Assembly (NCBI RefSeq): GCF_900890425.1
Contig: NZ_CAAHFG010000001.1
Location: 2,356,001 to 2,420,000, forward strand
Source: Pontiella desulfatans
GTDB taxonomy: Bacteria > Verrucomicrobiota > Kiritimatiellia > Kiritimatiellales > Pontiellaceae
Direction of reading: 5' to 3'
DNA length: 64,000 nt
Part shown: positions 1-64,000 of the stretch, one piece after another
How positions within the stretch are numbered: the first letter of the stretch is position 1
Layout of the letters: the number at the start of each line of letters is the position of its first letter
The notes under the pieces: generated by a model
What the model saw: only the letters and a program-made list of their open reading frames with translations
Databases searched by the model: none
What the model was told of the DNA's origin: nothing
Program-made: the position numbers and the translations under genes

Positions 1-95
1 ACTTCCCAATCGCCGCCCAATGCATTGGTGTAGTCCGCCGGATAAGCAGCCGTAACCAGACCGACCAAGGCCATGAATGTAAGTTTGACCTTCAT
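1..95 (-). CDS. Secreted protein, N-terminal fragment only (runs off left edge)
   Basis: Only the first 31 or so codons are in the window. The start ATG (95-93) is preceded by AGGAAA at good spacing. The reading begins MKVKLTFMALVGLVTAAYPA, a short basic N-terminus followed by a hydrophobic stretch, so it is a signal peptide. It lies 11 nt downstream of the stop of the large glycosidase gene on the same strand, so the two are probably co-transcribed. Nothing of the mature domain is visible beyond about 12 residues, so no function is assigned. Confidence 0.75.
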   Translation of the reverse strand, partial: MKVKLTFMALVGLVTAAYPADYTNALGGDWE

Positions 96-106
96 ATATT
101 TCCTGA

Positions 107-3100
107 CTATTCCACAATGATGCGGTAGAAGCCCTCGTCATCCGGAGTTGCAAGAGTGTTCATATTAGTCGCGCTGTGCACCGGAATTCCCGATTCAACA
201 GTCGAAAATCCGTTCACCAGATTGGTCGAATGTTGCAGGGCATAGGTGCCGCCCTCCACACCAGACCACGAGAGCGTTAATGAGCTATCATCAATATTCA
301 TCAAATCAACAAGAGGATCGCTTCCCGGCTCCATACCGGTTGGCGAATAGAATTGCTGGTCAAATGCAATCCAGTTCAGGTTCCAGCCACCGCCAGTCGC
401 GACAATGCGAAGTTCCATCGGGCCGCCATCAAAATGCAATGTTTCGTAGATGGTGGTCCAGTTCTGGGCACCGCCGGTCGCCACGCGGTTCACAGACGCC
501 AGCAGATTGGTGCCGTCATAGACCTCGAACGCGATGTTGGCGCTTTCGGAGGAAACCCGGAATGCCACATCGTGCGGATAGGTTTTGACGATGTCCAGAT
601 TGAACAAAACCTCATCCCCCGCCGATGCAAACGCCACCATGTCTCCGCCGCCCGTGTCGATGCAGGGCAGAATGGCAACACCGGAACCGGTGGCATAGTT
701 TTCGGCCTGCACAAACGGGAAGTTATCTTCGTTGTCCAGAAGCGTGATTTCAAAGCAATACAGGGATTCAGCTTCAATGGTTGAGTAGAAGTTGGAACTG
801 CTGTAGGCCGTCAGGGTATCCTCCACCCCTTCAACGGGAAGCGATTCATTCCATCGGGTATATTGGATGTCGGTGCCCCCGAGCACATGGTTACCGATGT
901 TGACCGCGGCCACTATACTGGTGGGGGCAGTATTGTTGATCCAGACCGTCAGCAGATTGTCACGAATCAGGGCCATGGTCGAGTCCGATGAGAATTCGTC
1001 GATATCCAGCGCGTAGCCATAGTTTGACGTGGTGGAGAGCTTCTTGAAGATATAATACTTCACGTTGCGGACGACCTCGGATGCACCGGATTCATTCAAA
1101 AGGAAACAGTGCCCCTGACTCGCCTTACCAATCGCCAACCAGCTATTGAGGCCGGTAAACCCGGCACGGATAGACTGAATATAGTAGTAGAAAGACGTCA
1201 CCTCATTCTCGCCGGAAGTGCTTTTCCAGCCATGCTGCTCGGTTTCCCAAACTTCGGTTCCCGGATTGCAGTAGGCGGCGACCGTGGCGGCAAAGTCCGA
1301 AGCCGTTCCCGTCCGGTCCGTGTTGTGGCTGGAGGCAATATCGATCGCGTCTTTCTTGGCCTGGGTATCCAGGCTGTCGATCCAATTACCACCTTGCTGG
1401 TAGTTCCAGGACGATGGGCCGACAATCAGCGGGATATCATCGGCATCAAGCACAACGCCCGGAATTTCAGGGTGCTCCCATGGGTTCGTCAGGTAATCCT
1501 GAAACTCCGCGACGATGTCCCTGACGTCGAACTGTGTTACTCGCCCGCCGTAATTATCGCTCTGCCATTCATTTGTTATGTCCAGGTAGGTGATCTTGAA
1601 TCCATGGGACTTCATCAGCAACAGATAACGGATCAGGTATTCCGAGCACTTGATATCATTGAAATTAAAGTTGCTGTTCGTGGGCGTACTGGCTCCGGTA
1701 ATCCAAATGGGATAGGGTTGCCAGGTTACGTCTTCGCCATTCCATTGCCCACCGGAATAAGCTTCATTCAGGGGTCGCGGCGATGCGAACCACTTGATGT
1801 GCGGATTAGCTTCCTGCATCGCCGTCATCATCGGGATGATCTTGCTGGTGTAGGCACTGTTAACGAAATTGGTCTCTTCGAGTTCATACTTGCTGTTGAT
1901 GGCGCAGCGGATGTAGTCGATATTGCAGTCGTTCACCGACCACTCCGCAATTTCATCAGACATCGAAACAGCAAGGGAATTCCAGGACCAGAGGCGCTCG
2001 TAGTCCAGGCCGTAGCGCATCATCTGCCGGCGCGTGTCATCAACCGTCATGGATACATCAAACTGCGGAGGAGCCGGATCGCCGGTTGCGGTAACAGTCA
2101 GCTTTCCGTTGGCACCGGAATTGTCGATATTGAAAGACCAGATACCGGTATCCACACCGGGAGCAAAGGCCAGTCCATTATCCGTGATGTCGCCATTTTC
2201 GACTTCCAGCACCGTCCATGTACCGCCGCCGTAGCCGCCGTTGTAATAATCGACATCCAGCAGCGATCCCGCCGCGAACGTGGCATAGGCGCCTCCGTCA
2301 TCGAGATAATCATCAACAAAAATCTTCGTCAGGCCGGCCAAGCCCAGGTCAATGCCAACCCTCAACGTTCCGCCGGCATGCTGTTGCCAGTTCCCGTCCA
2401 TAGAGCCATAGCTTCCGATGCCGATTTCATCCACCGCGCTGCCGGCCACTTCAAACGTTCCTGAAGCCGCCACGGTAACACCCATCCGCGAATTGAATGA
2501 TCCATCGCTAATGTAAAATGTGCCGTCGCCACCTGTACCTACTGACAGGCTGGTGCCGCCACCATCTGCACGTGCTGCGGTGTAGGAAGCATCTGCGCCG
2601 ATAATATTAATCCGCCCCGCAGATCCAGCTGATTGCGCAATACGCAGAATGGACGCTTCCAGTACACAGTTCCCGCTCAGGACATTCAATGTGCCATCGG
2701 ATCCGCTGGCTGAGCCCACATAATATGTTCCCCCACTGGTAGCTTTCATTGTATTCCCGGCACCGATATTGATATCCAATGAAGCCGTTTGGTCCCCTCC
2801 CAATAACAGTTTGCTTACGCGATATTCCGTGGAACTATGAAGCAATGAGTTATTGGAAAGGTATGTCCAGCTGGCCGCATCCATTACAACGGGCTGCCCG
2901 GACGCCGATCCGGCAATCGTGACTTCATCAGAACCTGAAGGAACAATACCCGACATCCAGTTTTCCGGCGTTTCCCATTTCCCTCCGGTTGGATTTATAT
3001 AGTCCGGCGTCGGATTAAACGTAGGGTCAAAATAAGTAACTTGTAGTGTATCCACTCCATTGAACGCATCGGTATCGACCAATTCAAAACTCCAGAAATT

Positions 3101-4045
3101 CGTATCGACCCCCGGCGCAAAGGCTAGGCCGTTATCCGTCAAGGTGCCCTCCCATTCCATCACGGTGAAGGTTCCTTGATTCGTGAAGGCCCCTGCGAAG
3201 TCGACATCCAGCAGCGCACCGGACAAGAAGGTCACATTGCCCTGCGCTCCTGCTCCGTCATCATTATAATCATCAATAAAAATCTTGGTTACGCCGGTGG
3301 CGGTGTCATCAATGCCGATACTGAGCAAACCGCTCTGGGACCAGGCTCCGTCTACAGAGCTATAAGAACCGATCCCAATTTCTGTCGCGGCAGTACCGGA
3401 AACATGGAAGGTTCCCAAGCTGCCGAGGGTGAGAGCAGCGCGGGTTGTGAAACGGCCACCGGTAATATTGACGAGGGCAGACCCTGCATCCCCAACGTTA
3501 ATGGCGTTACGGCCAATTACAAAATGTCCGCCAGAAACATTAAGTGTTCCGGAGGATCCTGCGCTATCGCCGATATCGAAAGGAGCGGATTCGAAAATCG
3601 TGGTGCCGCTCAGAATATTCAATCTGCTGGTCTGACCATTTCTACTGCCAAGGGTCATCCGATTTGCACCCGTATAGCGCATGGTGTTCGCATCGCCGTA
3701 ATCAAAATTGACGACCTGCGTTTCGGTTCCGAAGCCATCACCTGCCAAAAAGCGGGTGGCACCCCGATACTCTCCTGAAGCTCCCCCCGTCAAGAGTGAG
3801 TTTGCTGACAGGTAGGCCCAGGTGGCTGCATTGAAATCAACCGTAATATTGTCTGTAAAGGCAACTACGTCCGCCTGTGTGGTTCCGGGAACCTCGCCGG
3901 CACTCCAGTTTGCGGGGTTGTGCCAAAGCGTATTGCCGCCGGCACCGGTAAACGCTGCAGTAACAGCCTGACTTGTCATGGGCATCAACACCAAAACAAT
4001 GATCCCCATCGCTCCAAATAAAATAGGCTTCCCGGTGTTTTTCAT
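107..4045 (-). CDS. Secreted clan GH-A glycosidase (GH30-like) with two N-terminal beta-strand modules and a CBM6-like domain
   Basis: A 1312-residue exported protein. A signal peptide (about 1-27) is followed by two tandem copies of a beta-strand-rich module (about 30-340 and 343-655; recurring phrases LNVSGG, SLLDVDF, LTDNGLAFAPGVDT). A probable (beta/alpha)8 catalytic domain spans about 661-1050. Candidate catalytic glutamates lie in DITNEWQ (about 823) and WETEQHGW (about 936), the NE and TE pattern of clan GH-A, most like GH30; GH86 or another clan A family is not excluded. A CBM6-like domain (about 1112-1227, starting FVQAENYATG) and a C-terminal module (about 1240-1312, ending FYRIIVE) follow. 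The start has an AGGAAA Shine-Dalgarno. The modules match the adjacent 4158-5393 protein, which suggests duplication. The likely role is hydrolysis of an algal polysaccharide outside the cytoplasm. Confidence 0.85.
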   Translation of the reverse strand: MKNTGKPILFGAMGIIVLVLMPMTSQAVTAAFTGAGGNTLWHNPANWSAGEVPGTTQADVVAFTDNITVDFNAATWAYLSANSLLTGGASGEYRGATRFLAGDGFGTETQVVNFDYGDANTMRYTGANRMTLGSRNGQTSRLNILSGTTIFESAPFDIGDSAGSSGTLNVSGGHFVIGRNAINVGDAGSALVNITGGRFTTRAALTLGSLGTFHVSGTAATEIGIGSYSSVDGAWSQSGLLSIGIDDTATGVTKIFIDDYNDDGAGAQGNVTFLSGALLDVDFAGAFTNQGTFTVMEWEGTLTDNGLAFAPGVDTNFWSFELVDTDAFNGVDTLQVTYFDPTFNPTPDYINPTGGKWETPENWMSGIVPSGSDEVTIAGSASGQPVVMDAASWTYLSNNSLLHSSTEYRVSKLLLGGDQTASLDINIGAGNTMKATSGGTYYVGSASGSDGTLNVLSGNCVLEASILRIAQSAGSAGRINIIGADASYTAARADGGGTSLSVGTGGDGTFYISDGSFNSRMGVTVAASGTFEVAGSAVDEIGIGSYGSMDGNWQQHAGGTLRVGIDLGLAGLTKIFVDDYLDDGGAYATFAAGSLLDVDYYNGGYGGGTWTVLEVENGDITDNGLAFAPGVDTGIWSFNIDNSGANGKLTVTATGDPAPPQFDVSMTVDDTRRQMMRYGLDYERLWSWNSLAVSMSDEIAEWSVNDCNIDYIRCAINSKYELEETNFVNSAYTSKIIPMMTAMQEANPHIKWFASPRPLNEAYSGGQWNGEDVTWQPYPIWITGASTPTNSNFNFNDIKCSEYLIRYLLLMKSHGFKITYLDITNEWQSDNYGGRVTQFDVRDIVAEFQDYLTNPWEHPEIPGVVLDADDIPLIVGPSSWNYQQGGNWIDSLDTQAKKDAIDIASSHNTDRTGTASDFAATVAAYCNPGTEVWETEQHGWKSTSGENEVTSFYYYIQSIRAGFTGLNSWLAIGKASQGHCFLLNESGASEVVRNVKYYIFKKLSTTSNYGYALDIDEFSSDSTMALIRDNLLTVWINNTAPTSIVAAVNIGNHVLGGTDIQYTRWNESLPVEGVEDTLTAYSSSNFYSTIEAESLYCFEITLLDNEDNFPFVQAENYATGSGVAILPCIDTGGGDMVAFASAGDEVLFNLDIVKTYPHDVAFRVSSESANIAFEVYDGTNLLASVNRVATGGAQNWTTIYETLHFDGGPMELRIVATGGGWNLNWIAFDQQFYSPTGMEPGSDPLVDLMNIDDSSLTLSWSGVEGGTYALQHSTNLVNGFSTVESGIPVHSATNMNTLATPDDEGFYRIIVE

Positions 4046-4105
4046 CTGTTTTCCTCATCGGTTTTGCGTCTTTTCGTTGCCCTAAGACGCGCATAAAACA
4101 AGAAC

Positions 4106-4131
4106 CCCTGCCGCCGTATGCGGAGGCAGGG
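4106..4131 (-). terminator. Rho-independent terminator candidate after the 4158-5393 gene
   Basis: CCCTGCC (4106-4112) pairs with GGCAGGG (4125-4131), with further inner pairing. Read on the minus strand the hairpin is followed by GTTCTTGTTTT. It lies between the stop of the module protein gene and the start of the large glycosidase gene, so the downstream gene may have its own promoter or rely on read-through. Confidence 0.6.
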
Positions 4132-4157
4132 ATCTTTCTTAAACTGCTAATGGAATA

Positions 4158-5393
4158 CTACTGCCCGAACGCTTCGATCTTATAGAACTCCTGAGGACCG
4201 CCACCAGCAGTCAGATTTGTCGTAGTGCTGGCTCCGTCACCGGTAACCCCTGCAACATTTGTCGACCAAGCCACATCCACCAAATTACTAGCACTCAGTA
4301 CATTGTACCCAACACCCGATTCGGAATCCCACGTCAGGGTGACGGTGGTATTGGAATAGCTGGCATCCGTAATATTCGGCACAACCGTCGGCTCGGTGGG
4401 ACTGGAACCGCCATCGGCGGTGACCGTAAGCACCTTGTTAGCTGCATCCAGATTAAAGCTCCAGATTTCCGTGTTGACGTTGGTCGAAAAAGCCAGTCCG
4501 TTATCCGTCAAGGTGCCTTCCCATTCCATCACGGTAAAGGTTCCGCCATTCGTGTAGGCTCCTGCGAAATCAACATCCAGCAGCGAGCCGGCCTGGAATA
4601 TCACATTACCATCATTTCCGACCCCCGGGATTCCATCGGTTTCATCCACCAGAATCTTGGTAACGCCGGTGGCTGTTTCATCAACAAGAACGCTGAGAGT
4701 TCCGCTCTGGGTCCATCTTCCATCTACAGAGGAGAACGAACCGATTCCGATTTCTGTCGCGCCCGTACCGGAAACCTCAAAGGTACCTAAACTTCCGATG
4801 TTGATATCGTCACGGGTTCTGAAAGAGCCGCCGGTTATCTTGACGAGTGCGCTGCCGTTCACCCCGACATACATATCATTGCGGCCGATAATAAACTGCC
4901 CGCCTGAAATATTAAGGATTCCGTAAGAATTTGCCTCGTTGCCCAATCGGAGCGGGTTGGACTCAAGATTGACCGCTCCGCTTATCAGATTTAACGTCGT
5001 GGTGACCCCCGTTTTATTCGCTATATACATCGCGGTACCACCGGTTGCTTTCCATAAATTTGCGTCGCCATAATCCAAATTAATAACCTGCGTCCGGGTG
5101 GCCCGGACATCTCCGGTCAGCAAACGGTTAATCCCCCGGTACTCAGTTGAAGTACGCAGCTTTGAGTTTGCCGATAAGTAGCTCCAGGTAGCGGCATTAA
5201 AGTCGCATGTGAGATTCGCATTGAACGATCCGGCGACAGCTGCTGAGGAGGCCGGCACCACACCTGTGTTCCAGTTGGCGGGATTATGGAATAGTGTGTC
5301 GCCGCCGTCGTTGCTGAACGTATCCGCCTGCACTGAGATCACACCAGCCAATAAGCTTCCGCCAAGCAGAAGATAGGTTGTTATTTTTTTCAT
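4158..5393 (-). CDS. Secreted beta-strand-repeat module protein, non-catalytic
   Basis: About 411 residues. The start chosen is MKKITTYLLLGG at 5393 because GGAGG lies 5 nt upstream; an in-frame ATG 24 nt further upstream lacks this. After a signal peptide (cleavage near VQA) there is one copy of the module found twice in the neighbouring 107-4045 protein (shared phrases FHNPANW, DFNAATW, EIGIGS, TVMEWEGTLTDNGLAF). It then has a short C-terminal domain of the type W-x-G-x-Y-x-V-x-x-S-x-N-L ending EFYKIEAFGQ. No catalytic domain is visible. It may be a surface or matrix protein, or a carbohydrate-binding partner of the neighbouring enzyme; this is inference. It diverges from the LacI-type gene across a 171-bp gap. 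Confidence 0.85.
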   Translation of the reverse strand: MKKITTYLLLGGSLLAGVISVQADTFSNDGGDTLFHNPANWNTGVVPASSAAVAGSFNANLTCDFNAATWSYLSANSKLRTSTEYRGINRLLTGDVRATRTQVINLDYGDANLWKATGGTAMYIANKTGVTTTLNLISGAVNLESNPLRLGNEANSYGILNISGGQFIIGRNDMYVGVNGSALVKITGGSFRTRDDINIGSLGTFEVSGTGATEIGIGSFSSVDGRWTQSGTLSVLVDETATGVTKILVDETDGIPGVGNDGNVIFQAGSLLDVDFAGAYTNGGTFTVMEWEGTLTDNGLAFSTNVNTEIWSFNLDAANKVLTVTADGGSSPTEPTVVPNITDASYSNTTVTLTWDSESGVGYNVLSASNLVDVAWSTNVAGVTGDGASTTTNLTAGGGPQEFYKIEAFGQ

Positions 5394-5484
5394 ACTTTCC
5401 TCCATTACCTTAATCATTTACGCCGACCTATTTCGGACGGTTAATATGAATATTACAGTAAGATCCATAATCCAAACAAAACGC

Positions 5485-5494
5485 TGGTTAACCA
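5485..5494. promoter_or_regulatory. Palindromic operator candidate in the divergent promoter region
   Basis: TGGTTAACCA is a perfect 10-bp palindrome in the gap between the LacI-type gene and the module protein gene, followed at once by a second half-site-like TAACC. LacI-family proteins bind short palindromes, often next to their own gene, so this is a reasonable operator candidate. It was chosen by symmetry and position only. Confidence 0.35.
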
Positions 5495-5515
5495 AATAAC
5501 CCTAAGCATTTCCAG

Positions 5516-5521
5516 TATAAT
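5516..5521 (+). promoter_or_regulatory. Candidate -10 box for the LacI-type regulator
   Basis: A consensus TATAAT lies 43 nt before the ATG of the regulator. No clear -35 hexamer is seen at 16-18 nt spacing, where the TGGTTAACCA palindrome overlaps the expected region. That placement would suit autoregulation. Confidence 0.35.
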
Positions 5522-5564
5522 TCAAGATGGACAACGGCAATTTACATGCTAATTTTCAAGGCCA

Positions 5565-6623
5565 ATGAGTAAGAATAATCCAGAGCGCAGGGTTACCCAT
5601 GCTGATATTGCCCGCGAAGTGGGGGTATCAAAGGCGACAGTCTCACTCTCGCTGAGCAACCATCCGCGGATATCGGATGCGATGAAGATGCGCGTCCGTA
5701 AAAAAGCCGAGGAAATGGGCTATGACCCCGACCCGATGCTATCGGCGCTTGCCCATTATCGGAACTCCAGTCAGACCAAGCCGACCCAGGCGGTGTTGGC
5801 CTGGATAAATCCCTTGGAAAATCCCGACGATTTACGTGGCCAGCATGAATTTGACCTTTACTGGAAAGGAGCTTTCGATGCAGCCCATCAGCTTGGCTAT
5901 CGGCTCGAAGAATTCCGGACAAAGGATATCTCGCTTCAACGCATGGATTCGATATTCAAGACCCGTAATATTCGCGGCATTCTGATTGCGGGGCTGCGCC
6001 ACACAACATTTCTCCATACCAAAACCGACTGGCAATCCTTTCCATGGAAGGATTATGCGGCCGTGCGTTTCGGACGAAGTACCGCCTATCCGGAAACACA
6101 CTATGTAACCAGTGCCCAAACCGCCAATACCATGCTGGCCGTCAAGTCTATCCGGCAACGAGGCTATCAGCGTATAGGCTATTTCGGGGAATACTCAGAA
6201 GTACGGCTCTTTTGTGCCGGCTTTCTCTTTGCCCAGCTGACCCTGCCGGAAAACCTCCGCCTTCCTCCATTACTGTTCACTCTGGAGGATTCCATCCACC
6301 AGCAGAAGGAGAAGCTCAAAATCTGGATCAAGCAGTATAAACCCGACGTCATCCTGACCGAACACTCCGGAATTTTTCAACTCCTAGCAGATCTCAAGAT
6401 CCGGATCCCTGACGATATCGGGCTCGTCACCAACAGTATCCACGATACCCCCATTGATGCAGGGATCGACCAGAACCCAAGGGATATAGGCTACGCCGCT
6501 ACTCGGATGCTGATTTCCCTCATCAACGGACACAGCTTAGGCATTCCATCGGTTCGAAACGAAACCCTCATCGAAGGCAGTTGGGTCGACGGCTCCATGC
6601 TCCCCAACAGGAATATCGAATAA
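5565..6623 (+). CDS. LacI-family transcriptional regulator
   Basis: A 352-residue cytoplasmic DNA-binding protein. Residues about 10-55 form the LacI helix-turn-helix and hinge (VTHADIAREVGVSKATVSLS, then HPRISDAM and KKAEEMGYDPDPMLSAL). Residues about 65-350 are a periplasmic-binding-protein-like effector domain of the type that binds sugars. AAGG lies 4 nt before the ATG. It is transcribed away from the module protein and glycosidase genes at 107-5393, which are its most likely targets. The inducer cannot be deduced from sequence. Confidence 0.93.
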   Translation: MSKNNPERRVTHADIAREVGVSKATVSLSLSNHPRISDAMKMRVRKKAEEMGYDPDPMLSALAHYRNSSQTKPTQAVLAWINPLENPDDLRGQHEFDLYWKGAFDAAHQLGYRLEEFRTKDISLQRMDSIFKTRNIRGILIAGLRHTTFLHTKTDWQSFPWKDYAAVRFGRSTAYPETHYVTSAQTANTMLAVKSIRQRGYQRIGYFGEYSEVRLFCAGFLFAQLTLPENLRLPPLLFTLEDSIHQQKEKLKIWIKQYKPDVILTEHSGIFQLLADLKIRIPDDIGLVTNSIHDTPIDAGIDQNPRDIGYAATRMLISLINGHSLGIPSVRNETLIEGSWVDGSMLPNRNIE

Positions 6624-6730
6624 CGAAAGCGAGCGGTGCCGACCTGATCAACGACAAATAGATCGCCGAGAACCTGGCCCACCACCCGATGATTTCCATC
6701 TTCATACAACGGGCTCCTCAATTTACGGGT

Positions 6731-7669
6731 CTATTTCAGAATCACACAATCGAGGCCGAACAACGCACCTGTGCTTTTAGGATTCTTACCTACAACTTCA
6801 ACCCGCAAAATATAGGACTCATCAATGGGTTCACAAAAGCCCAGCTCGATTGCGCCGGACGGCATAGGTATGCCGGCATAGAGATCGACTTCGCTTCCTG
6901 CCGGCTTACCGTTTACGGAGAACGACAGGATACCGAAGTCTTTCGATTTCGTGGCATGCAGGGTCAGTTTTTCAGAGGGCGGACCGAAACCCGGAATTCG
7001 GAATTCAACGACATCGCCAACATTCATGCCTTTAAACAGAACGTGATCCGTCTCGCTCCAGCTCCCTTTATAGCTCTTCAGATGCTGCGGTTTCCGAATC
7101 AACTGCTTCGGGCCTGAAATCAGTTCCATCTCCTCAAATTCAACGGCACCGTTGAACAGGTTCGCCGAGATCTCGGGCTCATTCATATTCGGCAGAGGCG
7201 GAATATTCAGACCCTCGTCCGGTTCCGGCTTGCGGTTCGAAGTGGTATTTTTAAATCCATACCACATGGTGCCCACCTGATAGCCCATATCGCACTCGGT
7301 GCCTGACCACACTTCCATATCCAGCTGCAGGGAGGATCCGAAAGGCATGGTATCCAGCGAACGCGTACGGGTTTCCGTGCTGAAGCCCATCGTATTTTCT
7401 CGTCTGCCGTTTTACGATTCAGCTTGTTATATTTATGGCTGAACGGCTGCGCATGGAACGGTTGCTCATAAAAGTCCGTGCTCCGTCCGCCCCAGGAATT
7501 GGCATAATAATCTTCCGTGCCCGTTCCGAAGATTGAAGGAAAATCCTCGCCATCAACCCAGATCCGTTCATCGCCTTCACCCCACCATTTTTCTACGGGG
7601 TTCATGATCGTCAGCGTATCGCCCTCATACACACCGCGCCCTTGCAGCGCAACATAATTCCAGTCCGAA
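6731..7669 (-). pseudogene. GH172-type (DUF2961) glycosidase remnant, truncated and frameshifted
   Basis: Two overlapping reading frames together give one GH172-like protein. The upstream frame (from about 7669) contains [30 protein letters not shown] and [12 protein letters not shown], hallmark DUF2961 phrases. Near 7390, in an A-rich spot, the frame changes and continues with [19 protein letters not shown] and MWYGF, then a C-terminal beta-sandwich ending DCVILK. The N-terminus is missing and is replaced by the start of a sulfatase gene. Known GH172 members act on fructofuranosides or arabinofuranosides. A single sequencing error could explain the frameshift but not the truncation, so it is called a pseudogene. 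Confidence 0.75.
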
Positions 7670-7900
7670 CGGGGCGCAGCTGGAACTGACATGAAAATCC
7701 TCAAAGCGCGTGCTCTGCTCACGGAAACGATCGATATGCGGCGTCTTGATATAGGGATGCCCGTTGCAACTGAGATCCCCGTACCCCTGATCGTCGGTCA
7801 TGACCAATATGATATTGGGGCGGCTGCCAGAAAAACTTTTCGCTTCGACAAACCCGGCGCACAAGAGCGCGCCCAGCAGCAGATTCGTCAGCGTCTTCAT
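7670..7900 (-). pseudogene. Sulfatase N-terminal remnant (about 77 residues) joined to the GH172 remnant
   Basis: It starts [20 protein letters not shown], a signal peptide, with GGAGAATAAGAA before the ATG. It continues with [19 protein letters not shown] and KTPHIDRF, the typical N-terminus of an S1 sulfatase, and reaches SSSCAP at residues 72-77. That is exactly where the C-x-P-S-R formylglycine motif should be completed. Instead the DNA switches to GH172 coding sequence in another frame, and the sulfatase frame stops soon after. This looks like a deletion that fused two neighbouring genes. Confidence 0.75.
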
Positions 7901-7903
7901 TTC

Positions 7904-8062
7904 TTATTCTCCATAGTAATTTTTCTGCCCCGGCAGACGGGGGCTCTTTTCACTTAAACCAAACAGATTATGCTCCGCCTCGGTGATCTCAATCGGCTGG
8001 ATGCTGAAATCAGTTTCTGCATAGCGAGTTTTGGCAAACGCCACGGTACCTAACAAGACAAG
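7904..8062 (-). pseudogene. Fragment of an unrecognised coding sequence
   Basis: An open stretch of 52 codons between two stops and without a convincing start. It reads LVLLGTVAFAKTRYAETDFS and ends RLPGQKNYYGE, with its stop codon overlapping the Shine-Dalgarno region of the sulfatase remnant. The amino-acid composition looks coding. I do not recognise the family. It is probably the C-terminal end of a lost gene. Confidence 0.4.
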
Positions 8063-8071
8063 TTATTCCTA

Positions 8072-8380
8072 TTAATAATCGCCGCCCGTATCACTCTGTT
8101 TACAAGAAGCGCGCCACGCGGCCAGCTGTTTCGACAGCTCAGCCACCTTTTCCGGGTGAAACGAAGCAATATCGTTTTTCTCGGACGAGTCTTCCAGCAG
8201 GTCGTACAGCTCCCAGGTTTTTCCGCCGTTCTGACTGTAGAGTTTATACTGCTGTGTATTCCACGCCAGCGGCTTCACATAACGAACCGCCAGTGTTTGT
8301 TTTTTACTTTGGGAAAGCCCTCATTGACCATCAGCAGCAGAACCGAATCCCATCCCTTGTCGTAGGACTTGCGCAGGCGA
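8072..8380 (-). pseudogene. Sulfatase C-terminal remnant with frameshift
   Basis: The frame from about 8310 to 8072 reads TLAVRYVKPLAWNTQQYKLY, then WELYDLLEDSSEKNDIASF and HPEKVAELSKQLAAW, the usual tail of an S1 sulfatase. Immediately upstream, another frame (about 8380-8300) carries KSYDKGWDSVLLLMVNEGFP, so at least one frameshift and a large N-terminal loss are present. It follows the GH43 gene stop directly. Confidence 0.65.
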
Positions 8381-8381
8381 A

Positions 8382-9809
8382 CTAATTGGCTGGTGTGTAT
8401 TCAAACCAGTTTATCGTCATAAGACATAGTCGAGCTTTTCGTGGAACCTCCCCTTTAAAGGTGACATAGAGGGTGTGTTTCCCCTTCACGTTTTCGAGCA
8501 TCGTTGAAAAGGTTTGGTATTCTTTTTTCGTATCGGTAATAGGAATAATGGCAATGGGTTCGCTGTCCAATGAGTCGAGACGAATTTCTATGGCCTGCTC
8601 ATTTGCCCTTCGGTCAGAGTATGCCCTGACAAAAAAGGGAATGGGTTGATTGTCAGGGTTTTCTCCAAAGTCAACATGCTCGTATTTAGCCCAGCTGCCA
8701 TCAAAGAGTTCTTGCAGTTGCAGCCCGCCGTCTTTGTCCAAATTAGTCGCAGCAAGGACCTTATGCGATTCAGAAAAATCTGCAGCGTCGAGGTGGACGG
8801 ATCCTTTACCGTGATCACTGGTATCAACGGTTTCTAAGGTAAACTGAACGGTTTGGATGGTTCCATCCTCATTGAATTCCAGCTTGTCAAAGCTCGCGGA
8901 CCTCTTGTTGTAGGACCCATTGTTTACCGATACTCCCCGATGGTAAAAATAATACCACTGGTTGTTAAATTCTATAGCAGACATATGGCAGGGCGCATCG
9001 TTCTGTGCCCGGCTCATAAAACCTATGAAATTCGCATAGCCATCTTTGGTGTTGTGGGTGGCTTGTTTTGGGTTGTCAGGGTTATCAGGAGAAGGGAGAG
9101 GATTATCCGCCATCCAGTAGCCCGTTTTGTTTCCAACCCGGGCCATAAAGTAATAAATACCATCTCGCTTAAAGATCGTCACCCCCTCTGATATCTTATC
9201 TTTCAGGCCTGAAAGTCGATACCATGGTCCATCAAGCTCGACCATATTATCCTTTAGTTTAGCTCCCCATATTTCTTTTCCTTCTGGACCTACATTCACC
9301 TTGCTATCGGTTCCATAGATATAGGCTTGACCGTCATCATCCACAAAGACTGTAGGATCAAAGATCGTCGTGATTTTGTCGGTGACGGCCTCTTCCCAGG
9401 GTCCTGCGGGAGATCGACTCTTCGCGACACCTACATACGTTTTGTCATAAGGAAAGTAGAGATAGTACCATCCATCTTTGTAGGCACAGTCGGGGGCATT
9501 CATTTGTCCGTCGGCCCAGGAGTATTCGCGGGGCTTAAGTACGACGCCATGATTGATCCAGGTTTTCATATCAGGGGATTCTAGTACCACGTAATCCTGC
9601 ATTCCTGAGTACCCCTTGGCGTCGGGCTGATCGCGAGAGCAGTACACGTATACTTTGCCATTGAATACCTCGGCGGCGGGGTCTGCGGCGTAGACAAAGC
9701 CGGGGTCTTCCTGTTTTAAAATGGGGTTATTTTGGGCTTGCACATGCGGTGCAAGCGCAATCCCTATACCGACTCCCGCCAACCCAATCGTTCTGATTGC
9801 CTGATTCAT
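8382..9809 (-). CDS. Secreted GH43-type glycosidase (arabinofuranosidase/xylosidase class) with C-terminal beta-sandwich
   Basis: 475 residues. The start MNQAIRTIGL at 9809 is preferred because AAAGGAAC precedes it. A signal peptide ends near VQA. The five-bladed beta-propeller (about 40-330) has the expected acidic triad: Asp in YAADPAAEVF (about 43), Asp in IFDPTVFVDDDG (about 151) and Glu in ISEGVTIF (about 207). The C-terminal 130 residues look like a CBM6-type sandwich. GH43 enzymes invert configuration and remove arabinose, xylose or galactose side groups. It is the last intact gene of the minus-strand run that starts at 26603. Confidence 0.88.
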   Translation of the reverse strand: MNQAIRTIGLAGVGIGIALAPHVQAQNNPILKQEDPGFVYAADPAAEVFNGKVYVYCSRDQPDAKGYSGMQDYVVLESPDMKTWINHGVVLKPREYSWADGQMNAPDCAYKDGWYYLYFPYDKTYVGVAKSRSPAGPWEEAVTDKITTIFDPTVFVDDDGQAYIYGTDSKVNVGPEGKEIWGAKLKDNMVELDGPWYRLSGLKDKISEGVTIFKRDGIYYFMARVGNKTGYWMADNPLPSPDNPDNPKQATHNTKDGYANFIGFMSRAQNDAPCHMSAIEFNNQWYYFYHRGVSVNNGSYNKRSASFDKLEFNEDGTIQTVQFTLETVDTSDHGKGSVHLDAADFSESHKVLAATNLDKDGGLQLQELFDGSWAKYEHVDFGENPDNQPIPFFVRAYSDRRANEQAIEIRLDSLDSEPIAIIPITDTKKEYQTFSTMLENVKGKHTLYVTFKGEVPRKARLCLMTINWFEYTPAN

Positions 9810-9887
9810 TTCTGTGTTCCTTTCGTTATGATTGGTTCTGGCAATTTTCATCGTATTCACCCTAATATTTATTCCGTTTACAATCGT

Positions 9888-11354
9888 TTAGAGGGCTACC
9901 GGAGGGCGGGCATTCGCCTGCAGCTCGGCATCAAACGTTTCCATCACTTTTTTCATCTCAGCGACTCGTTCTGGATATTGCGTTGCAAGGTTGTTTGACT
10001 CACTGATATCCTCACGCAAATTATAGAGCTCAACACCGCTATTCTGCTTCCCGCCCTTCTTTTTCTTTGCCGATTTACGTCGGTCAATCCGCAATTTCCA
10101 GTCGCCCTGACGGACGGCTTCGATGCCGGATTTGCTGTAATAGAAATAACTATCCTGAGGGCTCTTCGCGCCTGCGGCTCCAACCATCAGCGGCCAGATA
10201 TCTTTGCCGTCGATCACACGGTCTGACGGAACCGCCGCCCCGCTCAACCCAGCAATCGTCGGCAGCAGGTCAATGCCACTTGCAGGCTCAGAGCAGACCT
10301 TGCCCGCAGGAATGGTTCCCGGCCACCACGCAATGAACGGTTCGCGCATACCGCCTTCGTAGGTGCCGAATTTATAGCCGCGCAACGGCTTGGCAGAGCC
10401 GCCCTCGTAACGCTCCTTATTGCCCTTCAACTGCCACGGACCGTTATCCGACGTGAAAAGTACCAGCGTGTTTTCAGCCAGCCCGTTGGCTTTCAGATGG
10501 TCGAGAATGCGGCCGACGTTGTAATCCAGCTCCTCGATCGTATCGCCATACAATCCGCCCGCGCTTTTGCCTTCAAACTCAGCTGAGGCATACAGCGGAA
10601 CGTGCGGCATGGTGTGCCCCAGAAAGATGAAAAACGGAGCGTCGCCCGCCGCATCGATGGTTTTAATCGTCTCATCAGTATAGCGGCGAGTCACCGTGCT
10701 TTGATCTACTGGATATTCCATCACCTCGGTATTGCGCATCAGCGGAACAGGACCGCGCTTTCTGGCGGACTTGAACGTATTCAGGTCGGCTCCCTCGCGC
10801 CAGACGATGTTACTCGAAATCGTCATCTTCGGGTCGGCCCACATATCGTTACTGAACGGAATACCGTAATAGGAATCGAACCCCTGATTGGTCGGCAGGA
10901 ACTTTGGCAGATGTCCGAGATGCCATTTCCCGATGGCCGCCGTTTTATACCCCTGCGTTTTCAGCAGTTCCGCGATCGTGATTTCTTCGACCGGCATGCC
11001 GCTGGTATGGTGCGGAAAAAAGACGCGATGAATTCCCTGGCGGGCCGGATAGCGCCCCGTCAGCATGCCTGCCCGTGACGGACTGCAGAGCGAGGCCGGC
11101 GCATAAAAGTCGGTAAAGCGCGCTCCTTCCTGAGCCATCTGATCCAAATGCGGGGTTTTAATCTTCGGGGCGCCATAGCAACCGAGGTCCTGATAGCCCT
11201 GATCATCGGTCAAAATAAGGATAACATTCGGCTTGCCCGCCGTAGCCTTGGCGGAGGTGGAAGCCTCGGCGAAGGCGGGCTTCGATGCCCACGCGCTGCC
11301 CGCTAGCAGAAACAGAGCGACGGATATTCTTTGAGTTAACGTTTTCAGCTTCAT
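9888..11354 (-). CDS. Secreted S1-type sulfatase with in-frame palindromic element behind the signal peptide
   Basis: 488 residues. A signal peptide (about 1-24) is followed by a low-complexity stretch KPAFAEASTSAKATAGKP encoded by a palindromic DNA repeat, then the sulfatase fold from about 42. Metal ligands are in ILTDDQGYQD, formylglycine is expected at Cys90 in C-S-P-S-R, with GKWHLGH and FTSDNGPW also present. Its ATG overlaps the TGA of the upstream SGNH-sulfatase gene (ATGA), so translation is probably coupled. It should remove sulfate esters from a glycan outside the cytoplasm; the substrate is unknown. Confidence 0.95.
   Translation of the reverse strand: MKLKTLTQRISVALFLLAGSAWASKPAFAEASTSAKATAGKPNVILILTDDQGYQDLGCYGAPKIKTPHLDQMAQEGARFTDFYAPASLCSPSRAGMLTGRYPARQGIHRVFFPHHTSGMPVEEITIAELLKTQGYKTAAIGKWHLGHLPKFLPTNQGFDSYYGIPFSNDMWADPKMTISSNIVWREGADLNTFKSARKRGPVPLMRNTEVMEYPVDQSTVTRRYTDETIKTIDAAGDAPFFIFLGHTMPHVPLYASAEFEGKSAGGLYGDTIEELDYNVGRILDHLKANGLAENTLVLFTSDNGPWQLKGNKERYEGGSAKPLRGYKFGTYEGGMREPFIAWWPGTIPAGKVCSEPASGIDLLPTIAGLSGAAVPSDRVIDGKDIWPLMVGAAGAKSPQDSYFYYSKSGIEAVRQGDWKLRIDRRKSAKKKKGGKQNSGVELYNLREDISESNNLATQYPERVAEMKKVMETFDAELQANARPPVAL
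11235..11280. repeat. 46-bp imperfect palindromic element inside a sulfatase gene
   Basis: The ends GCCCGCC and GGCGGGC are inverted repeats, and inside them CCTTGGCGGAGG faces CCTCGGCGAAGG with two mismatches. It lies in the sulfatase reading frame between the signal peptide and the catalytic domain. In the opposite reading direction it encodes phrases like LRQGYGGQA, which I recall as a typical translation of dispersed palindromic repeats in many environmental bacterial genomes. Confidence 0.65.
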
Positions 11355-13447
11355 TTCTTTCTCGCATTCCGGGCGGGTTCTTTGCCGTCATCACCCTGTT
11401 GCGTCATCCAGCCACTGATCGCTGTTTTAAGTTTCTGCAACTGCGTGGCGTATTCCGGATTGTTCGCCAGATTATTCATTTCCCACGGATCGGCATCCAA
11501 ATCAAACAATTGAAACTCCGGCTGTTTGCGGTAGCGCTGCACCAGCGTTTCTGCGGTCGGATCGGTTTTCGCCTTTTCCAGCCAGCTTGTATAAATCTGA
11601 CGTACGTCACGATTCGGATTTTTTGTATCCTCATACCCGTAGTCAAAGCCGTTAATAGTGCGAACAGCAAACAGGTTTTCCGGCGTCAGATTCCACATCA
11701 GCTTAAAGCGCCCATCCGTGACCGCGCGCGATGAAAACGGAGGTCCCTCTCTGCCGCTGTTATACTCAAAAAAAGCGTTGTCCCGATGCGTCTTCGTCTT
11801 TCCCGTAATGAGCGGAAGCAGGCTCTTCCCATCCAGATTGGACGGAACCTCGCCGCCAGCCGCATCAATCAGCGTCGGCACAATGTCGCAATATCCAGCC
11901 AACGCGTCGGTCTCAAAACCGGAGATACCCGGCCATTTTACGATGCAGGCCGAACGCGTTCCCCAGTCATAATTCGTCCACTTACCGCCGGGCATGCCGG
12001 TTCCGTTTTCATCGAGCACGATGAATGCGGTATCCTGATCCAGTTCCAGCTTCTTTAACAGAGCCTGCGCCTTACCCGCCTGCTCATCGAACAGACGGAC
12101 CTCGCCCAGATGTTCGCGGAAAAAATTCCGAGTTTCCTGGGTATCCACCATGTGCGGCGGGAGCTTCAGTTCATCCAGCTCCCAGTGCGATGTATCGCCC
12201 GCATCCCACGGAGCATGGGCGTGGATCGAACAGATGAAGAGGCAGAAAGGCTGCTCGGGGTTGCGCGTCATAAACTCCTCGACACCATCCCATGTCTCGC
12301 CGGTTTTTGGTGCGCGTGCATTGCAGCCTGTCGGGAATCCCTCCACCTTCTCAAACGGATAAACCGATTTTGGGCTAATATGCGTCTTGCCGGTCAAGCC
12401 GACCCGATAACCCAGTTCGCTCAAATACTGCGCGATACTCAGCGTCCCCTCCTTGGTCGGTCGGTGGTTGCTGGTGCAACCGTTCCGGTAGGGTTGCAGG
12501 CCGGTATAGAGTTCCGCCCGCGACGGGCCGCAAACCGCATTCGCGACAAACATATTCCTAAAACGAATCCCCTCACCCGCCAGCTTATCAATATTCGGCG
12601 TTGTATTCGGGTTGGCCGAACCATAGCAGCCGATACTCGACGAACTGATATCGTCGCCCAGAATGATCAAAAAGTTAGGGGATTTCGCCTCAACCATGCC
12701 AGCCAGTGCCGGAAGTTCTTCCTTGATCACGGCAGCCACCTGCGCGGCAAGTGCATTACAGCCGACAGAATTGAAATGACAATTCCTTGGTTTCTGCCAC
12801 TCTTTCAAATGCGGTTCACATAAAGCGTGCAGATCGTTCACCCGGATATCGTTCGCTTTCATAATTTCAAGCGCGGCGGCGTTGTACTTAACGGGCGCCT
12901 CAGGCGTGCGCAACGGATTCAGCGTTCCCGGCACGATCGGAGTCGTCGTCGCAAAGACCAGCTTCGCACCCGTGGCTTTCAGTTTGGCAACTAAGGTCTT
13001 CATATTCGCCGTGTACACGTCCAGCGTCGCCTGAGTCGGATCGTTGGGATCGTTCGACTTCTCATTTGATCCATCCGTTTTGACGTGCTTGAGGTCGTGC
13101 AGGCCCCAATTGAAATGAATAACGTCCCACTTCTGCACGGCCAGCCACCGATCAATATTCTCTACTCCGTTAATCGTTCCAACGCAATTTTCTCGCCGAT
13201 TTCCATTCCGACCCATCGGCCGAAAGACATTCGCCTTGCCCTGCAAAAGTTCGCGCACCTGCAGGGTGTAGCCGATCGAAATCGAGTCGCCAATGATCAG
13301 CACGTTCGGCAACGCCGGATCGGGCGTGAAGGTCCAAACCAGGGTTTGGTCTTTTTCCGCCGTCGATCCGGCCTCCGGCGCGGCCGTAGCGACAGATGCA
13401 AAGAGCAGTGAGATGATGAGGGTTGATATGGTTTGTCGAGTAGACAT
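11351..13447 (-). CDS. Secreted fusion of an SGNH/GDSL hydrolase and an S1 sulfatase
   Basis: 699 residues from MSTRQTISTL at 13447 (GGAGC upstream; signal peptide ending near ATA). Residues about 45-270 are an SGNH hydrolase: IIGDSISIGY with Ser55 as nucleophile, later HFNWGLHDLKH and HFNSVGCNAL with the candidate catalytic His. Residues about 275-699 are a sulfatase: NFLIILGDDISS and C-G-P-S-R with Cys306 as the formylglycine site. Two usual motifs are altered: GKTHIS instead of GKWHLG, and LDENGTG instead of SDNGP. The protein may remove both an ester (for example acetyl) and a sulfate from one glycan; that pairing is inference. A group II intron lies just upstream. Confidence 0.9.
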   Translation of the reverse strand: MSTRQTISTLIISLLFASVATAAPEAGSTAEKDQTLVWTFTPDPALPNVLIIGDSISIGYTLQVRELLQGKANVFRPMGRNGNRRENCVGTINGVENIDRWLAVQKWDVIHFNWGLHDLKHVKTDGSNEKSNDPNDPTQATLDVYTANMKTLVAKLKATGAKLVFATTTPIVPGTLNPLRTPEAPVKYNAAALEIMKANDIRVNDLHALCEPHLKEWQKPRNCHFNSVGCNALAAQVAAVIKEELPALAGMVEAKSPNFLIILGDDISSSSIGCYGSANPNTTPNIDKLAGEGIRFRNMFVANAVCGPSRAELYTGLQPYRNGCTSNHRPTKEGTLSIAQYLSELGYRVGLTGKTHISPKSVYPFEKVEGFPTGCNARAPKTGETWDGVEEFMTRNPEQPFCLFICSIHAHAPWDAGDTSHWELDELKLPPHMVDTQETRNFFREHLGEVRLFDEQAGKAQALLKKLELDQDTAFIVLDENGTGMPGGKWTNYDWGTRSACIVKWPGISGFETDALAGYCDIVPTLIDAAGGEVPSNLDGKSLLPLITGKTKTHRDNAFFEYNSGREGPPFSSRAVTDGRFKLMWNLTPENLFAVRTINGFDYGYEDTKNPNRDVRQIYTSWLEKAKTDPTAETLVQRYRKQPEFQLFDLDADPWEMNNLANNPEYATQLQKLKTAISGWMTQQGDDGKEPARNARKK

Positions 13448-13516
13448 AATATAGCTCCTTTCAATATTTCTAAATTTCACTTTTCTCATATCGCAAGGAA
13501 CGTCAATGCCCCTCAC

Positions 13517-13551
13517 AGAACCGGACTTGTGGATTTCCCACATCCGGCTCT
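13517..13551 (-). ncRNA. Group II intron domain V hairpin
   Basis: Read on the minus strand it is AGAGCCGGATG, then TGGGAAATCCA, then CAAGTCCGGTTCT. GAGCCGGA pairs with TCCGGTTC, with a GAAA tetraloop region and a dinucleotide bulge, the conserved catalytic core of group II introns. It starts a few nucleotides after the maturase stop codon. Confidence 0.85.
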
Positions 13552-13556
13552 TCGAT

Positions 13557-14900
13557 TCATCTCACGTAACACGGATATCCGGTATAGAAGTTGTGCCGGA
13601 TCGTCGGCTTCGGAAGCGGGTAGTGGCTGAGGTAGTCGTAAAACTTTGCCCAGCTCATGCTTCGCTTCTGGCTCCGCCGGTTCAACCATTTGCGCACCCG
13701 CCCCAGCGTCAGGCTGTAGTAGCTGGCGATGCATCGGTAGTTGCCGCTCACTCCGTAGTACTGGTAGTGCCCCCGCAGCTTGGCGCTTAGGCTTTTCCAC
13801 CATTCCTTGGTTTTAGTGCGGTTCCGGTTTTCTTTCAACCACTCGTTCAGATCCCGGCATTTGGCCGCATATTTCTTCCGGCTGGTCTTGCGACCGAGCT
13901 TAAAGCGGCCCTGCCGGGTGCGGTCGCAGTAGTGGGTGAACCCAAGGAAGTCGAACGTGTTCGGGCGGCGATCCTGCCGGACGGCGTTTTCGGCTTCGTA
14001 ACGTCCGAAGCTCATCCGCCTGCTTTTCTCCGGATGGATTTCCAGCGCGTAGCGCTCGAAGCGCTTTTTCAGCACTCGCTCAATGCGTTGCGCATCCTGC
14101 TCGTATTGCACGACGCAGACGAAGTCATCTGCATAGCGCACGAGTTCACAGAACCCTTTCACGTGGGCCTTCACCGTTTCCTTGAACCAACTATCCAGCA
14201 CGTGGTGCAGGTAGATGTTAGCGAGGATCGGGCTAAGGATCGATCCCTGCGGCGTTCCCTCTTCCGTTTCCACCAGCAACCCTCCATCGACATAGCCTGC
14301 TTTCAGGAACTTCCCGATCAGGTGCAACAGCGAGCGATCCTTGACGCGGATTCGCAAGAAATCCAGCAGGTGCTCGTGCGACACGTTGTCAAAGAATCCC
14401 CTGATGTCGGCATCGATAACATGGTTGACCGGCTTGAACATCACCAGTTCGTTCAACTCCTTCAAAGCCTGATGGGCGTTGCGCTTCGGCCGGAAGCCGA
14501 AAGACTGATTCGAGAAGTCCTGCTCATGAATACTTTCGAGTATCCATACGATACCGCGCTCGACGATCTTGTTCTCGATCGCCGAGATCCCGAGCGGACG
14601 GAACTCGCCGCCCCCTTTAGGGATGTATACCCGCCGGGCCGGAATCGGACGAAAGCGTTTCGCCTTCAGCCGTTCGACCAACGCGTTCAGGTTCTCTTCC
14701 AGATTTTCCGCATACCCATGCCAGCTCTGGTTATCCTGCCCCACCGCCTTATTCCTGTTAAGGCTCATGAAGCACTTCCGAAGGAACGCAACGTTCAGCA
14801 GATGAGCTAGGCTCGTAAACTGCATCGCGGCATTCCTCTTCGCGTGTTCCGCTATAAGGGAAAGCTTGAGCTCTGTTGTTTCCATTTCTGTGTATGGCAT
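13557..14900 (-). CDS. ltrA: Group II intron reverse transcriptase/maturase
   Basis: 447 residues encoded inside the intron. Reverse transcriptase blocks are visible in order: RPLGISAIENKIVERGI, FGFRPKRNAHQAL, VIDADIRGFFDNV, EGTPQGSILSPILANIYL and the YADD catalytic motif at 256-259, then HPEKSR and NTFDFLGFTHY. The maturase (X) region contains the group II maturase phrase AKLRGHYQYYGVSGN. No HNH endonuclease domain follows, so mobility would rely on a replication-fork or similar endonuclease-independent route. All RT blocks appear intact. Confidence 0.95.
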   Translation of the reverse strand: MPYTEMETTELKLSLIAEHAKRNAAMQFTSLAHLLNVAFLRKCFMSLNRNKAVGQDNQSWHGYAENLEENLNALVERLKAKRFRPIPARRVYIPKGGGEFRPLGISAIENKIVERGIVWILESIHEQDFSNQSFGFRPKRNAHQALKELNELVMFKPVNHVIDADIRGFFDNVSHEHLLDFLRIRVKDRSLLHLIGKFLKAGYVDGGLLVETEEGTPQGSILSPILANIYLHHVLDSWFKETVKAHVKGFCELVRYADDFVCVVQYEQDAQRIERVLKKRFERYALEIHPEKSRRMSFGRYEAENAVRQDRRPNTFDFLGFTHYCDRTRQGRFKLGRKTSRKKYAAKCRDLNEWLKENRNRTKTKEWWKSLSAKLRGHYQYYGVSGNYRCIASYYSLTLGRVRKWLNRRSQKRSMSWAKFYDYLSHYPLPKPTIRHNFYTGYPCYVR

Positions 14901-15421
14901 CCTTCTTACACTTCCCTTTGCAATAAACCGTCGACTCCTTCGAGTGGGCTTGCGCCCTCGGCGGGCATTACCCCGCCTACTCCCCTACTACGAGTTGATC
15001 CGACTACCGTAGCGACTTACCGTCTCGTCGCCTCTTCGGCTTCCTCGACAGCTTCTGCGGAACGCTACGGTTCTCCCAAGTTCCGCCCTAAACAATTCAT
15101 TCGCCCGCCACGGCCTGAGACCCCGGCACGCCGCGCAACCCTCGCCTTTCGCGGGCTGCACGATTCTGGCTTCCAGGAGATGAAACCCTTGGCCCTGTGC
15201 AACAATGGAAAATTTCGGGGCTTATAGCCTTCACTTCCGTTGTGGCTGACGAACTGCTATTCCTACAGCTTCGACTGATTCGTTACCTCCTCAACCGTGC
15301 AGGTCTATTCCATGCCGGCGGCTAACCTTTGCATGGGCTGGATTGGCCAGCTTGTTTAAGACAGCTTTGCTTGGCGCACTCATTTGATTCCTTTAGTTAG
15401 TTAGTCGCGAGATCAGACAGT

Positions 15422-16879
15422 TTAATGCCCCTTTGACTTCTTTTTCATCGACTGCGGAAAGTCGCCCTTTTCCAGCGAGGTCATGGGATCATCCATTTCA
15501 TCCATGGTTTCCTCTAATAGCGCAGTGAGCTGCTTCAACGTTTCGCTATATTCCGGATTCCCCGCGAGATTGTTCATCTCCATCGGGTCTTTTGCCACGT
15601 TGAACAGCTTCACCTTTTTCAGCTGGGGATACGCGATGAGTTTCCAATCGCCGCTCAAAATCATGCGCTGGGTATCGATGTAGGCCCCATAAATTTTGTC
15701 ATAGCTTTTATCCGCCCGTCCATCGAGTAGCGGCAGCACGCTTTTATAATCAACATAGTCAGGAGGCGTTTGCCCGCTGATTTCCAGCGCGGTCGCCATG
15801 GCATCCTGAATATAGATCGGGGCATCAATCCTCGTACCGCCCTTGACGCCCGGCCCCCATACGATGAAGGGCGCGCGCATGGCAGGATCGTACATATTCT
15901 GCTTGCCGACCAAGCCGTGATGGCCAAGCGAGAGCCCATGGTCGGAGCTGAAAATGATCCAGGTGTTGTCGGCTTTGCCGCTTTCTTCCAACGCCTGAAG
16001 AATCCGGCCGATCTGCGCATCCATATGCGTGATGCTGGCGTAGTATTCCTGACGGTTAACCTTGATGGCAAATTCCGTGCGTGGAAACGGCACCAATTTT
16101 TCATCGCGGATAACCGGAACACCACCCTCGCCCTGATCCGGATAGGATGGAATAAAGTTTTCGGGCACCTTAATACGATCCAGTGGGTATCGATCGATAT
16201 ATTCCTTCGGTGCCTGACGCGGATCGTGCGGCGCATTAAAGGCGACATACATGAAGAAGGGTTTGTCGCTGTCCGCCTTTTCCTCTAGGTAGGCAACGGT
16301 TTCGTCCGCCAGCACCTCGCTCCAATGCGTTCCGCCTTCCCAAAATCCGCCCTGCGCTTTATCCCACGGTTTCCAGCCGGCTTCATAGTCGGCCTCGTCC
16401 TTCGGACGGTTATAGCCCGCCGGCACCTGCTTCGGCATGCCGCCACGCACTTTGCCCGTACGGTCAAACATCTTCTTCGCACTCATGCCACCCACATGCC
16501 ATTTCCCGCTCATATAGGTATCATAACCTTGCGCGGACATCAGTTGAGACCAGGATTTGCGGGTGCCTTTTGTACATTCCCGCGCATTCTCGTTAGCGTT
16601 CCATACAAAGTTCCCCGTGTTCAAGCAGGCCCGGCTGGCCATGCAGACCGCCCCCGCCCAGGCGCCCATATTGTAGGCGTGGGTAAAACTGGCCCCTTCG
16701 GTGGCGAGACGATCCAGGTTCGGCGTGTCGATATCCGTCAGCCCATACGCCCCGATTGTTTCAAAGCTTTGGTCGTCCGAAAAAATGAAAAGTATATTCG
16801 GTTTTTCCGCAGCCATCAACGCATTGGCCATAAGCAGCGAACCCAGCAGGATTAAAGATTTATTTTTCATACCGTTCAT
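15422..16879 (-). CDS. Secreted S1-type sulfatase with C-x-A-S-R motif
   Basis: 485 residues if started at MNGMKNKS; the second ATG (16870) is also possible and has better spacing from AGGA. The signal peptide ends near LMA. The sulfatase core shows NILFIFSDDQSFETIG, the modification site C-M-A-S-R at Cys79 (the Ala variant is accepted by maturases), SGKWHVGG and FSSDHGLSLGHHG. The last part is lysine-rich (KKKSKGH). It lies 4 nt behind the GH29 fucosidase gene, so desulfation may be coupled to fucose release. It is followed by the group II intron. Confidence 0.95.
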   Translation of the reverse strand: MNGMKNKSLILLGSLLMANALMAAEKPNILFIFSDDQSFETIGAYGLTDIDTPNLDRLATEGASFTHAYNMGAWAGAVCMASRACLNTGNFVWNANENARECTKGTRKSWSQLMSAQGYDTYMSGKWHVGGMSAKKMFDRTGKVRGGMPKQVPAGYNRPKDEADYEAGWKPWDKAQGGFWEGGTHWSEVLADETVAYLEEKADSDKPFFMYVAFNAPHDPRQAPKEYIDRYPLDRIKVPENFIPSYPDQGEGGVPVIRDEKLVPFPRTEFAIKVNRQEYYASITHMDAQIGRILQALEESGKADNTWIIFSSDHGLSLGHHGLVGKQNMYDPAMRAPFIVWGPGVKGGTRIDAPIYIQDAMATALEISGQTPPDYVDYKSVLPLLDGRADKSYDKIYGAYIDTQRMILSGDWKLIAYPQLKKVKLFNVAKDPMEMNNLAGNPEYSETLKQLTALLEETMDEMDDPMTSLEKGDFPQSMKKKSKGH

Positions 16880-16883
16880 TTTC

Positions 16884-18398
16884 CTATTTTAAATTAATAC
16901 AAAACCCGGTCACCGGCAGATCCGGTAGGCTCTTTGGCAATTGAATCGTCAACCCCGACGCATTCCGGCTCCACTTCAGTCTATCCGGGCTCCCCATCAA
17001 TTCGATGTCCTGAATCTCCTGATCAAGCAGGCCACCGCTCGCCAGCGTCTTGATCATGATGTCCTTTGTTGGCGGTGCCAGCACAAATGCGTAGAGGGTG
17101 CCGTCCTTCGTCGTGAAACGGATATCCTGCGGCGTGAAGTCCTTGTTATTTTCACCCTGTCGGCCGTCCTTAATTTCTGTCGGCCCTTCGCCGAACGTTT
17201 TCCACGGTCTGGAACCATAGATGCCTTCACCGTTAATCCGCATAAAATCGCCGAAAGCAGCCACATAGGCCGTCTGATTTTCCGGAATAGTGCCATCGCC
17301 TCGCAGTGCCAGGTTAATCATGACCACGCCGTTTTTACTGATCGCGTCGACGGCATTCGCGACCATCACCGGAATACTCATCCGGTTCTGCGCCCCTTTA
17401 CGATAGAACCAGCCGCCAGAAACATCCGTCGCCCACATCCAGGGCTGCGGTTTGATTTCAGCGGCACCGCCACGTTCCACGTTCGGGGTAAACGCCCGTT
17501 TATCCGCCCCCCCTTTAGCCGAGAACACCACCGTCTGCTTGCCGTCATTGGCCGCCCGGTCGCGGTTCAGATAAGAGGAAAACAGTTTGAGGCCCAGCGA
17601 CTTCCCCGTCTTTTCATTCGGGTACGGACAGTCATTGTTAAACCAATCCGGATCATACTTTTCGATAATTTCCCAACAGCGGTCATACCAGTGCTGATTC
17701 CAGTCATCGGAATTTCTGTAGCCCTTCGGATCAAATTCCATGTTAAACAGCTTCGCTTCCAGCGTGCCCGGCGTCTGATATGGACGGGCGGTGGCAAAGA
17801 AACCGGGCGACCAATACAGGTGGGTGGAAATGCCGAACTTAAGCCCATGGGTATACGCCGCGCTTTTCCACTCTTTGAGCGTGTCGCGCTTCGGTCCCAT
17901 ATCAACGGAGTTCCAGGGATGGGAAGAATCATACATATCAAAATTATCGTGGTGGCAAGCCACCGGCATAATAAAGCGCGCGCCATTGTCTTTGCAGAAT
18001 TTTACCAGGGCATCGGGGTCCCATTTTTCCGCTTTAAAAAGCGGAACCAGATCCTCATAACCGAACTCTTCAACAGGGCCATAACGTTTTTCATGAAACG
18101 CCTTCAGCTCCTCATTCATCTTGGCCTGCCCGGTAGACTGCCCCTCCGAGGCCCCATACATGCGTCGGCCATAATGAGAGCCGTCATTAGGCCTGTTTTC
18201 GTCAGCCGCCGACGGAATTCCCCAGTGCATCCAGACCCCGAACTTTCCATCCTGAAACCAGTCCGGCACCTGATAGTTTTCCGCCATCGACTCCCATGTT
18301 GGTTCGATTGCACTCACCACAGGCGGTTCAATTTGCGCCAGCGATGCAGCGCAGGCCAGTAGCCCGAACCCTGCACATATCGTTTGTTTGATCTTCAT
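16884..18398 (-). CDS. Secreted GH29 alpha-L-fucosidase
   Basis: 504 residues with a signal peptide ending near SLA. The GH29 catalytic domain covers about 30-380: WFQDGKFGVWMHWGI, YGPVEEFGYEDLVPLFKAEK, ARFIMPVACHHDNFDMYDS and DPDWFNNDCPY, where an Asp near 249 is the candidate nucleophile. A C-terminal beta-sandwich (about 400-504) follows. GAGGGAAA precedes the ATG. It hydrolyses terminal alpha-L-fucose with retention. Together with the adjacent sulfatase and the GH95 enzyme at 31392 it is the main argument for a fucose-containing substrate. Confidence 0.93.
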   Translation of the reverse strand: MKIKQTICAGFGLLACAASLAQIEPPVVSAIEPTWESMAENYQVPDWFQDGKFGVWMHWGIPSAADENRPNDGSHYGRRMYGASEGQSTGQAKMNEELKAFHEKRYGPVEEFGYEDLVPLFKAEKWDPDALVKFCKDNGARFIMPVACHHDNFDMYDSSHPWNSVDMGPKRDTLKEWKSAAYTHGLKFGISTHLYWSPGFFATARPYQTPGTLEAKLFNMEFDPKGYRNSDDWNQHWYDRCWEIIEKYDPDWFNNDCPYPNEKTGKSLGLKLFSSYLNRDRAANDGKQTVVFSAKGGADKRAFTPNVERGGAAEIKPQPWMWATDVSGGWFYRKGAQNRMSIPVMVANAVDAISKNGVVMINLALRGDGTIPENQTAYVAAFGDFMRINGEGIYGSRPWKTFGEGPTEIKDGRQGENNKDFTPQDIRFTTKDGTLYAFVLAPPTKDIMIKTLASGGLLDQEIQDIELMGSPDRLKWSRNASGLTIQLPKSLPDLPVTGFCINLK

Positions 18399-18474
18399 AT
18401 TCTATTTCCCTCTTGCACATTGTGTATTCTTTGACCGGCCGGAAAGCGGCGACGAGCCGCCGCACTCAAATTTT

Positions 18475-21400
18475 TTATTCGAGGCCGACCGTAAGCTTGT
18501 AGAAGCCCGCAGGGGCACTGACATGGTTGGTATCGGAAAATAAACCGTCCACGACATTGCTTTCAATGAGTGAAAATCCATCGACCAGGTTGCTCGACCA
18601 ATAGACGTTGTAGACGCGGCCGCTGGCGGCGGTCCATTCAAACGTGTTGCCTGCTCCAGCGGTGAAGTTTGATACAGCAAACGTGTCGAACACGCTGGGA
18701 TTGAGCCCGGCGATATACTCTTCGTAGTTCGTATACGCATCCCCATCCGGATTGGCACTTTCTGTGGCGTTCGTACCGCTCAGGCCGAAATCACTCATCC
18801 ATTCTGCAAAACCGTCGACTGCCTGAACGCTTCCGTAAAGCTTCACATTATCGAGTCCGAACCCGCCAAAACCGCCGACGGTAGAGTCCATTACAATCGA
18901 TACCGTCAGGGTGGTTCCTGTTCCTTCGACCGATAGGGTATACGTTTGAAATTCATCGGTTAAATGAGGAGCCGCCACGCCGTTGGTTAAAACAGATGCA
19001 CTGCGGTTCCGATCCAACACCGTTCCATTATCCAATGTTTCGTTCCAGTTCACACCCGATGAGCCGACTTCAAAAACGGTTTGCGTTGCACCACCGTCTA
19101 TCAAACAGAAAACCGATGTATTCTTATCGGCAATATCGCCGGAACAGGCCCAGTCCATTTCGAGCGTCAGATCTTCCGCCCCGGAGATATCAAACGTATA
19201 AACGAGCGTTCGTGCGCCTCCCGCTCGATACATGCCGAAGACGTTGTCCGTTTTATTGGTGCCGAGGAAGCCCCATGTATCTGCCGAATCCAGCGCCACT
19301 ACACCGCCGGCCGCCACAGAGGTATCGATCAGCTCGTCGGTTGTGACGGTTGCGCGGTTAACGATCTGCCAGAGTATGTTGTCGCTATTAATGCCGTTGT
19401 TGATAGTTCGGCTCTCATACAGGCTGTCGCCATCAAAATCATCCTCTCCAATCAGACTATTCTCGCCTTCATCACTCCAGGTCAGCACGGCCTCGTCGGT
19501 TTCGACGTTGAGCCAAACATCTACATGCTCAAACGAACGGGTATAAATATACCCATTCTTGACCGGAGGACCCAATGGCGGCCCTAAGGGGCGGGTCAAC
19601 TCACCCACATAGTCCGTGGGATCCCAGATGAATTCCGGATATTTTTCGGTATTCTGATCGGGTTGATAACGGAAATACGAATATTTCTCGGCAATGATTA
19701 AATAATACGCCATTTCCACCGTAACCTTCTCTCGAATGAGTTCCAGCAACTCGTTTTCACGGCCCGCTGCGATCTCATCATCGATATAGGAATTATCCAA
19801 ACGGTCGTGTAGGGCCGGCATAAGAATTTTCCCTTTCAAGGCCGCTTCCCGCATCAGCTGAATACTCACACACTTGGCATCCGCTTCGGACTGAATGACC
19901 GGACTATCGTTATAGGGCAAGTGCCAACGCTCAACATAGGAACCTGATAAAATCTGCATCAATCCACGGCTCCCCCCCTCCCGTTCATTCCGTATGGTAT
20001 TACCGATGATCAAATCACCGGGTGAAGCTTGATCCCATAAGTCATAATAGGATTTTTCGGATCCGGTGACGGGGGACTGGAATTGCCCATCTTCACCAAG
20101 ATAGGGATAGTTGCCCCCCGCTTTATCAATAAAGACTCCATCGATCTCAGGTTGAGCGGCCATCTCCACCGCCAGATCCACCCACCATTCACTCATCTCG
20201 GGGTAGTCATGATTGTAGGAATAATAGGCTCGAATCATGTCATAAACCCGGTCTCCATTTTCATCGAGGGTATATTTATTCCACTCGGCGGCATTGTAGA
20301 ATGCATCGGCATTATACATCTGAAAATTAATCCCGGTGTTGACATACCAGAGCGTTTTAATGTCGGGGTTGAACGACTTCAACAAAGCGGCATCCGCGAT
20401 GGTCTCATCCTCGCTTTCAAATCCCCCCATCGAAAGAACATCATGATGCGCGGCCATGGTTTGCGCCGCATTGGAACTGAGGGTGCCATTTGCAGAGGCC
20501 CAACGCGGAACAATATCCCAGGAAAATTCCGGATAGTTCAAATAATTCGTTTCAGCCGGATAGTCCGTTTGGCATTGAGCTCCAATGGGATAGCTTGAAT
20601 AATCCTCAACATCCCCATTCATTCCATCCGGTCGTTCAGAAACGACGAATTTCAGGATGATTTTTTCCGCGGCCACCTGGGTATTTCCGGCTGATGTAAT
20701 CACCAGTTCATCCGTGGAAGGAACGGCATATTCTACTTCAAAATTCGAGGTGTACGACGGCAGATTAACCCCTACACCGGCGATCAGTTTATGACTATGG
20801 CCCCCTTTTTCCGCCAGTCCAAACCCCTGAAATCCTTCAAAGACATTCCCACTCGAACCCGCCGAAACCTGAATGTTTTCCACACTGAACCGCAATGATT
20901 CCCCGGCATCCAGATCACCGTCGCTTCCGACCCCCCATTCATTATCATCAACCACCGGCAAGGCCGATGCGCCTAACGCCGAGACCGAGGAGGATGCTTC
21001 GTTCGTGCTGTAGGCATACGTGGTGCCGGTAAACCCTTCCACCCGCAGATCAAAATCGATGATGTCGTTAAATCCATCTCCATCAAAATCGGACCCGGCC
21101 CATTGAACGGAATAGAGCAGATCATCGCCGTCCACCGCTGAGGTGTACGAAAGCGCTGACGAGGTGAGATCCCGAATAATCCGCCCCGTGTTCACGGTCA
21201 GGCCACCCCCCGGATTATTGACATCGCTATTCGCCGCAAACCACAATGAACTTACCTGTCCCTGCGGTTCATCAACCACCGTAAGGTTCAGACTGTCGCC
21301 ATCCACACTCAGCGTTCCGCCGCCCAGCCCTGTGATGGTGATGTCCGCCGGATTGAATGCACCGCTGATGGCCCCGAATCGAATCAGCTCAATAACATTT

Positions 21401-22044
21401 CCTCCAATCGAATAGCCTCTTAAATCAATCTCCAGCGTCGCACCGTCAGCAATCGTCAACAGATCGGAGACCACAATGGGACTGGTGCCATACGTGTCGA
21501 AATCGAACCGCAAGCTGGCATTCGTCGTTAAGGTCATCTGTCTCGTGTCCAGCGATCCCTCCGAAGATTCAATCGATAAAACACCTCGATTAACATAGAG
21601 CTCCTCGGCCACAGTCAATGCACCACCGATCATCCTATAGGAAGAATCCGACAGCGCAGCAGCATCATCCCCAATCCGGAGATCATTCGACAGCGTGACA
21701 TCTGCAGTCTGGATCACATGCCCCCCGCCGGAACCGGCAGTTGACCCCAGCAGCAGATCAACACCGCGGCTCAGCTCACGGCTGATTCGCAGCTGAGCTT
21801 CGTCATTCAGGGTAACCGAAAATGAATTGGTGGTTTCAATCGGCGTGCAGATCACCACATCATCATGATTTCCCGATAAGATTGCCGTATCGACGGACGA
21901 TGATCCCGGCACCACGCCGGCACCCCAATTTTCTGCAATCGACCAATTACGATCAACCGCTCCCGTCCACTCCACGCTGGCCGCCTCCGCTGTAAATCCC
22001 AATAGTGAGAGTCCTCCCATTACGACTATGCTTTTAATCCTCAT
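18475..22044 (-). CDS. Large secreted multidomain protein with putative glycoside hydrolase barrel
   Basis: 1189 residues. In order: signal peptide (1-21); beta-strand module (about 22-250, NWSIAENWGAGVVPGSSS); an uncharacterised domain (about 258-475, with SDFDGDGFNDIIDFDLRV, ESLRFSVENIQVS, GGHSHKLIAG) shared with the next two upstream genes; a probable TIM barrel (about 495-860, IKTLWYVNTGINFQMY, EIDGVFIDKAGGNYPYL) resembling hypothetical glycoside hydrolases such as the GHL15 group; a beta-sandwich (about 870-1070); and a calcium-loop-like stretch NPDGDAYTNYEEYIAGLNP leading into the C-terminal W/Y/S-N-L module that ends FYKLTVGLE. The Asp of FIDK is a candidate catalytic residue. The barrel assignment is tentative. 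Confidence 0.8.
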   Translation of the reverse strand: MRIKSIVVMGGLSLLGFTAEAASVEWTGAVDRNWSIAENWGAGVVPGSSSVDTAILSGNHDDVVICTPIETTNSFSVTLNDEAQLRISRELSRGVDLLLGSTAGSGGGHVIQTADVTLSNDLRIGDDAAALSDSSYRMIGGALTVAEELYVNRGVLSIESSEGSLDTRQMTLTTNASLRFDFDTYGTSPIVVSDLLTIADGATLEIDLRGYSIGGNVIELIRFGAISGAFNPADITITGLGGGTLSVDGDSLNLTVVDEPQGQVSSLWFAANSDVNNPGGGLTVNTGRIIRDLTSSALSYTSAVDGDDLLYSVQWAGSDFDGDGFNDIIDFDLRVEGFTGTTYAYSTNEASSSVSALGASALPVVDDNEWGVGSDGDLDAGESLRFSVENIQVSAGSSGNVFEGFQGFGLAEKGGHSHKLIAGVGVNLPSYTSNFEVEYAVPSTDELVITSAGNTQVAAEKIILKFVVSERPDGMNGDVEDYSSYPIGAQCQTDYPAETNYLNYPEFSWDIVPRWASANGTLSSNAAQTMAAHHDVLSMGGFESEDETIADAALLKSFNPDIKTLWYVNTGINFQMYNADAFYNAAEWNKYTLDENGDRVYDMIRAYYSYNHDYPEMSEWWVDLAVEMAAQPEIDGVFIDKAGGNYPYLGEDGQFQSPVTGSEKSYYDLWDQASPGDLIIGNTIRNEREGGSRGLMQILSGSYVERWHLPYNDSPVIQSEADAKCVSIQLMREAALKGKILMPALHDRLDNSYIDDEIAAGRENELLELIREKVTVEMAYYLIIAEKYSYFRYQPDQNTEKYPEFIWDPTDYVGELTRPLGPPLGPPVKNGYIYTRSFEHVDVWLNVETDEAVLTWSDEGENSLIGEDDFDGDSLYESRTINNGINSDNILWQIVNRATVTTDELIDTSVAAGGVVALDSADTWGFLGTNKTDNVFGMYRAGGARTLVYTFDISGAEDLTLEMDWACSGDIADKNTSVFCLIDGGATQTVFEVGSSGVNWNETLDNGTVLDRNRSASVLTNGVAAPHLTDEFQTYTLSVEGTGTTLTVSIVMDSTVGGFGGFGLDNVKLYGSVQAVDGFAEWMSDFGLSGTNATESANPDGDAYTNYEEYIAGLNPSVFDTFAVSNFTAGAGNTFEWTAASGRVYNVYWSSNLVDGFSLIESNVVDGLFSDTNHVSAPAGFYKLTVGLE

Positions 22045-22132
22045 CTATTCGCCTCTTTAGTTCCTTGCATTCTCACTTACCATTTTGCGTGTAAAAACAA
22101 ACCACCCTCAACCCGTTCTGAATCAATATGAT

Positions 22133-22214
22133 AACCGCGAAAGAACACAAGGAACGCAAAAGCGGGACGCATGGAGTTTGTTTGTCTTTGCGTTCTCTGC
22201 GTTCCTTCGCGGTT
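22133..22214. repeat. 82-bp palindromic intergenic repeat
   Basis: It begins AACCGCGAA and ends TTCGCGGTT, with inner inverted blocks GGAACGCAAA and TTTGCGTTC. Repeats of this kind (ACCGCGAA..GAACGC) occur between genes in many bacterial phyla. The 22045-22341 gap between the multidomain protein gene and the PEP-CTERM gene holds this repeat. It also has a weak CCGG-GTTG-CCGG-TTTTTT stem (22313-22331, minus strand) that could terminate the PEP-CTERM transcript, and I saw no gene there. Confidence 0.7.
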
Positions 22215-22869
22215 TCAATCATCTGCTGCGAAGCCACATTGGACGTTTCGACCAACACAGCACAAGCCCCTCCCTTTCTGTATAGAATAGGAGGAGATCT
22301 GTATTCATATGCAAAAAACCGGCAACCCGGGGGAATGCGATTTACATGCTAAGTCGACGTCGGACAAAAATAATGCCTCCGCCAAAGGCCACGACCAGTC
22401 CCAGCGTTGCCGGTTCCGGGATTACTGTGAAAGTACCGGAAAGGTTGCGGTTACGCTCAGAAGCTTGTGCCGTCAAAACCAGTACATCCTGAGCAGAACT
22501 GAAAGTATAAGTCTCTTGGGCTGTAGTAAACTCCGTCGTGTCAGCACCCGTGCCCAGATAGTACGTTCCGGCGGTCAACCACAATTTAGTAAACCCATCG
22601 AATGTTGCTTCATAATTCGCATCGGAGAGCACAATATTATCAACACTGAATTGAATACTCTCATTTGCCGCCCATGTGGTGGAACCCGCACCGACATTAA
22701 ATTCGGTACCATCGTACGCGGCCATCACTTGAGTTCCCGGCGTAACTTGCTCGGAAGCCACGGTGCTGGTCTCAAAAGCCGAAAATACGACATCCCAGCT
22801 CATCGTATCAGCAGAGTCACCCTCTCCATCCAGATCGAGATTGGTGAGTTCATAGGAATAAACCAAATT

Positions 22870-24326
22870 CACATTCATCCCATAGGTGGTGCTGACGGAG
22901 AGTAAAACCCCGTTTTTGTTAAGGTTTCTGATGTCCGATTCATTTAGTCAATTCCGATTTTTTGTTGAAGGTTAACCATGGTTCCGCGCTTTGTGCATAT
23001 GGCTGTCCCACAGCTCTTAGACAAACCCCGGCAGATACGCCTGTTCCGGCGCACCCCGTATGCGGCCGGGCGGTTTGGCTGTCCCATAGGAATCCAGCAA
23101 GGCGGGCAGGTTCCACCGGCGCCAAAGCACCGCGCGCACAACAGTGAACTGCCGCTTGAAGCTGTGCTCCCATCCGTGCATGAACGCGAGGCAGCGCATC
23201 AGCAGGTGGACCAGCAGCCCCATCCAGATCTGCCAGCGCACGGCGTTGGCGCTGTAGCCCAGGAAGTCGGAGAGTTGGAGCGTCTGCTTGATCTCCTTGA
23301 AGAACACCTCGATGTCCCAGCGGCAACGGTAGAGTTCGGCGACCGTCCACGCGCTCCACTCCAGGTGATTGGTGATGAAGGCGATTTCGACATCCTTGCC
23401 GTTAATCTCGACCAGCGCCACGACCCGGCGCAACTCGCACGGATAGGCTTTCTTCGATGCTTCGACCACCATCTCGATGACCTCGTCGCGCAGGATGCGC
23501 TTGTGCCCGGTGGTTTCGAGGGTGCGCACCACCTTGTACTGCATGTTGTCCTTCGCCCGGCCAACCCACCAGACACCGCGCACCGTCAGCTCGAAAAGAT
23601 GCTTGAACTTGTTGTAGGCCTTGTCGAACACGGCGATTTCACCGGGTTTGAGCTCGGCGCACAGGCTTTGGGTCATCGTGCTGTCATGGTGCTTCGCCGT
23701 GTCGATGATGGCGCACCGGGGCAGGAAGCTTTGCAGGTCGAGGCGCAGGTGGCACTTGGCCGCAGCCTTGCGGCGGCGATGCTTCGCCCAGTCCATGCAG
23801 TTGGCGACGAGCTGGATCGTGGTCGAGTCCAGCGCATGGATCGTCTTGCTGAAGCGCCGGAGGTATCCGCGCCGAACCTTGCCCTTCGCGAAGCCCGGGA
23901 CTGTATCCATCAGATGCTTCATCATGCACCAGTAGAGCTCTTCGGCCATGTCCGCGTTGCGGATCTTGTTCGCGTGGCTCAGGTTGTTACGCGACGGAGG
24001 AACCGCGCCGCGGATGGTAGAGAGCGCCGCCGCGTTCATCTGGAGCGCGTCGCACACATCGTTGAGTCCGAGTGCATGGGAGAAGTGGGCGTACAGCAAA
24101 GAAACCACATGGCTCCACGGCGTGTACGTCCGGCTTTGAATGTCCACGCCATGCTTCTGCGCAAGGCTCGACACCATGTGTCCGGGAATCAGATTGCACA
24201 ATTGTTTCAAGGTTGTATACCTATGTCCGGCTGGCTTGTGTTTATGTTGTTTTTTCATACCCTCCGAGTGGAGGATTTCAACGGCACATGCCAGCCTTTT
24301 TTTTCAATATCTATGGGATGACAATG
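22870..24326 (-). mobile_element. IS4-family insertion sequence, copy 1 (1457 bp)
   Basis: Terminal inverted repeats of about 16 bp begin CACATTCATCCCATAG at one end and CATTGTCATCCCATAG at the other. A perfect 9-bp target duplication AACCAAATT flanks it (22861-22869 and 24327-24335). It encodes one transposase on the minus strand and disrupts a PEP-CTERM gene. It is nearly identical to copy 2 at 58793 and has the same length as both other copies. Confidence 0.95.
23017..24258 (-). CDS. IS4-family transposase, copy 1
   Basis: 413 residues. The N-terminal domain (LIPGHMVSSLAQKHGVDI, YTPWSHVVSLLYAHFSHALG) is typical of IS4-family transposases. DDE residues are expected at HALDSTTI, AVFDKAYN and the Glu of YRCRWDIEVFFKEIKQTL; the last segment also holds the Y-R-E-K signature of the family. 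The frame is intact, so it may be active. The large reading frame on the opposite strand is a mirror of this gene, not a second protein. Confidence 0.95.
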   Translation of the reverse strand: MKKQHKHKPAGHRYTTLKQLCNLIPGHMVSSLAQKHGVDIQSRTYTPWSHVVSLLYAHFSHALGLNDVCDALQMNAAALSTIRGAVPPSRNNLSHANKIRNADMAEELYWCMMKHLMDTVPGFAKGKVRRGYLRRFSKTIHALDSTTIQLVANCMDWAKHRRRKAAAKCHLRLDLQSFLPRCAIIDTAKHHDSTMTQSLCAELKPGEIAVFDKAYNKFKHLFELTVRGVWWVGRAKDNMQYKVVRTLETTGHKRILRDEVIEMVVEASKKAYPCELRRVVALVEINGKDVEIAFITNHLEWSAWTVAELYRCRWDIEVFFKEIKQTLQLSDFLGYSANAVRWQIWMGLLVHLLMRCLAFMHGWEHSFKRQFTVVRAVLWRRWNLPALLDSYGTAKPPGRIRGAPEQAYLPGFV

Positions 24327-24520
24327 AACCAAATTATGTCCGTTTGTCGTAAGCGTGACGCTCTCAGCCACAGCGCCGCCATCAAACGTCACGGGGCTAT
24401 AACTGCCATTTCCGTTCAGGTTGGGCATGGATACCACAGCCGCCTGCGCCGCTCCCGCCATCAGCAACCCCATTCCCAATGTACATACCATTTTCTTCAT
24501 TTTACTTCTCCTTTTGCTTG

Positions 24521-24544
24521 CCGGGCAGGCCGAGGCCTGCCCGG
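24521..24544. terminator. Strong GC-rich hairpin between two co-directional genes
   Basis: CCGGGCAGGCC faces GGCCTGCCCGG, giving a stem of about 10 bp in the 63-bp gap between the cadherin-repeat protein gene and the PEP-CTERM gene. On the minus strand it is followed by CAAGCAAAAGG, not a T-run, so it may be a processing or attenuation site and not a full terminator. Confidence 0.45.
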
Positions 24545-24563
24545 TGTAATTTTCATTTAAATA

Positions 24564-26603
24564 TTACTCAGCCAGGTATGAACGATAGAACATCTGATCT
24601 TCCGTGATGTCGTTGGTAATGATGACTTCGCCGCCGGTGCCGAGCACGGTAGTCGTGGAGTTGCTCCACGTTCCAGTGGTCAGGCTTTCCCTCGACTGAA
24701 CCCCATAATTAAACCCGGCTTCCGTCGGCCAGCTCAGTGCAATCTGGGTTCCGCCGGACAGAATCTGATAAGAAACATCGCCGACACTCGAAGGAGGAGC
24801 CGAACTCGAGATGGAGAAGGTGAAGTCCACCGTCGAAACGCCCCAGCGAATTGTGCCACCTACAGCAGCGGTCACATAAAGCGGATTCATCGAGAAGTCG
24901 GTTACCGTTTGAGTGTCCCCGTTCCATTGATATCCATTCAATCCCGACCCCGAGCCAAGGATCATTTGGTGAGAATGGCTCGTATATTCAGCAGCCACTA
25001 TCCCGCTGAAACCAAGGAATGCCGCATCAAGCGCACCCGCCGTTCCTGTTACCGAAATGTTTTCAACGGTATAGATCAACGTATCTCCGGGATTTATGCC
25101 CTGAGAACCGGTGCCTGTAATCCATGCCAATCCAGACGGATTATTCTTATAGGTAGGGTTATCGGATGCATCACCCACCGTTTCCGAGCCGAAGGTAATG
25201 TTTGCCGAAGATGCTCCCGGTGTTGTGCTAAACGAGGTGGTTGTTCCGTTTACCGCCGAAACACGGACATCAAAGCTGAGCGTATCGTTAAGCGTGTCAC
25301 CGTCCAGATCCATATCCGTATAGCTGATTGAGTATACAAAATCCCCGCTGGCCGAAACGCCGGACACCGCCAGACCGTTGGTGGAGCCGGCAACATTAAG
25401 CAGGTTTGAAGCCGATAATGTATCCGCAGAAAGCGCGCTGAAGACCACCTCGGTGCCCAGCGGCAACACATCGATCAAAACCGTTGCAAGTTCACTGTCA
25501 AGTACACCGTCGTTGACCTTAAAGGTAAAGCTATCGGAACCGACATATCCACTGTTCGGCGTATACGTTAAAAAATTGGTATCCGTAGCCGACACCATTC
25601 CGTTGGTCGGCAGATCAACCACAGCATACGTCAGGTTGCTGCCCTCCGGATCACTGCCGGAAAGCGTAATATCAAGAGCAACATCCTGCAAGGTACTGAC
25701 GCTCTGCGGTGCTGCACTCGGGGGAATGTTCGTTACCGTTATGGTTACGGTGGCGAGCTCACTGGTATACACCCCGTCAAACACCGTAAACGTAAATTGG
25801 TCCAGGCCCTCGAAGTCGGTATCCGGTTCATACGTCAAATCCGGCGCAGTTCCGGACAGGGCGCCATTGGTCGGTGAATCAACCACCGTATACGTCAAAT
25901 TGGTAACGCCGTCCGGATCCATTCCGGTCAGCGTGATCGGCAGATCCACATTCGGCACCGTGGATACATCCTGCCCGTCTGCAATAGGAGCTACATTGGT
26001 CACCACCCCGACCACTTCGGAATGAAGCCCGAAAGAGAGGTCGCGATCCCCCCATGCAGCATCACCCGTAGGCAACGTGGCTGGATTGACCGCACGCAGC
26101 ATGGTGCCGCCGGCATAAAGGTCATCTGCGTAACTAACGGTCAGCCTGTTCTCCGGCCCCGGATCAAACCAGAACTGGAAGGCATAATCGCCGACCGGAA
26201 GGACGATATCAGCATCCAGGTTCAGCGAAAAACGGGATGCATTGGTTAATGTGATTCCAGTCAGATCGAATGTTTCCAGCAGATTCGTGGAAGTAATCAC
26301 TCCGTTGGTGCTATATTCTCCGATCCACAAATTGAGGGTGTTTGTTCCATCCGAATAGGTATGATCCCCCGCCTTGACCAAGGTCACCGCCCGGAGCGTC
26401 GTTTCATTGGTCAAACTGAAGGACTGCCCCAAGAGGACAAGATAATTTGTTGTGTAGCACCAGGCTGAGGATGTCTCCGTCGCCACATCCTGTTTAACGA
26501 TAAATGTACCGTCGGGATCAAATCCCAGGTTCTGCTGAACCGTGCCCGCCATGACACTCCCTGCCGTCAAAGCGCATAATGTAAGTGCATATCTCTTTTT
26601 CAT
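24564..26603 (-). CDS. Secreted protein with two cadherin-like repeats and the shared uncharacterised domain
   Basis: 679 residues from MKKRYALTLCAL at 26603, chosen because AGGAGG precedes it. After the signal peptide (ending near VMA) comes a beta-sandwich (about 25-200). Two cadherin/Big-type repeats follow (about 201-289 and 290-385; both contain TNGALSG or TNGMVSA and D-x-F-T-F-x-V-x-D-G). Next is the uncharacterised domain (about 386-600; YTDMDLDGDTLNDTLSFDVRV, YTVENISV, SHSHQMILGSG) and a C-terminal W/Y/S-x-x-L module ending MFYRSYLAE. No enzyme domain is seen; it is probably adhesive or glycan-binding at the surface. It is first in the minus-strand run and diverges from the sensor kinase. 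Confidence 0.85.
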   Translation of the reverse strand: MKKRYALTLCALTAGSVMAGTVQQNLGFDPDGTFIVKQDVATETSSAWCYTTNYLVLLGQSFSLTNETTLRAVTLVKAGDHTYSDGTNTLNLWIGEYSTNGVITSTNLLETFDLTGITLTNASRFSLNLDADIVLPVGDYAFQFWFDPGPENRLTVSYADDLYAGGTMLRAVNPATLPTGDAAWGDRDLSFGLHSEVVGVVTNVAPIADGQDVSTVPNVDLPITLTGMDPDGVTNLTYTVVDSPTNGALSGTAPDLTYEPDTDFEGLDQFTFTVFDGVYTSELATVTITVTNIPPSAAPQSVSTLQDVALDITLSGSDPEGSNLTYAVVDLPTNGMVSATDTNFLTYTPNSGYVGSDSFTFKVNDGVLDSELATVLIDVLPLGTEVVFSALSADTLSASNLLNVAGSTNGLAVSGVSASGDFVYSISYTDMDLDGDTLNDTLSFDVRVSAVNGTTTSFSTTPGASSANITFGSETVGDASDNPTYKNNPSGLAWITGTGSQGINPGDTLIYTVENISVTGTAGALDAAFLGFSGIVAAEYTSHSHQMILGSGSGLNGYQWNGDTQTVTDFSMNPLYVTAAVGGTIRWGVSTVDFTFSISSSAPPSSVGDVSYQILSGGTQIALSWPTEAGFNYGVQSRESLTTGTWSNSTTTVLGTGGEVIITNDITEDQMFYRSYLAE

Positions 26604-26696
26604 TTTTCCTCCTGCGTTTATATATGAACGTTTAAGCGGGGCGGCCCACGCCTTCCCTGATTCAAGGTCTAAACTAGATCCAAAAAAAATCCTGCA

Positions 26697-26716
26697 CATC
26701 GCTATTTTCAGCGATG
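26697..26716. promoter_or_regulatory. Inverted repeat in divergent promoter region (operator candidate)
   Basis: CATCGCT-attttc-AGCGATG is a 7-bp inverted repeat about 94 bp upstream of the cadherin-repeat protein gene and about 124 bp upstream of the sensor kinase gene. A 236-bp intergenic region between divergent genes is a plausible place for the NarL-type regulator to bind. No other clear signal was seen there. Confidence 0.3.
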
Positions 26717-26839
26717 CCCAAAAAAAGCCACTCCTGATATAAAGGAAGGTAGCAGGGTGGGTTCAAACACGAGAAGGATGATTTATATCCTTAATAATCG
26801 GCTGAATTCTGATATGGATGAGCTAACTTAAGACGAACT

Positions 26840-28801
26840 ATGCGAATATTGTTAACAATAAGCCTGATTGCGGCCGTCATTCCGTTGCTTTTTGCTGCGG
26901 AGATTTCCCAACCCTTGGAAAATCTTTCTCTAAGCCAGTTGGAAGTGCTGCGTGATGAGGTGGCGGAGGAATTAAGTGATCTGGCCAGCTATAGTATGCG
27001 CAGCGGCATTGGTACCGCCGGGCACCGGTCTACATATCACCCGGACCCGCACCACACCGAATGGATCAGGGTTACGCTGGAGTCCGAAACCCTCATAGAT
27101 CAGATCATCCTCACCCCGATTATTCGGAGGGATCCCAAACTTGGACTTCATGGCGATGGTTTTCCGGTAGATTTCAGAATACTGGCCGGAACGGCCGATC
27201 ATCCGGAAGCCGTGGAAATTGCCTCTTTCACAGAAAAGGACTGTCTACTTCCGCGCATCGCGCCTTTAAGAATTGACTTCGAAGCCATCAAAGCGTCCTG
27301 GGTTAAACTCGAAGCCACAAAACTCTCCTCCAGGGACTGGGACAATCAATATATCCTCCAGCTCTCGGAAATCATGGTGTTCAGCGGTCCTGAAAATGTG
27401 GCGCTGCACTGCCCGGTTGAAGTGTTTTCCAGCACAGGCCACAACAACCCTTCCCGAGCAAAGACGACGTTGGTGGACGGACAGGTTCCCTATCTGATGG
27501 ATGCCGCCGGCGGCGATAAAAGCATTGCGTTTATGAGTCATGTTGATGGCATCAAAGATCCCTCTCTAACCATTGACCTTGGGCAATCCCGGAATATCAA
27601 CCGCATACATTTCCACACGGCGGAACTGTCCGACACCATTCCCCAATCAGCAAAACCGGGGGTCGGCATTTCTTCTCATATACAGATTGAAGGTGCCGAA
27701 AACTCCGATTTTTCCGATGCGGTCGTACTCATGGAATATAAGCGCGAACATGTATTCGATGCGGGACCGATCATCATGAGACGCTTCCCCGAAACCCGCT
27801 GCCGCTATTTTCGCATGAACATCATAGAACCCTATGTCGACGGGATACACTCCACCTTTGGCTGCGCAGAAATTGAACTATTTTCCAACGGTCGAAACGT
27901 GGCCAAGGGAAAAACGGCCGCAATCAACTACACGTTCAGTTTGCCCAACAGAACACTGAGCGCCATTACAGACGGTCGGAACCTCTACGGCGAGATCCTG
28001 CCGATACGGGACTGGATGGAACAACTCGCCCGAAGGCACGACCTTGAATCCGCCCTGCCCCGGATTTATGAGGAGATTGAAAATCGCTACATCGCCCAAC
28101 GAAAGAACCTGCAGCTCGTCAGCTGGCTCGCGGTCCTGCTCGCCGGAGGAATCGGCTTCACGATCCTCATCAGCCGCAACCTCCAGATGCGCCAGATTGT
28201 CCGATTAAAAACCCGGTTTGCCGCGGACCTGCACGATGAACTCGGCGCCAACCTTCATGCCATCGGCCTGCTCGGCGACATTGCCAAAGACGCCATCCAT
28301 TCGCCGGATATCCTGGTTAAAGCCGTTGATAAAATCCGGGCACTGACGGAGCGCAGCGGTGAGGCCGCCCGACACTGCGCGGAAATGCAGGAGGCCGAAA
28401 TTTTCGGGAAACTCCCGGACGACATGCAGCGTACCGCCAACCGGATCATGACCGACATCGACTTTAACCTATCCATCGAGGGCGAAGAGATTCTCGAAAA
28501 ACTGCCACCCCGCACCAAAGCGGATCTATTCCTTTTTTACAAGGAAAGCCTCGTCAACATCAGCCGCCATTCCGGAGCAGATAAAGTCGACGTCCACCTT
28601 TACACGGAACATAAAAAAATAATTCTGGTCATATCCGACAATGGACAAGGCCTTTCCGGTGACGTCCCGTCCTCGCTCAAGCGCCGCGCACGACTGCTCG
28701 GCGGTCAGGTTTCCTCCGGCACATCGGAAACCGGCGGAGCCAGCATCATCCTGACCTTCAGGCCCGGCAAATTTAAATTCAGGAGAACCGACAAACGATG
28801 A
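26840..28801 (+). CDS. Membrane sensor histidine kinase with discoidin-like ectodomains
   Basis: 653 residues. A signal peptide or first membrane segment (1-19) is followed by two galactose-binding-like (F5/8 type C) domains, about 45-185 and 186-370. These are recognisable by WVKLEATKLSSRDWDNQY, ISEIMVF-type endings and YFRMNIIEPYVDG with CAEIELFSNG. A transmembrane segment lies at about 425-445 (SWLAVLLAGGIGFTILIS). The kinase core is the HisKA_3/NarX-LiaS type: RFAADLHDELGAN with His465 as phospho-acceptor, the N-box KESLVNISRHSGA, and ISDNGQGL. The ectodomain suggests direct sensing of a carbohydrate outside the cytoplasm. The stop overlaps the response regulator start (ATGA), so the two form one unit. 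The kinase C-terminal ATPase region is short but complete. Confidence 0.93.
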   Translation: MRILLTISLIAAVIPLLFAAEISQPLENLSLSQLEVLRDEVAEELSDLASYSMRSGIGTAGHRSTYHPDPHHTEWIRVTLESETLIDQIILTPIIRRDPKLGLHGDGFPVDFRILAGTADHPEAVEIASFTEKDCLLPRIAPLRIDFEAIKASWVKLEATKLSSRDWDNQYILQLSEIMVFSGPENVALHCPVEVFSSTGHNNPSRAKTTLVDGQVPYLMDAAGGDKSIAFMSHVDGIKDPSLTIDLGQSRNINRIHFHTAELSDTIPQSAKPGVGISSHIQIEGAENSDFSDAVVLMEYKREHVFDAGPIIMRRFPETRCRYFRMNIIEPYVDGIHSTFGCAEIELFSNGRNVAKGKTAAINYTFSLPNRTLSAITDGRNLYGEILPIRDWMEQLARRHDLESALPRIYEEIENRYIAQRKNLQLVSWLAVLLAGGIGFTILISRNLQMRQIVRLKTRFAADLHDELGANLHAIGLLGDIAKDAIHSPDILVKAVDKIRALTERSGEAARHCAEMQEAEIFGKLPDDMQRTANRIMTDIDFNLSIEGEEILEKLPPRTKADLFLFYKESLVNISRHSGADKVDVHLYTEHKKIILVISDNGQGLSGDVPSSLKRRARLLGGQVSSGTSETGGASIILTFRPGKFKFRRTDKR

Positions 28802-29463
28802 AACGGAAAATTAAAATCATGCTCGTGGAAGATAATCCAGAATATCGCGATGTAATAGATTTCGCCATAGAGCATGAAGAAGAAATGGAACTCATCAATC
28901 AGTTTGGACTGGCCGAGCGCGCACTCCAGAGTTTCCAAAGCATGGAAACCCGGACCGAACCCGACATTATCCTGCTCGACCTGAACCTACCCGGAATATC
29001 CGGCCTTGAAGCGCTTCCTCATTTAATTAAGGCCGCGCCGAATTCAAGCATCATCATTCTGACCCAATCCGATCAGGAAGCCGACGTACTGCGTGCGATT
29101 GCCGAGGGCGCCAGAGGGTACCTGCTTAAATCAGCCACCGTGCAGCAGATCAAAGACGGCATCAGGACCGTTGCGCAAGGGGGATCAACCCTCGACTCCA
29201 AAGTTGCCCGCTTCATGATGGACACCCTCAAAAACAAACTCCCGAACCTCAACGCAGAAAACCTACTCTCCGACCGGGAACTTGAAACACTCCTTCTTAT
29301 GGGCGAAGGTCTTGCGCGGAAAGAGATCGCGCAGAAGCTGAAGATCAGCGTTTATACCGTGGACACCCATATCCGCCACATCTACGACAAGTTTAATGTC
29401 CCCAACTCCGCCGCCGCCGTCCACTGCGCCCACCGCCTCGGCCTCTTCCATCGCGATAACTGA
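28798..29463 (+). CDS. NarL/LuxR-type response regulator
   Basis: 221 residues. The receiver domain (about 5-120) has the acidic pair ED at 11-12, phospho-acceptor Asp61 in DIILLDLNLPG and the conserved Lys in GYLLKSAT. A LuxR-type helix-turn-helix follows at about 155-215 (LSDRELETLLLMGEGLARKE, ISVYTVDTHIRHIY). It starts inside the kinase stop codon, the usual translational coupling of a partner pair. It is likely to control the flanking minus-strand polysaccharide genes. It converges on the GH97 gene with only 9 bp between the stops. Confidence 0.95.
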   Translation: MKRKIKIMLVEDNPEYRDVIDFAIEHEEEMELINQFGLAERALQSFQSMETRTEPDIILLDLNLPGISGLEALPHLIKAAPNSSIIILTQSDQEADVLRAIAEGARGYLLKSATVQQIKDGIRTVAQGGSTLDSKVARFMMDTLKNKLPNLNAENLLSDRELETLLLMGEGLARKEIAQKLKISVYTVDTHIRHIYDKFNVPNSAAAVHCAHRLGLFHRDN

Positions 29464-29472
29464 CACGGGCTT

Positions 29473-31344
29473 CTATTCTGCCGGCTGGATCCACATGCAG
29501 TGGCCGCCGCCGACGGCCATTTTGGCCGGCACCACGTCGCCCTGCTTCACGGTTGCGGTTTTGATTTCGTAGGCTTCCGGATTTTTTACACCGTGCGAAT
29601 CCGGCGCATCCTGATAGAGCGTGGCCGCATAGGTCTTGCCCGGCTCCAGGAAGTCGAGCGTAACATCGAGCGTCCGCGCCGTCTGGTCGTTGACCGAAGC
29701 GACGAACCAGGCATTGCCTGTTCGGCGGGCAACGGAAACCGATTCCCCCATTGCCGCATGCAGCACCCGGGTCTCATCCCAGGTGGATGGCATCTGCTTG
29801 AGGTATTCAAACAGATCGGCTTTTTTCAAATATTCTTCCGGCGCGTCGGGAAGCGTAATCAGGCCGGTGTAGACAACCAGGCAACGCGCACATTCGCTGA
29901 CCACCGTGGAGATATAGCTGTTCTTTTTCTTCGGCCCCTTCTTCCGCTCGCCGGCATTGATGCTTTTGATTCCGAAGTTTCCGTTGGCCTGGTCCAGCGG
30001 TCCCACCAAAGCACTGACCATCGCCATTTTAAGGAACGACTCCGGCGTGAACGCACGGCGGCTATCCTGCTGCGCGTGGCAATATTCGCGGGTGATCAGG
30101 TTCGGCATGGTGCGCTCCACACCGCTCATCGGCACCGGCCCGTCATGATGGAAGATGAGCATCTTGTTCTCCGCCGCAGCATCAATGGACTCACGGGTGA
30201 AATCAGCCTTGCTACCCATGAATCCATATTTCATCCCGACGGCGCCCAGCCCGGCATAGTAATCGAAAAGCGTCTCGTCCCCGAAATCCCCTTTCTTGCG
30301 GTCGTAATAGAGAATGACGTCCACGCCCTTTTCCTTTGCATAGTTCATGGTCTTTTCCATGTCCACTTCGGGAGAAATTTCCATTTTTCCGTTACCCGCC
30401 GAGAGGAACCAATGGTCATCGATCGTCACATATTCAATCCCCTGCTCCGAACAAAAGTCGATATAGCGCAGAAAGCTTTTTGTGTTGATATCATAGACAA
30501 ACTCGCCGTTGTCGTAGCCATGGACCCGCCAGTCCCACAGCCCTTTGCCCGGCTTGATCCAGCTGGTATCCTTCAACTTGCAGGGTGCGGCCAGGTTCAG
30601 CACCACATGGTTCTCCATCAACTCCGCAATCGAATCCCCCACCAGAACGACCCGCCATGGCGTAACCTGCCCGGCGCCGGTTGAAACGCTCTGGCTTGAC
30701 GCATCAACCGCGTTCGCTGCCGCGTTCCAGCGAAGCGCCATGTGTTTGAATCCGAGGCAGGAATAGAGATCCGACTCCAGCAGCGCAACCGCCGCACCAT
30801 CGTCCCACAGCGAAACCAGGGGTAAGGAATATTTCTTTTGGGCAGCCAGTGCGAACGGGCCTTTCACCCCCGCCTCTCCACCATGGGTATAGTGGTTGTC
30901 GCCCGCGGACACTCTGTATTCCGAAACAAACGCGATCTGCTGTCCTTTGGATTCTTCAGAAAGGACAAAGCGGATTCCCAGACCGTCATCGAAGACCCGG
31001 CAAAGCAACGTCACCGGTGTGCCGTCCGCCGTCAGGTTCAGGGTCAGCTCGTTATGATGGTCGCGGATGGTGCTGAACTGCCCCCACACCGGCTTCCAGG
31101 TTGAATCGTTTTTCTTAATCGTCTGCCCCGTGACCGCCATCTTTGCGCCGGCAAAGATTTCCACTTTGGAGGGGGAAACCATCGATTTCCCATCCTTGGA
31201 TACCGAATACAACAGCGCCCCGTCTTTCACGTCAAACGATGCCGATACCATCCCGTCCGGCGAACTGATTTCCACAACTGCAGATCCGATAGACGGCAGC
31301 AATAGTGCCACGATAAGCATGGTGATAGATTGAATATTCTTCAT
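29473..31344 (-). CDS. Secreted GH97-type glycosidase
   Basis: 623 residues with signal peptide ending near GSA. The N-terminal beta-super-sandwich (about 25-270; SPDGMVSASFDVKDGALLYS, GIRFVLSEES) precedes a (beta/alpha)8 barrel (about 275-520; GLWDWRVHGYDNGEFVYD, YVTIDDHWFL, RTMPNLITREYCHAQQ) and a C-terminal sandwich. Family members are retaining alpha-galactosidases or inverting alpha-glucosidases. Where retaining members carry the Asp nucleophile, this protein reads GMKYGFMG, and the following strand reads FHHDGPVPMSG, so the mechanism cannot be assigned by simple comparison. It is the last gene of the 58769-29473 run. Confidence 0.88.
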   Translation of the reverse strand: MKNIQSITMLIVALLLPSIGSAVVEISSPDGMVSASFDVKDGALLYSVSKDGKSMVSPSKVEIFAGAKMAVTGQTIKKNDSTWKPVWGQFSTIRDHHNELTLNLTADGTPVTLLCRVFDDGLGIRFVLSEESKGQQIAFVSEYRVSAGDNHYTHGGEAGVKGPFALAAQKKYSLPLVSLWDDGAAVALLESDLYSCLGFKHMALRWNAAANAVDASSQSVSTGAGQVTPWRVVLVGDSIAELMENHVVLNLAAPCKLKDTSWIKPGKGLWDWRVHGYDNGEFVYDINTKSFLRYIDFCSEQGIEYVTIDDHWFLSAGNGKMEISPEVDMEKTMNYAKEKGVDVILYYDRKKGDFGDETLFDYYAGLGAVGMKYGFMGSKADFTRESIDAAAENKMLIFHHDGPVPMSGVERTMPNLITREYCHAQQDSRRAFTPESFLKMAMVSALVGPLDQANGNFGIKSINAGERKKGPKKKNSYISTVVSECARCLVVYTGLITLPDAPEEYLKKADLFEYLKQMPSTWDETRVLHAAMGESVSVARRTGNAWFVASVNDQTARTLDVTLDFLEPGKTYAATLYQDAPDSHGVKNPEAYEIKTATVKQGDVVPAKMAVGGGHCMWIQPAE

Positions 31345-31391
31345 GATGGAACCTTTGTTGAGTTTTGGGATTCAAAATTTGATTGAAGTTA

Positions 31392-33860
31392 CTACTTCCA
31401 GACTCTGGATTCACCTTTTTTCAGCGCAATGGTTTCGCTCAGCTTGCCGTTCGCGTAGACGCGGCATTTGCTTTCGCGGGAGGCGCGGACCGTGGCTTTA
31501 ACCAGCTTGCCGTTCGCCCACTCGATATCGACCTCGAATCCACCGCGCGCCTTGAGCCCGTAGATTTTCCCGTTTGGCCAGGCCGACGGCAATGCGGGAA
31601 GCAGATGCAGGATATAGGGGGCCTGGGCCAGTTGTCCATCCGGCACCACCGGCACAAAATGCTTCGGATTCCCCGCGGCCTTCTCATAGGCAACAAACGC
31701 GGCCTGTTCGATGGTCTTCGCATTCGGGTTCACGCTGCGCAGATGGCTTTGCAACAGCATTTCGCAGACCCCCGCCGCGCCGCCGAAGTTGCCGTCGATC
31801 TGGAACGGCGGATGAAAGTCGAACAGGTTCGGATAGGCCCGTTTCGAGGTCAGGAACTGGTAGATCCGGTGCGCATGGTCGCCATCGTGAAGGCGCGACC
31901 AGAAGCAGGTTTTCCAGCCCGTACTCCAGCCGGTGGATTCGTCGCCGCGGTGCGCCATGGTCACGAGGGCGGCTTCGTAGAGTTCCTTTGTGGTGAGCGG
32001 CGAAATATCGCGCCCCGGGTGTAGGGCGATCAGGTGCGAAATATGGCGGTGCTTATCCGTTGGGCTGTCCCAGTCTTCCGGCCATTCCTGAAGCTGGCCG
32101 TGCTGGCCGATCTTCTGCGGGCAGAGTTTTGGAATCATCTCCTGCAGCGTGCGGCGGAAGGCTTCATCGGTTCCAAGAACCGTGGAGGCTTCGATGCAAT
32201 CGGTGAAGAGGTTGAGCACGAGCTGCTGATCCCACGCCGCGCCATAGGATTGCTTGTTGAGTTTGCCATGTTGCTTGGAGAGAAAGGTGTTTTCCGGCGA
32301 CCAGGTCGGGTAGACCACGAGCGAGCCGTCTTTCCATGGGGCGAGGAATCCGACAAAGAATTCCGCCGCGCCTTTGATGATGGGATAGATCTCTTCAAGA
32401 TAAGCACGATCCTGGTTGAAGGCATAGTGCTCGAACAGGTTTTGGCACAGCCAATGCGCGGACTGCTGGCCCCGCCGGCCATGCACATTCTGCGCGGTGA
32501 AACCGAAGACATTGCCGTTAAGCCCCATGCTCCAGCCCGGTTCGACGCCGAAGGTTTCGCGGGCGGTGTGGGTGCCTGATTCGGCCAAAACTTTCATCCA
32601 TTCCACAAACGGCCGGAACGATCCGGGCAGGTTGGCGGTATCCGTCATCCAATAGTTCATCTGCACATTGATGTCGGTGTGGTAATCGCAGTTCCACGCC
32701 GGTTTTAGCGAATCGTTCCAGAGTCCCTGCAGATTGGAGGGAACCGGAGCGCCGCGCGAACAGCTCAGCTGCAGATAGCGACCGTAATTGAAATACAGGT
32801 TTTCCAGCTCCACGCTCGCTTGCTGAACGAGCTGGTCGGTCGTCTTGCCCGAAGGCTCGAAATCCAACTCCAACCGGCAGCGGTTCATCAACGCCGAAAA
32901 ATCGTCCACATGCGCTTTTTTAAGGGCGGCGAATCCAAGCTTAGCCGCCGCCGAGATCGCCTTTTCGCAATCCGCTTTGTAGTCGCGCCCCTTGAAGGCC
33001 GGATAAACCGGCAGATAATCGCAATAGCCCGCCAGGAGAATCGTCACTTCAGACGCATCCGAAATCGTTAACGAGCCGTCCGGTTGAGCTTCCACGTTTG
33101 CGTTCCCGGCATCGACCTGCACAACCTGCATGAATTCGACATGGTCCCGAACCATCGTTGCTTCACCGGTCAGCACCATCCTGTTGCCTGCGGCCTTCAC
33201 CTGCGCCCCCTTGTGCTTGGTGGAGGTTTTTACCGTCAGGTTGAGTGTTGCGCCCTGGGCCGTATAGCGGGCCACCACCACATCGTGCGGATAGCTGCAG
33301 AAAAATTCCCGTTTGAATTTCCCGTTGCCGATCGCATAGCTGACGGTTCCCAGGCCCGTGCGCGAATCGAGCGCCCGGTGGTAGTCCTCAACCTTGTCCG
33401 GGTCGTGGCCGGTTTCGATCCATAGATCCGTGAACGGCGCATAGTTCCCGAGCGGCTCCGGACTGCTCAGGTATTTCGTGCCCAGGCTTTCCAAGCTTCC
33501 GTCCCCGGAGCCGTATTGACCCTCGCGATACGCCTTGCGCACCTGCTCGAAATCCGCAGGCGCCACGCGACGGGCCGAAGACTGCGAAACGGCGTCCTGC
33601 CCGCGCTTCGCATTCATCCACAACGTGATGTCGTTGAGCATCAGATGCTCGGCATCGATCCCGCCGGAAAACATGGCGCCCAACCTGCCGTTGCCCAGCG
33701 GCAACGCCGTCTGGATGTAGCCCAGGCCTTTCCCTTTCTTCCCTTTGCCTTCGACCGACTCCTTGGCGGGGGCATCATAGTGCAACACATGCCGCTCGTC
33801 GGCCGCGGCAACCGATGCCACGACGAGGAATAGCCCCAATATAGCTTTAAAACCGCCCAT
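31392..33860 (-). CDS. Secreted GH95-type alpha-L-fucosidase
   Basis: About 822 residues from [10 protein letters not shown] at 33860; an ATG at 33866 overlaps the upstream stop, but AAGGA spacing favours the inner start. The signal peptide ends near VAA. GH95 hallmarks: [16 protein letters not shown] with LNDITLWM near the N-terminus, [18 protein letters not shown] at about 393 in the (alpha/alpha)6 barrel, and [20 protein letters not shown]95 enzymes invert and act on alpha-1,2-linked fucose, some on galactose. It directly follows a sulfatase gene, which fits stepwise desulfation and fucose release. Confidence 0.93.
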
Positions 33861-33862
33861 GC

Positions 33863-35284
33863 TCATTTCCTTGATTTTCCGGCGGTTTGCTGGCCGTCCA
33901 CCGGAGGCGGCATTTTGGCATCCACCGCACGCAGCCACTTGGCAAGCTTACCATGCATGCGTTCCGCCAGCTCGGGATTCTGCTTCATCAGATTCGTGGT
34001 TTCCATTGGATCGTCCCCTAGGTTGAACAACGCATCCGGAATCGTTCCGTGCCCTTCATAAAACTTCCAGTCGCCCTGGAGAATGGAGCTGCCCATGTAA
34101 TAGGTCACATCGGGCCGGTTGTGCGGGTAGTGCCAGTAGAGGGCGTCGCGGTCCAGTTTTTCCGCCCCCTGGAAAAGCGGCATCAGATCCAGCCCTTCCA
34201 GCTGGCTAATCCCCTGGGTCGCCCCGCCCGCCGCGTGCACAAAGGTTGGGAAAAAGTCCATGCTGTTCACCGGCACATCGGTCTGGGTTCCGGACTTGAT
34301 GATCCCCGGCCAGCTGACCGCCATCGGCACCCGGAGCCCTCCCTCCAGCATCGAACCTTTCTTATCCGCCAGCCACGAGGTCGGCTTGTCGCCCCCATTA
34401 TCGGAATAGAAAACAACCATGGTGTTGCCACGCGTTCCGGTGGCCTCGAGGGCATCCAGCACCTTGCCGACAGCGCCGTCCATGCTTTCCAGCATGGCCA
34501 GATAGGCATTCCCGCCGTTCTTTTGAACCAGCTCTTTCGGGGCCTTGATCGGGGTGTGCACCGAGTAGAACCACAAGGATAGATGAAAGGGCTTCTTCTG
34601 GTTGGCCTCAATGAACGAAACCGCTTCGTCGCCCAGACGATCCGTCAGGTATTCACCCTTCTGGCGATCCTCGACGGTTCCATTTCGGTAGGGATCGAAC
34701 CACGACCTGGGCTGCCCATAGGCACACCCGCCGATATTAATATCAAAACCGTAATGCTCCGGATGGTAGCGGCTGTCTACGATACCGTCTTTCGACTTTA
34801 CCGAACCTTCGCCGGCCAAATGCCACTTCCCGAGAAAGCCGGTTGCATAACCCTGTTTTTTCAACTCACGGGCATAGCTGGGCAGCTCCAGCGGCAAATG
34901 TTTAAGCGTTTCCGCATCCCGCGGTCCGCCCTTCGGTGCCGGGCGCTCCCTTCCGGCAATTCCGGGGATATGCGTGGTCAGGCCAATTTGCGCCGGCGAC
35001 ATGCCGGTGATCAGTGCGGCGCGGGTTGGCGAGCAAACCGTGGCCGCGGCATACGCCTTGGTGAACACCATTCCGCTCCGGGCCAACCGTTCGAGGTTCG
35101 GCGTGTTGATTTCGGGATGGCTCCCGTCAAAATCAACCCACCCCGGCCCGAGGTCATCCGCCACGATAAAAACAATATTGGGTTGTTTCCCAGCGCCCCC
35201 CGCTGCCAACGCAACCATGCATGCGCCCAACGCGAGCGTCGTCAGCATGCCGGGCCAAGATGTATTACACTTCATTTTCTTCAT
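33863..35284 (-). CDS. Secreted S1-type sulfatase with C-S-P-T-R motif
   Basis: 473 residues from [10 protein letters not shown] at 35284, supported by GGAAAG upstream. The signal peptide ends near [17 protein letters not shown] gives the metal ligands; formylglycine is expected at Cys84 in C-S-P-T-R, followed by GKWHLAG and [11 protein letters not shown]. It follows a GH116-type gene, with the spacer as the only gap, and is coupled to the GH95 gene downstream. This is the first of three GH116-sulfatase pairs in the window. Confidence 0.95.
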
Positions 35285-35409
35285 AATATCTTTCCGTCCA
35301 TCAGCGGGAGCATACAGCCGTCCTGCCGAAACGTGAATAGCACGAACACCTATATTAACAGGTTGCCAAAGGAGCGGTATCGCCGGAAAAGGGTATTTGG
35401 CATCAAAAA

Positions 35410-38400
35410 TCACAACCTCCCGATGTCCACCCCAAGGGTCTGGCCAACAGCAATGGAGACCGGGGCACCGAGTTCGACCGCAACCCCGCCCTCATGCTTT
35501 ACCAGCGTCGCGTTCAGTTTCTTCCCATCGAGCGACACTTCGACCGTTTCCGCCTTCAACCCCTGCGGATTCAACCGAATCGTCTGGAGTTTCACGCGGC
35601 CCCAGTTCACGGCGAGTTCAGCCTGCATCCCTTCTTTGCCGATGGTCTGGCAAAAGGTGCCCCACCCTTCGGCGGCGGTGAACGGTGCACGGAAGTTTTC
35701 CGGATGAATGACCGGGTCGAAACCGATGGTGCCGGCGGGGCCGTTATAGGTGAATCCGCAGGCGGCGAGGAAACTGCCGTACGACGCCATGGCGCGCGCA
35801 TAGAAATCGGAAAACTCGATTTCGTTGTAGGGGTTGCGCTTGGCCGGAGCATAGCGGTCGTGGATCGTCCGCATAACGGCGAGTCCTTTGGTGAGCAGCT
35901 CGGGATCGCGCTCGGCAATCATGTGGGCCGCGAGCTGGTGCTCGAATCCGGACATGACTTCGTTGAAGTACCCATACGTCCAGAACTCGCGTTGCTTCTC
36001 GGTAACCCCGCCGTTGGGCCACGAACACATGATGACGCCGCCGTCGCCTTTCCATGCGTAGAAGCGTCCTTTTTTAAACACTTCGCGGAAGGGGCCGACA
36101 TCGGTCAGATAGTTGTATTTCCAAATGGCGTTCAGCGCGGAGCGGATGTGTTCCTCGTTATAGAGCCGTCCAAGCCCGACCTGATTGGCCCAGAATTGGC
36201 CGTAGACCTGATCGATGTAGACACCGGGGCCGACGCCGATTGCATCGGCGTGGTTCGGGTCTTCGAGTTGCTCGTAGTATTCCCCGTTGTAGAGCTTCTC
36301 GATATTCCTGCTGCCCATTTCATAGGTATCGCGGCAGAGCTTCTCAAAACCGGCATCACCCATTTCAATGGCCATCTCTTCTCCGGCACGCAGCGCGGCG
36401 AGATAGAGCGAACAGAGCACGTGCACCTTGCCGTACCATTCCGCATCGAGCGTATTGTGCTGCTCGCCATCCAGCAGTCCGTCGTAGGCATCGTCGTTTT
36501 TATCGAACTCGATCAGATAGTTGACCGCCTTTTTGATCGCCGGCCAGTTGCGCTTCAGGAACTCATCATCCACCGACATCTGGTGCTCGCGGTAGGAACG
36601 CAGCACGGTGCCGCACTGTCCATCGATCGCGACCTTGGTCTTATCCTTCGACGGGCGGAACGGAACACCGCCGTCCGGCATCTGATAGAGGCCGAAATCC
36701 GTTACCTCGCGAAGGTTGCGTTCCAACGAGGGAAACAGGCGCGCCATCGCCTGGGCGTATTGCCACACATGCGTGCAGGTGCCCGACCCGGCACCGATGC
36801 CTTCCCATGCCCACAAGCGCTCGCCGGCAAACTGCAGGTTGGCCGTCTGCATGGTACTCGCCGGGGCCATCGCCCGATCCATAAACCATTGCGGAAGCGT
36901 CGTATCATTCCACGTTTTAGCCCAGCAACGGGTCTGCGACGAAAGGCGCTCAAAATTGCTGGCAACATAGCCAGCGACCGCCGCCGAGTTGTTGAACTTC
37001 TTCGCATAGGCATCATGATTGAACCGCCAGGTGATGAGAAACGGAATGGTTTTGCGCTCGCCCGGAGCCAGCTGGGCCGAAACGCACAGGCCGTTCGCAT
37101 CGTCGTTTACAACTGCTTTTGCATCGCCCACCACGGTCAACCCCAGGGAGCCTCCCGCTTTTTTGCCCATCTTCGGAATCATCAGGGAAAAACCGGTGGC
37201 CCCGTCATAGGATTCGGATTGCAGCTGGGCATTCCGACCCGGCACCTCCAACCAGCCTTCAAACTCGACCGAAACCGGTTTTGATGATCCGTTGACCAGC
37301 GTATAGGCCATCACCGTTGCCGGGAGTTTCGAGTCTTCGACGTTCAAAGGAATGAACGGCGAATACGCCGCCAGTTGCACGCTGACCGGGGACGAGGAAT
37401 CTGCATAGGTGACATTGCCGACGGGCCACTGGCCCTCAAATTCAACCGACTCCCAATCGTCAGAACCCAGTTTAAATTCGGAGCCTCCTTTGATTTTCAG
37501 CGCAAAGCCGCTCTTCACCGGCGGTGGAAATTTCTCAACCGTCGGCGGATTCATGAAGTTCGCGCCGTCATGAATACGAATGGTTTTCCGCAATCCGTTT
37601 TTAAACCCGAGGTAACCCTCCGGCAGCTCGACATCCTGATCAATGATTCCCTTGGGCTGCGCACCAAAAACATCCCAGGCATACAGCTGCCCCGCACCAT
37701 CGATGATCAACGATCCGCAGGCAATGCCGCCGACGGGCATGCCGATATACTGGAGCGAATCGTCCGCCTTGTAACCGCGAATGGCCGCATCGAGCGGATG
37801 CCCGCGTTCGGTCAATGACTCCACCCAATCCGGATCCAGCTCTTTTTCGGCGGGAACCATTTTGTGGTACAACTCCGCCGTCTCCATCGGATTCCTCGAC
37901 GGCTCCTCAGCCTTCTGTTCAACCTGAACCGCCGCGCCTTCGGCAAGGGTCAGCTTGAGCGAGGAAAGATCCCATTGGGATGCTTTCTGTTCATTTTTAA
38001 AACGAAACACCGCGTAGCGGCTCACCAGCGAATCAGCGGGAAGCCCCATGTTTACAGCAAAGCTTTTCCCTTTCGGGGAAAGGGAGAGACTGCTCTCCGC
38101 CGAGGCCGCAGTCCATTCCGCACCGCTCTCCACATCGAGGTCGCCATCACCGAAGGTTCCAAGATAATCCACCACCAGTCCGGAGGGCTTGCCGGAAAAG
38201 GCCTTTAAGTTGCACGACAGCGAAACGCCATCTTCCGCAGCGACACCGGACAGATCAAAGGTCGCGTACCCAATGAATTCAATCTGGCCGTTGTTGTTTT
38301 TGCCGGAGCGGATCACGCTTTCGTTCACCTGCGGGTTTCCACCCGCGACAAAATACGTTCCGGAATCCGTTAACGGTACGGCCTGCGCCGCCGCAGTATA

Positions 38401-38454
38401 CAGCAGTACGCACATCCACCAGGCAATTCGTTTCACAATCTCTTTCTCCCTCAT
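35410..38454 (-). CDS. Secreted GH116-type glycosidase with N-terminal beta-sandwich
   Basis: 1014 residues from MREKEIVKRIAWWM at 38454 (AAGGAG upstream). A signal peptide ends near AQA. Residues about 30-165 form a beta-sandwich (IRSGKNNNGQIEFIGYATFD) resembling CBM96/DNRLRE-type binding modules. The GH116 N-domain starts near 200 (YIGMPVGGIACGSL), and the (alpha/alpha)6 domain contains LLDGEQHNTLDAEWYG at about 665. A short tail module ends the protein. GH116 includes beta-glucosidases, xylosidases, N-acetylglucosaminidases and GBA2 glucosylceramidase, so the sugar specificity is open. A 300-bp gap containing a palindromic element separates it from the sulfatase gene upstream, so it probably starts a new transcript. 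Confidence 0.88.
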   Translation of the reverse strand: MREKEIVKRIAWWMCVLLYTAAAQAVPLTDSGTYFVAGGNPQVNESVIRSGKNNNGQIEFIGYATFDLSGVAAEDGVSLSCNLKAFSGKPSGLVVDYLGTFGDGDLDVESGAEWTAASAESSLSLSPKGKSFAVNMGLPADSLVSRYAVFRFKNEQKASQWDLSSLKLTLAEGAAVQVEQKAEEPSRNPMETAELYHKMVPAEKELDPDWVESLTERGHPLDAAIRGYKADDSLQYIGMPVGGIACGSLIIDGAGQLYAWDVFGAQPKGIIDQDVELPEGYLGFKNGLRKTIRIHDGANFMNPPTVEKFPPPVKSGFALKIKGGSEFKLGSDDWESVEFEGQWPVGNVTYADSSSPVSVQLAAYSPFIPLNVEDSKLPATVMAYTLVNGSSKPVSVEFEGWLEVPGRNAQLQSESYDGATGFSLMIPKMGKKAGGSLGLTVVGDAKAVVNDDANGLCVSAQLAPGERKTIPFLITWRFNHDAYAKKFNNSAAVAGYVASNFERLSSQTRCWAKTWNDTTLPQWFMDRAMAPASTMQTANLQFAGERLWAWEGIGAGSGTCTHVWQYAQAMARLFPSLERNLREVTDFGLYQMPDGGVPFRPSKDKTKVAIDGQCGTVLRSYREHQMSVDDEFLKRNWPAIKKAVNYLIEFDKNDDAYDGLLDGEQHNTLDAEWYGKVHVLCSLYLAALRAGEEMAIEMGDAGFEKLCRDTYEMGSRNIEKLYNGEYYEQLEDPNHADAIGVGPGVYIDQVYGQFWANQVGLGRLYNEEHIRSALNAIWKYNYLTDVGPFREVFKKGRFYAWKGDGGVIMCSWPNGGVTEKQREFWTYGYFNEVMSGFEHQLAAHMIAERDPELLTKGLAVMRTIHDRYAPAKRNPYNEIEFSDFYARAMASYGSFLAACGFTYNGPAGTIGFDPVIHPENFRAPFTAAEGWGTFCQTIGKEGMQAELAVNWGRVKLQTIRLNPQGLKAETVEVSLDGKKLNATLVKHEGGVAVELGAPVSIAVGQTLGVDIGRL

Positions 38455-38557
38455 CGACTTCTCCTTATTCAAAATCACTAGCTTACATAAAGCAGGTCAC
38501 GACCGGAAGGGTTGTCATGTGGCGCAATCGCGTCACACCGAGACCTATCTATTGGTT

Positions 38558-38678
38558 ATACCATCTTCATTTTGTAATCGTCCTAATCGTAGAAGCGGTG
38601 CCCCCACCGCTTGCCCACTGCACTTCAAGCGACGAGGGCGCCGCTTCTACGATCCCACAAGCAAACTGAAGATGGTAT
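38558..38678. repeat. 121-bp nested palindrome, MITE-like
   Basis: The outer inverted repeats ATACCATCTTCATTTTG and CAAACTGAAGATGGTAT differ at one position. An inner pair, ATCGTAGAAGCGG (38586-38598) and CCGCTTCTACGAT (38641-38653), gives a second stem. It is the main content of the 300-bp gap 38455-38755 between the GH116 gene and the sulfatase gene. No reading frame lies inside. The rest of the gap shows no feature I can support. Confidence 0.6.
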
Positions 38679-38755
38679 CCCTATTAACATAGAATCGCTA
38701 CATCACGTATGTACGCCATGGCCTTCCCACAACAGCCTCCATATCGAAATTGGGT

Positions 38756-41488
38756 CTAACGCGCGTTTTCACCGATCAGCTCTCCATCGCCGATATCGGT
38801 TCGGGCAAATTCAAGATATTCCAGCAAATTGCTGACGACAGACGGATTGGTGGCGGCGACATCGGTCGTTTCCCCGATATCGGCTTCGAGGTCAAAGAGC
38901 ATCGGCGAGGGTATATCGAACCAGTCTCCATCCCTGTAATACCTCGACCAGTAGGGATCGGCATCATGCGCGGCGTGCAGCTTCCACTTTCCGACGCGAA
39001 CCGCATAAAGGTCTTCTCGGACATAATAGTAGAAGGCTTCCCGCGAGCTGACGGCACCGTCAACACCGTGCATCAGGGCGGTAATATCACAGCCGTCGAT
39101 CACGCGATCTTTGGGAACGGACGCCCCGGCCAGTTTTGCGAGTGATGGCATGATGTCCTGCGTGGAGGTGATTTCATCACACACCGTCCCGGCAGGAATC
39201 CGACCGGGAGCTCTCATGACACAGGGAACCCGGAAACCGCCTTCCCAGCTCGTTACCTTGTCGCCGCGCAGCGGCAAGGCCGAGCCGCCCATCGCCTCCG
39301 CTTCAGCAACGCTGCCGTACTCGTTGACATGCGAGCTGCTGTTTCCCAGATACCATGGCCCATTGTCGCTCATATAGATCACATAGGTGTTCGAATCGAG
39401 CCCTTCCGCGATCAGCGCATCGAGGATGCGGCCGACGTTCCAGTCGAGTTCCTCGATCACATCGCCATAGAGCCCGCCCGCCGAAGTCCCCAGAAAGTCG
39501 TCGGAAACGGCCAAATCCACATGAGGCATCGTATGGGCCAGATAGACAAAGAACGGCCGATCCTTGTTGTTCTGAATAAACGAGATGGCTCCGTCGGTAT
39601 AGCGCCTCGTCAGCTGGCTCATGTCCGCATTGTTTTCAATACGGGTCGTATTTTCGATGATGTTCACCGTCGAGTCGTTGCTACCGGAGGTGCCCAGGAA
39701 ATAATCAAACCCCTGAGCGAGCGGGAGATAGTCCGGATCATAGGTGGTCTGGGAGTGGCCGCCTAAATCCCACTTACCGAAGGCGGCGTTCGCATACCCG
39801 ACCTCCTTGAGAATCTCGGCAAGGGTTACTTCGGAATGGGCCAGTCGGCAATGGACGACAGACCTGTCGTCAGGCGTTGCGGTCCGCATCGGATAACAGC
39901 CGGTCATCAGGGCATCCCGCGACGGTCCGCAGACGGTCTGCGCATAAAAGCTGGTGAAACGGATCCCCTCGCTCGCCATGGCATCAATTCGCGGTGTCAG
40001 GATGTCCGGCGATCCATAACAACCGAGATCCTGATATCCCTGATCATCGGCAAAAACAATGACAAAATTCGGCCTGCGGTTCAGCCGGAAGAAGGCGTTT
40101 CCATCCCCATCGGCATCTACGTTCTCGCTACCGCTGAGCCGCACGGTGTCGTTGCTCTCCACATCGAAATCGACCGCAGAAAACTGCTGGAGGTCGTCAG
40201 ACTGCTGCACGACATAATTCATCCCGGCGCTCTCCAGAATCAACGTCACGTTGCTCTCGCTTCCCACCGTAAGTTCGACAATGTCCGGAACCACAATCAA
40301 TTCATTGGTACTGCTCTCCACTGCCGTAATCGTCAGGGCCGAAAGGACAGGAACCTTCGAGCCGGGCTTTGCAGCAATCTCTAAAACACCACCAAAAGAC
40401 CGGGCTGCGGATATACGGGCAATCCGGGGATCAGCCGAAGCAACAGCCGGAACAAACCTATTCGTTAACGTCCCTGCCTGCAGGTAGGTCGTATCGGTAT
40501 TCGCATTGTTCGTAAACCCACCGATCACCCCTTCAATATCGTAAATCAGCGAGTCATCCAGCCCATAGAACATCACGGTCCATGTATCGCTGGCCCCGGC
40601 CCAGTCGATTACATTCGACACGTCATAATCGGCTGAAAGACCGCTCAAGGAATCATTGGGACCGGTGCTTTTATAAAACGACGCACCAGTAACCTTCACG
40701 GAGATCCCGGTCACCGAGTTTCCATCGGCGATCCGTTTCAACATACCGTATGTACCGTTGGCGGAAATATCGTTAAAAGAATTCGCGGGAGACGTGTCGC
40801 CGAAGTCCAGCCCAATCACATCGCCCGCCGCAATCGCAGCCCCCTCTTCAGGATCCGGCCCCGACCCTGATGTGGCTTCCAGTGCCAACTGCGAGACGGC
40901 TACATAGGTACCGCCATTCTCAGTCAATTCAATGACCAATGTGCCGGGCGATGTTGTTGAGACTTCTTGGAACTCAACGTAACCATCCGACGCCGTCGCG
41001 CTCCCTGTATTCTGCGCAACTTCACCGGCAATCGTCCAGGTCGTAGAGGCGTTGGGCGTGGCGCTTGCGCGAGCGTTCCCCCCGACGATCGTGTACCGCA
41101 GAGAATCGTCCAGCCCGGTAAAGGTAATCGTCATCGTGTCGGCACTACCGCCATCAACGCTCCCAAACGAATCCGAATACACATCGGCATCCGTCGTATT
41201 CATAGGTTCGAACCCCTGCGTCGAGGCCACACTACCAACCAGATCGCGGGGGTTGCCGGATGTTACGGCCACATCAACATTAGTCAATAGACCTCCAGAG
41301 TTGAATTCAGTGACATCATCGATCATCAAAGTAGTCGCATTGAGAATATTATAATTCCCCGAGGAGGCGGTTGCACCGAAATCGACACAAACCACATCAC
41401 CCGTCCCAAGCGCCGCCTGCATGGAAGAAACGTCCAACCCAAGCCCAAGCATAACAACAATCCATTTTTGTTTCCAACGCATCATCAT
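38756..41488 (-). CDS. S1-type sulfatase with three N-terminal accessory modules
   Basis: About 910 residues; the start ATG at 41488 overlaps the upstream TGA (ATGA). A signal peptide precedes two copies of a beta-sandwich module (about 30-215 and 218-400; VVCVDFGAT and VIGLDFGDT, both with a TITFTGLDDSL or TVMFYGLDDSL strand). A third module (about 405-470; YVVQQSDDLQQFS, then AFFRLNR) is the same type found at the C-terminus of other secreted proteins here. The sulfatase domain (about 473-910) has NFVIVFADDQGYQD, formylglycine site Cys520 in C-G-P-S-R and MSDNGPW. The normally conserved GKWHLG reads GKWDLG, so a usual active-site His is Asp. Activity may be altered. Confidence 0.92.
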   Translation of the reverse strand: MMMRWKQKWIVVMLGLGLDVSSMQAALGTGDVVCVDFGATASSGNYNILNATTLMIDDVTEFNSGGLLTNVDVAVTSGNPRDLVGSVASTQGFEPMNTTDADVYSDSFGSVDGGSADTMTITFTGLDDSLRYTIVGGNARASATPNASTTWTIAGEVAQNTGSATASDGYVEFQEVSTTSPGTLVIELTENGGTYVAVSQLALEATSGSGPDPEEGAAIAAGDVIGLDFGDTSPANSFNDISANGTYGMLKRIADGNSVTGISVKVTGASFYKSTGPNDSLSGLSADYDVSNVIDWAGASDTWTVMFYGLDDSLIYDIEGVIGGFTNNANTDTTYLQAGTLTNRFVPAVASADPRIARISAARSFGGVLEIAAKPGSKVPVLSALTITAVESSTNELIVVPDIVELTVGSESNVTLILESAGMNYVVQQSDDLQQFSAVDFDVESNDTVRLSGSENVDADGDGNAFFRLNRRPNFVIVFADDQGYQDLGCYGSPDILTPRIDAMASEGIRFTSFYAQTVCGPSRDALMTGCYPMRTATPDDRSVVHCRLAHSEVTLAEILKEVGYANAAFGKWDLGGHSQTTYDPDYLPLAQGFDYFLGTSGSNDSTVNIIENTTRIENNADMSQLTRRYTDGAISFIQNNKDRPFFVYLAHTMPHVDLAVSDDFLGTSAGGLYGDVIEELDWNVGRILDALIAEGLDSNTYVIYMSDNGPWYLGNSSSHVNEYGSVAEAEAMGGSALPLRGDKVTSWEGGFRVPCVMRAPGRIPAGTVCDEITSTQDIMPSLAKLAGASVPKDRVIDGCDITALMHGVDGAVSSREAFYYYVREDLYAVRVGKWKLHAAHDADPYWSRYYRDGDWFDIPSPMLFDLEADIGETTDVAATNPSVVSNLLEYLEFARTDIGDGELIGENAR

Positions 41489-42945
41489 TTTGCCGACTGC
41501 TTGGCTTTCCACTTTTTGTATTTGGCAATGCCCGGACGTTTTTTGCCGTTATCGAAGAAGCGCGCGCCGGAGCCGATGGTTCCGGCATCGCCGAGCTCAA
41601 TGCGGGCACTCTCAATCTGCTTCTTGAGCCGCTCAACAATCTCCGGGTGCTGCGCGGCCACATTGACCGTCTCGCCGACATCCGACTCCAAATCGTAGAG
41701 CTCAATGGTTTTGACCTCGTCGATCATCCGCGCCCACCAGTTCATCCATTCCGGCTTGGCCGGACGTGGCAGCACCAGCTTCCAGCGGGCATCCCGAACC
41801 GCCTGCAGGTCGGTGTAGCAATAATAATAGTAGTATTCGTGGGGCGACTGGTCTGTCTCGCCGGTGATGAGCGGCAGAATATCTTTTCCGTCGATAATCA
41901 AATCAGCAGGGAGTTTTTCTCCCGCCAGTGCGGCAAAGGTCGGCAGTAAATCCATGGTGGTCACGATCGCATCCGAGGTTTTACCGGCAGGAATTTTTCC
42001 CGGCCAGCGCATGATGCACGGCACACGCGGGCCGCCCTCCCACGATTTCATTTTCGCCCCGCGCAGCGGCTCGGCATGGCCGGCATGGTCATCGATGACC
42101 CCTGTTTCAATCCATGGCCCGTTGTCCGAAACAAAAACGATCAATGTATTGCCATCCAGGTTCAGTTGCTTGAGCGTTTTAAGAATCTCGCCCATGCTCC
42201 AGTCCAGCTCCTCGATCACATCGCCATAGAATCCACCTTCCGACTTCCCGCGAAACTTGTCCGAAACACCCAGCGGAACATGCGGCATGTTGTGCGCGAG
42301 GTAGAGGAAAAACGGCTGTTCCTTGTTTTTGGTAATGAATTGAATCGCCTCTTCGGTGTACCAGGTCGTCAGCTGATCCATCTCTTTCTGCTCAATGGCT
42401 TTCACCACCACCTCGCGGTTACGAATCAGCGGAGCACGAACCTTACTCTCCTCAATTAATTTCGTAACCCCGTTAAACTTGGGCGTACCAAAAAAGTAGT
42501 CAAAGCCCTGATCCAGCGGATGCCCCTTGGTTTTTGCATCGCCGGCATGCCATTTTCCGAGAATGGCCGTGGCATACCCGGCCTGCTTCAGCACCTCCGG
42601 AATCATCAGTTCCTTGGTGTGGGGAATCGTATGCAACGCCTTCTTGTTCCCGGGTTCGGCGATGCGGATCGGATAGCTACCGGTCATCAGCGACGACCGG
42701 CTCGGCCCGCAGACCGGCGAGCCCACATAGGCACTGGTGAACAGCATTCCCTCCGCCGCCATCCGGTCAAAATTCGGCGTCTTGATATTCGGTGAACCAA
42801 AGCACCCCACGTCGTTGTAGCCCTGGTCGTCCGTCAGAAAGACAATGATGTTGGGAGGCTGCACTGCGGCCAGAACCAACGAGTGCAAACCGATCAGAAT
42901 TACTCCACATATCATCCATGAAATACGCTTCCTTGAAGTCTTCAT
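41485..42945 (-). CDS. Secreted S1-type sulfatase
   Basis: 486 residues from MKTSRKRISW at 42945 (GGAGAT upstream). The signal peptide ends near VLA. NIIVFLTDDQGYNDVG, Cys79 in C-G-P-S-R, LGKWHAGD and VSDNGPWIETG are all present, so it should be active. It begins 4 nt after the alginate-lyase-like gene stop and its own stop overlaps the next sulfatase gene, so three genes are tightly coupled. Lysine-rich C-terminus. Confidence 0.95.
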   Translation of the reverse strand: MKTSRKRISWMICGVILIGLHSLVLAAVQPPNIIVFLTDDQGYNDVGCFGSPNIKTPNFDRMAAEGMLFTSAYVGSPVCGPSRSSLMTGSYPIRIAEPGNKKALHTIPHTKELMIPEVLKQAGYATAILGKWHAGDAKTKGHPLDQGFDYFFGTPKFNGVTKLIEESKVRAPLIRNREVVVKAIEQKEMDQLTTWYTEEAIQFITKNKEQPFFLYLAHNMPHVPLGVSDKFRGKSEGGFYGDVIEELDWSMGEILKTLKQLNLDGNTLIVFVSDNGPWIETGVIDDHAGHAEPLRGAKMKSWEGGPRVPCIMRWPGKIPAGKTSDAIVTTMDLLPTFAALAGEKLPADLIIDGKDILPLITGETDQSPHEYYYYYCYTDLQAVRDARWKLVLPRPAKPEWMNWWARMIDEVKTIELYDLESDVGETVNVAAQHPEIVERLKKQIESARIELGDAGTIGSGARFFDNGKKRPGIAKYKKWKAKQSAK

Positions 42946-42949
42946 AATG

Positions 42950-45040
42950 CTATCTCCGCTTCTTTCTTTTCTTTGGACGCAACAGCCCAACAAACAACCC
43001 GACGGCAAGAGCGACCGCTCCCGCCAATACCCATTGATTCCCGTCGGCCCAGAGCGTGCGCAAGCTTGAGCGCTGACGGGTCTCTTCCGGAATCACTTCT
43101 GCAGCCGTCGGGACTTCGGGCAGCTCAACAACTGCAGGCTTTTCTGCAGCAGGAGCCTTCACGACCACCGGCTCCCCGACGTTTTTTGATTCTTCGACTA
43201 TCAGTTGATCCATGATACAGGCGGCATTGCTGCCGGAGACCGATACCTTCATCTGCTGCACGCCCTGTTCAATCGGTACCTGCCGGGCAACGGAATACGT
43301 GCTCCATGCCGGCTCCTCGGTCACCGGCAGCGTGACGACATCTGTCGCGACCTTCCCTTGAAACTCAAAACGAACCTTCCCCTCTTCGCGAGCCCTGTAG
43401 CGAACGCTGAGATCATACTTTCCAGTCTTTGGAACATACACGGTATAGGCCAGCCATTCGCCATCGGTCAGTTCGCTGAGCGCATGCCCGCCCCCCGGCA
43501 GCGCCACAATGTCCACATCATCGTTCCGGTACGCTTTGCCCCGGTTGCCTTCGGTGCTGTCATAATACGTGCGCCCGTTTCCTGACATTGGAAACCAGTC
43601 ATAGTTTTCCGCTTCGATAGCAGCCGGCAATACGTGTATTCCAAAGGTTGGAACCCCGTCTGAAAACCCTTGAACCGGATCCCCTGCACATCCATCCGGA
43701 CGTCGGAACGTCAAACCGCCCCAACCGGGATGATCCGTATTCCATCCGTTGCCTTCGATTCCAACCAGATCCAGGGAGCGCTTTGTCCAGACGGCCTGAT
43801 CGCCCTGCCCCATGCGGACATCAAAATGAGCCCACGCCTGTTCGTAGATGGGGCGGTGTTCCGTAAATTTACCGCGGCTCAGACGTTCAAAATCGCCTTC
43901 AAAATAGGGATTGATCGCCTTCGACTTCCAGCGACCGGTTCGATCCTTGCGCTCGATAAACTCGCCCGATTCCACCGTAGGTTCCCACGGCGCCGGCTGA
44001 TCCGGATAGGACTTGATAAACGAGGTGTTGTAGCGCGCCGAAAATTCAAAGGCCTTGAGCAGCCGGTTGTCCAGATAGTTCCAGGCCGGGTCGCCCTGGT
44101 TCCAGGCCACTTCCGCCATCATCTGGAAAATGCTTAAACCAAAGTATGAATGCTGCTGGTCGCGCGAGCTTTCCTGGCACTGTCCGTTTTCCCAGAAATA
44201 GTGATCCAGCGTACCGTTGAAACCGTAATCTTCCTCCCGCGTCTCCCGCTTGGATTTATAGGTCGTGAAATATGGATTGTCGCCGATTTCCTCGGTTGAA
44301 ACTCCGGGGCCGGATGCGTACGGCAGATCATCCGGCCGGTGCGGCAGCCCCTTGTAATAGTTCAGGGCGCGATCAAACATGATTTCATTATCCAGGAATA
44401 CCGCCATGGAAATCATGGCCCGGAACGCAATCGCATCCTGATTGCCATGGCGCCCGGGATCGCCGTTCAGGATATTCCAGTAGAAGGATGTATCGCCTTC
44501 CGGAATCTTCGTCGTGGAATAGCCCGGATAGACCAGCATCGCCTTGAATTTTTCAATGTCTTCTTCCGCCCAGCCGTCGTAGGTGCTTCGAATGATTTCC
44601 GCACCCTCGATCATTTTCCACGGACGGTTCCCCGAATTCAGCGCGAACCCGCTCGTTTGTCGGATATTCTGCCAGGCATTGAAAATTTCCACACACTTTT
44701 GCGCGTGGCGCTCATCGCCCGTGATGTACCACATCAGCGCATTCAGGTAGGCCGCGGTTGTGTCCGAAATAAAAGCCCCCTTATTAGGCTGCGTTTCGGT
44801 CATCGAAGGATCACCCAGCACCGTGTAGTCGAACCGGGCCTTGGGAAATTCCTTCAATTGTTTGAACGTCGACCAATACGGTTCGGCCTTCGTTTCCACC
44901 ATATATTTCATCCGGTCGAGGTCTGACCTTTTATGCAGGCATCCCGGATGCACAAAGGTTCGCTCCGCCATCACCGAAGAACCCGAAGCAACCGCGGCCA
45001 AAAACAGCAAACTATAACACGTCAACATACGAAATTTCAT
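42950..45040 (-). CDS. Alginate-lyase-like protein with CBM6-like domain and C-terminal membrane anchor
   Basis: 696 residues from MKFRMLTCYS at 45040. A signal peptide (ending near VMA) is followed by an alpha-helical alginate-lyase-superfamily domain (about 45-345; YLNALMWYITGDERHAQKCV, LNSGNRPWKMIEGAEII, GRHGNQDAIAFRAMI). A CBM6-like sandwich spans about 470-615 (AIEAENYDWF, DGEWLAYTVYVPKTG). A Pro/Val/Glu-rich linker and a final hydrophobic segment with a strongly basic tail (VLAGAVALAVGLFVGLL, then RPKKRKKRR) end it. That end should hold the protein in a membrane with the catalytic part outside. Lyases of this fold cleave uronate-containing glycans; the exact substrate is unknown. Alpha/alpha-toroid hydrolases are an alternative. 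Confidence 0.82.
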   Translation of the reverse strand: MKFRMLTCYSLLFLAAVASGSSVMAERTFVHPGCLHKRSDLDRMKYMVETKAEPYWSTFKQLKEFPKARFDYTVLGDPSMTETQPNKGAFISDTTAAYLNALMWYITGDERHAQKCVEIFNAWQNIRQTSGFALNSGNRPWKMIEGAEIIRSTYDGWAEEDIEKFKAMLVYPGYSTTKIPEGDTSFYWNILNGDPGRHGNQDAIAFRAMISMAVFLDNEIMFDRALNYYKGLPHRPDDLPYASGPGVSTEEIGDNPYFTTYKSKRETREEDYGFNGTLDHYFWENGQCQESSRDQQHSYFGLSIFQMMAEVAWNQGDPAWNYLDNRLLKAFEFSARYNTSFIKSYPDQPAPWEPTVESGEFIERKDRTGRWKSKAINPYFEGDFERLSRGKFTEHRPIYEQAWAHFDVRMGQGDQAVWTKRSLDLVGIEGNGWNTDHPGWGGLTFRRPDGCAGDPVQGFSDGVPTFGIHVLPAAIEAENYDWFPMSGNGRTYYDSTEGNRGKAYRNDDVDIVALPGGGHALSELTDGEWLAYTVYVPKTGKYDLSVRYRAREEGKVRFEFQGKVATDVVTLPVTEEPAWSTYSVARQVPIEQGVQQMKVSVSGSNAACIMDQLIVEESKNVGEPVVVKAPAAEKPAVVELPEVPTAAEVIPEETRQRSSLRTLWADGNQWVLAGAVALAVGLFVGLLRPKKRKKRR

Positions 45041-45092
45041 TTTATCACGTTCTCCTTGGGAGTGATGCATGGCATATGATCCACCCATCGGC

Positions 45093-47141
45093 TCACCGAC
45101 TCCTTTCAATGGACAGCGGCTTGGGATTCTCTACGGAGCCCGCAGGCCGGACGTTCGTGTTCATCTCTTTCTCAAAACCGGCCATCGCCGCCTTAAGCTG
45201 CTGAACGATTTCCGGATGGGCGGCGGCAACATTTTTCTTCTCCGCAATATCGTCCTCCAGATTATAGAGGGCCTCTTTTCCATCGACGATGCGCAGCTTC
45301 CAGGACTTCCAGCGGACGCCTTCCAGCACACCCCAGTGGGCATAGAAGAAATATTCGTGAGGACTTTCCGCATCTTCCAGCAGGACGGGCATCATATCTT
45401 TTCCATCAATCACCAGATCATCCGGAAGCGTCGCACCGCTCAGCTTCGCAAAGGTGGGCAGCACATCCATCGCCGTCAGCAGGGTATCCGTCTCCAGTCC
45501 GGCGGGAATCACATGGGGCCAGCGGATCACCGCAGGCACCCGCTGCCCGCCCTCGAGGGTTTTCCCCTTCCCTCCGCTCAACGGTTTGGCGGAACCATTC
45601 CGGCCCGCCGGGCCGTTATCCGTGGTGAACAGCACAATGGTGTTTTCATCGCCCCCCTGCTCCTTGAGCGCTTTCAGGATTTCCCCGACCGACCAGTCGA
45701 GCTCATAAACCGCCGTCGAATACAGCTTCTTTTTGGCCTTATCATTCTCCGGAATCACCTGGGCGTATTCCTTCTTTATTTCAGGCGAGGCCGCCAACGG
45801 GCCGTGGGGCAGCGGATGCGCCACATACAGGAAAAAGTTTTCGTCCTTATGCCGCTTAATAAATTCGACCGCCCGCTCGGTGATCCGCCGGGTCAGATAG
45901 TTCGAATCCGGCATCAGTTCAATGACGTTTTCGCCTTCCATCAACGGCAGCGGCGGAAAATGAAACACCTTCTGTCTCGGATGCTTCGGACTGATGTCGT
46001 GGCTGTAGGGCAATCCGAAAAACTCCTCAAACCCCTGACGGGTCGGCAAAAACTCGGGTTGGTCTCCCAGATGCCACTTGCCGAACATGCCGGTCTTATA
46101 GCCCGCCGACTGCGCCACCTCGGCAATCGTCAACTCCTTCGGATTCAGGCCTCGCCCATCCCCCGCCAGACAGACGGGAAATGGTTTCTTATTGATTTCC
46201 TCGACCGTAATCGACGATGGAATATCCATATCAATCCGCGCCGGATAACAACCCGTCATCAGCGCCGCGCGCGACGGCGTGCAGAGTGGTGCCGCCACAT
46301 AAAAGCTGGTCAGGCGCGCGCCCTCCTTGGCCATTTGGTCGATGTTCGGCGTAAAAACATGGTCGCCACCAAAACAGCTCAGATCCGCATAGCCCTGGTC
46401 ATCCGTAAAGATGATAACGAAATTGGGCTTCGATCCCGCGACATCCGCAGCACTCCGCTCCGACACACGAACCGGCTTGCCCACCGTTGCAGGCGGGCCG
46501 CCTGCGGTACGTATCGCAGCCGGCTCGGCTGCCTTTAGAGTCAGCGCGCTCACGGCGGACGCCTTTGCTCCGGAAACGGTAATCACCAAATTGCCCTTCC
46601 CATCCGTGGGTAACCCTTTCAAATCGAAAAAGTTTGGATCTTCAGACACGTCATCATTAGTAACGCTCCGCCCGGCGGCGCTGTAGGTCGTTCCATTCGG
46701 GGCATCATTCTTCTTAAAGGCGGTTCCAATGTTTAGGTCATACCCAAACGCATCGTTCAAGCCCGTAAAGGTAATGGTCAACAATCCGCCCTTCCCGGTT
46801 ACCACTCCGATCCAGTCCGTCAGATTCTCGGTGCTGTATACCACAGGTGGATTGCCAAGGTTATGTTCGGCATCATCGTTCGAAAAATATGCGGTCGCAT
46901 CAAGAATCACCGACACCCCGTCCATGGTTGCCCCCGACAAGTTAACGACCGAGCTGTTCGTCTGGACGAGATGATTCCCCACCACAAACTTTTGCGCACC
47001 TTCTGCAAGCACATTAAAATGATTGGCATGGGCAACCGGCCCGAAATCGACACCGATCACATCGCCGACGGCTATCTCGTCTCCACGGGCACCGATCCCC
47101 AGAACCAACGCGAATCCCATTACTGCACGAAAAATCTTCAC
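45093..47141 (-). CDS. S1-type sulfatase with N-terminal beta-sandwich module
   Basis: 682 residues. After a signal peptide, residues about 22-205 are the accessory module seen twice in the 38756-41488 sulfatase (VIGVDFGPV, ITFTGLNDAFGYDLN, VSALTLKA). The sulfatase domain begins near 233 (NFVIIFTDDQGYADLS), with Cys287 in C-T-P-S-R, FGKWHLGD and TTDNGPAGRNG. All catalytic motifs are intact. The module probably binds glycan or the cell surface. 52 nt separate it from the alginate-lyase-like gene. Confidence 0.93.
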   Translation of the reverse strand: MKIFRAVMGFALVLGIGARGDEIAVGDVIGVDFGPVAHANHFNVLAEGAQKFVVGNHLVQTNSSVVNLSGATMDGVSVILDATAYFSNDDAEHNLGNPPVVYSTENLTDWIGVVTGKGGLLTITFTGLNDAFGYDLNIGTAFKKNDAPNGTTYSAAGRSVTNDDVSEDPNFFDLKGLPTDGKGNLVITVSGAKASAVSALTLKAAEPAAIRTAGGPPATVGKPVRVSERSAADVAGSKPNFVIIFTDDQGYADLSCFGGDHVFTPNIDQMAKEGARLTSFYVAAPLCTPSRAALMTGCYPARIDMDIPSSITVEEINKKPFPVCLAGDGRGLNPKELTIAEVAQSAGYKTGMFGKWHLGDQPEFLPTRQGFEEFFGLPYSHDISPKHPRQKVFHFPPLPLMEGENVIELMPDSNYLTRRITERAVEFIKRHKDENFFLYVAHPLPHGPLAASPEIKKEYAQVIPENDKAKKKLYSTAVYELDWSVGEILKALKEQGGDENTIVLFTTDNGPAGRNGSAKPLSGGKGKTLEGGQRVPAVIRWPHVIPAGLETDTLLTAMDVLPTFAKLSGATLPDDLVIDGKDMMPVLLEDAESPHEYFFYAHWGVLEGVRWKSWKLRIVDGKEALYNLEDDIAEKKNVAAAHPEIVQQLKAAMAGFEKEMNTNVRPAGSVENPKPLSIERSR

Positions 47142-47187
47142 ACGTTCTTCTCCATTATATCACCACCGCGGCACGTTCTTCTTTCGT

Positions 47188-48903
47188 TTATTTCGCGGCA
47201 TTATACGTGAGGCCCATACCCCGATCATAATAAAAACTGCCTTTCCGAAGCCGCAGGTCGAAAGGCGGCATGTTACGTCCGTCCCACGTCATATGTGCCC
47301 AGTATTGCGTGGCGGTATTTGGATTAAAATCGCCCGCATGGTCTTGCAGGCATTTAAAGAATTTGGTGTTCCCGCCGGCATCATGGAATATGACGATATC
47401 CCCTTTAGCATAGGGGATAAACTGTCCATCCTTGTTTTTCCCGGAAGATTTCGGCGTGTTTTTATACTGGGCCGCCCAAGCACTGACGGTGCGCCAATCA
47501 AAGCCATCGGCAAACCCGGAATTCTCGAACAAAAGGGCCGGAGCGGGTTTCCGTTCGTTCCCTTTCTGCCTGACATTGCTGCCATCTCCGGAACTCATAA
47601 AATATAGGTCCTTGCCTTTTGGGTAGATGTTCCCATCGAAGAGGATGTCCGTGTTTTTATTCCCCAGCTTGAAGAAGCCCTCCGTTGATTCGTCGGATAC
47701 GATTACCGAATCATCCGACTCCGGAACCGAGATATCCCCATAGATGTTATCGGAAAAAATGTAGGGCGTGATGCCATCGCCTGGCCACACATACCCCATC
47801 GTCGTCCGGCTAAAGCCATAGAAGTTGTTGGCGAGCGTGACGGGCTTATCCTGGCTTGGGTTGGTTCTCCCCGGCCCGGCATCGCGATAGCGGAAATTAT
47901 GGAGTGCCCCGTTCGTGCCGGCGAAAATGTTGTTCCGGATCGTGATACCGCCTTCGACAAACGAGAGCTGGTGCAGGTTATCCTGATATCTTGCCTGGAA
48001 AGGATGACGGTAAAACGTGGCCGAACCAATGGCCACATTGTTTTCAATGACCGATCCCTCGGCCAGGTTATCGGTTTGCAGTGCCTCGGCGCCCGTGAAT
48101 GCGATAATATTGTTTTTCAAGGTCAGCTTTGTGATGTCCTGATTATGCGCCTTCGTTGAGTAGGAAATATAAAAGGCTTCGCCTTCGCCAAAGCCTGCAA
48201 AACAGTCCTGAATATCAACGGCGACTTCCCCGGGATCGGCCGGGTTATCGGTCTTCACATTGAACGAGGCAAAGTAGCCGCCCCAACTGGCCACATAATC
48301 GACTTTGACCGATTTAAAATTGCGGATGCGAACGCCGTTGCCATATTTTTTATAGTAGATGATGCCAGACCATCTTGGGTTACCCCAGAGCCCGTAGCGC
48401 TCATAGTAATCGCCCGTTCCCAGATTGGCGCCATCGTCATGCCCGAGGAACTTCGGATCTCCGGTTTGATGGTCGGGATCATATTTTCCCGTTAGATGCA
48501 AATAATCAAAGTTATACAGTTCGAGCCCACGGTATTGATTCGCTTCGTTGCTATTCCCCCAACGCACTTGTCCGCCAAGGTTCGTGATCAACGTAGGCTT
48601 TTCGGCTGTGCTCCAGCAATCGGCGCCGTTGATTAGGATACGGTCATAATCACCGGCATAGATGAGGATCTTTTTCCCGACCGGTAGTTCGATTCTAAGA
48701 TGCTTGGAGCCACCTGCCGCATAAATATCATCCCCGTTGTCATTGTTCCCTTGAAAGAAAATATAATCCCCTTCGTTAACGGAGGGCCAATAAGCCGCGT
48801 CTTTCAACGTGGCATAGCGATTCTCGGTAATGTCTGGCATGGCATGAGCCAGATTCACGACACAAAGAGTCAGTACAAAGAAAAGATGCCATCGGTTTTT
48901 CAT
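47188..48903 (-). CDS. Secreted right-handed beta-helix protein with C-terminal CBM5/12-like domain
   Basis: 571 residues with signal peptide ending near AHA. The central part (about 60-440) shows parallel beta-helix repeats (LTLKNNIIAFTGAEALQT, ITIRNNIFAGTNGALHN) as in polysaccharide lyases of PL6 and related families. The last 70 residues (about 495-560; YAKGDIVIFHD, FFKCLQDHAGDFNP, YWAHMTW) match the pattern of small CBM5/12 binding domains. A lyase or hydrolase acting on an acidic glycan is likely, but catalytic residues cannot be assigned by eye. It starts 4 nt after the upstream sulfatase stop. Confidence 0.82.
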   Translation of the reverse strand: MKNRWHLFFVLTLCVVNLAHAMPDITENRYATLKDAAYWPSVNEGDYIFFQGNNDNGDDIYAAGGSKHLRIELPVGKKILIYAGDYDRILINGADCWSTAEKPTLITNLGGQVRWGNSNEANQYRGLELYNFDYLHLTGKYDPDHQTGDPKFLGHDDGANLGTGDYYERYGLWGNPRWSGIIYYKKYGNGVRIRNFKSVKVDYVASWGGYFASFNVKTDNPADPGEVAVDIQDCFAGFGEGEAFYISYSTKAHNQDITKLTLKNNIIAFTGAEALQTDNLAEGSVIENNVAIGSATFYRHPFQARYQDNLHQLSFVEGGITIRNNIFAGTNGALHNFRYRDAGPGRTNPSQDKPVTLANNFYGFSRTTMGYVWPGDGITPYIFSDNIYGDISVPESDDSVIVSDESTEGFFKLGNKNTDILFDGNIYPKGKDLYFMSSGDGSNVRQKGNERKPAPALLFENSGFADGFDWRTVSAWAAQYKNTPKSSGKNKDGQFIPYAKGDIVIFHDAGGNTKFFKCLQDHAGDFNPNTATQYWAHMTWDGRNMPPFDLRLRKGSFYYDRGMGLTYNAAK

Positions 48904-48907
48904 CGGA

Positions 48908-50344
48908 TCATTTCCCCTTGCGCTTCTTCGTAAAATTGGGCGTATTTAAATGGCCGGGATAGTCATTGTGTGAACGATCGCTTCCGTCCTGGTTCCAATC
49001 GCCCAGTTCCTTTCGCGTTTCCTCCGCCATTGTTTTCAGCACCTGCACTTTTTCCGGATTCGCTGTTGCGAGATCATTCTTTTCGGCTACGTCGACGGAC
49101 AGATTATTAAGCACAAAATGATTCAGGTTTTTGTAATCGCCCTTCTTCTTGGCCCAATAGACGAGGTTGGCCACCTTGCGCGGCAGGTGCAGTTTCCACG
49201 GCCCGCGGCGGACCGCTTCGAGCGTTAAGCCGTTGTAGTAAACGAATTCCTGCCGGGGGCTCGCTGCGGTCTCGCCGGTCAGCAGCGGCATCAGATTAAA
49301 GCCGTCGATTTTTCGATCCGTCGGTAACGAGACTCCGGTGACGTCGGCGATGGTCGGCAGCAGATCCAGCGCCGACACCATTTCATCACTCACCTGCCCT
49401 GCCGAAATATGCCCCGGCCAACAGATCATGGCCGGCACACGCTGCCCGCCCTCCATCGTGAGATATTTCCCGCCGGATAGCGGCTTGGCCGATCCGGCCG
49501 GCAGCCACGGGCCGTTATCCGCCGCAAACACAACCAGCGTATCTTTCTCAAGTCCCAATTCCCTGAGCGAGTCCATGACCAGTCCGATATGATAATCGAG
49601 TTCGCGCACCATCGCCGGAAGAACCATGGGATTCATTTTCCCTTTTATCTTTTGATAGGAGGCCCACTCCGCATCGGTACAAAACTCTTTGTTCGGCGAC
49701 CACGGGCCATGCACCAGATAGTGCGCGAGGTAGATAAAGAACGGTTTATCAGCCACCTGCTGCTCTTTTATGAATCCGATCGTCGCATCGGTCAGTTTTT
49801 GATGTGCCTCGGCAAAACGTATTTCACCCTGCGGCTCGTCGTCGTGATACCACTCGTTGGCCTTGCCGACCGGAAAATTCCAGGGAGTGCCAACATATTT
49901 ATCGAATCCTTGCTTCAGCGGACCGAAGAGATCCAGTTTTCCCAGATGCCATTTCCCGAACGCCGCCGTGGCATAGCCCTGATCCTTGAGCAGCTCGGCC
50001 ATCGTGATCTCACTCAGCGGCAACCCCACATAATCGTTCCACGGAACGTCTTTAACATTAGGACAGACTGGTAGACCGGCCCGCTGCGGGTAGCGGCCGG
50101 TCAGTACCGCCGCACGACTCGGCGCACAGACACTGCAGGCGGAAAGATAATCGGTAAAGCGCACCCCTTCACCGGCAAGCTTGTCAATATTCGGCGTCTT
50201 CGTTTCCGAGCCGTAACACCCCAGATCGCCATAGCCCAGATCGTCGACATAGATCAGCAGGATGTTGGGTTGGCCGGCAAAAACGCTGTACGCGAAACCA
50301 ATCCCCAGCAAAACCAGTCCGATTCTATTTGTGATATTCATCAT
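48908..50344 (-). CDS. Secreted S1-type sulfatase
   Basis: 478 residues from MMNITNRIGL at 50344, preceded by AAGGAAAGAA. The signal peptide ends near VFA. NILLIYVDDLGYGDLG, Cys73 in C-A-P-S-R, FGKWHLGK and AADNGPWLPAG are intact. The protein ends in a lysine-rich tail (KKRKGK). It follows a GH116-type gene (second GH116-sulfatase pair) and shares a leader motif with the 53207 sulfatase gene. Confidence 0.95.
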   Translation of the reverse strand: MMNITNRIGLVLLGIGFAYSVFAGQPNILLIYVDDLGYGDLGCYGSETKTPNIDKLAGEGVRFTDYLSACSVCAPSRAAVLTGRYPQRAGLPVCPNVKDVPWNDYVGLPLSEITMAELLKDQGYATAAFGKWHLGKLDLFGPLKQGFDKYVGTPWNFPVGKANEWYHDDEPQGEIRFAEAHQKLTDATIGFIKEQQVADKPFFIYLAHYLVHGPWSPNKEFCTDAEWASYQKIKGKMNPMVLPAMVRELDYHIGLVMDSLRELGLEKDTLVVFAADNGPWLPAGSAKPLSGGKYLTMEGGQRVPAMICWPGHISAGQVSDEMVSALDLLPTIADVTGVSLPTDRKIDGFNLMPLLTGETAASPRQEFVYYNGLTLEAVRRGPWKLHLPRKVANLVYWAKKKGDYKNLNHFVLNNLSVDVAEKNDLATANPEKVQVLKTMAEETRKELGDWNQDGSDRSHNDYPGHLNTPNFTKKRKGK

Positions 50345-50353
50345 TTCTTTCCT

Positions 50354-50378
50354 TTTCCAAACTCTGGAACCCACGCGG
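50354..50378 (-). repeat. Conserved leader motif before a sulfatase gene, copy A
   Basis: On the minus strand it reads CCGCGTGGGTTCCA, two variable bases, then GTTTGGAAA. It ends 9 nt before the ATG of the 48908 sulfatase. It matches 54782-54806 in 23 of 25 positions. TTCCA and TGGAA can pair into a small hairpin in the mRNA leader. Confidence 0.55.
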
Positions 50379-50442
50379 CCTCCTCCGTCCAGCCGTAGCA
50401 CGGTGCTCGTGTATAAACGGCCCGGAGGACTGTTCTACGTGA

Positions 50443-53190
50443 TCAGCGCAACACAATGTTCATCGACTGTCCGGCGGCGACCGAAACAGGCGCATCAAAT
50501 TCGACCGACACCCCATTCTCACTCTTCACCAGTTTTGTCTTCAGCTTCTTGCCATCCACTTTCACATCCGCCGTTTTCACCGCCAGGTTCATCGGGTTCA
50601 GCTTAACGGTTTTGAGATTCACACGACCGTACGTCACAGCGAGTTCAGCTGCCATTTCCGCCTCGCTGATGGTCTGGCTGTAGGAGCCCCACCCTTCCGC
50701 GGTGGTGAACGGCGCGCGGAAGTCTTCCGGCTTCACGCGCGGTGCAAACCCAAGATGCCCTTTCGGCCCATGGTACTCATAGCCGCACGCCGCGAGGAAG
50801 ACGCCGTAGCTCGCCATGGAGCGAGCATAGTGGTCGCCGCATTCGATCTCGTTGAAGGGGTTGCGCCGTTCGGGCGAGTAGCGATCATGCACCGCCCGAG
50901 CGACGGCCAGCCCCTTTTCAACCAGCGCGGAGTCCGGCTCGCCTTCAAACACCATGTGGGCGGCCGCCTGATATTCAAAGCCGTTCATGCATTCATTAAA
51001 GTAGCCACCCACGCCCTTGAAGACCTTCGGGTTTTCCTTGGAGCGCAGCTTGTTTCCGGGAATGGCTTCCATTGCACCGCCTTTCGGCCACGTCGTCATC
51101 ACCAGGCCCGCCTCGCCGGGCATGGCGTACCAGCGGAATGCCGATTCAATCTCCACATGATCCAGCGCATACTGTCCGGCATCCGGAGCAAAGTTATAGT
51201 TCCAGATACTGTTGAGCGCCGACACCGTCTCCTTTTTCGGGATTATGCGACCCAAGCCCACCTGATGCATCCACGCCTGGCCCAGCACCTGATCGATATG
51301 GCAGCCCTTGTTGGTGTTGAGCGCCTTCACGCCCTCCGTGGGTTTGTGAATGAAATATTCGCCGTCGAAGACTTCGGCAACAATGTTCTCATAGCCGCGG
51401 TCAAGAATCGTGCGGCACTGCTTTGCAAAGTCCTGGTCGCCCACTTCGATCGCCATCGCTTCCGCTGCCGCCAAGGCTCCCAGATATACACTGCTCAGCC
51501 AGCCCATCGGGCCATGCCACGCCGCATCAAGCGTATGCGGTTGCTTGCCTTCGAGCAGTCCGTTGCCGTCGCCGTCCTTTTGAATCAGGAACTCGGTCGC
51601 CTTTTTCACATTCGGCCACACCCTTTTCAGAAACGCATCGTCGGCCGACATCTGATGCTCGCGATAGGCGCGCATGATGCTACCGGCCTGCCCATCGACG
51701 GCTTCCTTTCCTTTAGCATGATAATCCCCGCGATCCTTGACCAAACCGGTTTGGGGCTCAAAACCGATGCCGGGTTTAAAATCCACCTCTTCGCGGAAGG
51801 CGCGCTCCAGCTCGGGGAAAATGCGTGCCAAGGCCTGCGCGTAATACCACACATGCGTACAGGTTCCGGGACAGCTATCCACCCCTTCCCAGGCATACGG
51901 ACGGCCATCGTCGAACCAATGGAAGGTTTGTGTTGCGATACAGTCGAGGCCGATAAAACTGCGATCCAACAGCCAGACCGGCAGCGAGCTATCGTACCAG
52001 GTTTTATTCCATGCGCGCGTCTGCTGCAGCAGGAGTTTGTTGTCGCTCGCCAGATAGGCCGCAACCTCATAGGCCGATTCAAACTGCGTGCTGTAAAAGC
52101 GCCGCCTGCCGCGGAAGAGCTTGCGCGAATCCTGCGTGCGATGCACCACCTTCAGGGCGTCGATCTCCGTGTAGTCGGGGAAATACCAGGTCACCGCAAA
52201 ATCAACCGTTCTGGATTCGCCGGGCGCCAGCGTAAAGCCGGCAGACAGACCGCCGACCAGCATTTCGTCGAGCGGCTTTACGACAGCCGGCTGATTATTT
52301 AGCGGCTTGACCTGATCCAACAGCGCGACCGGATCCGCCAACGATGCGACGCCTGCGACCTTCACTTCGTTTGTGTCGTGCAGCAACGTCAAAGTCATGG
52401 AGCCGTCGCCATGCTTGTCCTTGATGCCCTCGCCCTCAATCGTACTGAAGACGCTGACCGTTCCGTCTTTTGCAACGAGCTGGTTGCGGCGTTTTCCAAG
52501 CATTGGATCCTTTGTGTAGGGGCAGGTGGCATTCTGAAGCCAACCTCCGAGATCCACCTCCACGGGCGCATCCGTGATGTTCGATACGGTGAAACTCATG
52601 ACCGTTGCGGGAATGGCGGAATCTTTCGCGTTGAGCGGAATGAACGGGCTGAACGCTTCGAGCTGCACGGTAACCGGATAGCCCTTCTCGGCATAGGTCA
52701 CCCTGCCCACCGGATATTCTCCGCGGAACTGGATATCGGAAAACCCCTTCCGATCGAGCGTCTTTGTGCCGGCCTTGGTGCGAATGAGAAATCCCTGCTC
52801 CACCTCGGCGCCGTTCGAGTTGCTATATGGATCGCCCTGCGCAACCGGGTGCGCATAGTGCCCGCCCAGGACAAACGATGAAACCAGAAACCCCTGCTTG
52901 CTGGGCGGCTCGCGGCGATAGTTGCTCTTGAAAATGTCCCACAACCAAAGCTTGCCGTCGCCGCCCAGATAGAGCTGGCCGCAACCAATGCCGCCGACCG
53001 GCATACCGATATATTTCAGCGAGTCATCCTTCACCGAGCCCACGACGCCCCGATCCAGGGCATGCCCCCGCTCGGTCAACGACTCCACCCAGGCCGGATC
53101 GAGCTGTTTATCCTCCGGAACCAGGCTCGCGCCTGCCATCAAGGCCGCACCGGCCAGCACAACCACCCCAACTGTGTTTTTATAACCCAT
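50443..53190 (-). CDS. Secreted GH116-type glycosidase
   Basis: 915 residues from MGYKNTVGVVVL at 53190; the Shine-Dalgarno is weak. The signal peptide ends near LMA. After a short region that matches the 35410 protein (LDPAWVESLTERGH), the GH116 N-domain starts (YIGMPVGGIGCGQL at about 60). The (alpha/alpha)6 domain includes CPGTCTHVWYYAQALARIFP and LLEGKQPHTLDAAWHG at about 552, and the same tail module as its paralogue ends it (KTVKLNPMNL, VDGKKLKTKLV). It lacks any extra N-terminal binding module. It sits between two sulfatase genes, 16 nt after the upstream one. Confidence 0.9.
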   Translation of the reverse strand: MGYKNTVGVVVLAGAALMAGASLVPEDKQLDPAWVESLTERGHALDRGVVGSVKDDSLKYIGMPVGGIGCGQLYLGGDGKLWLWDIFKSNYRREPPSKQGFLVSSFVLGGHYAHPVAQGDPYSNSNGAEVEQGFLIRTKAGTKTLDRKGFSDIQFRGEYPVGRVTYAEKGYPVTVQLEAFSPFIPLNAKDSAIPATVMSFTVSNITDAPVEVDLGGWLQNATCPYTKDPMLGKRRNQLVAKDGTVSVFSTIEGEGIKDKHGDGSMTLTLLHDTNEVKVAGVASLADPVALLDQVKPLNNQPAVVKPLDEMLVGGLSAGFTLAPGESRTVDFAVTWYFPDYTEIDALKVVHRTQDSRKLFRGRRRFYSTQFESAYEVAAYLASDNKLLLQQTRAWNKTWYDSSLPVWLLDRSFIGLDCIATQTFHWFDDGRPYAWEGVDSCPGTCTHVWYYAQALARIFPELERAFREEVDFKPGIGFEPQTGLVKDRGDYHAKGKEAVDGQAGSIMRAYREHQMSADDAFLKRVWPNVKKATEFLIQKDGDGNGLLEGKQPHTLDAAWHGPMGWLSSVYLGALAAAEAMAIEVGDQDFAKQCRTILDRGYENIVAEVFDGEYFIHKPTEGVKALNTNKGCHIDQVLGQAWMHQVGLGRIIPKKETVSALNSIWNYNFAPDAGQYALDHVEIESAFRWYAMPGEAGLVMTTWPKGGAMEAIPGNKLRSKENPKVFKGVGGYFNECMNGFEYQAAAHMVFEGEPDSALVEKGLAVARAVHDRYSPERRNPFNEIECGDHYARSMASYGVFLAACGYEYHGPKGHLGFAPRVKPEDFRAPFTTAEGWGSYSQTISEAEMAAELAVTYGRVNLKTVKLNPMNLAVKTADVKVDGKKLKTKLVKSENGVSVEFDAPVSVAAGQSMNIVLR

Positions 53191-53206
53191 GGTGTCTACT
53201 TTGCGT

Positions 53207-54772
53207 TCATTTCCTCTGGCTCTTCGAGTCGGATGCCAGCTGCGCTTTATAGCGCTCCAGCAACGCCTGCATCTCCTGGACAACTTCGGGATGCTGTTTC
53301 ACCACGTTCCGGGTCTGGTTCACATCGGCTTCCAGATCGTAGAGCTGGTCGCGCGGGGCGTTCTTCTTGATTTTTCCGTTCACAATATCGCTGTTCACAT
53401 TTCCGACGAACGACACGCAGGCCGGCCCACCCGCACCATGCTTGCCGGGGCCGCCAGTGAATCCGCCACTGCTTTTTGCCGGGATATACATCCACTTGCC
53501 TTTGCGGATTGAAATGTGGCTGGCCTTGCGCGGCGAAAGCACCAGATGATCGCGCAGCGGCACGTCCGGCTCCCCTAGCAATGCCGGCAGGACATTCACG
53601 CTATCGGCCTGTTGCTCTTTTCCCAGGGACTGCCCGGTCAGCGCGGCAAAGGTGGCCAGCATGTCCACATTGCAGATCAATTGATCGGAGGTGGTTCCCG
53701 CTTCGATTCCACCCGGCCACCTGGCAATGAACGGCACACGGTGTCCGCCTTCCCATATGCCGAACTTAAAGCCGAGCAGATCGCCGTTTTGCCGATGCCC
53801 GTGCTTGAACGCTTCCTGCCCGTTGTGATTAAACATGCCGCCGTTATCGCTGGTAAAGATGATCAGGGTGTTGTCGGCAACGCCTTGCTCCTCCAATGTC
53901 TTCACGATCTCGCCGACCATCCAGTCCAGCTCATGGATAAAATCGCCGTAGAGCCCGCATTGGCTGGTGCCTTGGAATCGCGGAGCCGGGGTGATCGGAT
54001 GGTGGATGTTCGTGGTCGCCAGATAGAGGAAGAAGGGCTTGGCCTTGCGCTCGCTGATCCATTGGGTGGCCCGCGCTGCCAGGGTCGTCCCGAGCTCGAA
54101 ATCGTTGTAGAGTTTGTGCGCTTCGACCGCCCCGCCAAACCAGTTTGGCACCCGGTTGCCATGAGCTTCGGTGAGCGGGGTGATCGGCGTCGCGTTTTCC
54201 CCGGCGTTCTTGCCGAGATAAACAATCGGATCATCGGACGTCATTCCAACCACGCGGTCATTCTCCACATAGACATACGGCGGAGCGCTGTTTACGACCG
54301 GTACGCCGAAATAATAATCAAAACCGAGCTCCTGCGGCCCGGGCCGTAACGGCTTCGTGTAGTCGGCTTCTTGGGTTCCGAACCCCAGATGCCACTTGCC
54401 AAAGCACGAGGTTTCGTAGCCCTTGTTCTTGAGAAGCTTCGCGATCGTCAGCTTGTCGGTATCGATCAGCAGTTTACTGGTTGGCGGGCACGGCCCCCAG
54501 AGCCCGGCGCGCATCGGATACTCGCCCGTCAACAGCCCGTAGCGCGAGGGTGTGCAGACGGCCGACGAAGAATGCGCGTCCGTAAAGCGGCGGCCCTCCT
54601 TGGCGAGCTTGTCGATATTCGGTGTCTGCACCAAGGTTGCCCCATTGCACCCCACATCGCCATAACCAAGGTCATCGGCAAAGATCAGGACAATGTTCGG
54701 CGGCGGCTCCGCTCCGAAACTCGCAACCGCTCCCAGCAAAAGCACACCCAATATATTTTTTATTTTCATCAT
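53207..54772 (-). CDS. Secreted S1-type sulfatase
   Basis: 521 residues from MMKIKNILGV at 54772 (GAAGGAATT upstream). The signal peptide ends near SFG-A. NIVLIFADDLGYGDVG, Cys73 in C-T-P-S-R, FGKWHLGF and FTSDNGGMFNHN are intact. In the third GH116-sulfatase pair it follows the LamG-GH116 gene with a 70-nt spacer that carries the conserved leader motif, and precedes another GH116 gene. Confidence 0.95.
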   Translation of the reverse strand: MMKIKNILGVLLLGAVASFGAEPPPNIVLIFADDLGYGDVGCNGATLVQTPNIDKLAKEGRRFTDAHSSSAVCTPSRYGLLTGEYPMRAGLWGPCPPTSKLLIDTDKLTIAKLLKNKGYETSCFGKWHLGFGTQEADYTKPLRPGPQELGFDYYFGVPVVNSAPPYVYVENDRVVGMTSDDPIVYLGKNAGENATPITPLTEAHGNRVPNWFGGAVEAHKLYNDFELGTTLAARATQWISERKAKPFFLYLATTNIHHPITPAPRFQGTSQCGLYGDFIHELDWMVGEIVKTLEEQGVADNTLIIFTSDNGGMFNHNGQEAFKHGHRQNGDLLGFKFGIWEGGHRVPFIARWPGGIEAGTTSDQLICNVDMLATFAALTGQSLGKEQQADSVNVLPALLGEPDVPLRDHLVLSPRKASHISIRKGKWMYIPAKSSGGFTGGPGKHGAGGPACVSFVGNVNSDIVNGKIKKNAPRDQLYDLEADVNQTRNVVKQHPEVVQEMQALLERYKAQLASDSKSQRK

Positions 54773-54781
54773 AATTCCTTC

Positions 54782-54806
54782 TTTCCAAACCATGGAACCC
54801 ACGCGG
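54782..54806 (-). repeat. Conserved leader motif before a sulfatase gene, copy B
   Basis: Same motif as 50354-50378 (CCGCGTGGGTTCCA..GTTTGGAAA on the minus strand), ending 9 nt before the ATG of the 53207 sulfatase gene. Both copies lie in a GH116-to-sulfatase spacer, so they are either duplication remnants or a shared regulatory leader. Confidence 0.55.
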
Positions 54807-54842
54807 TGTAGGACGTGCCTGTCCGGAACGGACGGCGCGTGA

Positions 54843-57800
54843 TTATCTACCATCCACCTGAACATCCAACTGTTGGCCGTCTTTGAGGGTCAGTGGTTGC
54901 TGCAACTTCAAGGTTACGTCTCCGTTCTTTGCGCTAAAGCTCGACTCCAGAGTTTTCCCGTTCAATGTCGCCGTCACGGATTTGGGCTGTCCCGGAGCAG
55001 CCAGAACGACTTCAGTCAAGCGCAGCTGCCCTTCACTGAGCTCGATGGATGCTTCCAGTCTGTTGCCGGTCAGGGTCTGTGAATAGAGCCCGTAGCCCTC
55101 GGCGGCGGTGAAGAAACTCTGGTGGTTTTCCGGCTGCCAGCGCGGGCGGAAGCCGATGCGGCCCGCCGGGCCGTCGTAGAGGAAGCCTTGCAGAACCAGC
55201 AGCGCCGACCACGAACTCAGGGAGCGGCCATAATATTTTCCGCACTCGTCGTCGCCGAACGGGTTGCCGGAGTAGCCCCAGGCGGCCACGCCCAGATCGG
55301 TCACCCCTTCGGTGCGCAGGCGGCCGTCGTAGCGATTATGGATCGTCTTGAAAAGGATCAGCCCTTCATCCTGAAGACCGTTCTGCATCATCGTCGCGGC
55401 GGCGGCGTATTCAAACCCGGTCATCACTTCATCGCCATACTTCATGCCCGGGATCGGTTGCGGATTCTTCGGCCAGGTGATCATTTTGATGCCACCGTCA
55501 TCCACTTCATAATACTGGCGCGGCTTGAGCGAGTGGCCATGGGAGTCCGCCAGATAGTTGTATTTAAACAGCGATTCCATCGCCTTGCGGGAACGATCCG
55601 CCGGGAAGCTGGGCTCGATGCCGAGCTGCCCGGCCCACCAGTCGCCGAGGAGCTGGTCGATGTGGCAGCCGTCCAGATAGTCCTGCTCGCGTTGCACACC
55701 GACTTCCTGAATGTAGTATTCCCCGTTCCACAACCGTTCGTTCTGCATCTTTTGCCCGGACGCCCGGATGCTGCGGTACTCGGCGGCGGTCTTGGCATCG
55801 CCGGCAATATCGGCGATGCGGGCAGCGGCTTCGAGCGCGGATAGATAGAGGCTGCCGATCCACGAGGAGCAGCCCCACATTTTTCCGTCGAGCGTGTTGT
55901 GCTGACGATTCTGCAGGTAGCCGTCGTGGTTGGTATCCCATTCCTCCATGCCGAACTCCATCGCCCTCTTCACATCCGGCCATTTTTTCTTCACCCATTC
56001 GTCATCTGCGCTGCACAAGTGCTCGCGGTAGGTGTTTAGGATCGTGCCGAAAAACCCGTCGGCCGCCGCTTCGCCGCCGCCATGCCGGTTGGGAAACAGG
56101 CCGTTCGGTTTCTGCTGGGCAAAATCCTGATGGCGCATGATACGCCCCAGCTCCGGGAACAGGCGCGCGTGGCCCTGGGCATATTGCCACACATGCGTGC
56201 AGTTGCCGCCGCAGCTTCCCATATTTTGGCGGCTGCCTTCCCAAGCGCCAAAGTAGCCGTCGGCGGCCCACCAGCAGGTCTGGCTGCGCAGCACCGCCAG
56301 CGGCGAGCTCATGCGATCAAGCAGCCAGCGCGGTAGGTTCGATGCATAGAGTGTGTCGTGATACCGGCGGGTGCGTGCAATCAGGTCATCAAGATGGTCT
56401 TTCAGATAGTCGGCTACGCCCATGGCATTCGGCCACCAGGTTGCATACTGCTGTCCGCCATGCGACCACGGCCCGCTGGCCGGTTCGCCTTCCATCGCTT
56501 TGGAACGTTTGCCCGAGCCATGCTTGGTGTTGTTGAAATACCAGGTCAGCGCAATCGTCACGGACTTGGTTTCGCCGGGGGCGAGTTCCATCGGTGCCGA
56601 CAGCGCGCCATCCAGCGTCTCGTCCTTCGCGGAAGGCCCGGCCTGCGCCGCGCCCTTGCAGGCACCGTTTTTGGAGAACGTGCTGTGCAACGATGCGGTC
56701 GAATCGAAGGACGCAACGCCGGACGCCCCGGACGCCAGGGTCATCAGCACCATGTCTGCAGCGGTCGACTGTTTGGTCATGTGCAGCATGGTGGCAACGC
56801 CGTCGCGCACAACCTTGTTCAGGTTCATCCCATAGGCACCGCCTGTATAACCAAGCGCATTGCGCTGGGCGGCCAGGACATCTAGCTTGACCGGGGACGA
56901 CGAGGTGTTCCTTGCAGTGACCGTATAGATCGCGCAGGGAATGGCGGAGTTTTTCAGATCCATTGGAATCAGCGGATTGAAGACTTCGAGTTCAACCTGC
57001 ACCGGAAGCGCGGGCTCTTCGAAACGGTACTTGGCGAAGGGATACTCCCCTTCAAACTGCAGGGACGTCATCGCCGCAAACGGCCCGACGGCCTCGGTCT
57101 GCAACGCGCGAACAACTGGCTGGCCACCCTGGGTCTGCGCCCGCACGGCCAGGAAGCAGTTTTCGATGCGCCTTTCTTCAAAATTTTTGGCGATCTGCCA
57201 GACGGCCGGTTCGGCCTTGCCGTTAAATTGAATGGAGCCCGACCCAATGCCACCGACCTGGAATGCAATTGCTTCAAGGTGTTCGCCCTCATACACGCGG
57301 GGTTCACCCGGTGCGGTCAGCGCAGGGTCGGCCCGCATGGCCGCCTGCTTCCGTGCACGCACGGCATCGCGCTCCGCCGCGACCTTGGCAACAATCTCGC
57401 CGACCGCGTTCAGATGATCTCCAAACCCTGCGACCTTAATGTGGTTCTGAATTTCAACCTGACTCAAACCTTCGCCATAAACGGCGACTTCGTCCAGCAG
57501 GATGTCTCCGGTTACCAGTGATGCAAAGGGTGTTGTTCCAAACGTCATGGTGCTGTTCTTCGGGCCGTTGCGCGTGAACTCAAACGCTCCGCCGGTCAGG
57601 GCGCATTCGTAACCGTCAATATAGGCGCGCAGGTCGAGGTCATAACTGGTGATCGCCAAATGGTACCAGCGACCGACTTTAATCGGCTGATCGGTGGGGA
57701 GATGGATCGTCGTCAGTACACTCTGATTCTGTCCGCCGCGATACAACAATGCCGACAGGTCGTTTTTGACGCCGATGAGATAGCGAACCTTCTGCCCGGT

Positions 57801-58769
57801 CGTCTGGCCCATGAGCACCACATCCTTGTTTCCGGTCGGAGCGGACAGCACCTTAAAGAACAGTTCCAGCGTAACCCTTGAGCCTTTCTTGCCCATCAGC
57901 CAATCCGCCTGCGGCACGGATGCCGGCGATTGCGCATCCACCTTCAGCGCTTGGCCAAGCACGCCCTCCGCAAAGGACACAGCGGCATCGGCCTTCGCTG
58001 TTGCCTGGCCTGTGGCATCGGCCAGGTTGCCATCGAACGACCAGTGGGCGCGGAGCTCCGGATGTGCCTTCAATGCTTTGGCAAAATCATTGTTGCTTGC
58101 CACAGGATTCGGGGCCTGCTCTGAAACCGCGGCAGGAGTCCAATCCAACACAGACGTTAGCGTGAGGCCCTGAATAAAGCTTACGTTCGAAGGCGATGCC
58201 CCAGTCAATCCGACGGTCAGCGTACCGTTGCCATCTGCAGAGATATTGCTGAAGGTAATTGGAGCATGGGATGCATAAATCCCGCCCGCTTCGTTGCCAC
58301 AGGTATAAAGCTTTGAAGGGCCGCCGTTGATGGAAATGTTCTGGTTGCGCCCGGCCACATTCAACCCGGCAAAAACATCCAGGTTCCACAGGGTATTGGC
58401 GCCGAGGCCTGAGATCGTGACGGTGGTCGTTTTATTTCCTTTGAGCGCGTAAACCAATGAGCGGCTCATGCCGCCAAGCTCGGCAGAGATATACCCGCCC
58501 CCATTCTTGTCTTTGGCGTTGTATCCCTCCGTCGTGGCGTCAAGATCGATGCCGACACTTACGCCGCCCTGCTCCGTTCCTGAGGCATCCTGAATCGCCG
58601 AAAAGGTTCCGACCGAGGTATTGTTCCAGACTTCGGTACCGATGGTTTCATAGCCGTTTTTGGCTTCACCGATATTAAAATTGAACACCGTCCCTGCGGC
58701 CATTGCGGCCTGGGCCACCAACGCGCCCCCCAGCAAAACCAAACCAAGCATGTTTTCCAATTTCATCAT
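54843..58769 (-). CDS. Secreted GH116-type glycosidase with accessory sandwich and LamG-like domains
   Basis: 1308 residues. Signal peptide (1-24); an accessory module (about 25-208; TVFNFNIGEA, VTISGLGANTLWNLDVFAG) related to those in two sulfatases here; a concanavalin/LamG-type domain (about 236-445; AHWSFDGNLADATG, ILLDEVAVYGEGLS); then GH116 (from about 485; FQVGGIGSGSIQF, NCTHVWQYAQGHARLFPELG, RQHNTLDGKMWG at about 960) and the common tail. The tandem IS pair is inserted so that only 14 nt remain between the 9-bp duplication and the ATG. No good Shine-Dalgarno is left nearby, though GGTATAATC lies just before the ATG. Expression may therefore be changed by the insertion. Confidence 0.9.
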   Translation of the reverse strand: MMKLENMLGLVLLGGALVAQAAMAAGTVFNFNIGEAKNGYETIGTEVWNNTSVGTFSAIQDASGTEQGGVSVGIDLDATTEGYNAKDKNGGGYISAELGGMSRSLVYALKGNKTTTVTISGLGANTLWNLDVFAGLNVAGRNQNISINGGPSKLYTCGNEAGGIYASHAPITFSNISADGNGTLTVGLTGASPSNVSFIQGLTLTSVLDWTPAAVSEQAPNPVASNNDFAKALKAHPELRAHWSFDGNLADATGQATAKADAAVSFAEGVLGQALKVDAQSPASVPQADWLMGKKGSRVTLELFFKVLSAPTGNKDVVLMGQTTGQKVRYLIGVKNDLSALLYRGGQNQSVLTTIHLPTDQPIKVGRWYHLAITSYDLDLRAYIDGYECALTGGAFEFTRNGPKNSTMTFGTTPFASLVTGDILLDEVAVYGEGLSQVEIQNHIKVAGFGDHLNAVGEIVAKVAAERDAVRARKQAAMRADPALTAPGEPRVYEGEHLEAIAFQVGGIGSGSIQFNGKAEPAVWQIAKNFEERRIENCFLAVRAQTQGGQPVVRALQTEAVGPFAAMTSLQFEGEYPFAKYRFEEPALPVQVELEVFNPLIPMDLKNSAIPCAIYTVTARNTSSSPVKLDVLAAQRNALGYTGGAYGMNLNKVVRDGVATMLHMTKQSTAADMVLMTLASGASGVASFDSTASLHSTFSKNGACKGAAQAGPSAKDETLDGALSAPMELAPGETKSVTIALTWYFNNTKHGSGKRSKAMEGEPASGPWSHGGQQYATWWPNAMGVADYLKDHLDDLIARTRRYHDTLYASNLPRWLLDRMSSPLAVLRSQTCWWAADGYFGAWEGSRQNMGSCGGNCTHVWQYAQGHARLFPELGRIMRHQDFAQQKPNGLFPNRHGGGEAAADGFFGTILNTYREHLCSADDEWVKKKWPDVKRAMEFGMEEWDTNHDGYLQNRQHNTLDGKMWGCSSWIGSLYLSALEAAARIADIAGDAKTAAEYRSIRASGQKMQNERLWNGEYYIQEVGVQREQDYLDGCHIDQLLGDWWAGQLGIEPSFPADRSRKAMESLFKYNYLADSHGHSLKPRQYYEVDDGGIKMITWPKNPQPIPGMKYGDEVMTGFEYAAAATMMQNGLQDEGLILFKTIHNRYDGRLRTEGVTDLGVAAWGYSGNPFGDDECGKYYGRSLSSWSALLVLQGFLYDGPAGRIGFRPRWQPENHQSFFTAAEGYGLYSQTLTGNRLEASIELSEGQLRLTEVVLAAPGQPKSVTATLNGKTLESSFSAKNGDVTLKLQQPLTLKDGQQLDVQVDGR

Positions 58770-58792
58770 GATTATACCAAATTAAACTGATT

Positions 58793-60249
58793 CATTGTCA
58801 TCCCATAGATATTGAAAAAAAAGGCTGGCATGTGCCGTTGAAATCCTCCACTCGGAGGGTATGAAAAAACAACATAAACACAAGCCAGCCAGACATAGGT
58901 ATACAACCTTGAAACAATTGTGCAATCTGATTCCCGGACACATGGTGTCGAGCCTTGCGCAGAAGCATGGCGTGGACATTCAAAGCCGGACGTACACGCC
59001 GTGGAGCCATGTGGTTTCTTTGCTGTACGCCCACTTCTCCCATGCACTCGGACTCAACGATGTGTGCGACGCGCTCCAGATGAACGCGGCGGCGCTCTCT
59101 ACCATCCGCGGCGCGGTTCCTCCGTCGCGTAACAACCTGAGCCACGCGAACAAGATCCGCAACGCGGACATGGCCGAAGAGCTCTACTGGTGCATGATGA
59201 AGCATCTGATGGATACAGTCCCGGGCTTCGCGAAGGGCAAGGTTCGGCGCGGATACCTCCGGCGCTTCAGCAAGACGATCCATGCGCTGGACTCGACCAC
59301 GATCCAGCTCGTCGCCAACTGCATGGACTGGGCGAAGCATCGCCGCCGCAAGGCTGCGGCCAAGTGCCACCTGCGCCTCGACCTGCAAAGCTTCCTGCCC
59401 CGGTGCGCCATCATCGACACGGCGAAGCACCATGACAGCACGATGACCCAAAGCCTGTGCGCCGAGCTCAAACCCGGTGAAATCGCCGTGTTCGACAAGG
59501 CCTACAACAAGTTCAAGCATCTTTTCGAGCTGACGGTGCGCGGTGTCTGGTGGGTTGGCCGGGCGAAGGACAACATGCAGTACAAGGTGGTGCGCACCCT
59601 CGAAACCACCGGGCACAAGCGCATCCTGCGCGACGAGGTCATCGAGATGGTGGTCGAAGCATCGAAGAAAGCCTATCCGTGCGAGTTGCGCCGGGTCGTG
59701 GCGCTGGTCGAGATTAACGGCAAGGATGTCGAAATCGCCTTCATCACCAATCACCTGGAGTGGAGCGCGTGGACGGTCGCCGAACTCTACCGTTGCCGCT
59801 GGGACATCGAGGTGTTCTTCAAGGAGATCAAGCAGACGCTCCAACTCTCCGACTTCCTGGGCTACAGCGCCAACGCCGTGCGCTGGCAGATCTGGATGGG
59901 GCTGCTGGTCCACCTGCTGATGCGCTGCCTCGCGTTCATGCACGGATGGGAGCACAGCTTCAAGCGGCAGTTCACTGTTGTGCGCGCGGTGCTTTGGCGC
60001 CGGTGGAACCTGCCCGCCTTGCTGGATTCCTATGGGACAGCCAAACCGCCCGGCCGCATACGGGGTGCGCCGGAACAGGCGTATCTGCCGGGGTTTGTCT
60101 AAGAGCTGTGGGACAGCCATATGCACAAAGCGCGGAACCATGGTTAACCTTCAACAAAAAATCGGAATTGACTAAATGAATCGGACATCAGAAACCTTAA
60201 CAAAAACGGGGTTTTACTCTCCGTCAGCACCACCTATGGGATGAATGTG
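58793..60249 (+). mobile_element. IS4-family insertion sequence, copy 2 (1457 bp), first of a tandem pair
   Basis: Same ends as copy 1 (CATTGTCATCCCATAG start, CTATGGGATGAATGTG end). A perfect 9-bp duplication AAACTGATT flanks it at 58784-58792 and 60250-60258. The right-hand duplication is also the only sequence between this copy and copy 3. The element lies upstream of the LamG-GH116 gene and points away from it. Confidence 0.95.
58861..60102 (+). CDS. IS4-family transposase, copy 2
   Basis: 413 residues, identical to the copy 1 product except for Arg instead of Gly at residue 11. All catalytic segments (HALDSTTI, AVFDKAYN, YRCRWDIEVFFKEIKQTL) are intact. The start ATG follows the element's own GGAGGGT. 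Confidence 0.95.
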   Translation: MKKQHKHKPARHRYTTLKQLCNLIPGHMVSSLAQKHGVDIQSRTYTPWSHVVSLLYAHFSHALGLNDVCDALQMNAAALSTIRGAVPPSRNNLSHANKIRNADMAEELYWCMMKHLMDTVPGFAKGKVRRGYLRRFSKTIHALDSTTIQLVANCMDWAKHRRRKAAAKCHLRLDLQSFLPRCAIIDTAKHHDSTMTQSLCAELKPGEIAVFDKAYNKFKHLFELTVRGVWWVGRAKDNMQYKVVRTLETTGHKRILRDEVIEMVVEASKKAYPCELRRVVALVEINGKDVEIAFITNHLEWSAWTVAELYRCRWDIEVFFKEIKQTLQLSDFLGYSANAVRWQIWMGLLVHLLMRCLAFMHGWEHSFKRQFTVVRAVLWRRWNLPALLDSYGTAKPPGRIRGAPEQAYLPGFV

Positions 60250-60258
60250 AAACTGATT

Positions 60259-61715
60259 CATTGTCATCCCATAGCTATTGAAAAAAAAGGCTGGCATGTG
60301 CCGTTGAAATCCTCCACTCGGAGGGTATGAAAAAACAACATAAACACAAGCCAGCCGGACATAGGTATACAACCTTGAAACAATTGTGCAATCTGATTCC
60401 CGGACACATGGTGTCGAGCCTTGCGCAGAAGCATGGCGTGGACATTCAAAGCCGGACGTACACGCCGTGGAGCCATGTGGTTTCTTTGCTGTACGCCCAC
60501 TTCTCCCATGCACTCGGACTCAACGATGTGTGCGACGCGCTCCAGATGAACGCGGCGGCGCTCTCTACCATCCGCGGCGCGGTTCCTCCGTCGCGTAACA
60601 ACCTGAGCCACGCGAACAAGATCCGCAACGCGGACATGGCCGAAGAGCTCTACTGGTGCATGATGAAGCATCTGATGGATACGGTTCCGGGCTTCGCGAA
60701 GGGCAAGGTTCGGCGCGGATACCTCCGGCGCTTCAGCAAGACGATCCATGCGCTGGACTCGACCACGATCCAGCTCGTCGCCAACTGCATGGACTGGGCG
60801 AAGCATCGCCGCCGCAAGGCTGCGGCCAAGTGCCACCTGCGCCTCGACCTGCAAAGCTTCCTGCCCCGGTGCGCCATCATCGACACGGCGAAGCACCATG
60901 ACAGCACGATGACCCAAAGCCTGTGCGCCGAGCTCAAACCCGGTGAAATCGCCGTGTTCGACAAGGCCTACAACAAGTTCAAGCATCTTTTCGAGCTGAC
61001 GGTGCGCGGTGTCTGGTGGGTTGGCCGGGCGAAGGACAACATGCAGTACAAGGTGGTGCGCACCCTCGAAACCACCGGGCACAAGCGCATCCTGCGCGAC
61101 GAGGTCATCGAGATGGTGGTCGAAGCATCGAAGAAAGCCTATCCGTGCGAGTTGCGCCGGGTCGTGGCGCTGGTCGAGATCAACGGCAAGGATGTCGAGA
61201 TCGCCTTCATCACCAACCATCTGGAGTGGAGCGCGTGGACGGTCGCCGAACTCTACCGTTGCCGCTGGGACATCGAGGTGTTCTTCAAGGAGATCAAGCA
61301 GACGCTCCAGCTCTCCGACTTCCTGGGCTACAGCGCCAACGCCGTGCGCTGGCAGATTTGGATGGGGTTGCTTGTCCACCTGCTGATGCGCTGCCTCGCG
61401 TTCATGCACGGCTGGGAGCACAGCTTCAAGCGGCAGTTCACTGTTGTGCGCGCGGTGCTTTGGCGCCGGTGGAGCCTTCCCGCATTGCTTGAATCCTATG
61501 GGACAGCCAAACCGCCCGGTCGCATACGAGGTGCGCCGGAACAGGCATATCTGCCGGGGTTTATCTAAGAGCTGTGGGACAGCCATATGCACAAAGCGCG
61601 AAACCATCGTTAACCTTCAACAAAAAATCGGAATTGACTAAATGAATCGGACATCAGAAACCTTAACAAAAACGGGTGTTTACTCTCGGTCAGCGCCACC
61701 TATGGGATGAATGTG
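60259..61715 (+). mobile_element. IS4-family insertion sequence, copy 3 (1457 bp), second of a tandem pair
   Basis: Same length and ends as the other copies. On its left is AAACTGATT; on its right ACTGATTCG, which matches the duplication only after dropping two bases. The last 500 bp differ from copies 1 and 2 at many positions, while the first 900 bp are almost identical, so the copy is mosaic. Confidence 0.95.
60327..61568 (+). CDS. IS4-family transposase, copy 3
   Basis: 413 residues with intact DDE segments. Near the C-terminus it reads RRWSLPALLESYG where the other copies read RRWNLPALLDSYG, and it ends LPGFI instead of LPGFV. Most other nucleotide changes in this half are silent, so the protein has been under selection or has been repaired by conversion. 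Confidence 0.95.
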   Translation: MKKQHKHKPAGHRYTTLKQLCNLIPGHMVSSLAQKHGVDIQSRTYTPWSHVVSLLYAHFSHALGLNDVCDALQMNAAALSTIRGAVPPSRNNLSHANKIRNADMAEELYWCMMKHLMDTVPGFAKGKVRRGYLRRFSKTIHALDSTTIQLVANCMDWAKHRRRKAAAKCHLRLDLQSFLPRCAIIDTAKHHDSTMTQSLCAELKPGEIAVFDKAYNKFKHLFELTVRGVWWVGRAKDNMQYKVVRTLETTGHKRILRDEVIEMVVEASKKAYPCELRRVVALVEINGKDVEIAFITNHLEWSAWTVAELYRCRWDIEVFFKEIKQTLQLSDFLGYSANAVRWQIWMGLLVHLLMRCLAFMHGWEHSFKRQFTVVRAVLWRRWSLPALLESYGTAKPPGRIRGAPEQAYLPGFI

Positions 61716-61731
61716 ACTGATTCGTTTTTTT

Positions 61732-61802
61732 ACCACAGAGGGTACTGAGGCACAGAGGAGCGGGATTGCTATATTTCTCTGTGCCTCCGAGTCCTCTGTG
61801 GT
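61732..61802. repeat. 71-bp palindromic intergenic repeat
   Basis: It begins ACCACAGAGG and ends CCTCTGTGGT, with inner GAGGCACAGAG facing CTCTGTGCCTC. It has the same overall plan as the 22133-22214 repeat. The gap 61716-61959 between IS copy 3 and the sulfatase gene contains this repeat and a weak TGCCCT..AGGGCA stem (61853-61880), and I saw no gene there. Confidence 0.7.
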
Positions 61803-61959
61803 GAGACCATTCAAGCTAAGTTCCTATTATTCCTGTTTCAAGAAAACCCGTCTGCCCTGGGCTTTCAGGTTTCAAAGGGCACATTGTACCTACCTGGCAG
61901 TATCCGATAAGCTAGGCGTTTTCCGAGGTTCCACCTAAAGGCAGCGCTAGGAATTTCAT

Positions 61960-63402
61960 CTATTTAGATTTTTTGCGTTTGGTTTTCAGCGCGGTGAATT
62001 CTGTTTTGGCCCGGCCCTTTTCCTTGTCGGACAGCTTGTCCCAATAGAGGACATGATTTCCTACGATGGGCACTTCCGGGAAGAGCGTTCCGGTTGCGCG
62101 CTGCTCGGCGCCACGTTGGCCGACCTCCCCGAGCTTGGTGCGGGCGGACTCCGCCAGCGCCATCATTTCCGAAACCCGTTCCGGGTGCTGGGCGGCGACA
62201 TCGATCTGCTCCGCCACATCCGTCTTTAGGTTGTAGAGTTGCGGAGTTGCAATATCCTTCTGCTTCTTCATCGACCAGAACGGCAACTGGGCCTGGGTGC
62301 GCGGCAAATGCAGTTTCCAGTCGCCGACGCGCACGCACTGCAGATTTTCGCAGTTGTAGTAGTAGAACGGCTCATCGGGGGAACGAGCAATTGAACCACC
62401 CGAGAACAGAGGTACCAGGGTGACCCCGTCATACTTCCGATCAGTCGGCATCGGCGCGCCGATCAGCTCGCTCAGCGTCGGAAACAGATCCATCGCCACG
62501 ACAGGAACATCCGAAACCACCGGCTGCACCGTCCCCTTCCAATAAAGGATGAACGGCACGCGATGTCCGCCTTCCATTGAGACATATTTGGTGCCGCTGT
62601 AGGGCTGGGCATATTTATTATTGGTCGGACCATTGTCCGAACTAAAAATGACCAGGGTGTTTTCCAGAATGCCGTTCGCCTCGAGTGCCTTCAAAATTTC
62701 GCCGATGCCCCAGTCCGCTTCCTGGATCACATCGCCGCGCACTCCGTCCTTGGAGGAGCCCTTGAACCGGGCACCGGCTTTATAGGGCGTGTGCGGATAG
62801 TTGTGCGCAAAATAGATAAAGAAAGGCCGGTCCTTGAACGCCCCGATGTGCTTCACCATGCGCTCGGTGTAGAGGGTCGTCATCTGCTCCAACGGGGTAT
62901 GTTCGTAGACGACCTCCTTGCCGTCATAGAAGGCGGAATTATGCCCCATGTTGTCCGGCGCGCCGTAGTAATGATCAAACCCCTGATGGAAACAGGAAAA
63001 CTCTTCCTCCTTCCCCAGATGCCATTTGCCGACCATCGCCGTGGTGTAGCCCTGGGCCTTGAACTGTTCGGCAAGGGTGATTTCATCCGGGTTCAAACCG
63101 AGGAACCAGTGCGCTTCCCGATTCTGGTTAATGCCCATATAGAGGCCGCACCGTTGTGGATAGGCTCCCGTCAGGAAGGCCGCGCGCGACGGCGAGCAGA
63201 TGGACGCACCAGTGTGGAAATCCGTAAAGCGGATTCCCTCCGCCGCCATGCGGTCGATGTTCGGCGTCTTCACCTTGGTTGCGCCGTAGCAGCCCACATC
63301 GCTGTAGCCCATGTCATCCATCAGGATAAAGATCACATTGGGTTTCTGCGCGGCCTGTGCCGCCACAATCAGCATGCCCATCAAAATAACTAGTCTCTTC
63401 AC
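61960..63402 (-). CDS. Secreted S1-type sulfatase (GTG start)
   Basis: 480 residues. The start codon is GTG, read as Met, with GGA upstream; the hydrophobic N-terminus (LVILMGMLIVAAQAA) confirms the frame. NVIFILMDDMGYSDVG, Cys69 in C-S-P-S-R, VGKWHLGK and FSSDNGPTNNKYAQ are intact. The tail is basic (KTKRKKSK). It lies 19 nt after the LamG-like gene, so the two are probably in one operon. That operon may originally have fed into the GH116-sulfatase run before the IS elements inserted. Confidence 0.94.
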   Translation of the reverse strand: MKRLVILMGMLIVAAQAAQKPNVIFILMDDMGYSDVGCYGATKVKTPNIDRMAAEGIRFTDFHTGASICSPSRAAFLTGAYPQRCGLYMGINQNREAHWFLGLNPDEITLAEQFKAQGYTTAMVGKWHLGKEEEFSCFHQGFDHYYGAPDNMGHNSAFYDGKEVVYEHTPLEQMTTLYTERMVKHIGAFKDRPFFIYFAHNYPHTPYKAGARFKGSSKDGVRGDVIQEADWGIGEILKALEANGILENTLVIFSSDNGPTNNKYAQPYSGTKYVSMEGGHRVPFILYWKGTVQPVVSDVPVVAMDLFPTLSELIGAPMPTDRKYDGVTLVPLFSGGSIARSPDEPFYYYNCENLQCVRVGDWKLHLPRTQAQLPFWSMKKQKDIATPQLYNLKTDVAEQIDVAAQHPERVSEMMALAESARTKLGEVGQRGAEQRATGTLFPEVPIVGNHVLYWDKLSDKEKGRAKTEFTALKTKRKKSK

Positions 63403-63421
63403 AGCTAATTCCGTCCCGCGC

Positions 63422-64000
63422 TCATTCGCTTGTCTTAATCATGTACTTAGCCGTCAAATGCCCGATCATGGTGTCCAACTCGGCATCACTGAGGGGACGG
63501 TCATAAATCAAAAACCGGGCTATCTCGCCATGGAAGGATTCTTTGCCCGGATGATTGATGGCATCGCGCTCCTGCCCGATCGCCATCTTCGAGGGATTGG
63601 CCTCCGGGTTTACGGGTACGGGCTTACGGTCCACCGGTTCCGAAGAGTTGACAAACAGTTCCAGGTTGACCACCTCCTGCCCCGCGCCCATACGCCCCAT
63701 GACCAAATAATATTTGTTCTCCTGCAAAGGCGTAGAACAGATGACCTGAGGATTCTTCTCATTCCAAAGGGGCTGCCTGCCTTTCACGGCGGCCGGCCAA
63801 CAGCGCGAGCCCATCCAAACGCGGTTGTCGTCCGTGAGATTTCCCCAGAATCCTTCATAGTTTGAACTGTTCTTCAGATTACCGAAAAATGAATTGACAT
63901 CCTTTTTACCCACATGCTGCCGGTAAGCACACATCACCGAAAACCAGGTATAACCACTACCGGTCAACATATGATCGAAGGCGTCTTCATCGTGATTCAA
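63422..64000 (-). CDS. LamG/concanavalin-like domain protein, C-terminal 192 residues (runs off right edge)
   Basis: The frame is open to the window edge, so the N-terminus is missing. The visible part is beta-rich and ends FHGEIARFLIYDRPLSDAEL, then an IGHLTAKY stretch, the usual last strand and helix of a LamG-like (concanavalin A-type) binding domain. Earlier parts include SVMCAYRQHVGKKDVNSF and YYLVMGRMGAGQEVVNLELF. It may be the C-terminal domain of a larger secreted enzyme; no catalytic domain is seen. Confidence 0.75.
   Translation of the reverse strand: MNHDEDAFDHMLTGSGYTWFSVMCAYRQHVGKKDVNSFFGNLKNSSNYEGFWGNLTDDNRVWMGSRCWPAAVKGRQPLWNEKNPQVICSTPLQENKYYLVMGRMGAGQEVVNLELFVNSSEPVDRKPVPVNPEANPSKMAIGQERDAINHPGKESFHGEIARFLIYDRPLSDAELDTMIGHLTAKYMIKTSE

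Follow-up and report, generated by a model that had tools for sequence, protein, structure and literature searches.

The window analysed here, a 64,000-nucleotide stretch of the genome of the marine, alga-eating bacterium Pontiella desulfatans, holds sulfatase, GH29, GH43, GH95, GH97, GH116 and alginate-lyase-like genes, in line with the preliminary description, which had placed a sensor kinase within a polysaccharide cluster. The features around this kinase are the following.

24564-26603, minus strand: predicted target gene, secreted protein with Bacterial Ig (Big_9) domains (ORF call, Pfam)
26671-26676, minus strand: TAGTTT, predicted -10 box for the divergent gene; distance to the operator centre 30 nt
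26694-26717, plus strand: predicted operator GCACATCGCTATTTTCAGCGATGC, a 24-bp inverted repeat (motif model; 7 of 8 arm positions complementary)
26738-26743, plus strand: TATAAA, possible -10 box for the kinase-regulator operon; distance to the operator centre 31 nt; fails the strict TAnnnT rule
26840-28801, plus strand: sensor histidine kinase, 653 aa (ORF call, profile search, AF2 model, fold matches)
26981-27385, plus strand: ectodomain jelly roll 1 (residues 48-182), CBM32/discoidin fold (AF2 models, VIA, sub-cut-off Pfam)
27389-27895, plus strand: predicted ectodomain jelly roll 2 (residues 184-352; AF2 models, matches covering both domains only)
28115-28177, plus strand: transmembrane helix, about residues 426-446 (hydrophobic stretch read by eye; DSSP of the model)
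28232-28234, plus strand: phospho-acceptor His465 (DLHDELG)
28798-29463, plus strand: NarL-type response regulator, 221 aa (ORF call, Pfam, closest structures)

The encoded sensor protein runs from a signal peptide through two discoidin/CBM32-like jelly rolls and a single transmembrane helix to a DesK/LiaS-type kinase; the membrane segment sits within one long helix (residues 389-484, DSSP of the model). Both kinase profiles scored below their Pfam gathering scores (HisKA_3, 3.1e-4, 21.7 bits against 24; HATPase_c, 0.0029, 18.5 bits against 26.4), and since such a cut-off is a detection threshold and no defining trait, we assigned the protein to the HisKA_3 type (NarX/LiaS/DesK) by motif and fold. 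The phospho-acceptor histidine in DLHDELG and the N and G1 boxes are present, and all 76 aligned sequences share His465, Glu569, Asn573, Asp600, Gly602 and Gly604. DesK was matched by phmmer (3.3e-8) and by Foldseek (3.3e-11), which indicates a DesK-like DHp/CA fold, and VIA-align gave a Z of about 16 against VraS/DesK; the earlier assignment to the NarX/LiaS type is thus upheld. Near full-length relatives were matched in 79 loci, which argues that this architecture is not due to chance. The kinase and regulator ORFs overlap by ATGA (28798-28801), and the REC (3.2e-20, 72.8 bits against 30.2) and GerE (2.5e-16, 59.5 bits against 23.5) domains of the regulator score above the Pfam cut-offs, its closest solved structures being VraR and NarL, so that the coupling to a NarL-type regulator noted at the outset stands. 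A response regulator follows the kinase in 87 of 89 such systems, the two exceptions lying at contig ends.

By sequence alone the ectodomain is a weak call, because both of its Pfam scores lie below the cut-off. F5_F8_type_C (PF00754) reached 9.4e-5 and 23.0 bits against 28.2 over residues 69-167, aligning domain 1 only from profile position 30 of 127, and F5_F8_type_C_2 reached 0.0013 and 19.8 bits against 27.8; as the PF00754 score is below the gathering score, we call domain 1 CBM32-like and do not place it as a CBM32 member. The AF2 model of the ectodomain (pLDDT 87.7, pTM 0.81) matches CBM32/discoidin structures, and domain 1 aligns to 4zy9 with a VIA Z of 11.8 and 1.7 A over 100 residues, which identifies a discoidin jelly-roll fold. 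For domain 2 the model shows another jelly roll, and its structural matches come from entries covering both domains: 8tn9 (Z 9.8, 5.0 A, 218 residues), and 7jnd and 8ayr, whose rmsd of 17-20 A arises from domain orientation. The tandem-discoidin matches in Foldseek were to neuropilin b1b2. Of the two F5/8 type C-like domains claimed earlier, the first is therefore borne out by its fold and the second is predicted from the model and the two-domain matches. Residues 353-388 resemble the absent start of a discoidin domain, a possible circular permutation of domain 1. The permutation found no support when the segment was placed before domain 1 in four proteins: the PF00754 score went from 18.1 to 17.2 bits in the window protein, and the other three gave no F5/8 match before or after the rearrangement.

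The single-domain structures nearest to domain 1 comprise chitosan-binding modules and CBM32s in complex with galactose or Tn antigen, and several targets and neighbours of these sensors are glycan genes; we regard a carbohydrate ligand as about evenly balanced against all others. Discoidin folds bind proteins, peptides and lipids too, and the fold matches include such domains from neuropilin, DDR1 and factor V/VIII. The jelly rolls may thus sense something other than an environmental glycan, such as an outer-membrane partner protein or peptide or the cell's own exopolysaccharide, or serve in dimerisation only, which would leave the regulatory half unchanged. Among ten own-genome paralogues the ectodomain (51% identity in domain 1, 45% in domain 2) shows roughly the same conservation as the kinase (55% in DHp, 51% in CA), which mildly disfavours a very different glycan for each copy and would fit a common signal. 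Against this stand the sugar-binding modules and the glycan genes named above, and we consider a role other than the sensing of an environmental glycan somewhat unlikely.

A binding site of the regulator had been proposed within 26604-26839, and the predicted operator was found there, its centre (26706/26707) lying in the intergenic region between the kinase and the divergent gene; with a PWM score of 13.2 it belongs to the weaker sites. The Big_9 gene starts with ATG at 26603 behind GGAGG, and a longer ORF (to 26699) is disfavoured because its start would precede the predicted transcript. From the -10 spacing, the operator centre would fall at about -42 of the divergent gene, the usual position of a class II activator in bacterial promoters. 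The sequence does not give direction, and by geometry the operator end overlies the place of the -35 element, as would suit a repressor of the divergent gene; a centre near -42 is, however, the typical class II activator place, and we find repression improbable.

Exact matches to the window operator in the genome number one, itself, which makes the divergent Big_9 protein the likely target; the next-best matches carry 2 or 3 mismatches of 18. When the window was scanned no second site passed, and none passed at 58770-58800, from where regulation had also been envisaged, which argues against a cluster-wide regulon. Control of the entire sulfatase/glycoside-hydrolase cluster, as the preliminary description implied, would agree with the co-location of kinase-regulator and glycan genes and with the several other loci in which two or more operators share matching arms, but given the sole passing site and the mismatches elsewhere in the genome we rate it as improbable. 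As far as motif and spacing can tell, the regulator very probably acts through 26694-26717 on the divergent Big_9 gene.

The operator layout TAYCC...GTTT...GGRTG recurs 5' of related kinases in Verrucomicrobiota and Planctomycetota. Over 53 distinct sites the arms pair at a mean of 6.06 of 8 positions, against 4.32 when arms were re-dealt (maximum in 2000 shuffles, 4.77). A motif model built from 31 Pontiellaceae systems (25 sites) and applied to 53 other systems found a site in 28 of these, 26 of them with a -10 at 30/31 nt, against averages of 1.3 sites and 0.5 with a -10 in random stretches of the same loci (20 draws); 25 of the 53 had no passing site. On the divergent side TAnnnT stood at 30/31 nt in 49 of 58 cases (mean at other offsets 0.66); 21 of 58 had it on the kinase side. 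Within the own genome, 39 operator matches, some counted on both strands and some without a -10, were obtained in 642 kb around ten kinases, whereas control stretches totalling 398 kb gave 2. The kinase-side site reached at least 12 bits in 8 of 10 own-genome systems; no site was found in the L028/HK04 intergenic region, L030/HK06 has its sites 5' of the preceding gene instead, and the L026 site is without a strict -10. Around the more distant kinases of this genome (stretches L034-L040), no site reached 13 bits with 5 pairs. In a shuffle control with a self-refitting model the mean best score was 15.6 against 8.3-9.2, and the count of regions above 6 bits (66 against 63-72 in five shuffles) is uninformative because the model refits to each shuffle. 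A divergent ORF lies upstream of the kinase in 68 of 85 systems, and the first divergent genes (n=60) include 10 with a TonB plug, 4 sulfatases and 3 GH29.

Furthermore, the operator arms vary among paralogues yet stay complementary. At 23 extra sites, 7.17 of 10 arm positions matched the kinase-side site of the own locus and 4.44 matched those of other loci (none of 5000 permutations as high). Six of the 23, namely the second of L027 and those of L075, L106, L115, L125 and L136, agreed with the kinase-side site of their locus at no more than 5 of 10 arm positions. Among 45 systems of less than 85% identity, Thr at regulator residue 190 was paired with T at operator position 5 in 27 of 27 cases, and the 18 with another residue there had C in 14 and T in 4; L118 and L033, whose HTH was unreadable, were omitted from these covariation tests. 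The partial Mantel value between regulator and operator was 0.296 (0 of 2000 permutations), its five helix positions having been picked after inspection of the table, and 1 of 400 random position sets equalled them. Regulator positions 15 and 41, outside the recognition helix, likewise track operator position 5, so that the covariation is partly confounded by descent. A mutual-information ranking did not single out the recognition helix (order 15, 198, 161, 41, then 186 and 190), and we therefore rely on the partial Mantel test with these caveats. Tree neighbours in other species have the same or a similar operator and paralogues within one genome have different ones, so that recognition helix and arms may form a readable specificity code. 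We would give an even chance to this broader reading, that of a cross-phylum family, Verrucomicrobiota and Planctomycetota, in which every lectin-ectodomain sensor-regulator pair has an operator sequence to itself, together with one surface glycan gene or a few, and the operator could serve to read out, genome-wide, the surface gene of each sensor. That the repeat is an RNA hairpin (which complementary arms and an asymmetric GTTT centre of constant orientation could form), an attenuator or a dispersed repeat is very unlikely, as it lies 5' of the predicted divergent transcript start at a fixed distance to the -10, tracks the recognition helix of the regulator and is scarce in control stretches.

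Reading the architecture, the fold of domain 1, the gene order, the operator with its arm complementarity, the -10 spacing and the covariation from the sequence, we propose, with a probability of roughly 0.6, a glycan-type sensor with a NarL-type regulator, its own operator and a divergent target. Through its two CBM32/discoidin-like domains the single-pass kinase would sense a ligand outside the cell or in the periplasm, with a carbohydrate as the likeliest kind. We infer that it would then phosphorylate the co-encoded regulator, whose dimer would bind the palindromic operator between the divergent genes, about 42 bp 5' of the divergent transcription start, and would switch on the divergent gene in the manner of class II activators; the same operator probably also serves the kinase operon. 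The target here would be the secreted Big_9 protein, whose gene perhaps once shared an operon with the genes for GHL15, fucosidase and sulfatase that lie past an IS copy. With many paralogues, each of its own regulator-operator specificity, each sensor would control its own neighbour, and Pontiella carries about ten such pairs, this one included, each predicted to activate its own surface or glycan gene.

Around nine close paralogues, of which the L027 and L028 stretches overlap, the sulfatase density is 0.84 per 10 kb, against 0.38 in 20 control stretches; this enrichment is about two-fold (rank test p 0.011) in a genome that is itself sulfatase-rich (at least 150 sulfatase matches among 555 candidates), and we rejected it as functional proof. 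A search with a defence-system library gave zero matches.

NarL-type regulators bind palindromic sites of NarL-like half-sites, which the operator here resembles. The DesK/DesR, LiaS/LiaR-VraS/VraR and NarX/NarL systems share with the present one a HisKA_3-type core with DesK fold and a NarL-type regulator; unlike them, it has two discoidin/CBM32-like folds outside, a divergent surface gene as predicted target and many paralogues with diverged operators. In the hybrid two-component systems of Bacteroidota a single chain carries the kinase, the receiver, an AraC output and a beta-propeller sensor, and those of polysaccharide utilisation loci are glycan-linked kinases with many local copies per genome. 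Common to both designs is a sensor kinase linked to glycan genes, in many copies, each local, whereas here there are two chains, a NarL-type and not AraC-type output and a discoidin-like sensor, so that the system is no such hybrid and the contrast drawn in the preliminary description is supported. The CBM32 or F5/8 type C modules of glycoside hydrolases have the fold of jelly roll 1 and probably of jelly roll 2; unlike these modules, the domains here are attached to a kinase and their sequence scores below the Pfam cut-off. RsgI-type sensors have a cytoplasmic anti-sigma domain, a paired sigma factor and outer parts that bind carbohydrate. The RsgI anti-sigma factors of Clostridium thermocellum have been described as paralogous membrane sensors for different substrates (PMC12203970). 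A paralogous set of membrane sensors is likewise present here; unlike RsgI, the cytoplasmic part is a kinase and its partner a NarL-type regulator, that is, a two-component pair with NarL-type DNA binding.

The system bears on how sulfatase-rich marine Verrucomicrobiota and Planctomycetota choose the polysaccharide genes to switch on. A predicted operator, promoter and target for each sensor would make the wiring from sensor to target readable from genomes, pair by pair, and the diverged yet alignable regulator-operator pairs offer natural material on the insulation of paralogous two-component systems. If true, the proposal would provide a Verrucomicrobiota/Planctomycetota counterpart of the SusCD/hybrid-two-component logic of Bacteroidota. 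In a literature search largely confined to papers outside subscription, no title dealt with a family of discoidin-ectodomain kinases or with their operator; a word search of the accessible text of PMC7356697 found no mention of such kinases or operator, nor do the accessible parts of PMC4807772 mention them. In Pontiella agarivorans, kinases (PF07730, PF02518), regulators and TonB receptors have been described near sulfatases and glycoside hydrolases, and substrate sensing was suggested (PMC10880615).

The preliminary description had placed the kinase and the NarL-type regulator correctly, the two genes sharing an ATGA overlap, and its setting of the kinase in a polysaccharide cluster was borne out, as glycan-degrading genes lie all round it. 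The features discussed here are as follows.

13557-14900, minus strand, reverse transcriptase gene (RVT_1, 1.3e-34) within the sulfatase cluster
22978-24321, first of three window copies of an IS with DDE transposase (DDE_Tnp_1, DUF4372)
24564-26603, minus strand, divergent Big_9 gene, its ATG at 26603 preceded by GGAGG
26671-26676, predicted divergent -10 box, TAGTTT
26694-26717, predicted operator, an inverted repeat
26738-26743, TATAAA on the kinase side, 31 nt from the operator centre, not a strict TAnnnT
26840-28801, plus strand, sensor kinase
28798-29463, plus strand, NarL-type regulator
58798-60141 and 60264-61607, second and third IS copies

When the intergenic regions of related systems were compared side by side, an inverted repeat was observed whose layout stays constant and whose arms vary; it reads CATCGCT-ATTTTC-AGCGATG in the window and, for example, TATCGCAC-GTTT-GTGCGATA and TATCCTGT-GTTT-ACAGGATA elsewhere. 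When 88 regions were used to fit a position model, 60 of them scored above 13 bits, with a consensus of roughly GCCTA[TC]CC[CT]N[CT]GTTT[AG]N[AG]GG[AG]TG. The arms paired at a mean of 6.06 of 8 positions in 53 distinct sites, against 4.32 when arms were re-dealt (2000 shuffles, maximum 4.77), and the position 5/20 pair of these sites was T-A in 40, C-G in 12 and T-G in one. To avoid circularity, we trained a model on the 31 Pontiellaceae systems only and applied it to 53 others, freed of near-duplicate contigs and one short region; a site was found in 28 of the 53, and 26 of these 28 had a -10 where the model of the promoter places it. In random stretches from the same loci the averages were 1.3 (site) and 0.5 (site and -10), with maxima of 3 and 2 in 20 draws. 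At three loci (L030, L080 and L094) the operator stood 5' of a gene preceding the kinase in tandem, with no divergent arrangement.

As to promoter geometry, the motif fitting had taken no input from -10 boxes. On the divergent side TAnnnT started 30 or 31 nt from the palindrome centre in 49 of 58 systems (at any other offset: mean 0.66, maximum 4), and on the kinase side at equal distance in 21 of 58 (mean 0.82, maximum 5); 18 systems had it on both sides. With the -10 box taken to begin at -12, the operator centre falls near -42, the class II activator position of bacterial promoters. Just past the divergent -10 of the window (about 26650-26665) we noticed a conserved stretch that closely resembles TGAATCGGGGAAGGC when read on the divergent strand; a similar stretch occupies the same place, at or near the predicted transcription start, in the Pontiella systems L025, L027, L071, L087, L076 and L137.

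Extra operator-like sites were found in the same loci 5' of other genes, with like arms, and many of these genes have, by eye, signal-peptide-like starts. Compared with the kinase-side site of their own locus, the 23 extra sites agreed at 7.17 of 10 arm positions, and at 4.44 when compared with those of other loci (0 of 5000 permutations); six of the 23 had five or fewer arm positions in common with their own kinase-side site. For 22 of the 23 a -10 at the offset and a kinase-side site in the locus were required; the remaining one, for L026, came from a separate scan and lies 10.7 kb away with its -10 at a different offset. Tree neighbours from other species had the same or similar operators (FastTree, midpoint root): L032 and L075 have identical 24-mers, L025, L113 and L068 a common left arm, and L031 likewise goes with L098. 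In this tree the ten copies of the own genome fell in ten separate pure clades.

The arms also followed the regulator. Threonine at regulator residue 190 went with T at operator position 5 in 27 of 27 systems; in the 18 systems with another residue, position 5 was C in 14 and T in four. Once similarity in the receiver and in the rest of the HTH had been removed, similarity at five recognition-helix positions predicted that of the arms (0 of 2000 permutations; partial r 0.296, reached by 1 of 400 random position sets), a covariation to be read with shared descent and with the picking of positions after looking in mind. Positions 189, 190 and 193 align to what we take to be base-contact residues of NarL. 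Among nine own-genome regulators the five helix positions were 27% identical vs 60% for the HTH and 61% for the receiver; this leaves out the truncated regulator of L033 (11264-13780, paralogous kinase HK10), which stops early at 164 aa and matches residues 1-151. Beyond a 490-aa ORF there, a fragment resembles the regulator C-terminal part (139-220), as if the gene had been split by insertion.

Throughout the genome (8.66 Mb, six contigs), in which the window spans C1:2356001-2420000, the window operator pattern had one exact match, its own site, with two mismatches at two places and three at 23; matches numbered 19 forward and 7 reverse, vs 6 and 1 for a reversed-pattern control. At 13 bits and 5 pairs, one site passed in the window. 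On the strength of this single exact match and single passing site, the regulator likely targets the divergent secreted Big_9 protein alone, as predicted from sequence. Site 47378 scored 14.7 bits but had 4 of 8 pairs and no -10, and 24255, 58841 and 60307 (10.6 bits) are the same sequence within IS copies, again with no -10. The earlier proposal of 58770-58800 as a target was not supported, there being no passing site in it. Genes past the IS copy at 22978-24321 are perhaps co-targets and, judging from order and strand, may once have belonged to the Big_9 operon; this copy forms a wedge between the Big_9 gene and GHL15/GH29/sulfatase genes. Elsewhere, L168 (C1:995901-1015900) has five operator-like places whose arms differ, and a correctly spaced -10 accompanies three of them; it lies 13-28 kb from the closest kinase of the discoidin-kinase family and was read as a target cluster.

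The whole-kinase AF2 model (pLDDT 87, pTM 0.69; 76 sequences) comprised two beta jelly rolls, a long membrane-crossing helix and a DHp/CA core which matched DesK (Foldseek 3.3e-11; structural alignment Z about 16). The ectodomain alone matched CBM32 modules, so that the F5/8 call of the preliminary description was right, though on a slight sequence basis, since both Pfam F5/8 matches were sub-threshold. The top match of domain 1 (residues 48-182) was the chitosan-binding CBM32 4zy9 (Z 11.8), followed by CBM32s solved with galactose or Tn antigen, and the C. perfringens ZmpB CBM32-1/2 pair gave matches that covered domains 1 and 2 (184-352) jointly. Residues 353-388 (27896-28003; NVAxGK...LTDGxNxYGxILP) resemble the N-terminal 36 residues of an additional discoidin domain, and domain 1 is missing its start; a permuted or strand-swapped discoidin domain adjoining the membrane is possible, an idea to which a profile test gave no support. 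The class of ligand, the transfer of phosphate and the direction in which the regulator acts are inferred. Among paralogues the ectodomain is as conserved as the kinase; the copies could all recognise one glycan feature, for instance a sulfated or fucosylated terminus, or could respond to a signal other than an outside glycan.

Counting the one in the window, the own genome holds ten close copies of full length, the other nine at 43-55% identity, and fourteen further distant matches (E 0.001 or better), several to the kinase part only. A match at 1e-20 was found in 14 of 58 genomes of relatives, own counted, and the ectodomain profile, for which no more than five candidates were scored in any one genome, hit 20 of 387 genomes (own counted) and 14 of 197 genera in the phylum sample. 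Two kinase-core patterns retrieved 239 encoded relatives from named genomes, of which 79 loci were retained, mostly from Pontiellaceae, Opitutia, Verrucomicrobiales/Akkermansiaceae bins and Rhodopirellula-type planctomycetes; the few bins labelled Gammaproteobacteria or Actinomycetota resemble near-duplicates of Opitutia contigs. The regulator followed the kinase in 87 of 89 systems, the two exceptions being contig ends. The upstream ORF was divergent in 68 of 85, ORFs being chosen by length, some of them short and perhaps spurious. Six of the 68 were dropped for being below 150 aa, another as a transposase copy and another as a contig duplicate; the 60 scanned included 10 TonB plug, 4 sulfatase, 4 Big_9, 4 PKD, 3 alpha-L-fucosidase and 2 GHL15 proteins, among others.

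Around the window kinase the cluster comprises sulfatases, GH29, GH43, GH95, GH97 and GHL15 members, three of GH116 type, an alginate-lyase-like gene, and CBM6/35 and LamG modules. Sulfatase density per 10 kb was 0.84 beside the close own-genome paralogues (15; nine stretches, two overlapping), 0.79 around distant kinases (11; seven stretches) and 0.38 in control stretches (15; n = 20); 33 of the 79 named-genome loci had at least one (0.47). The RVT_1 gene at 13557-14900 is probably a group II intron. L026 and L032 contain ORFs sharing their start with the window IS transposase ORFs, and in L032 an IS-like ORF lies between the paralogous kinase and the next divergent-side gene.
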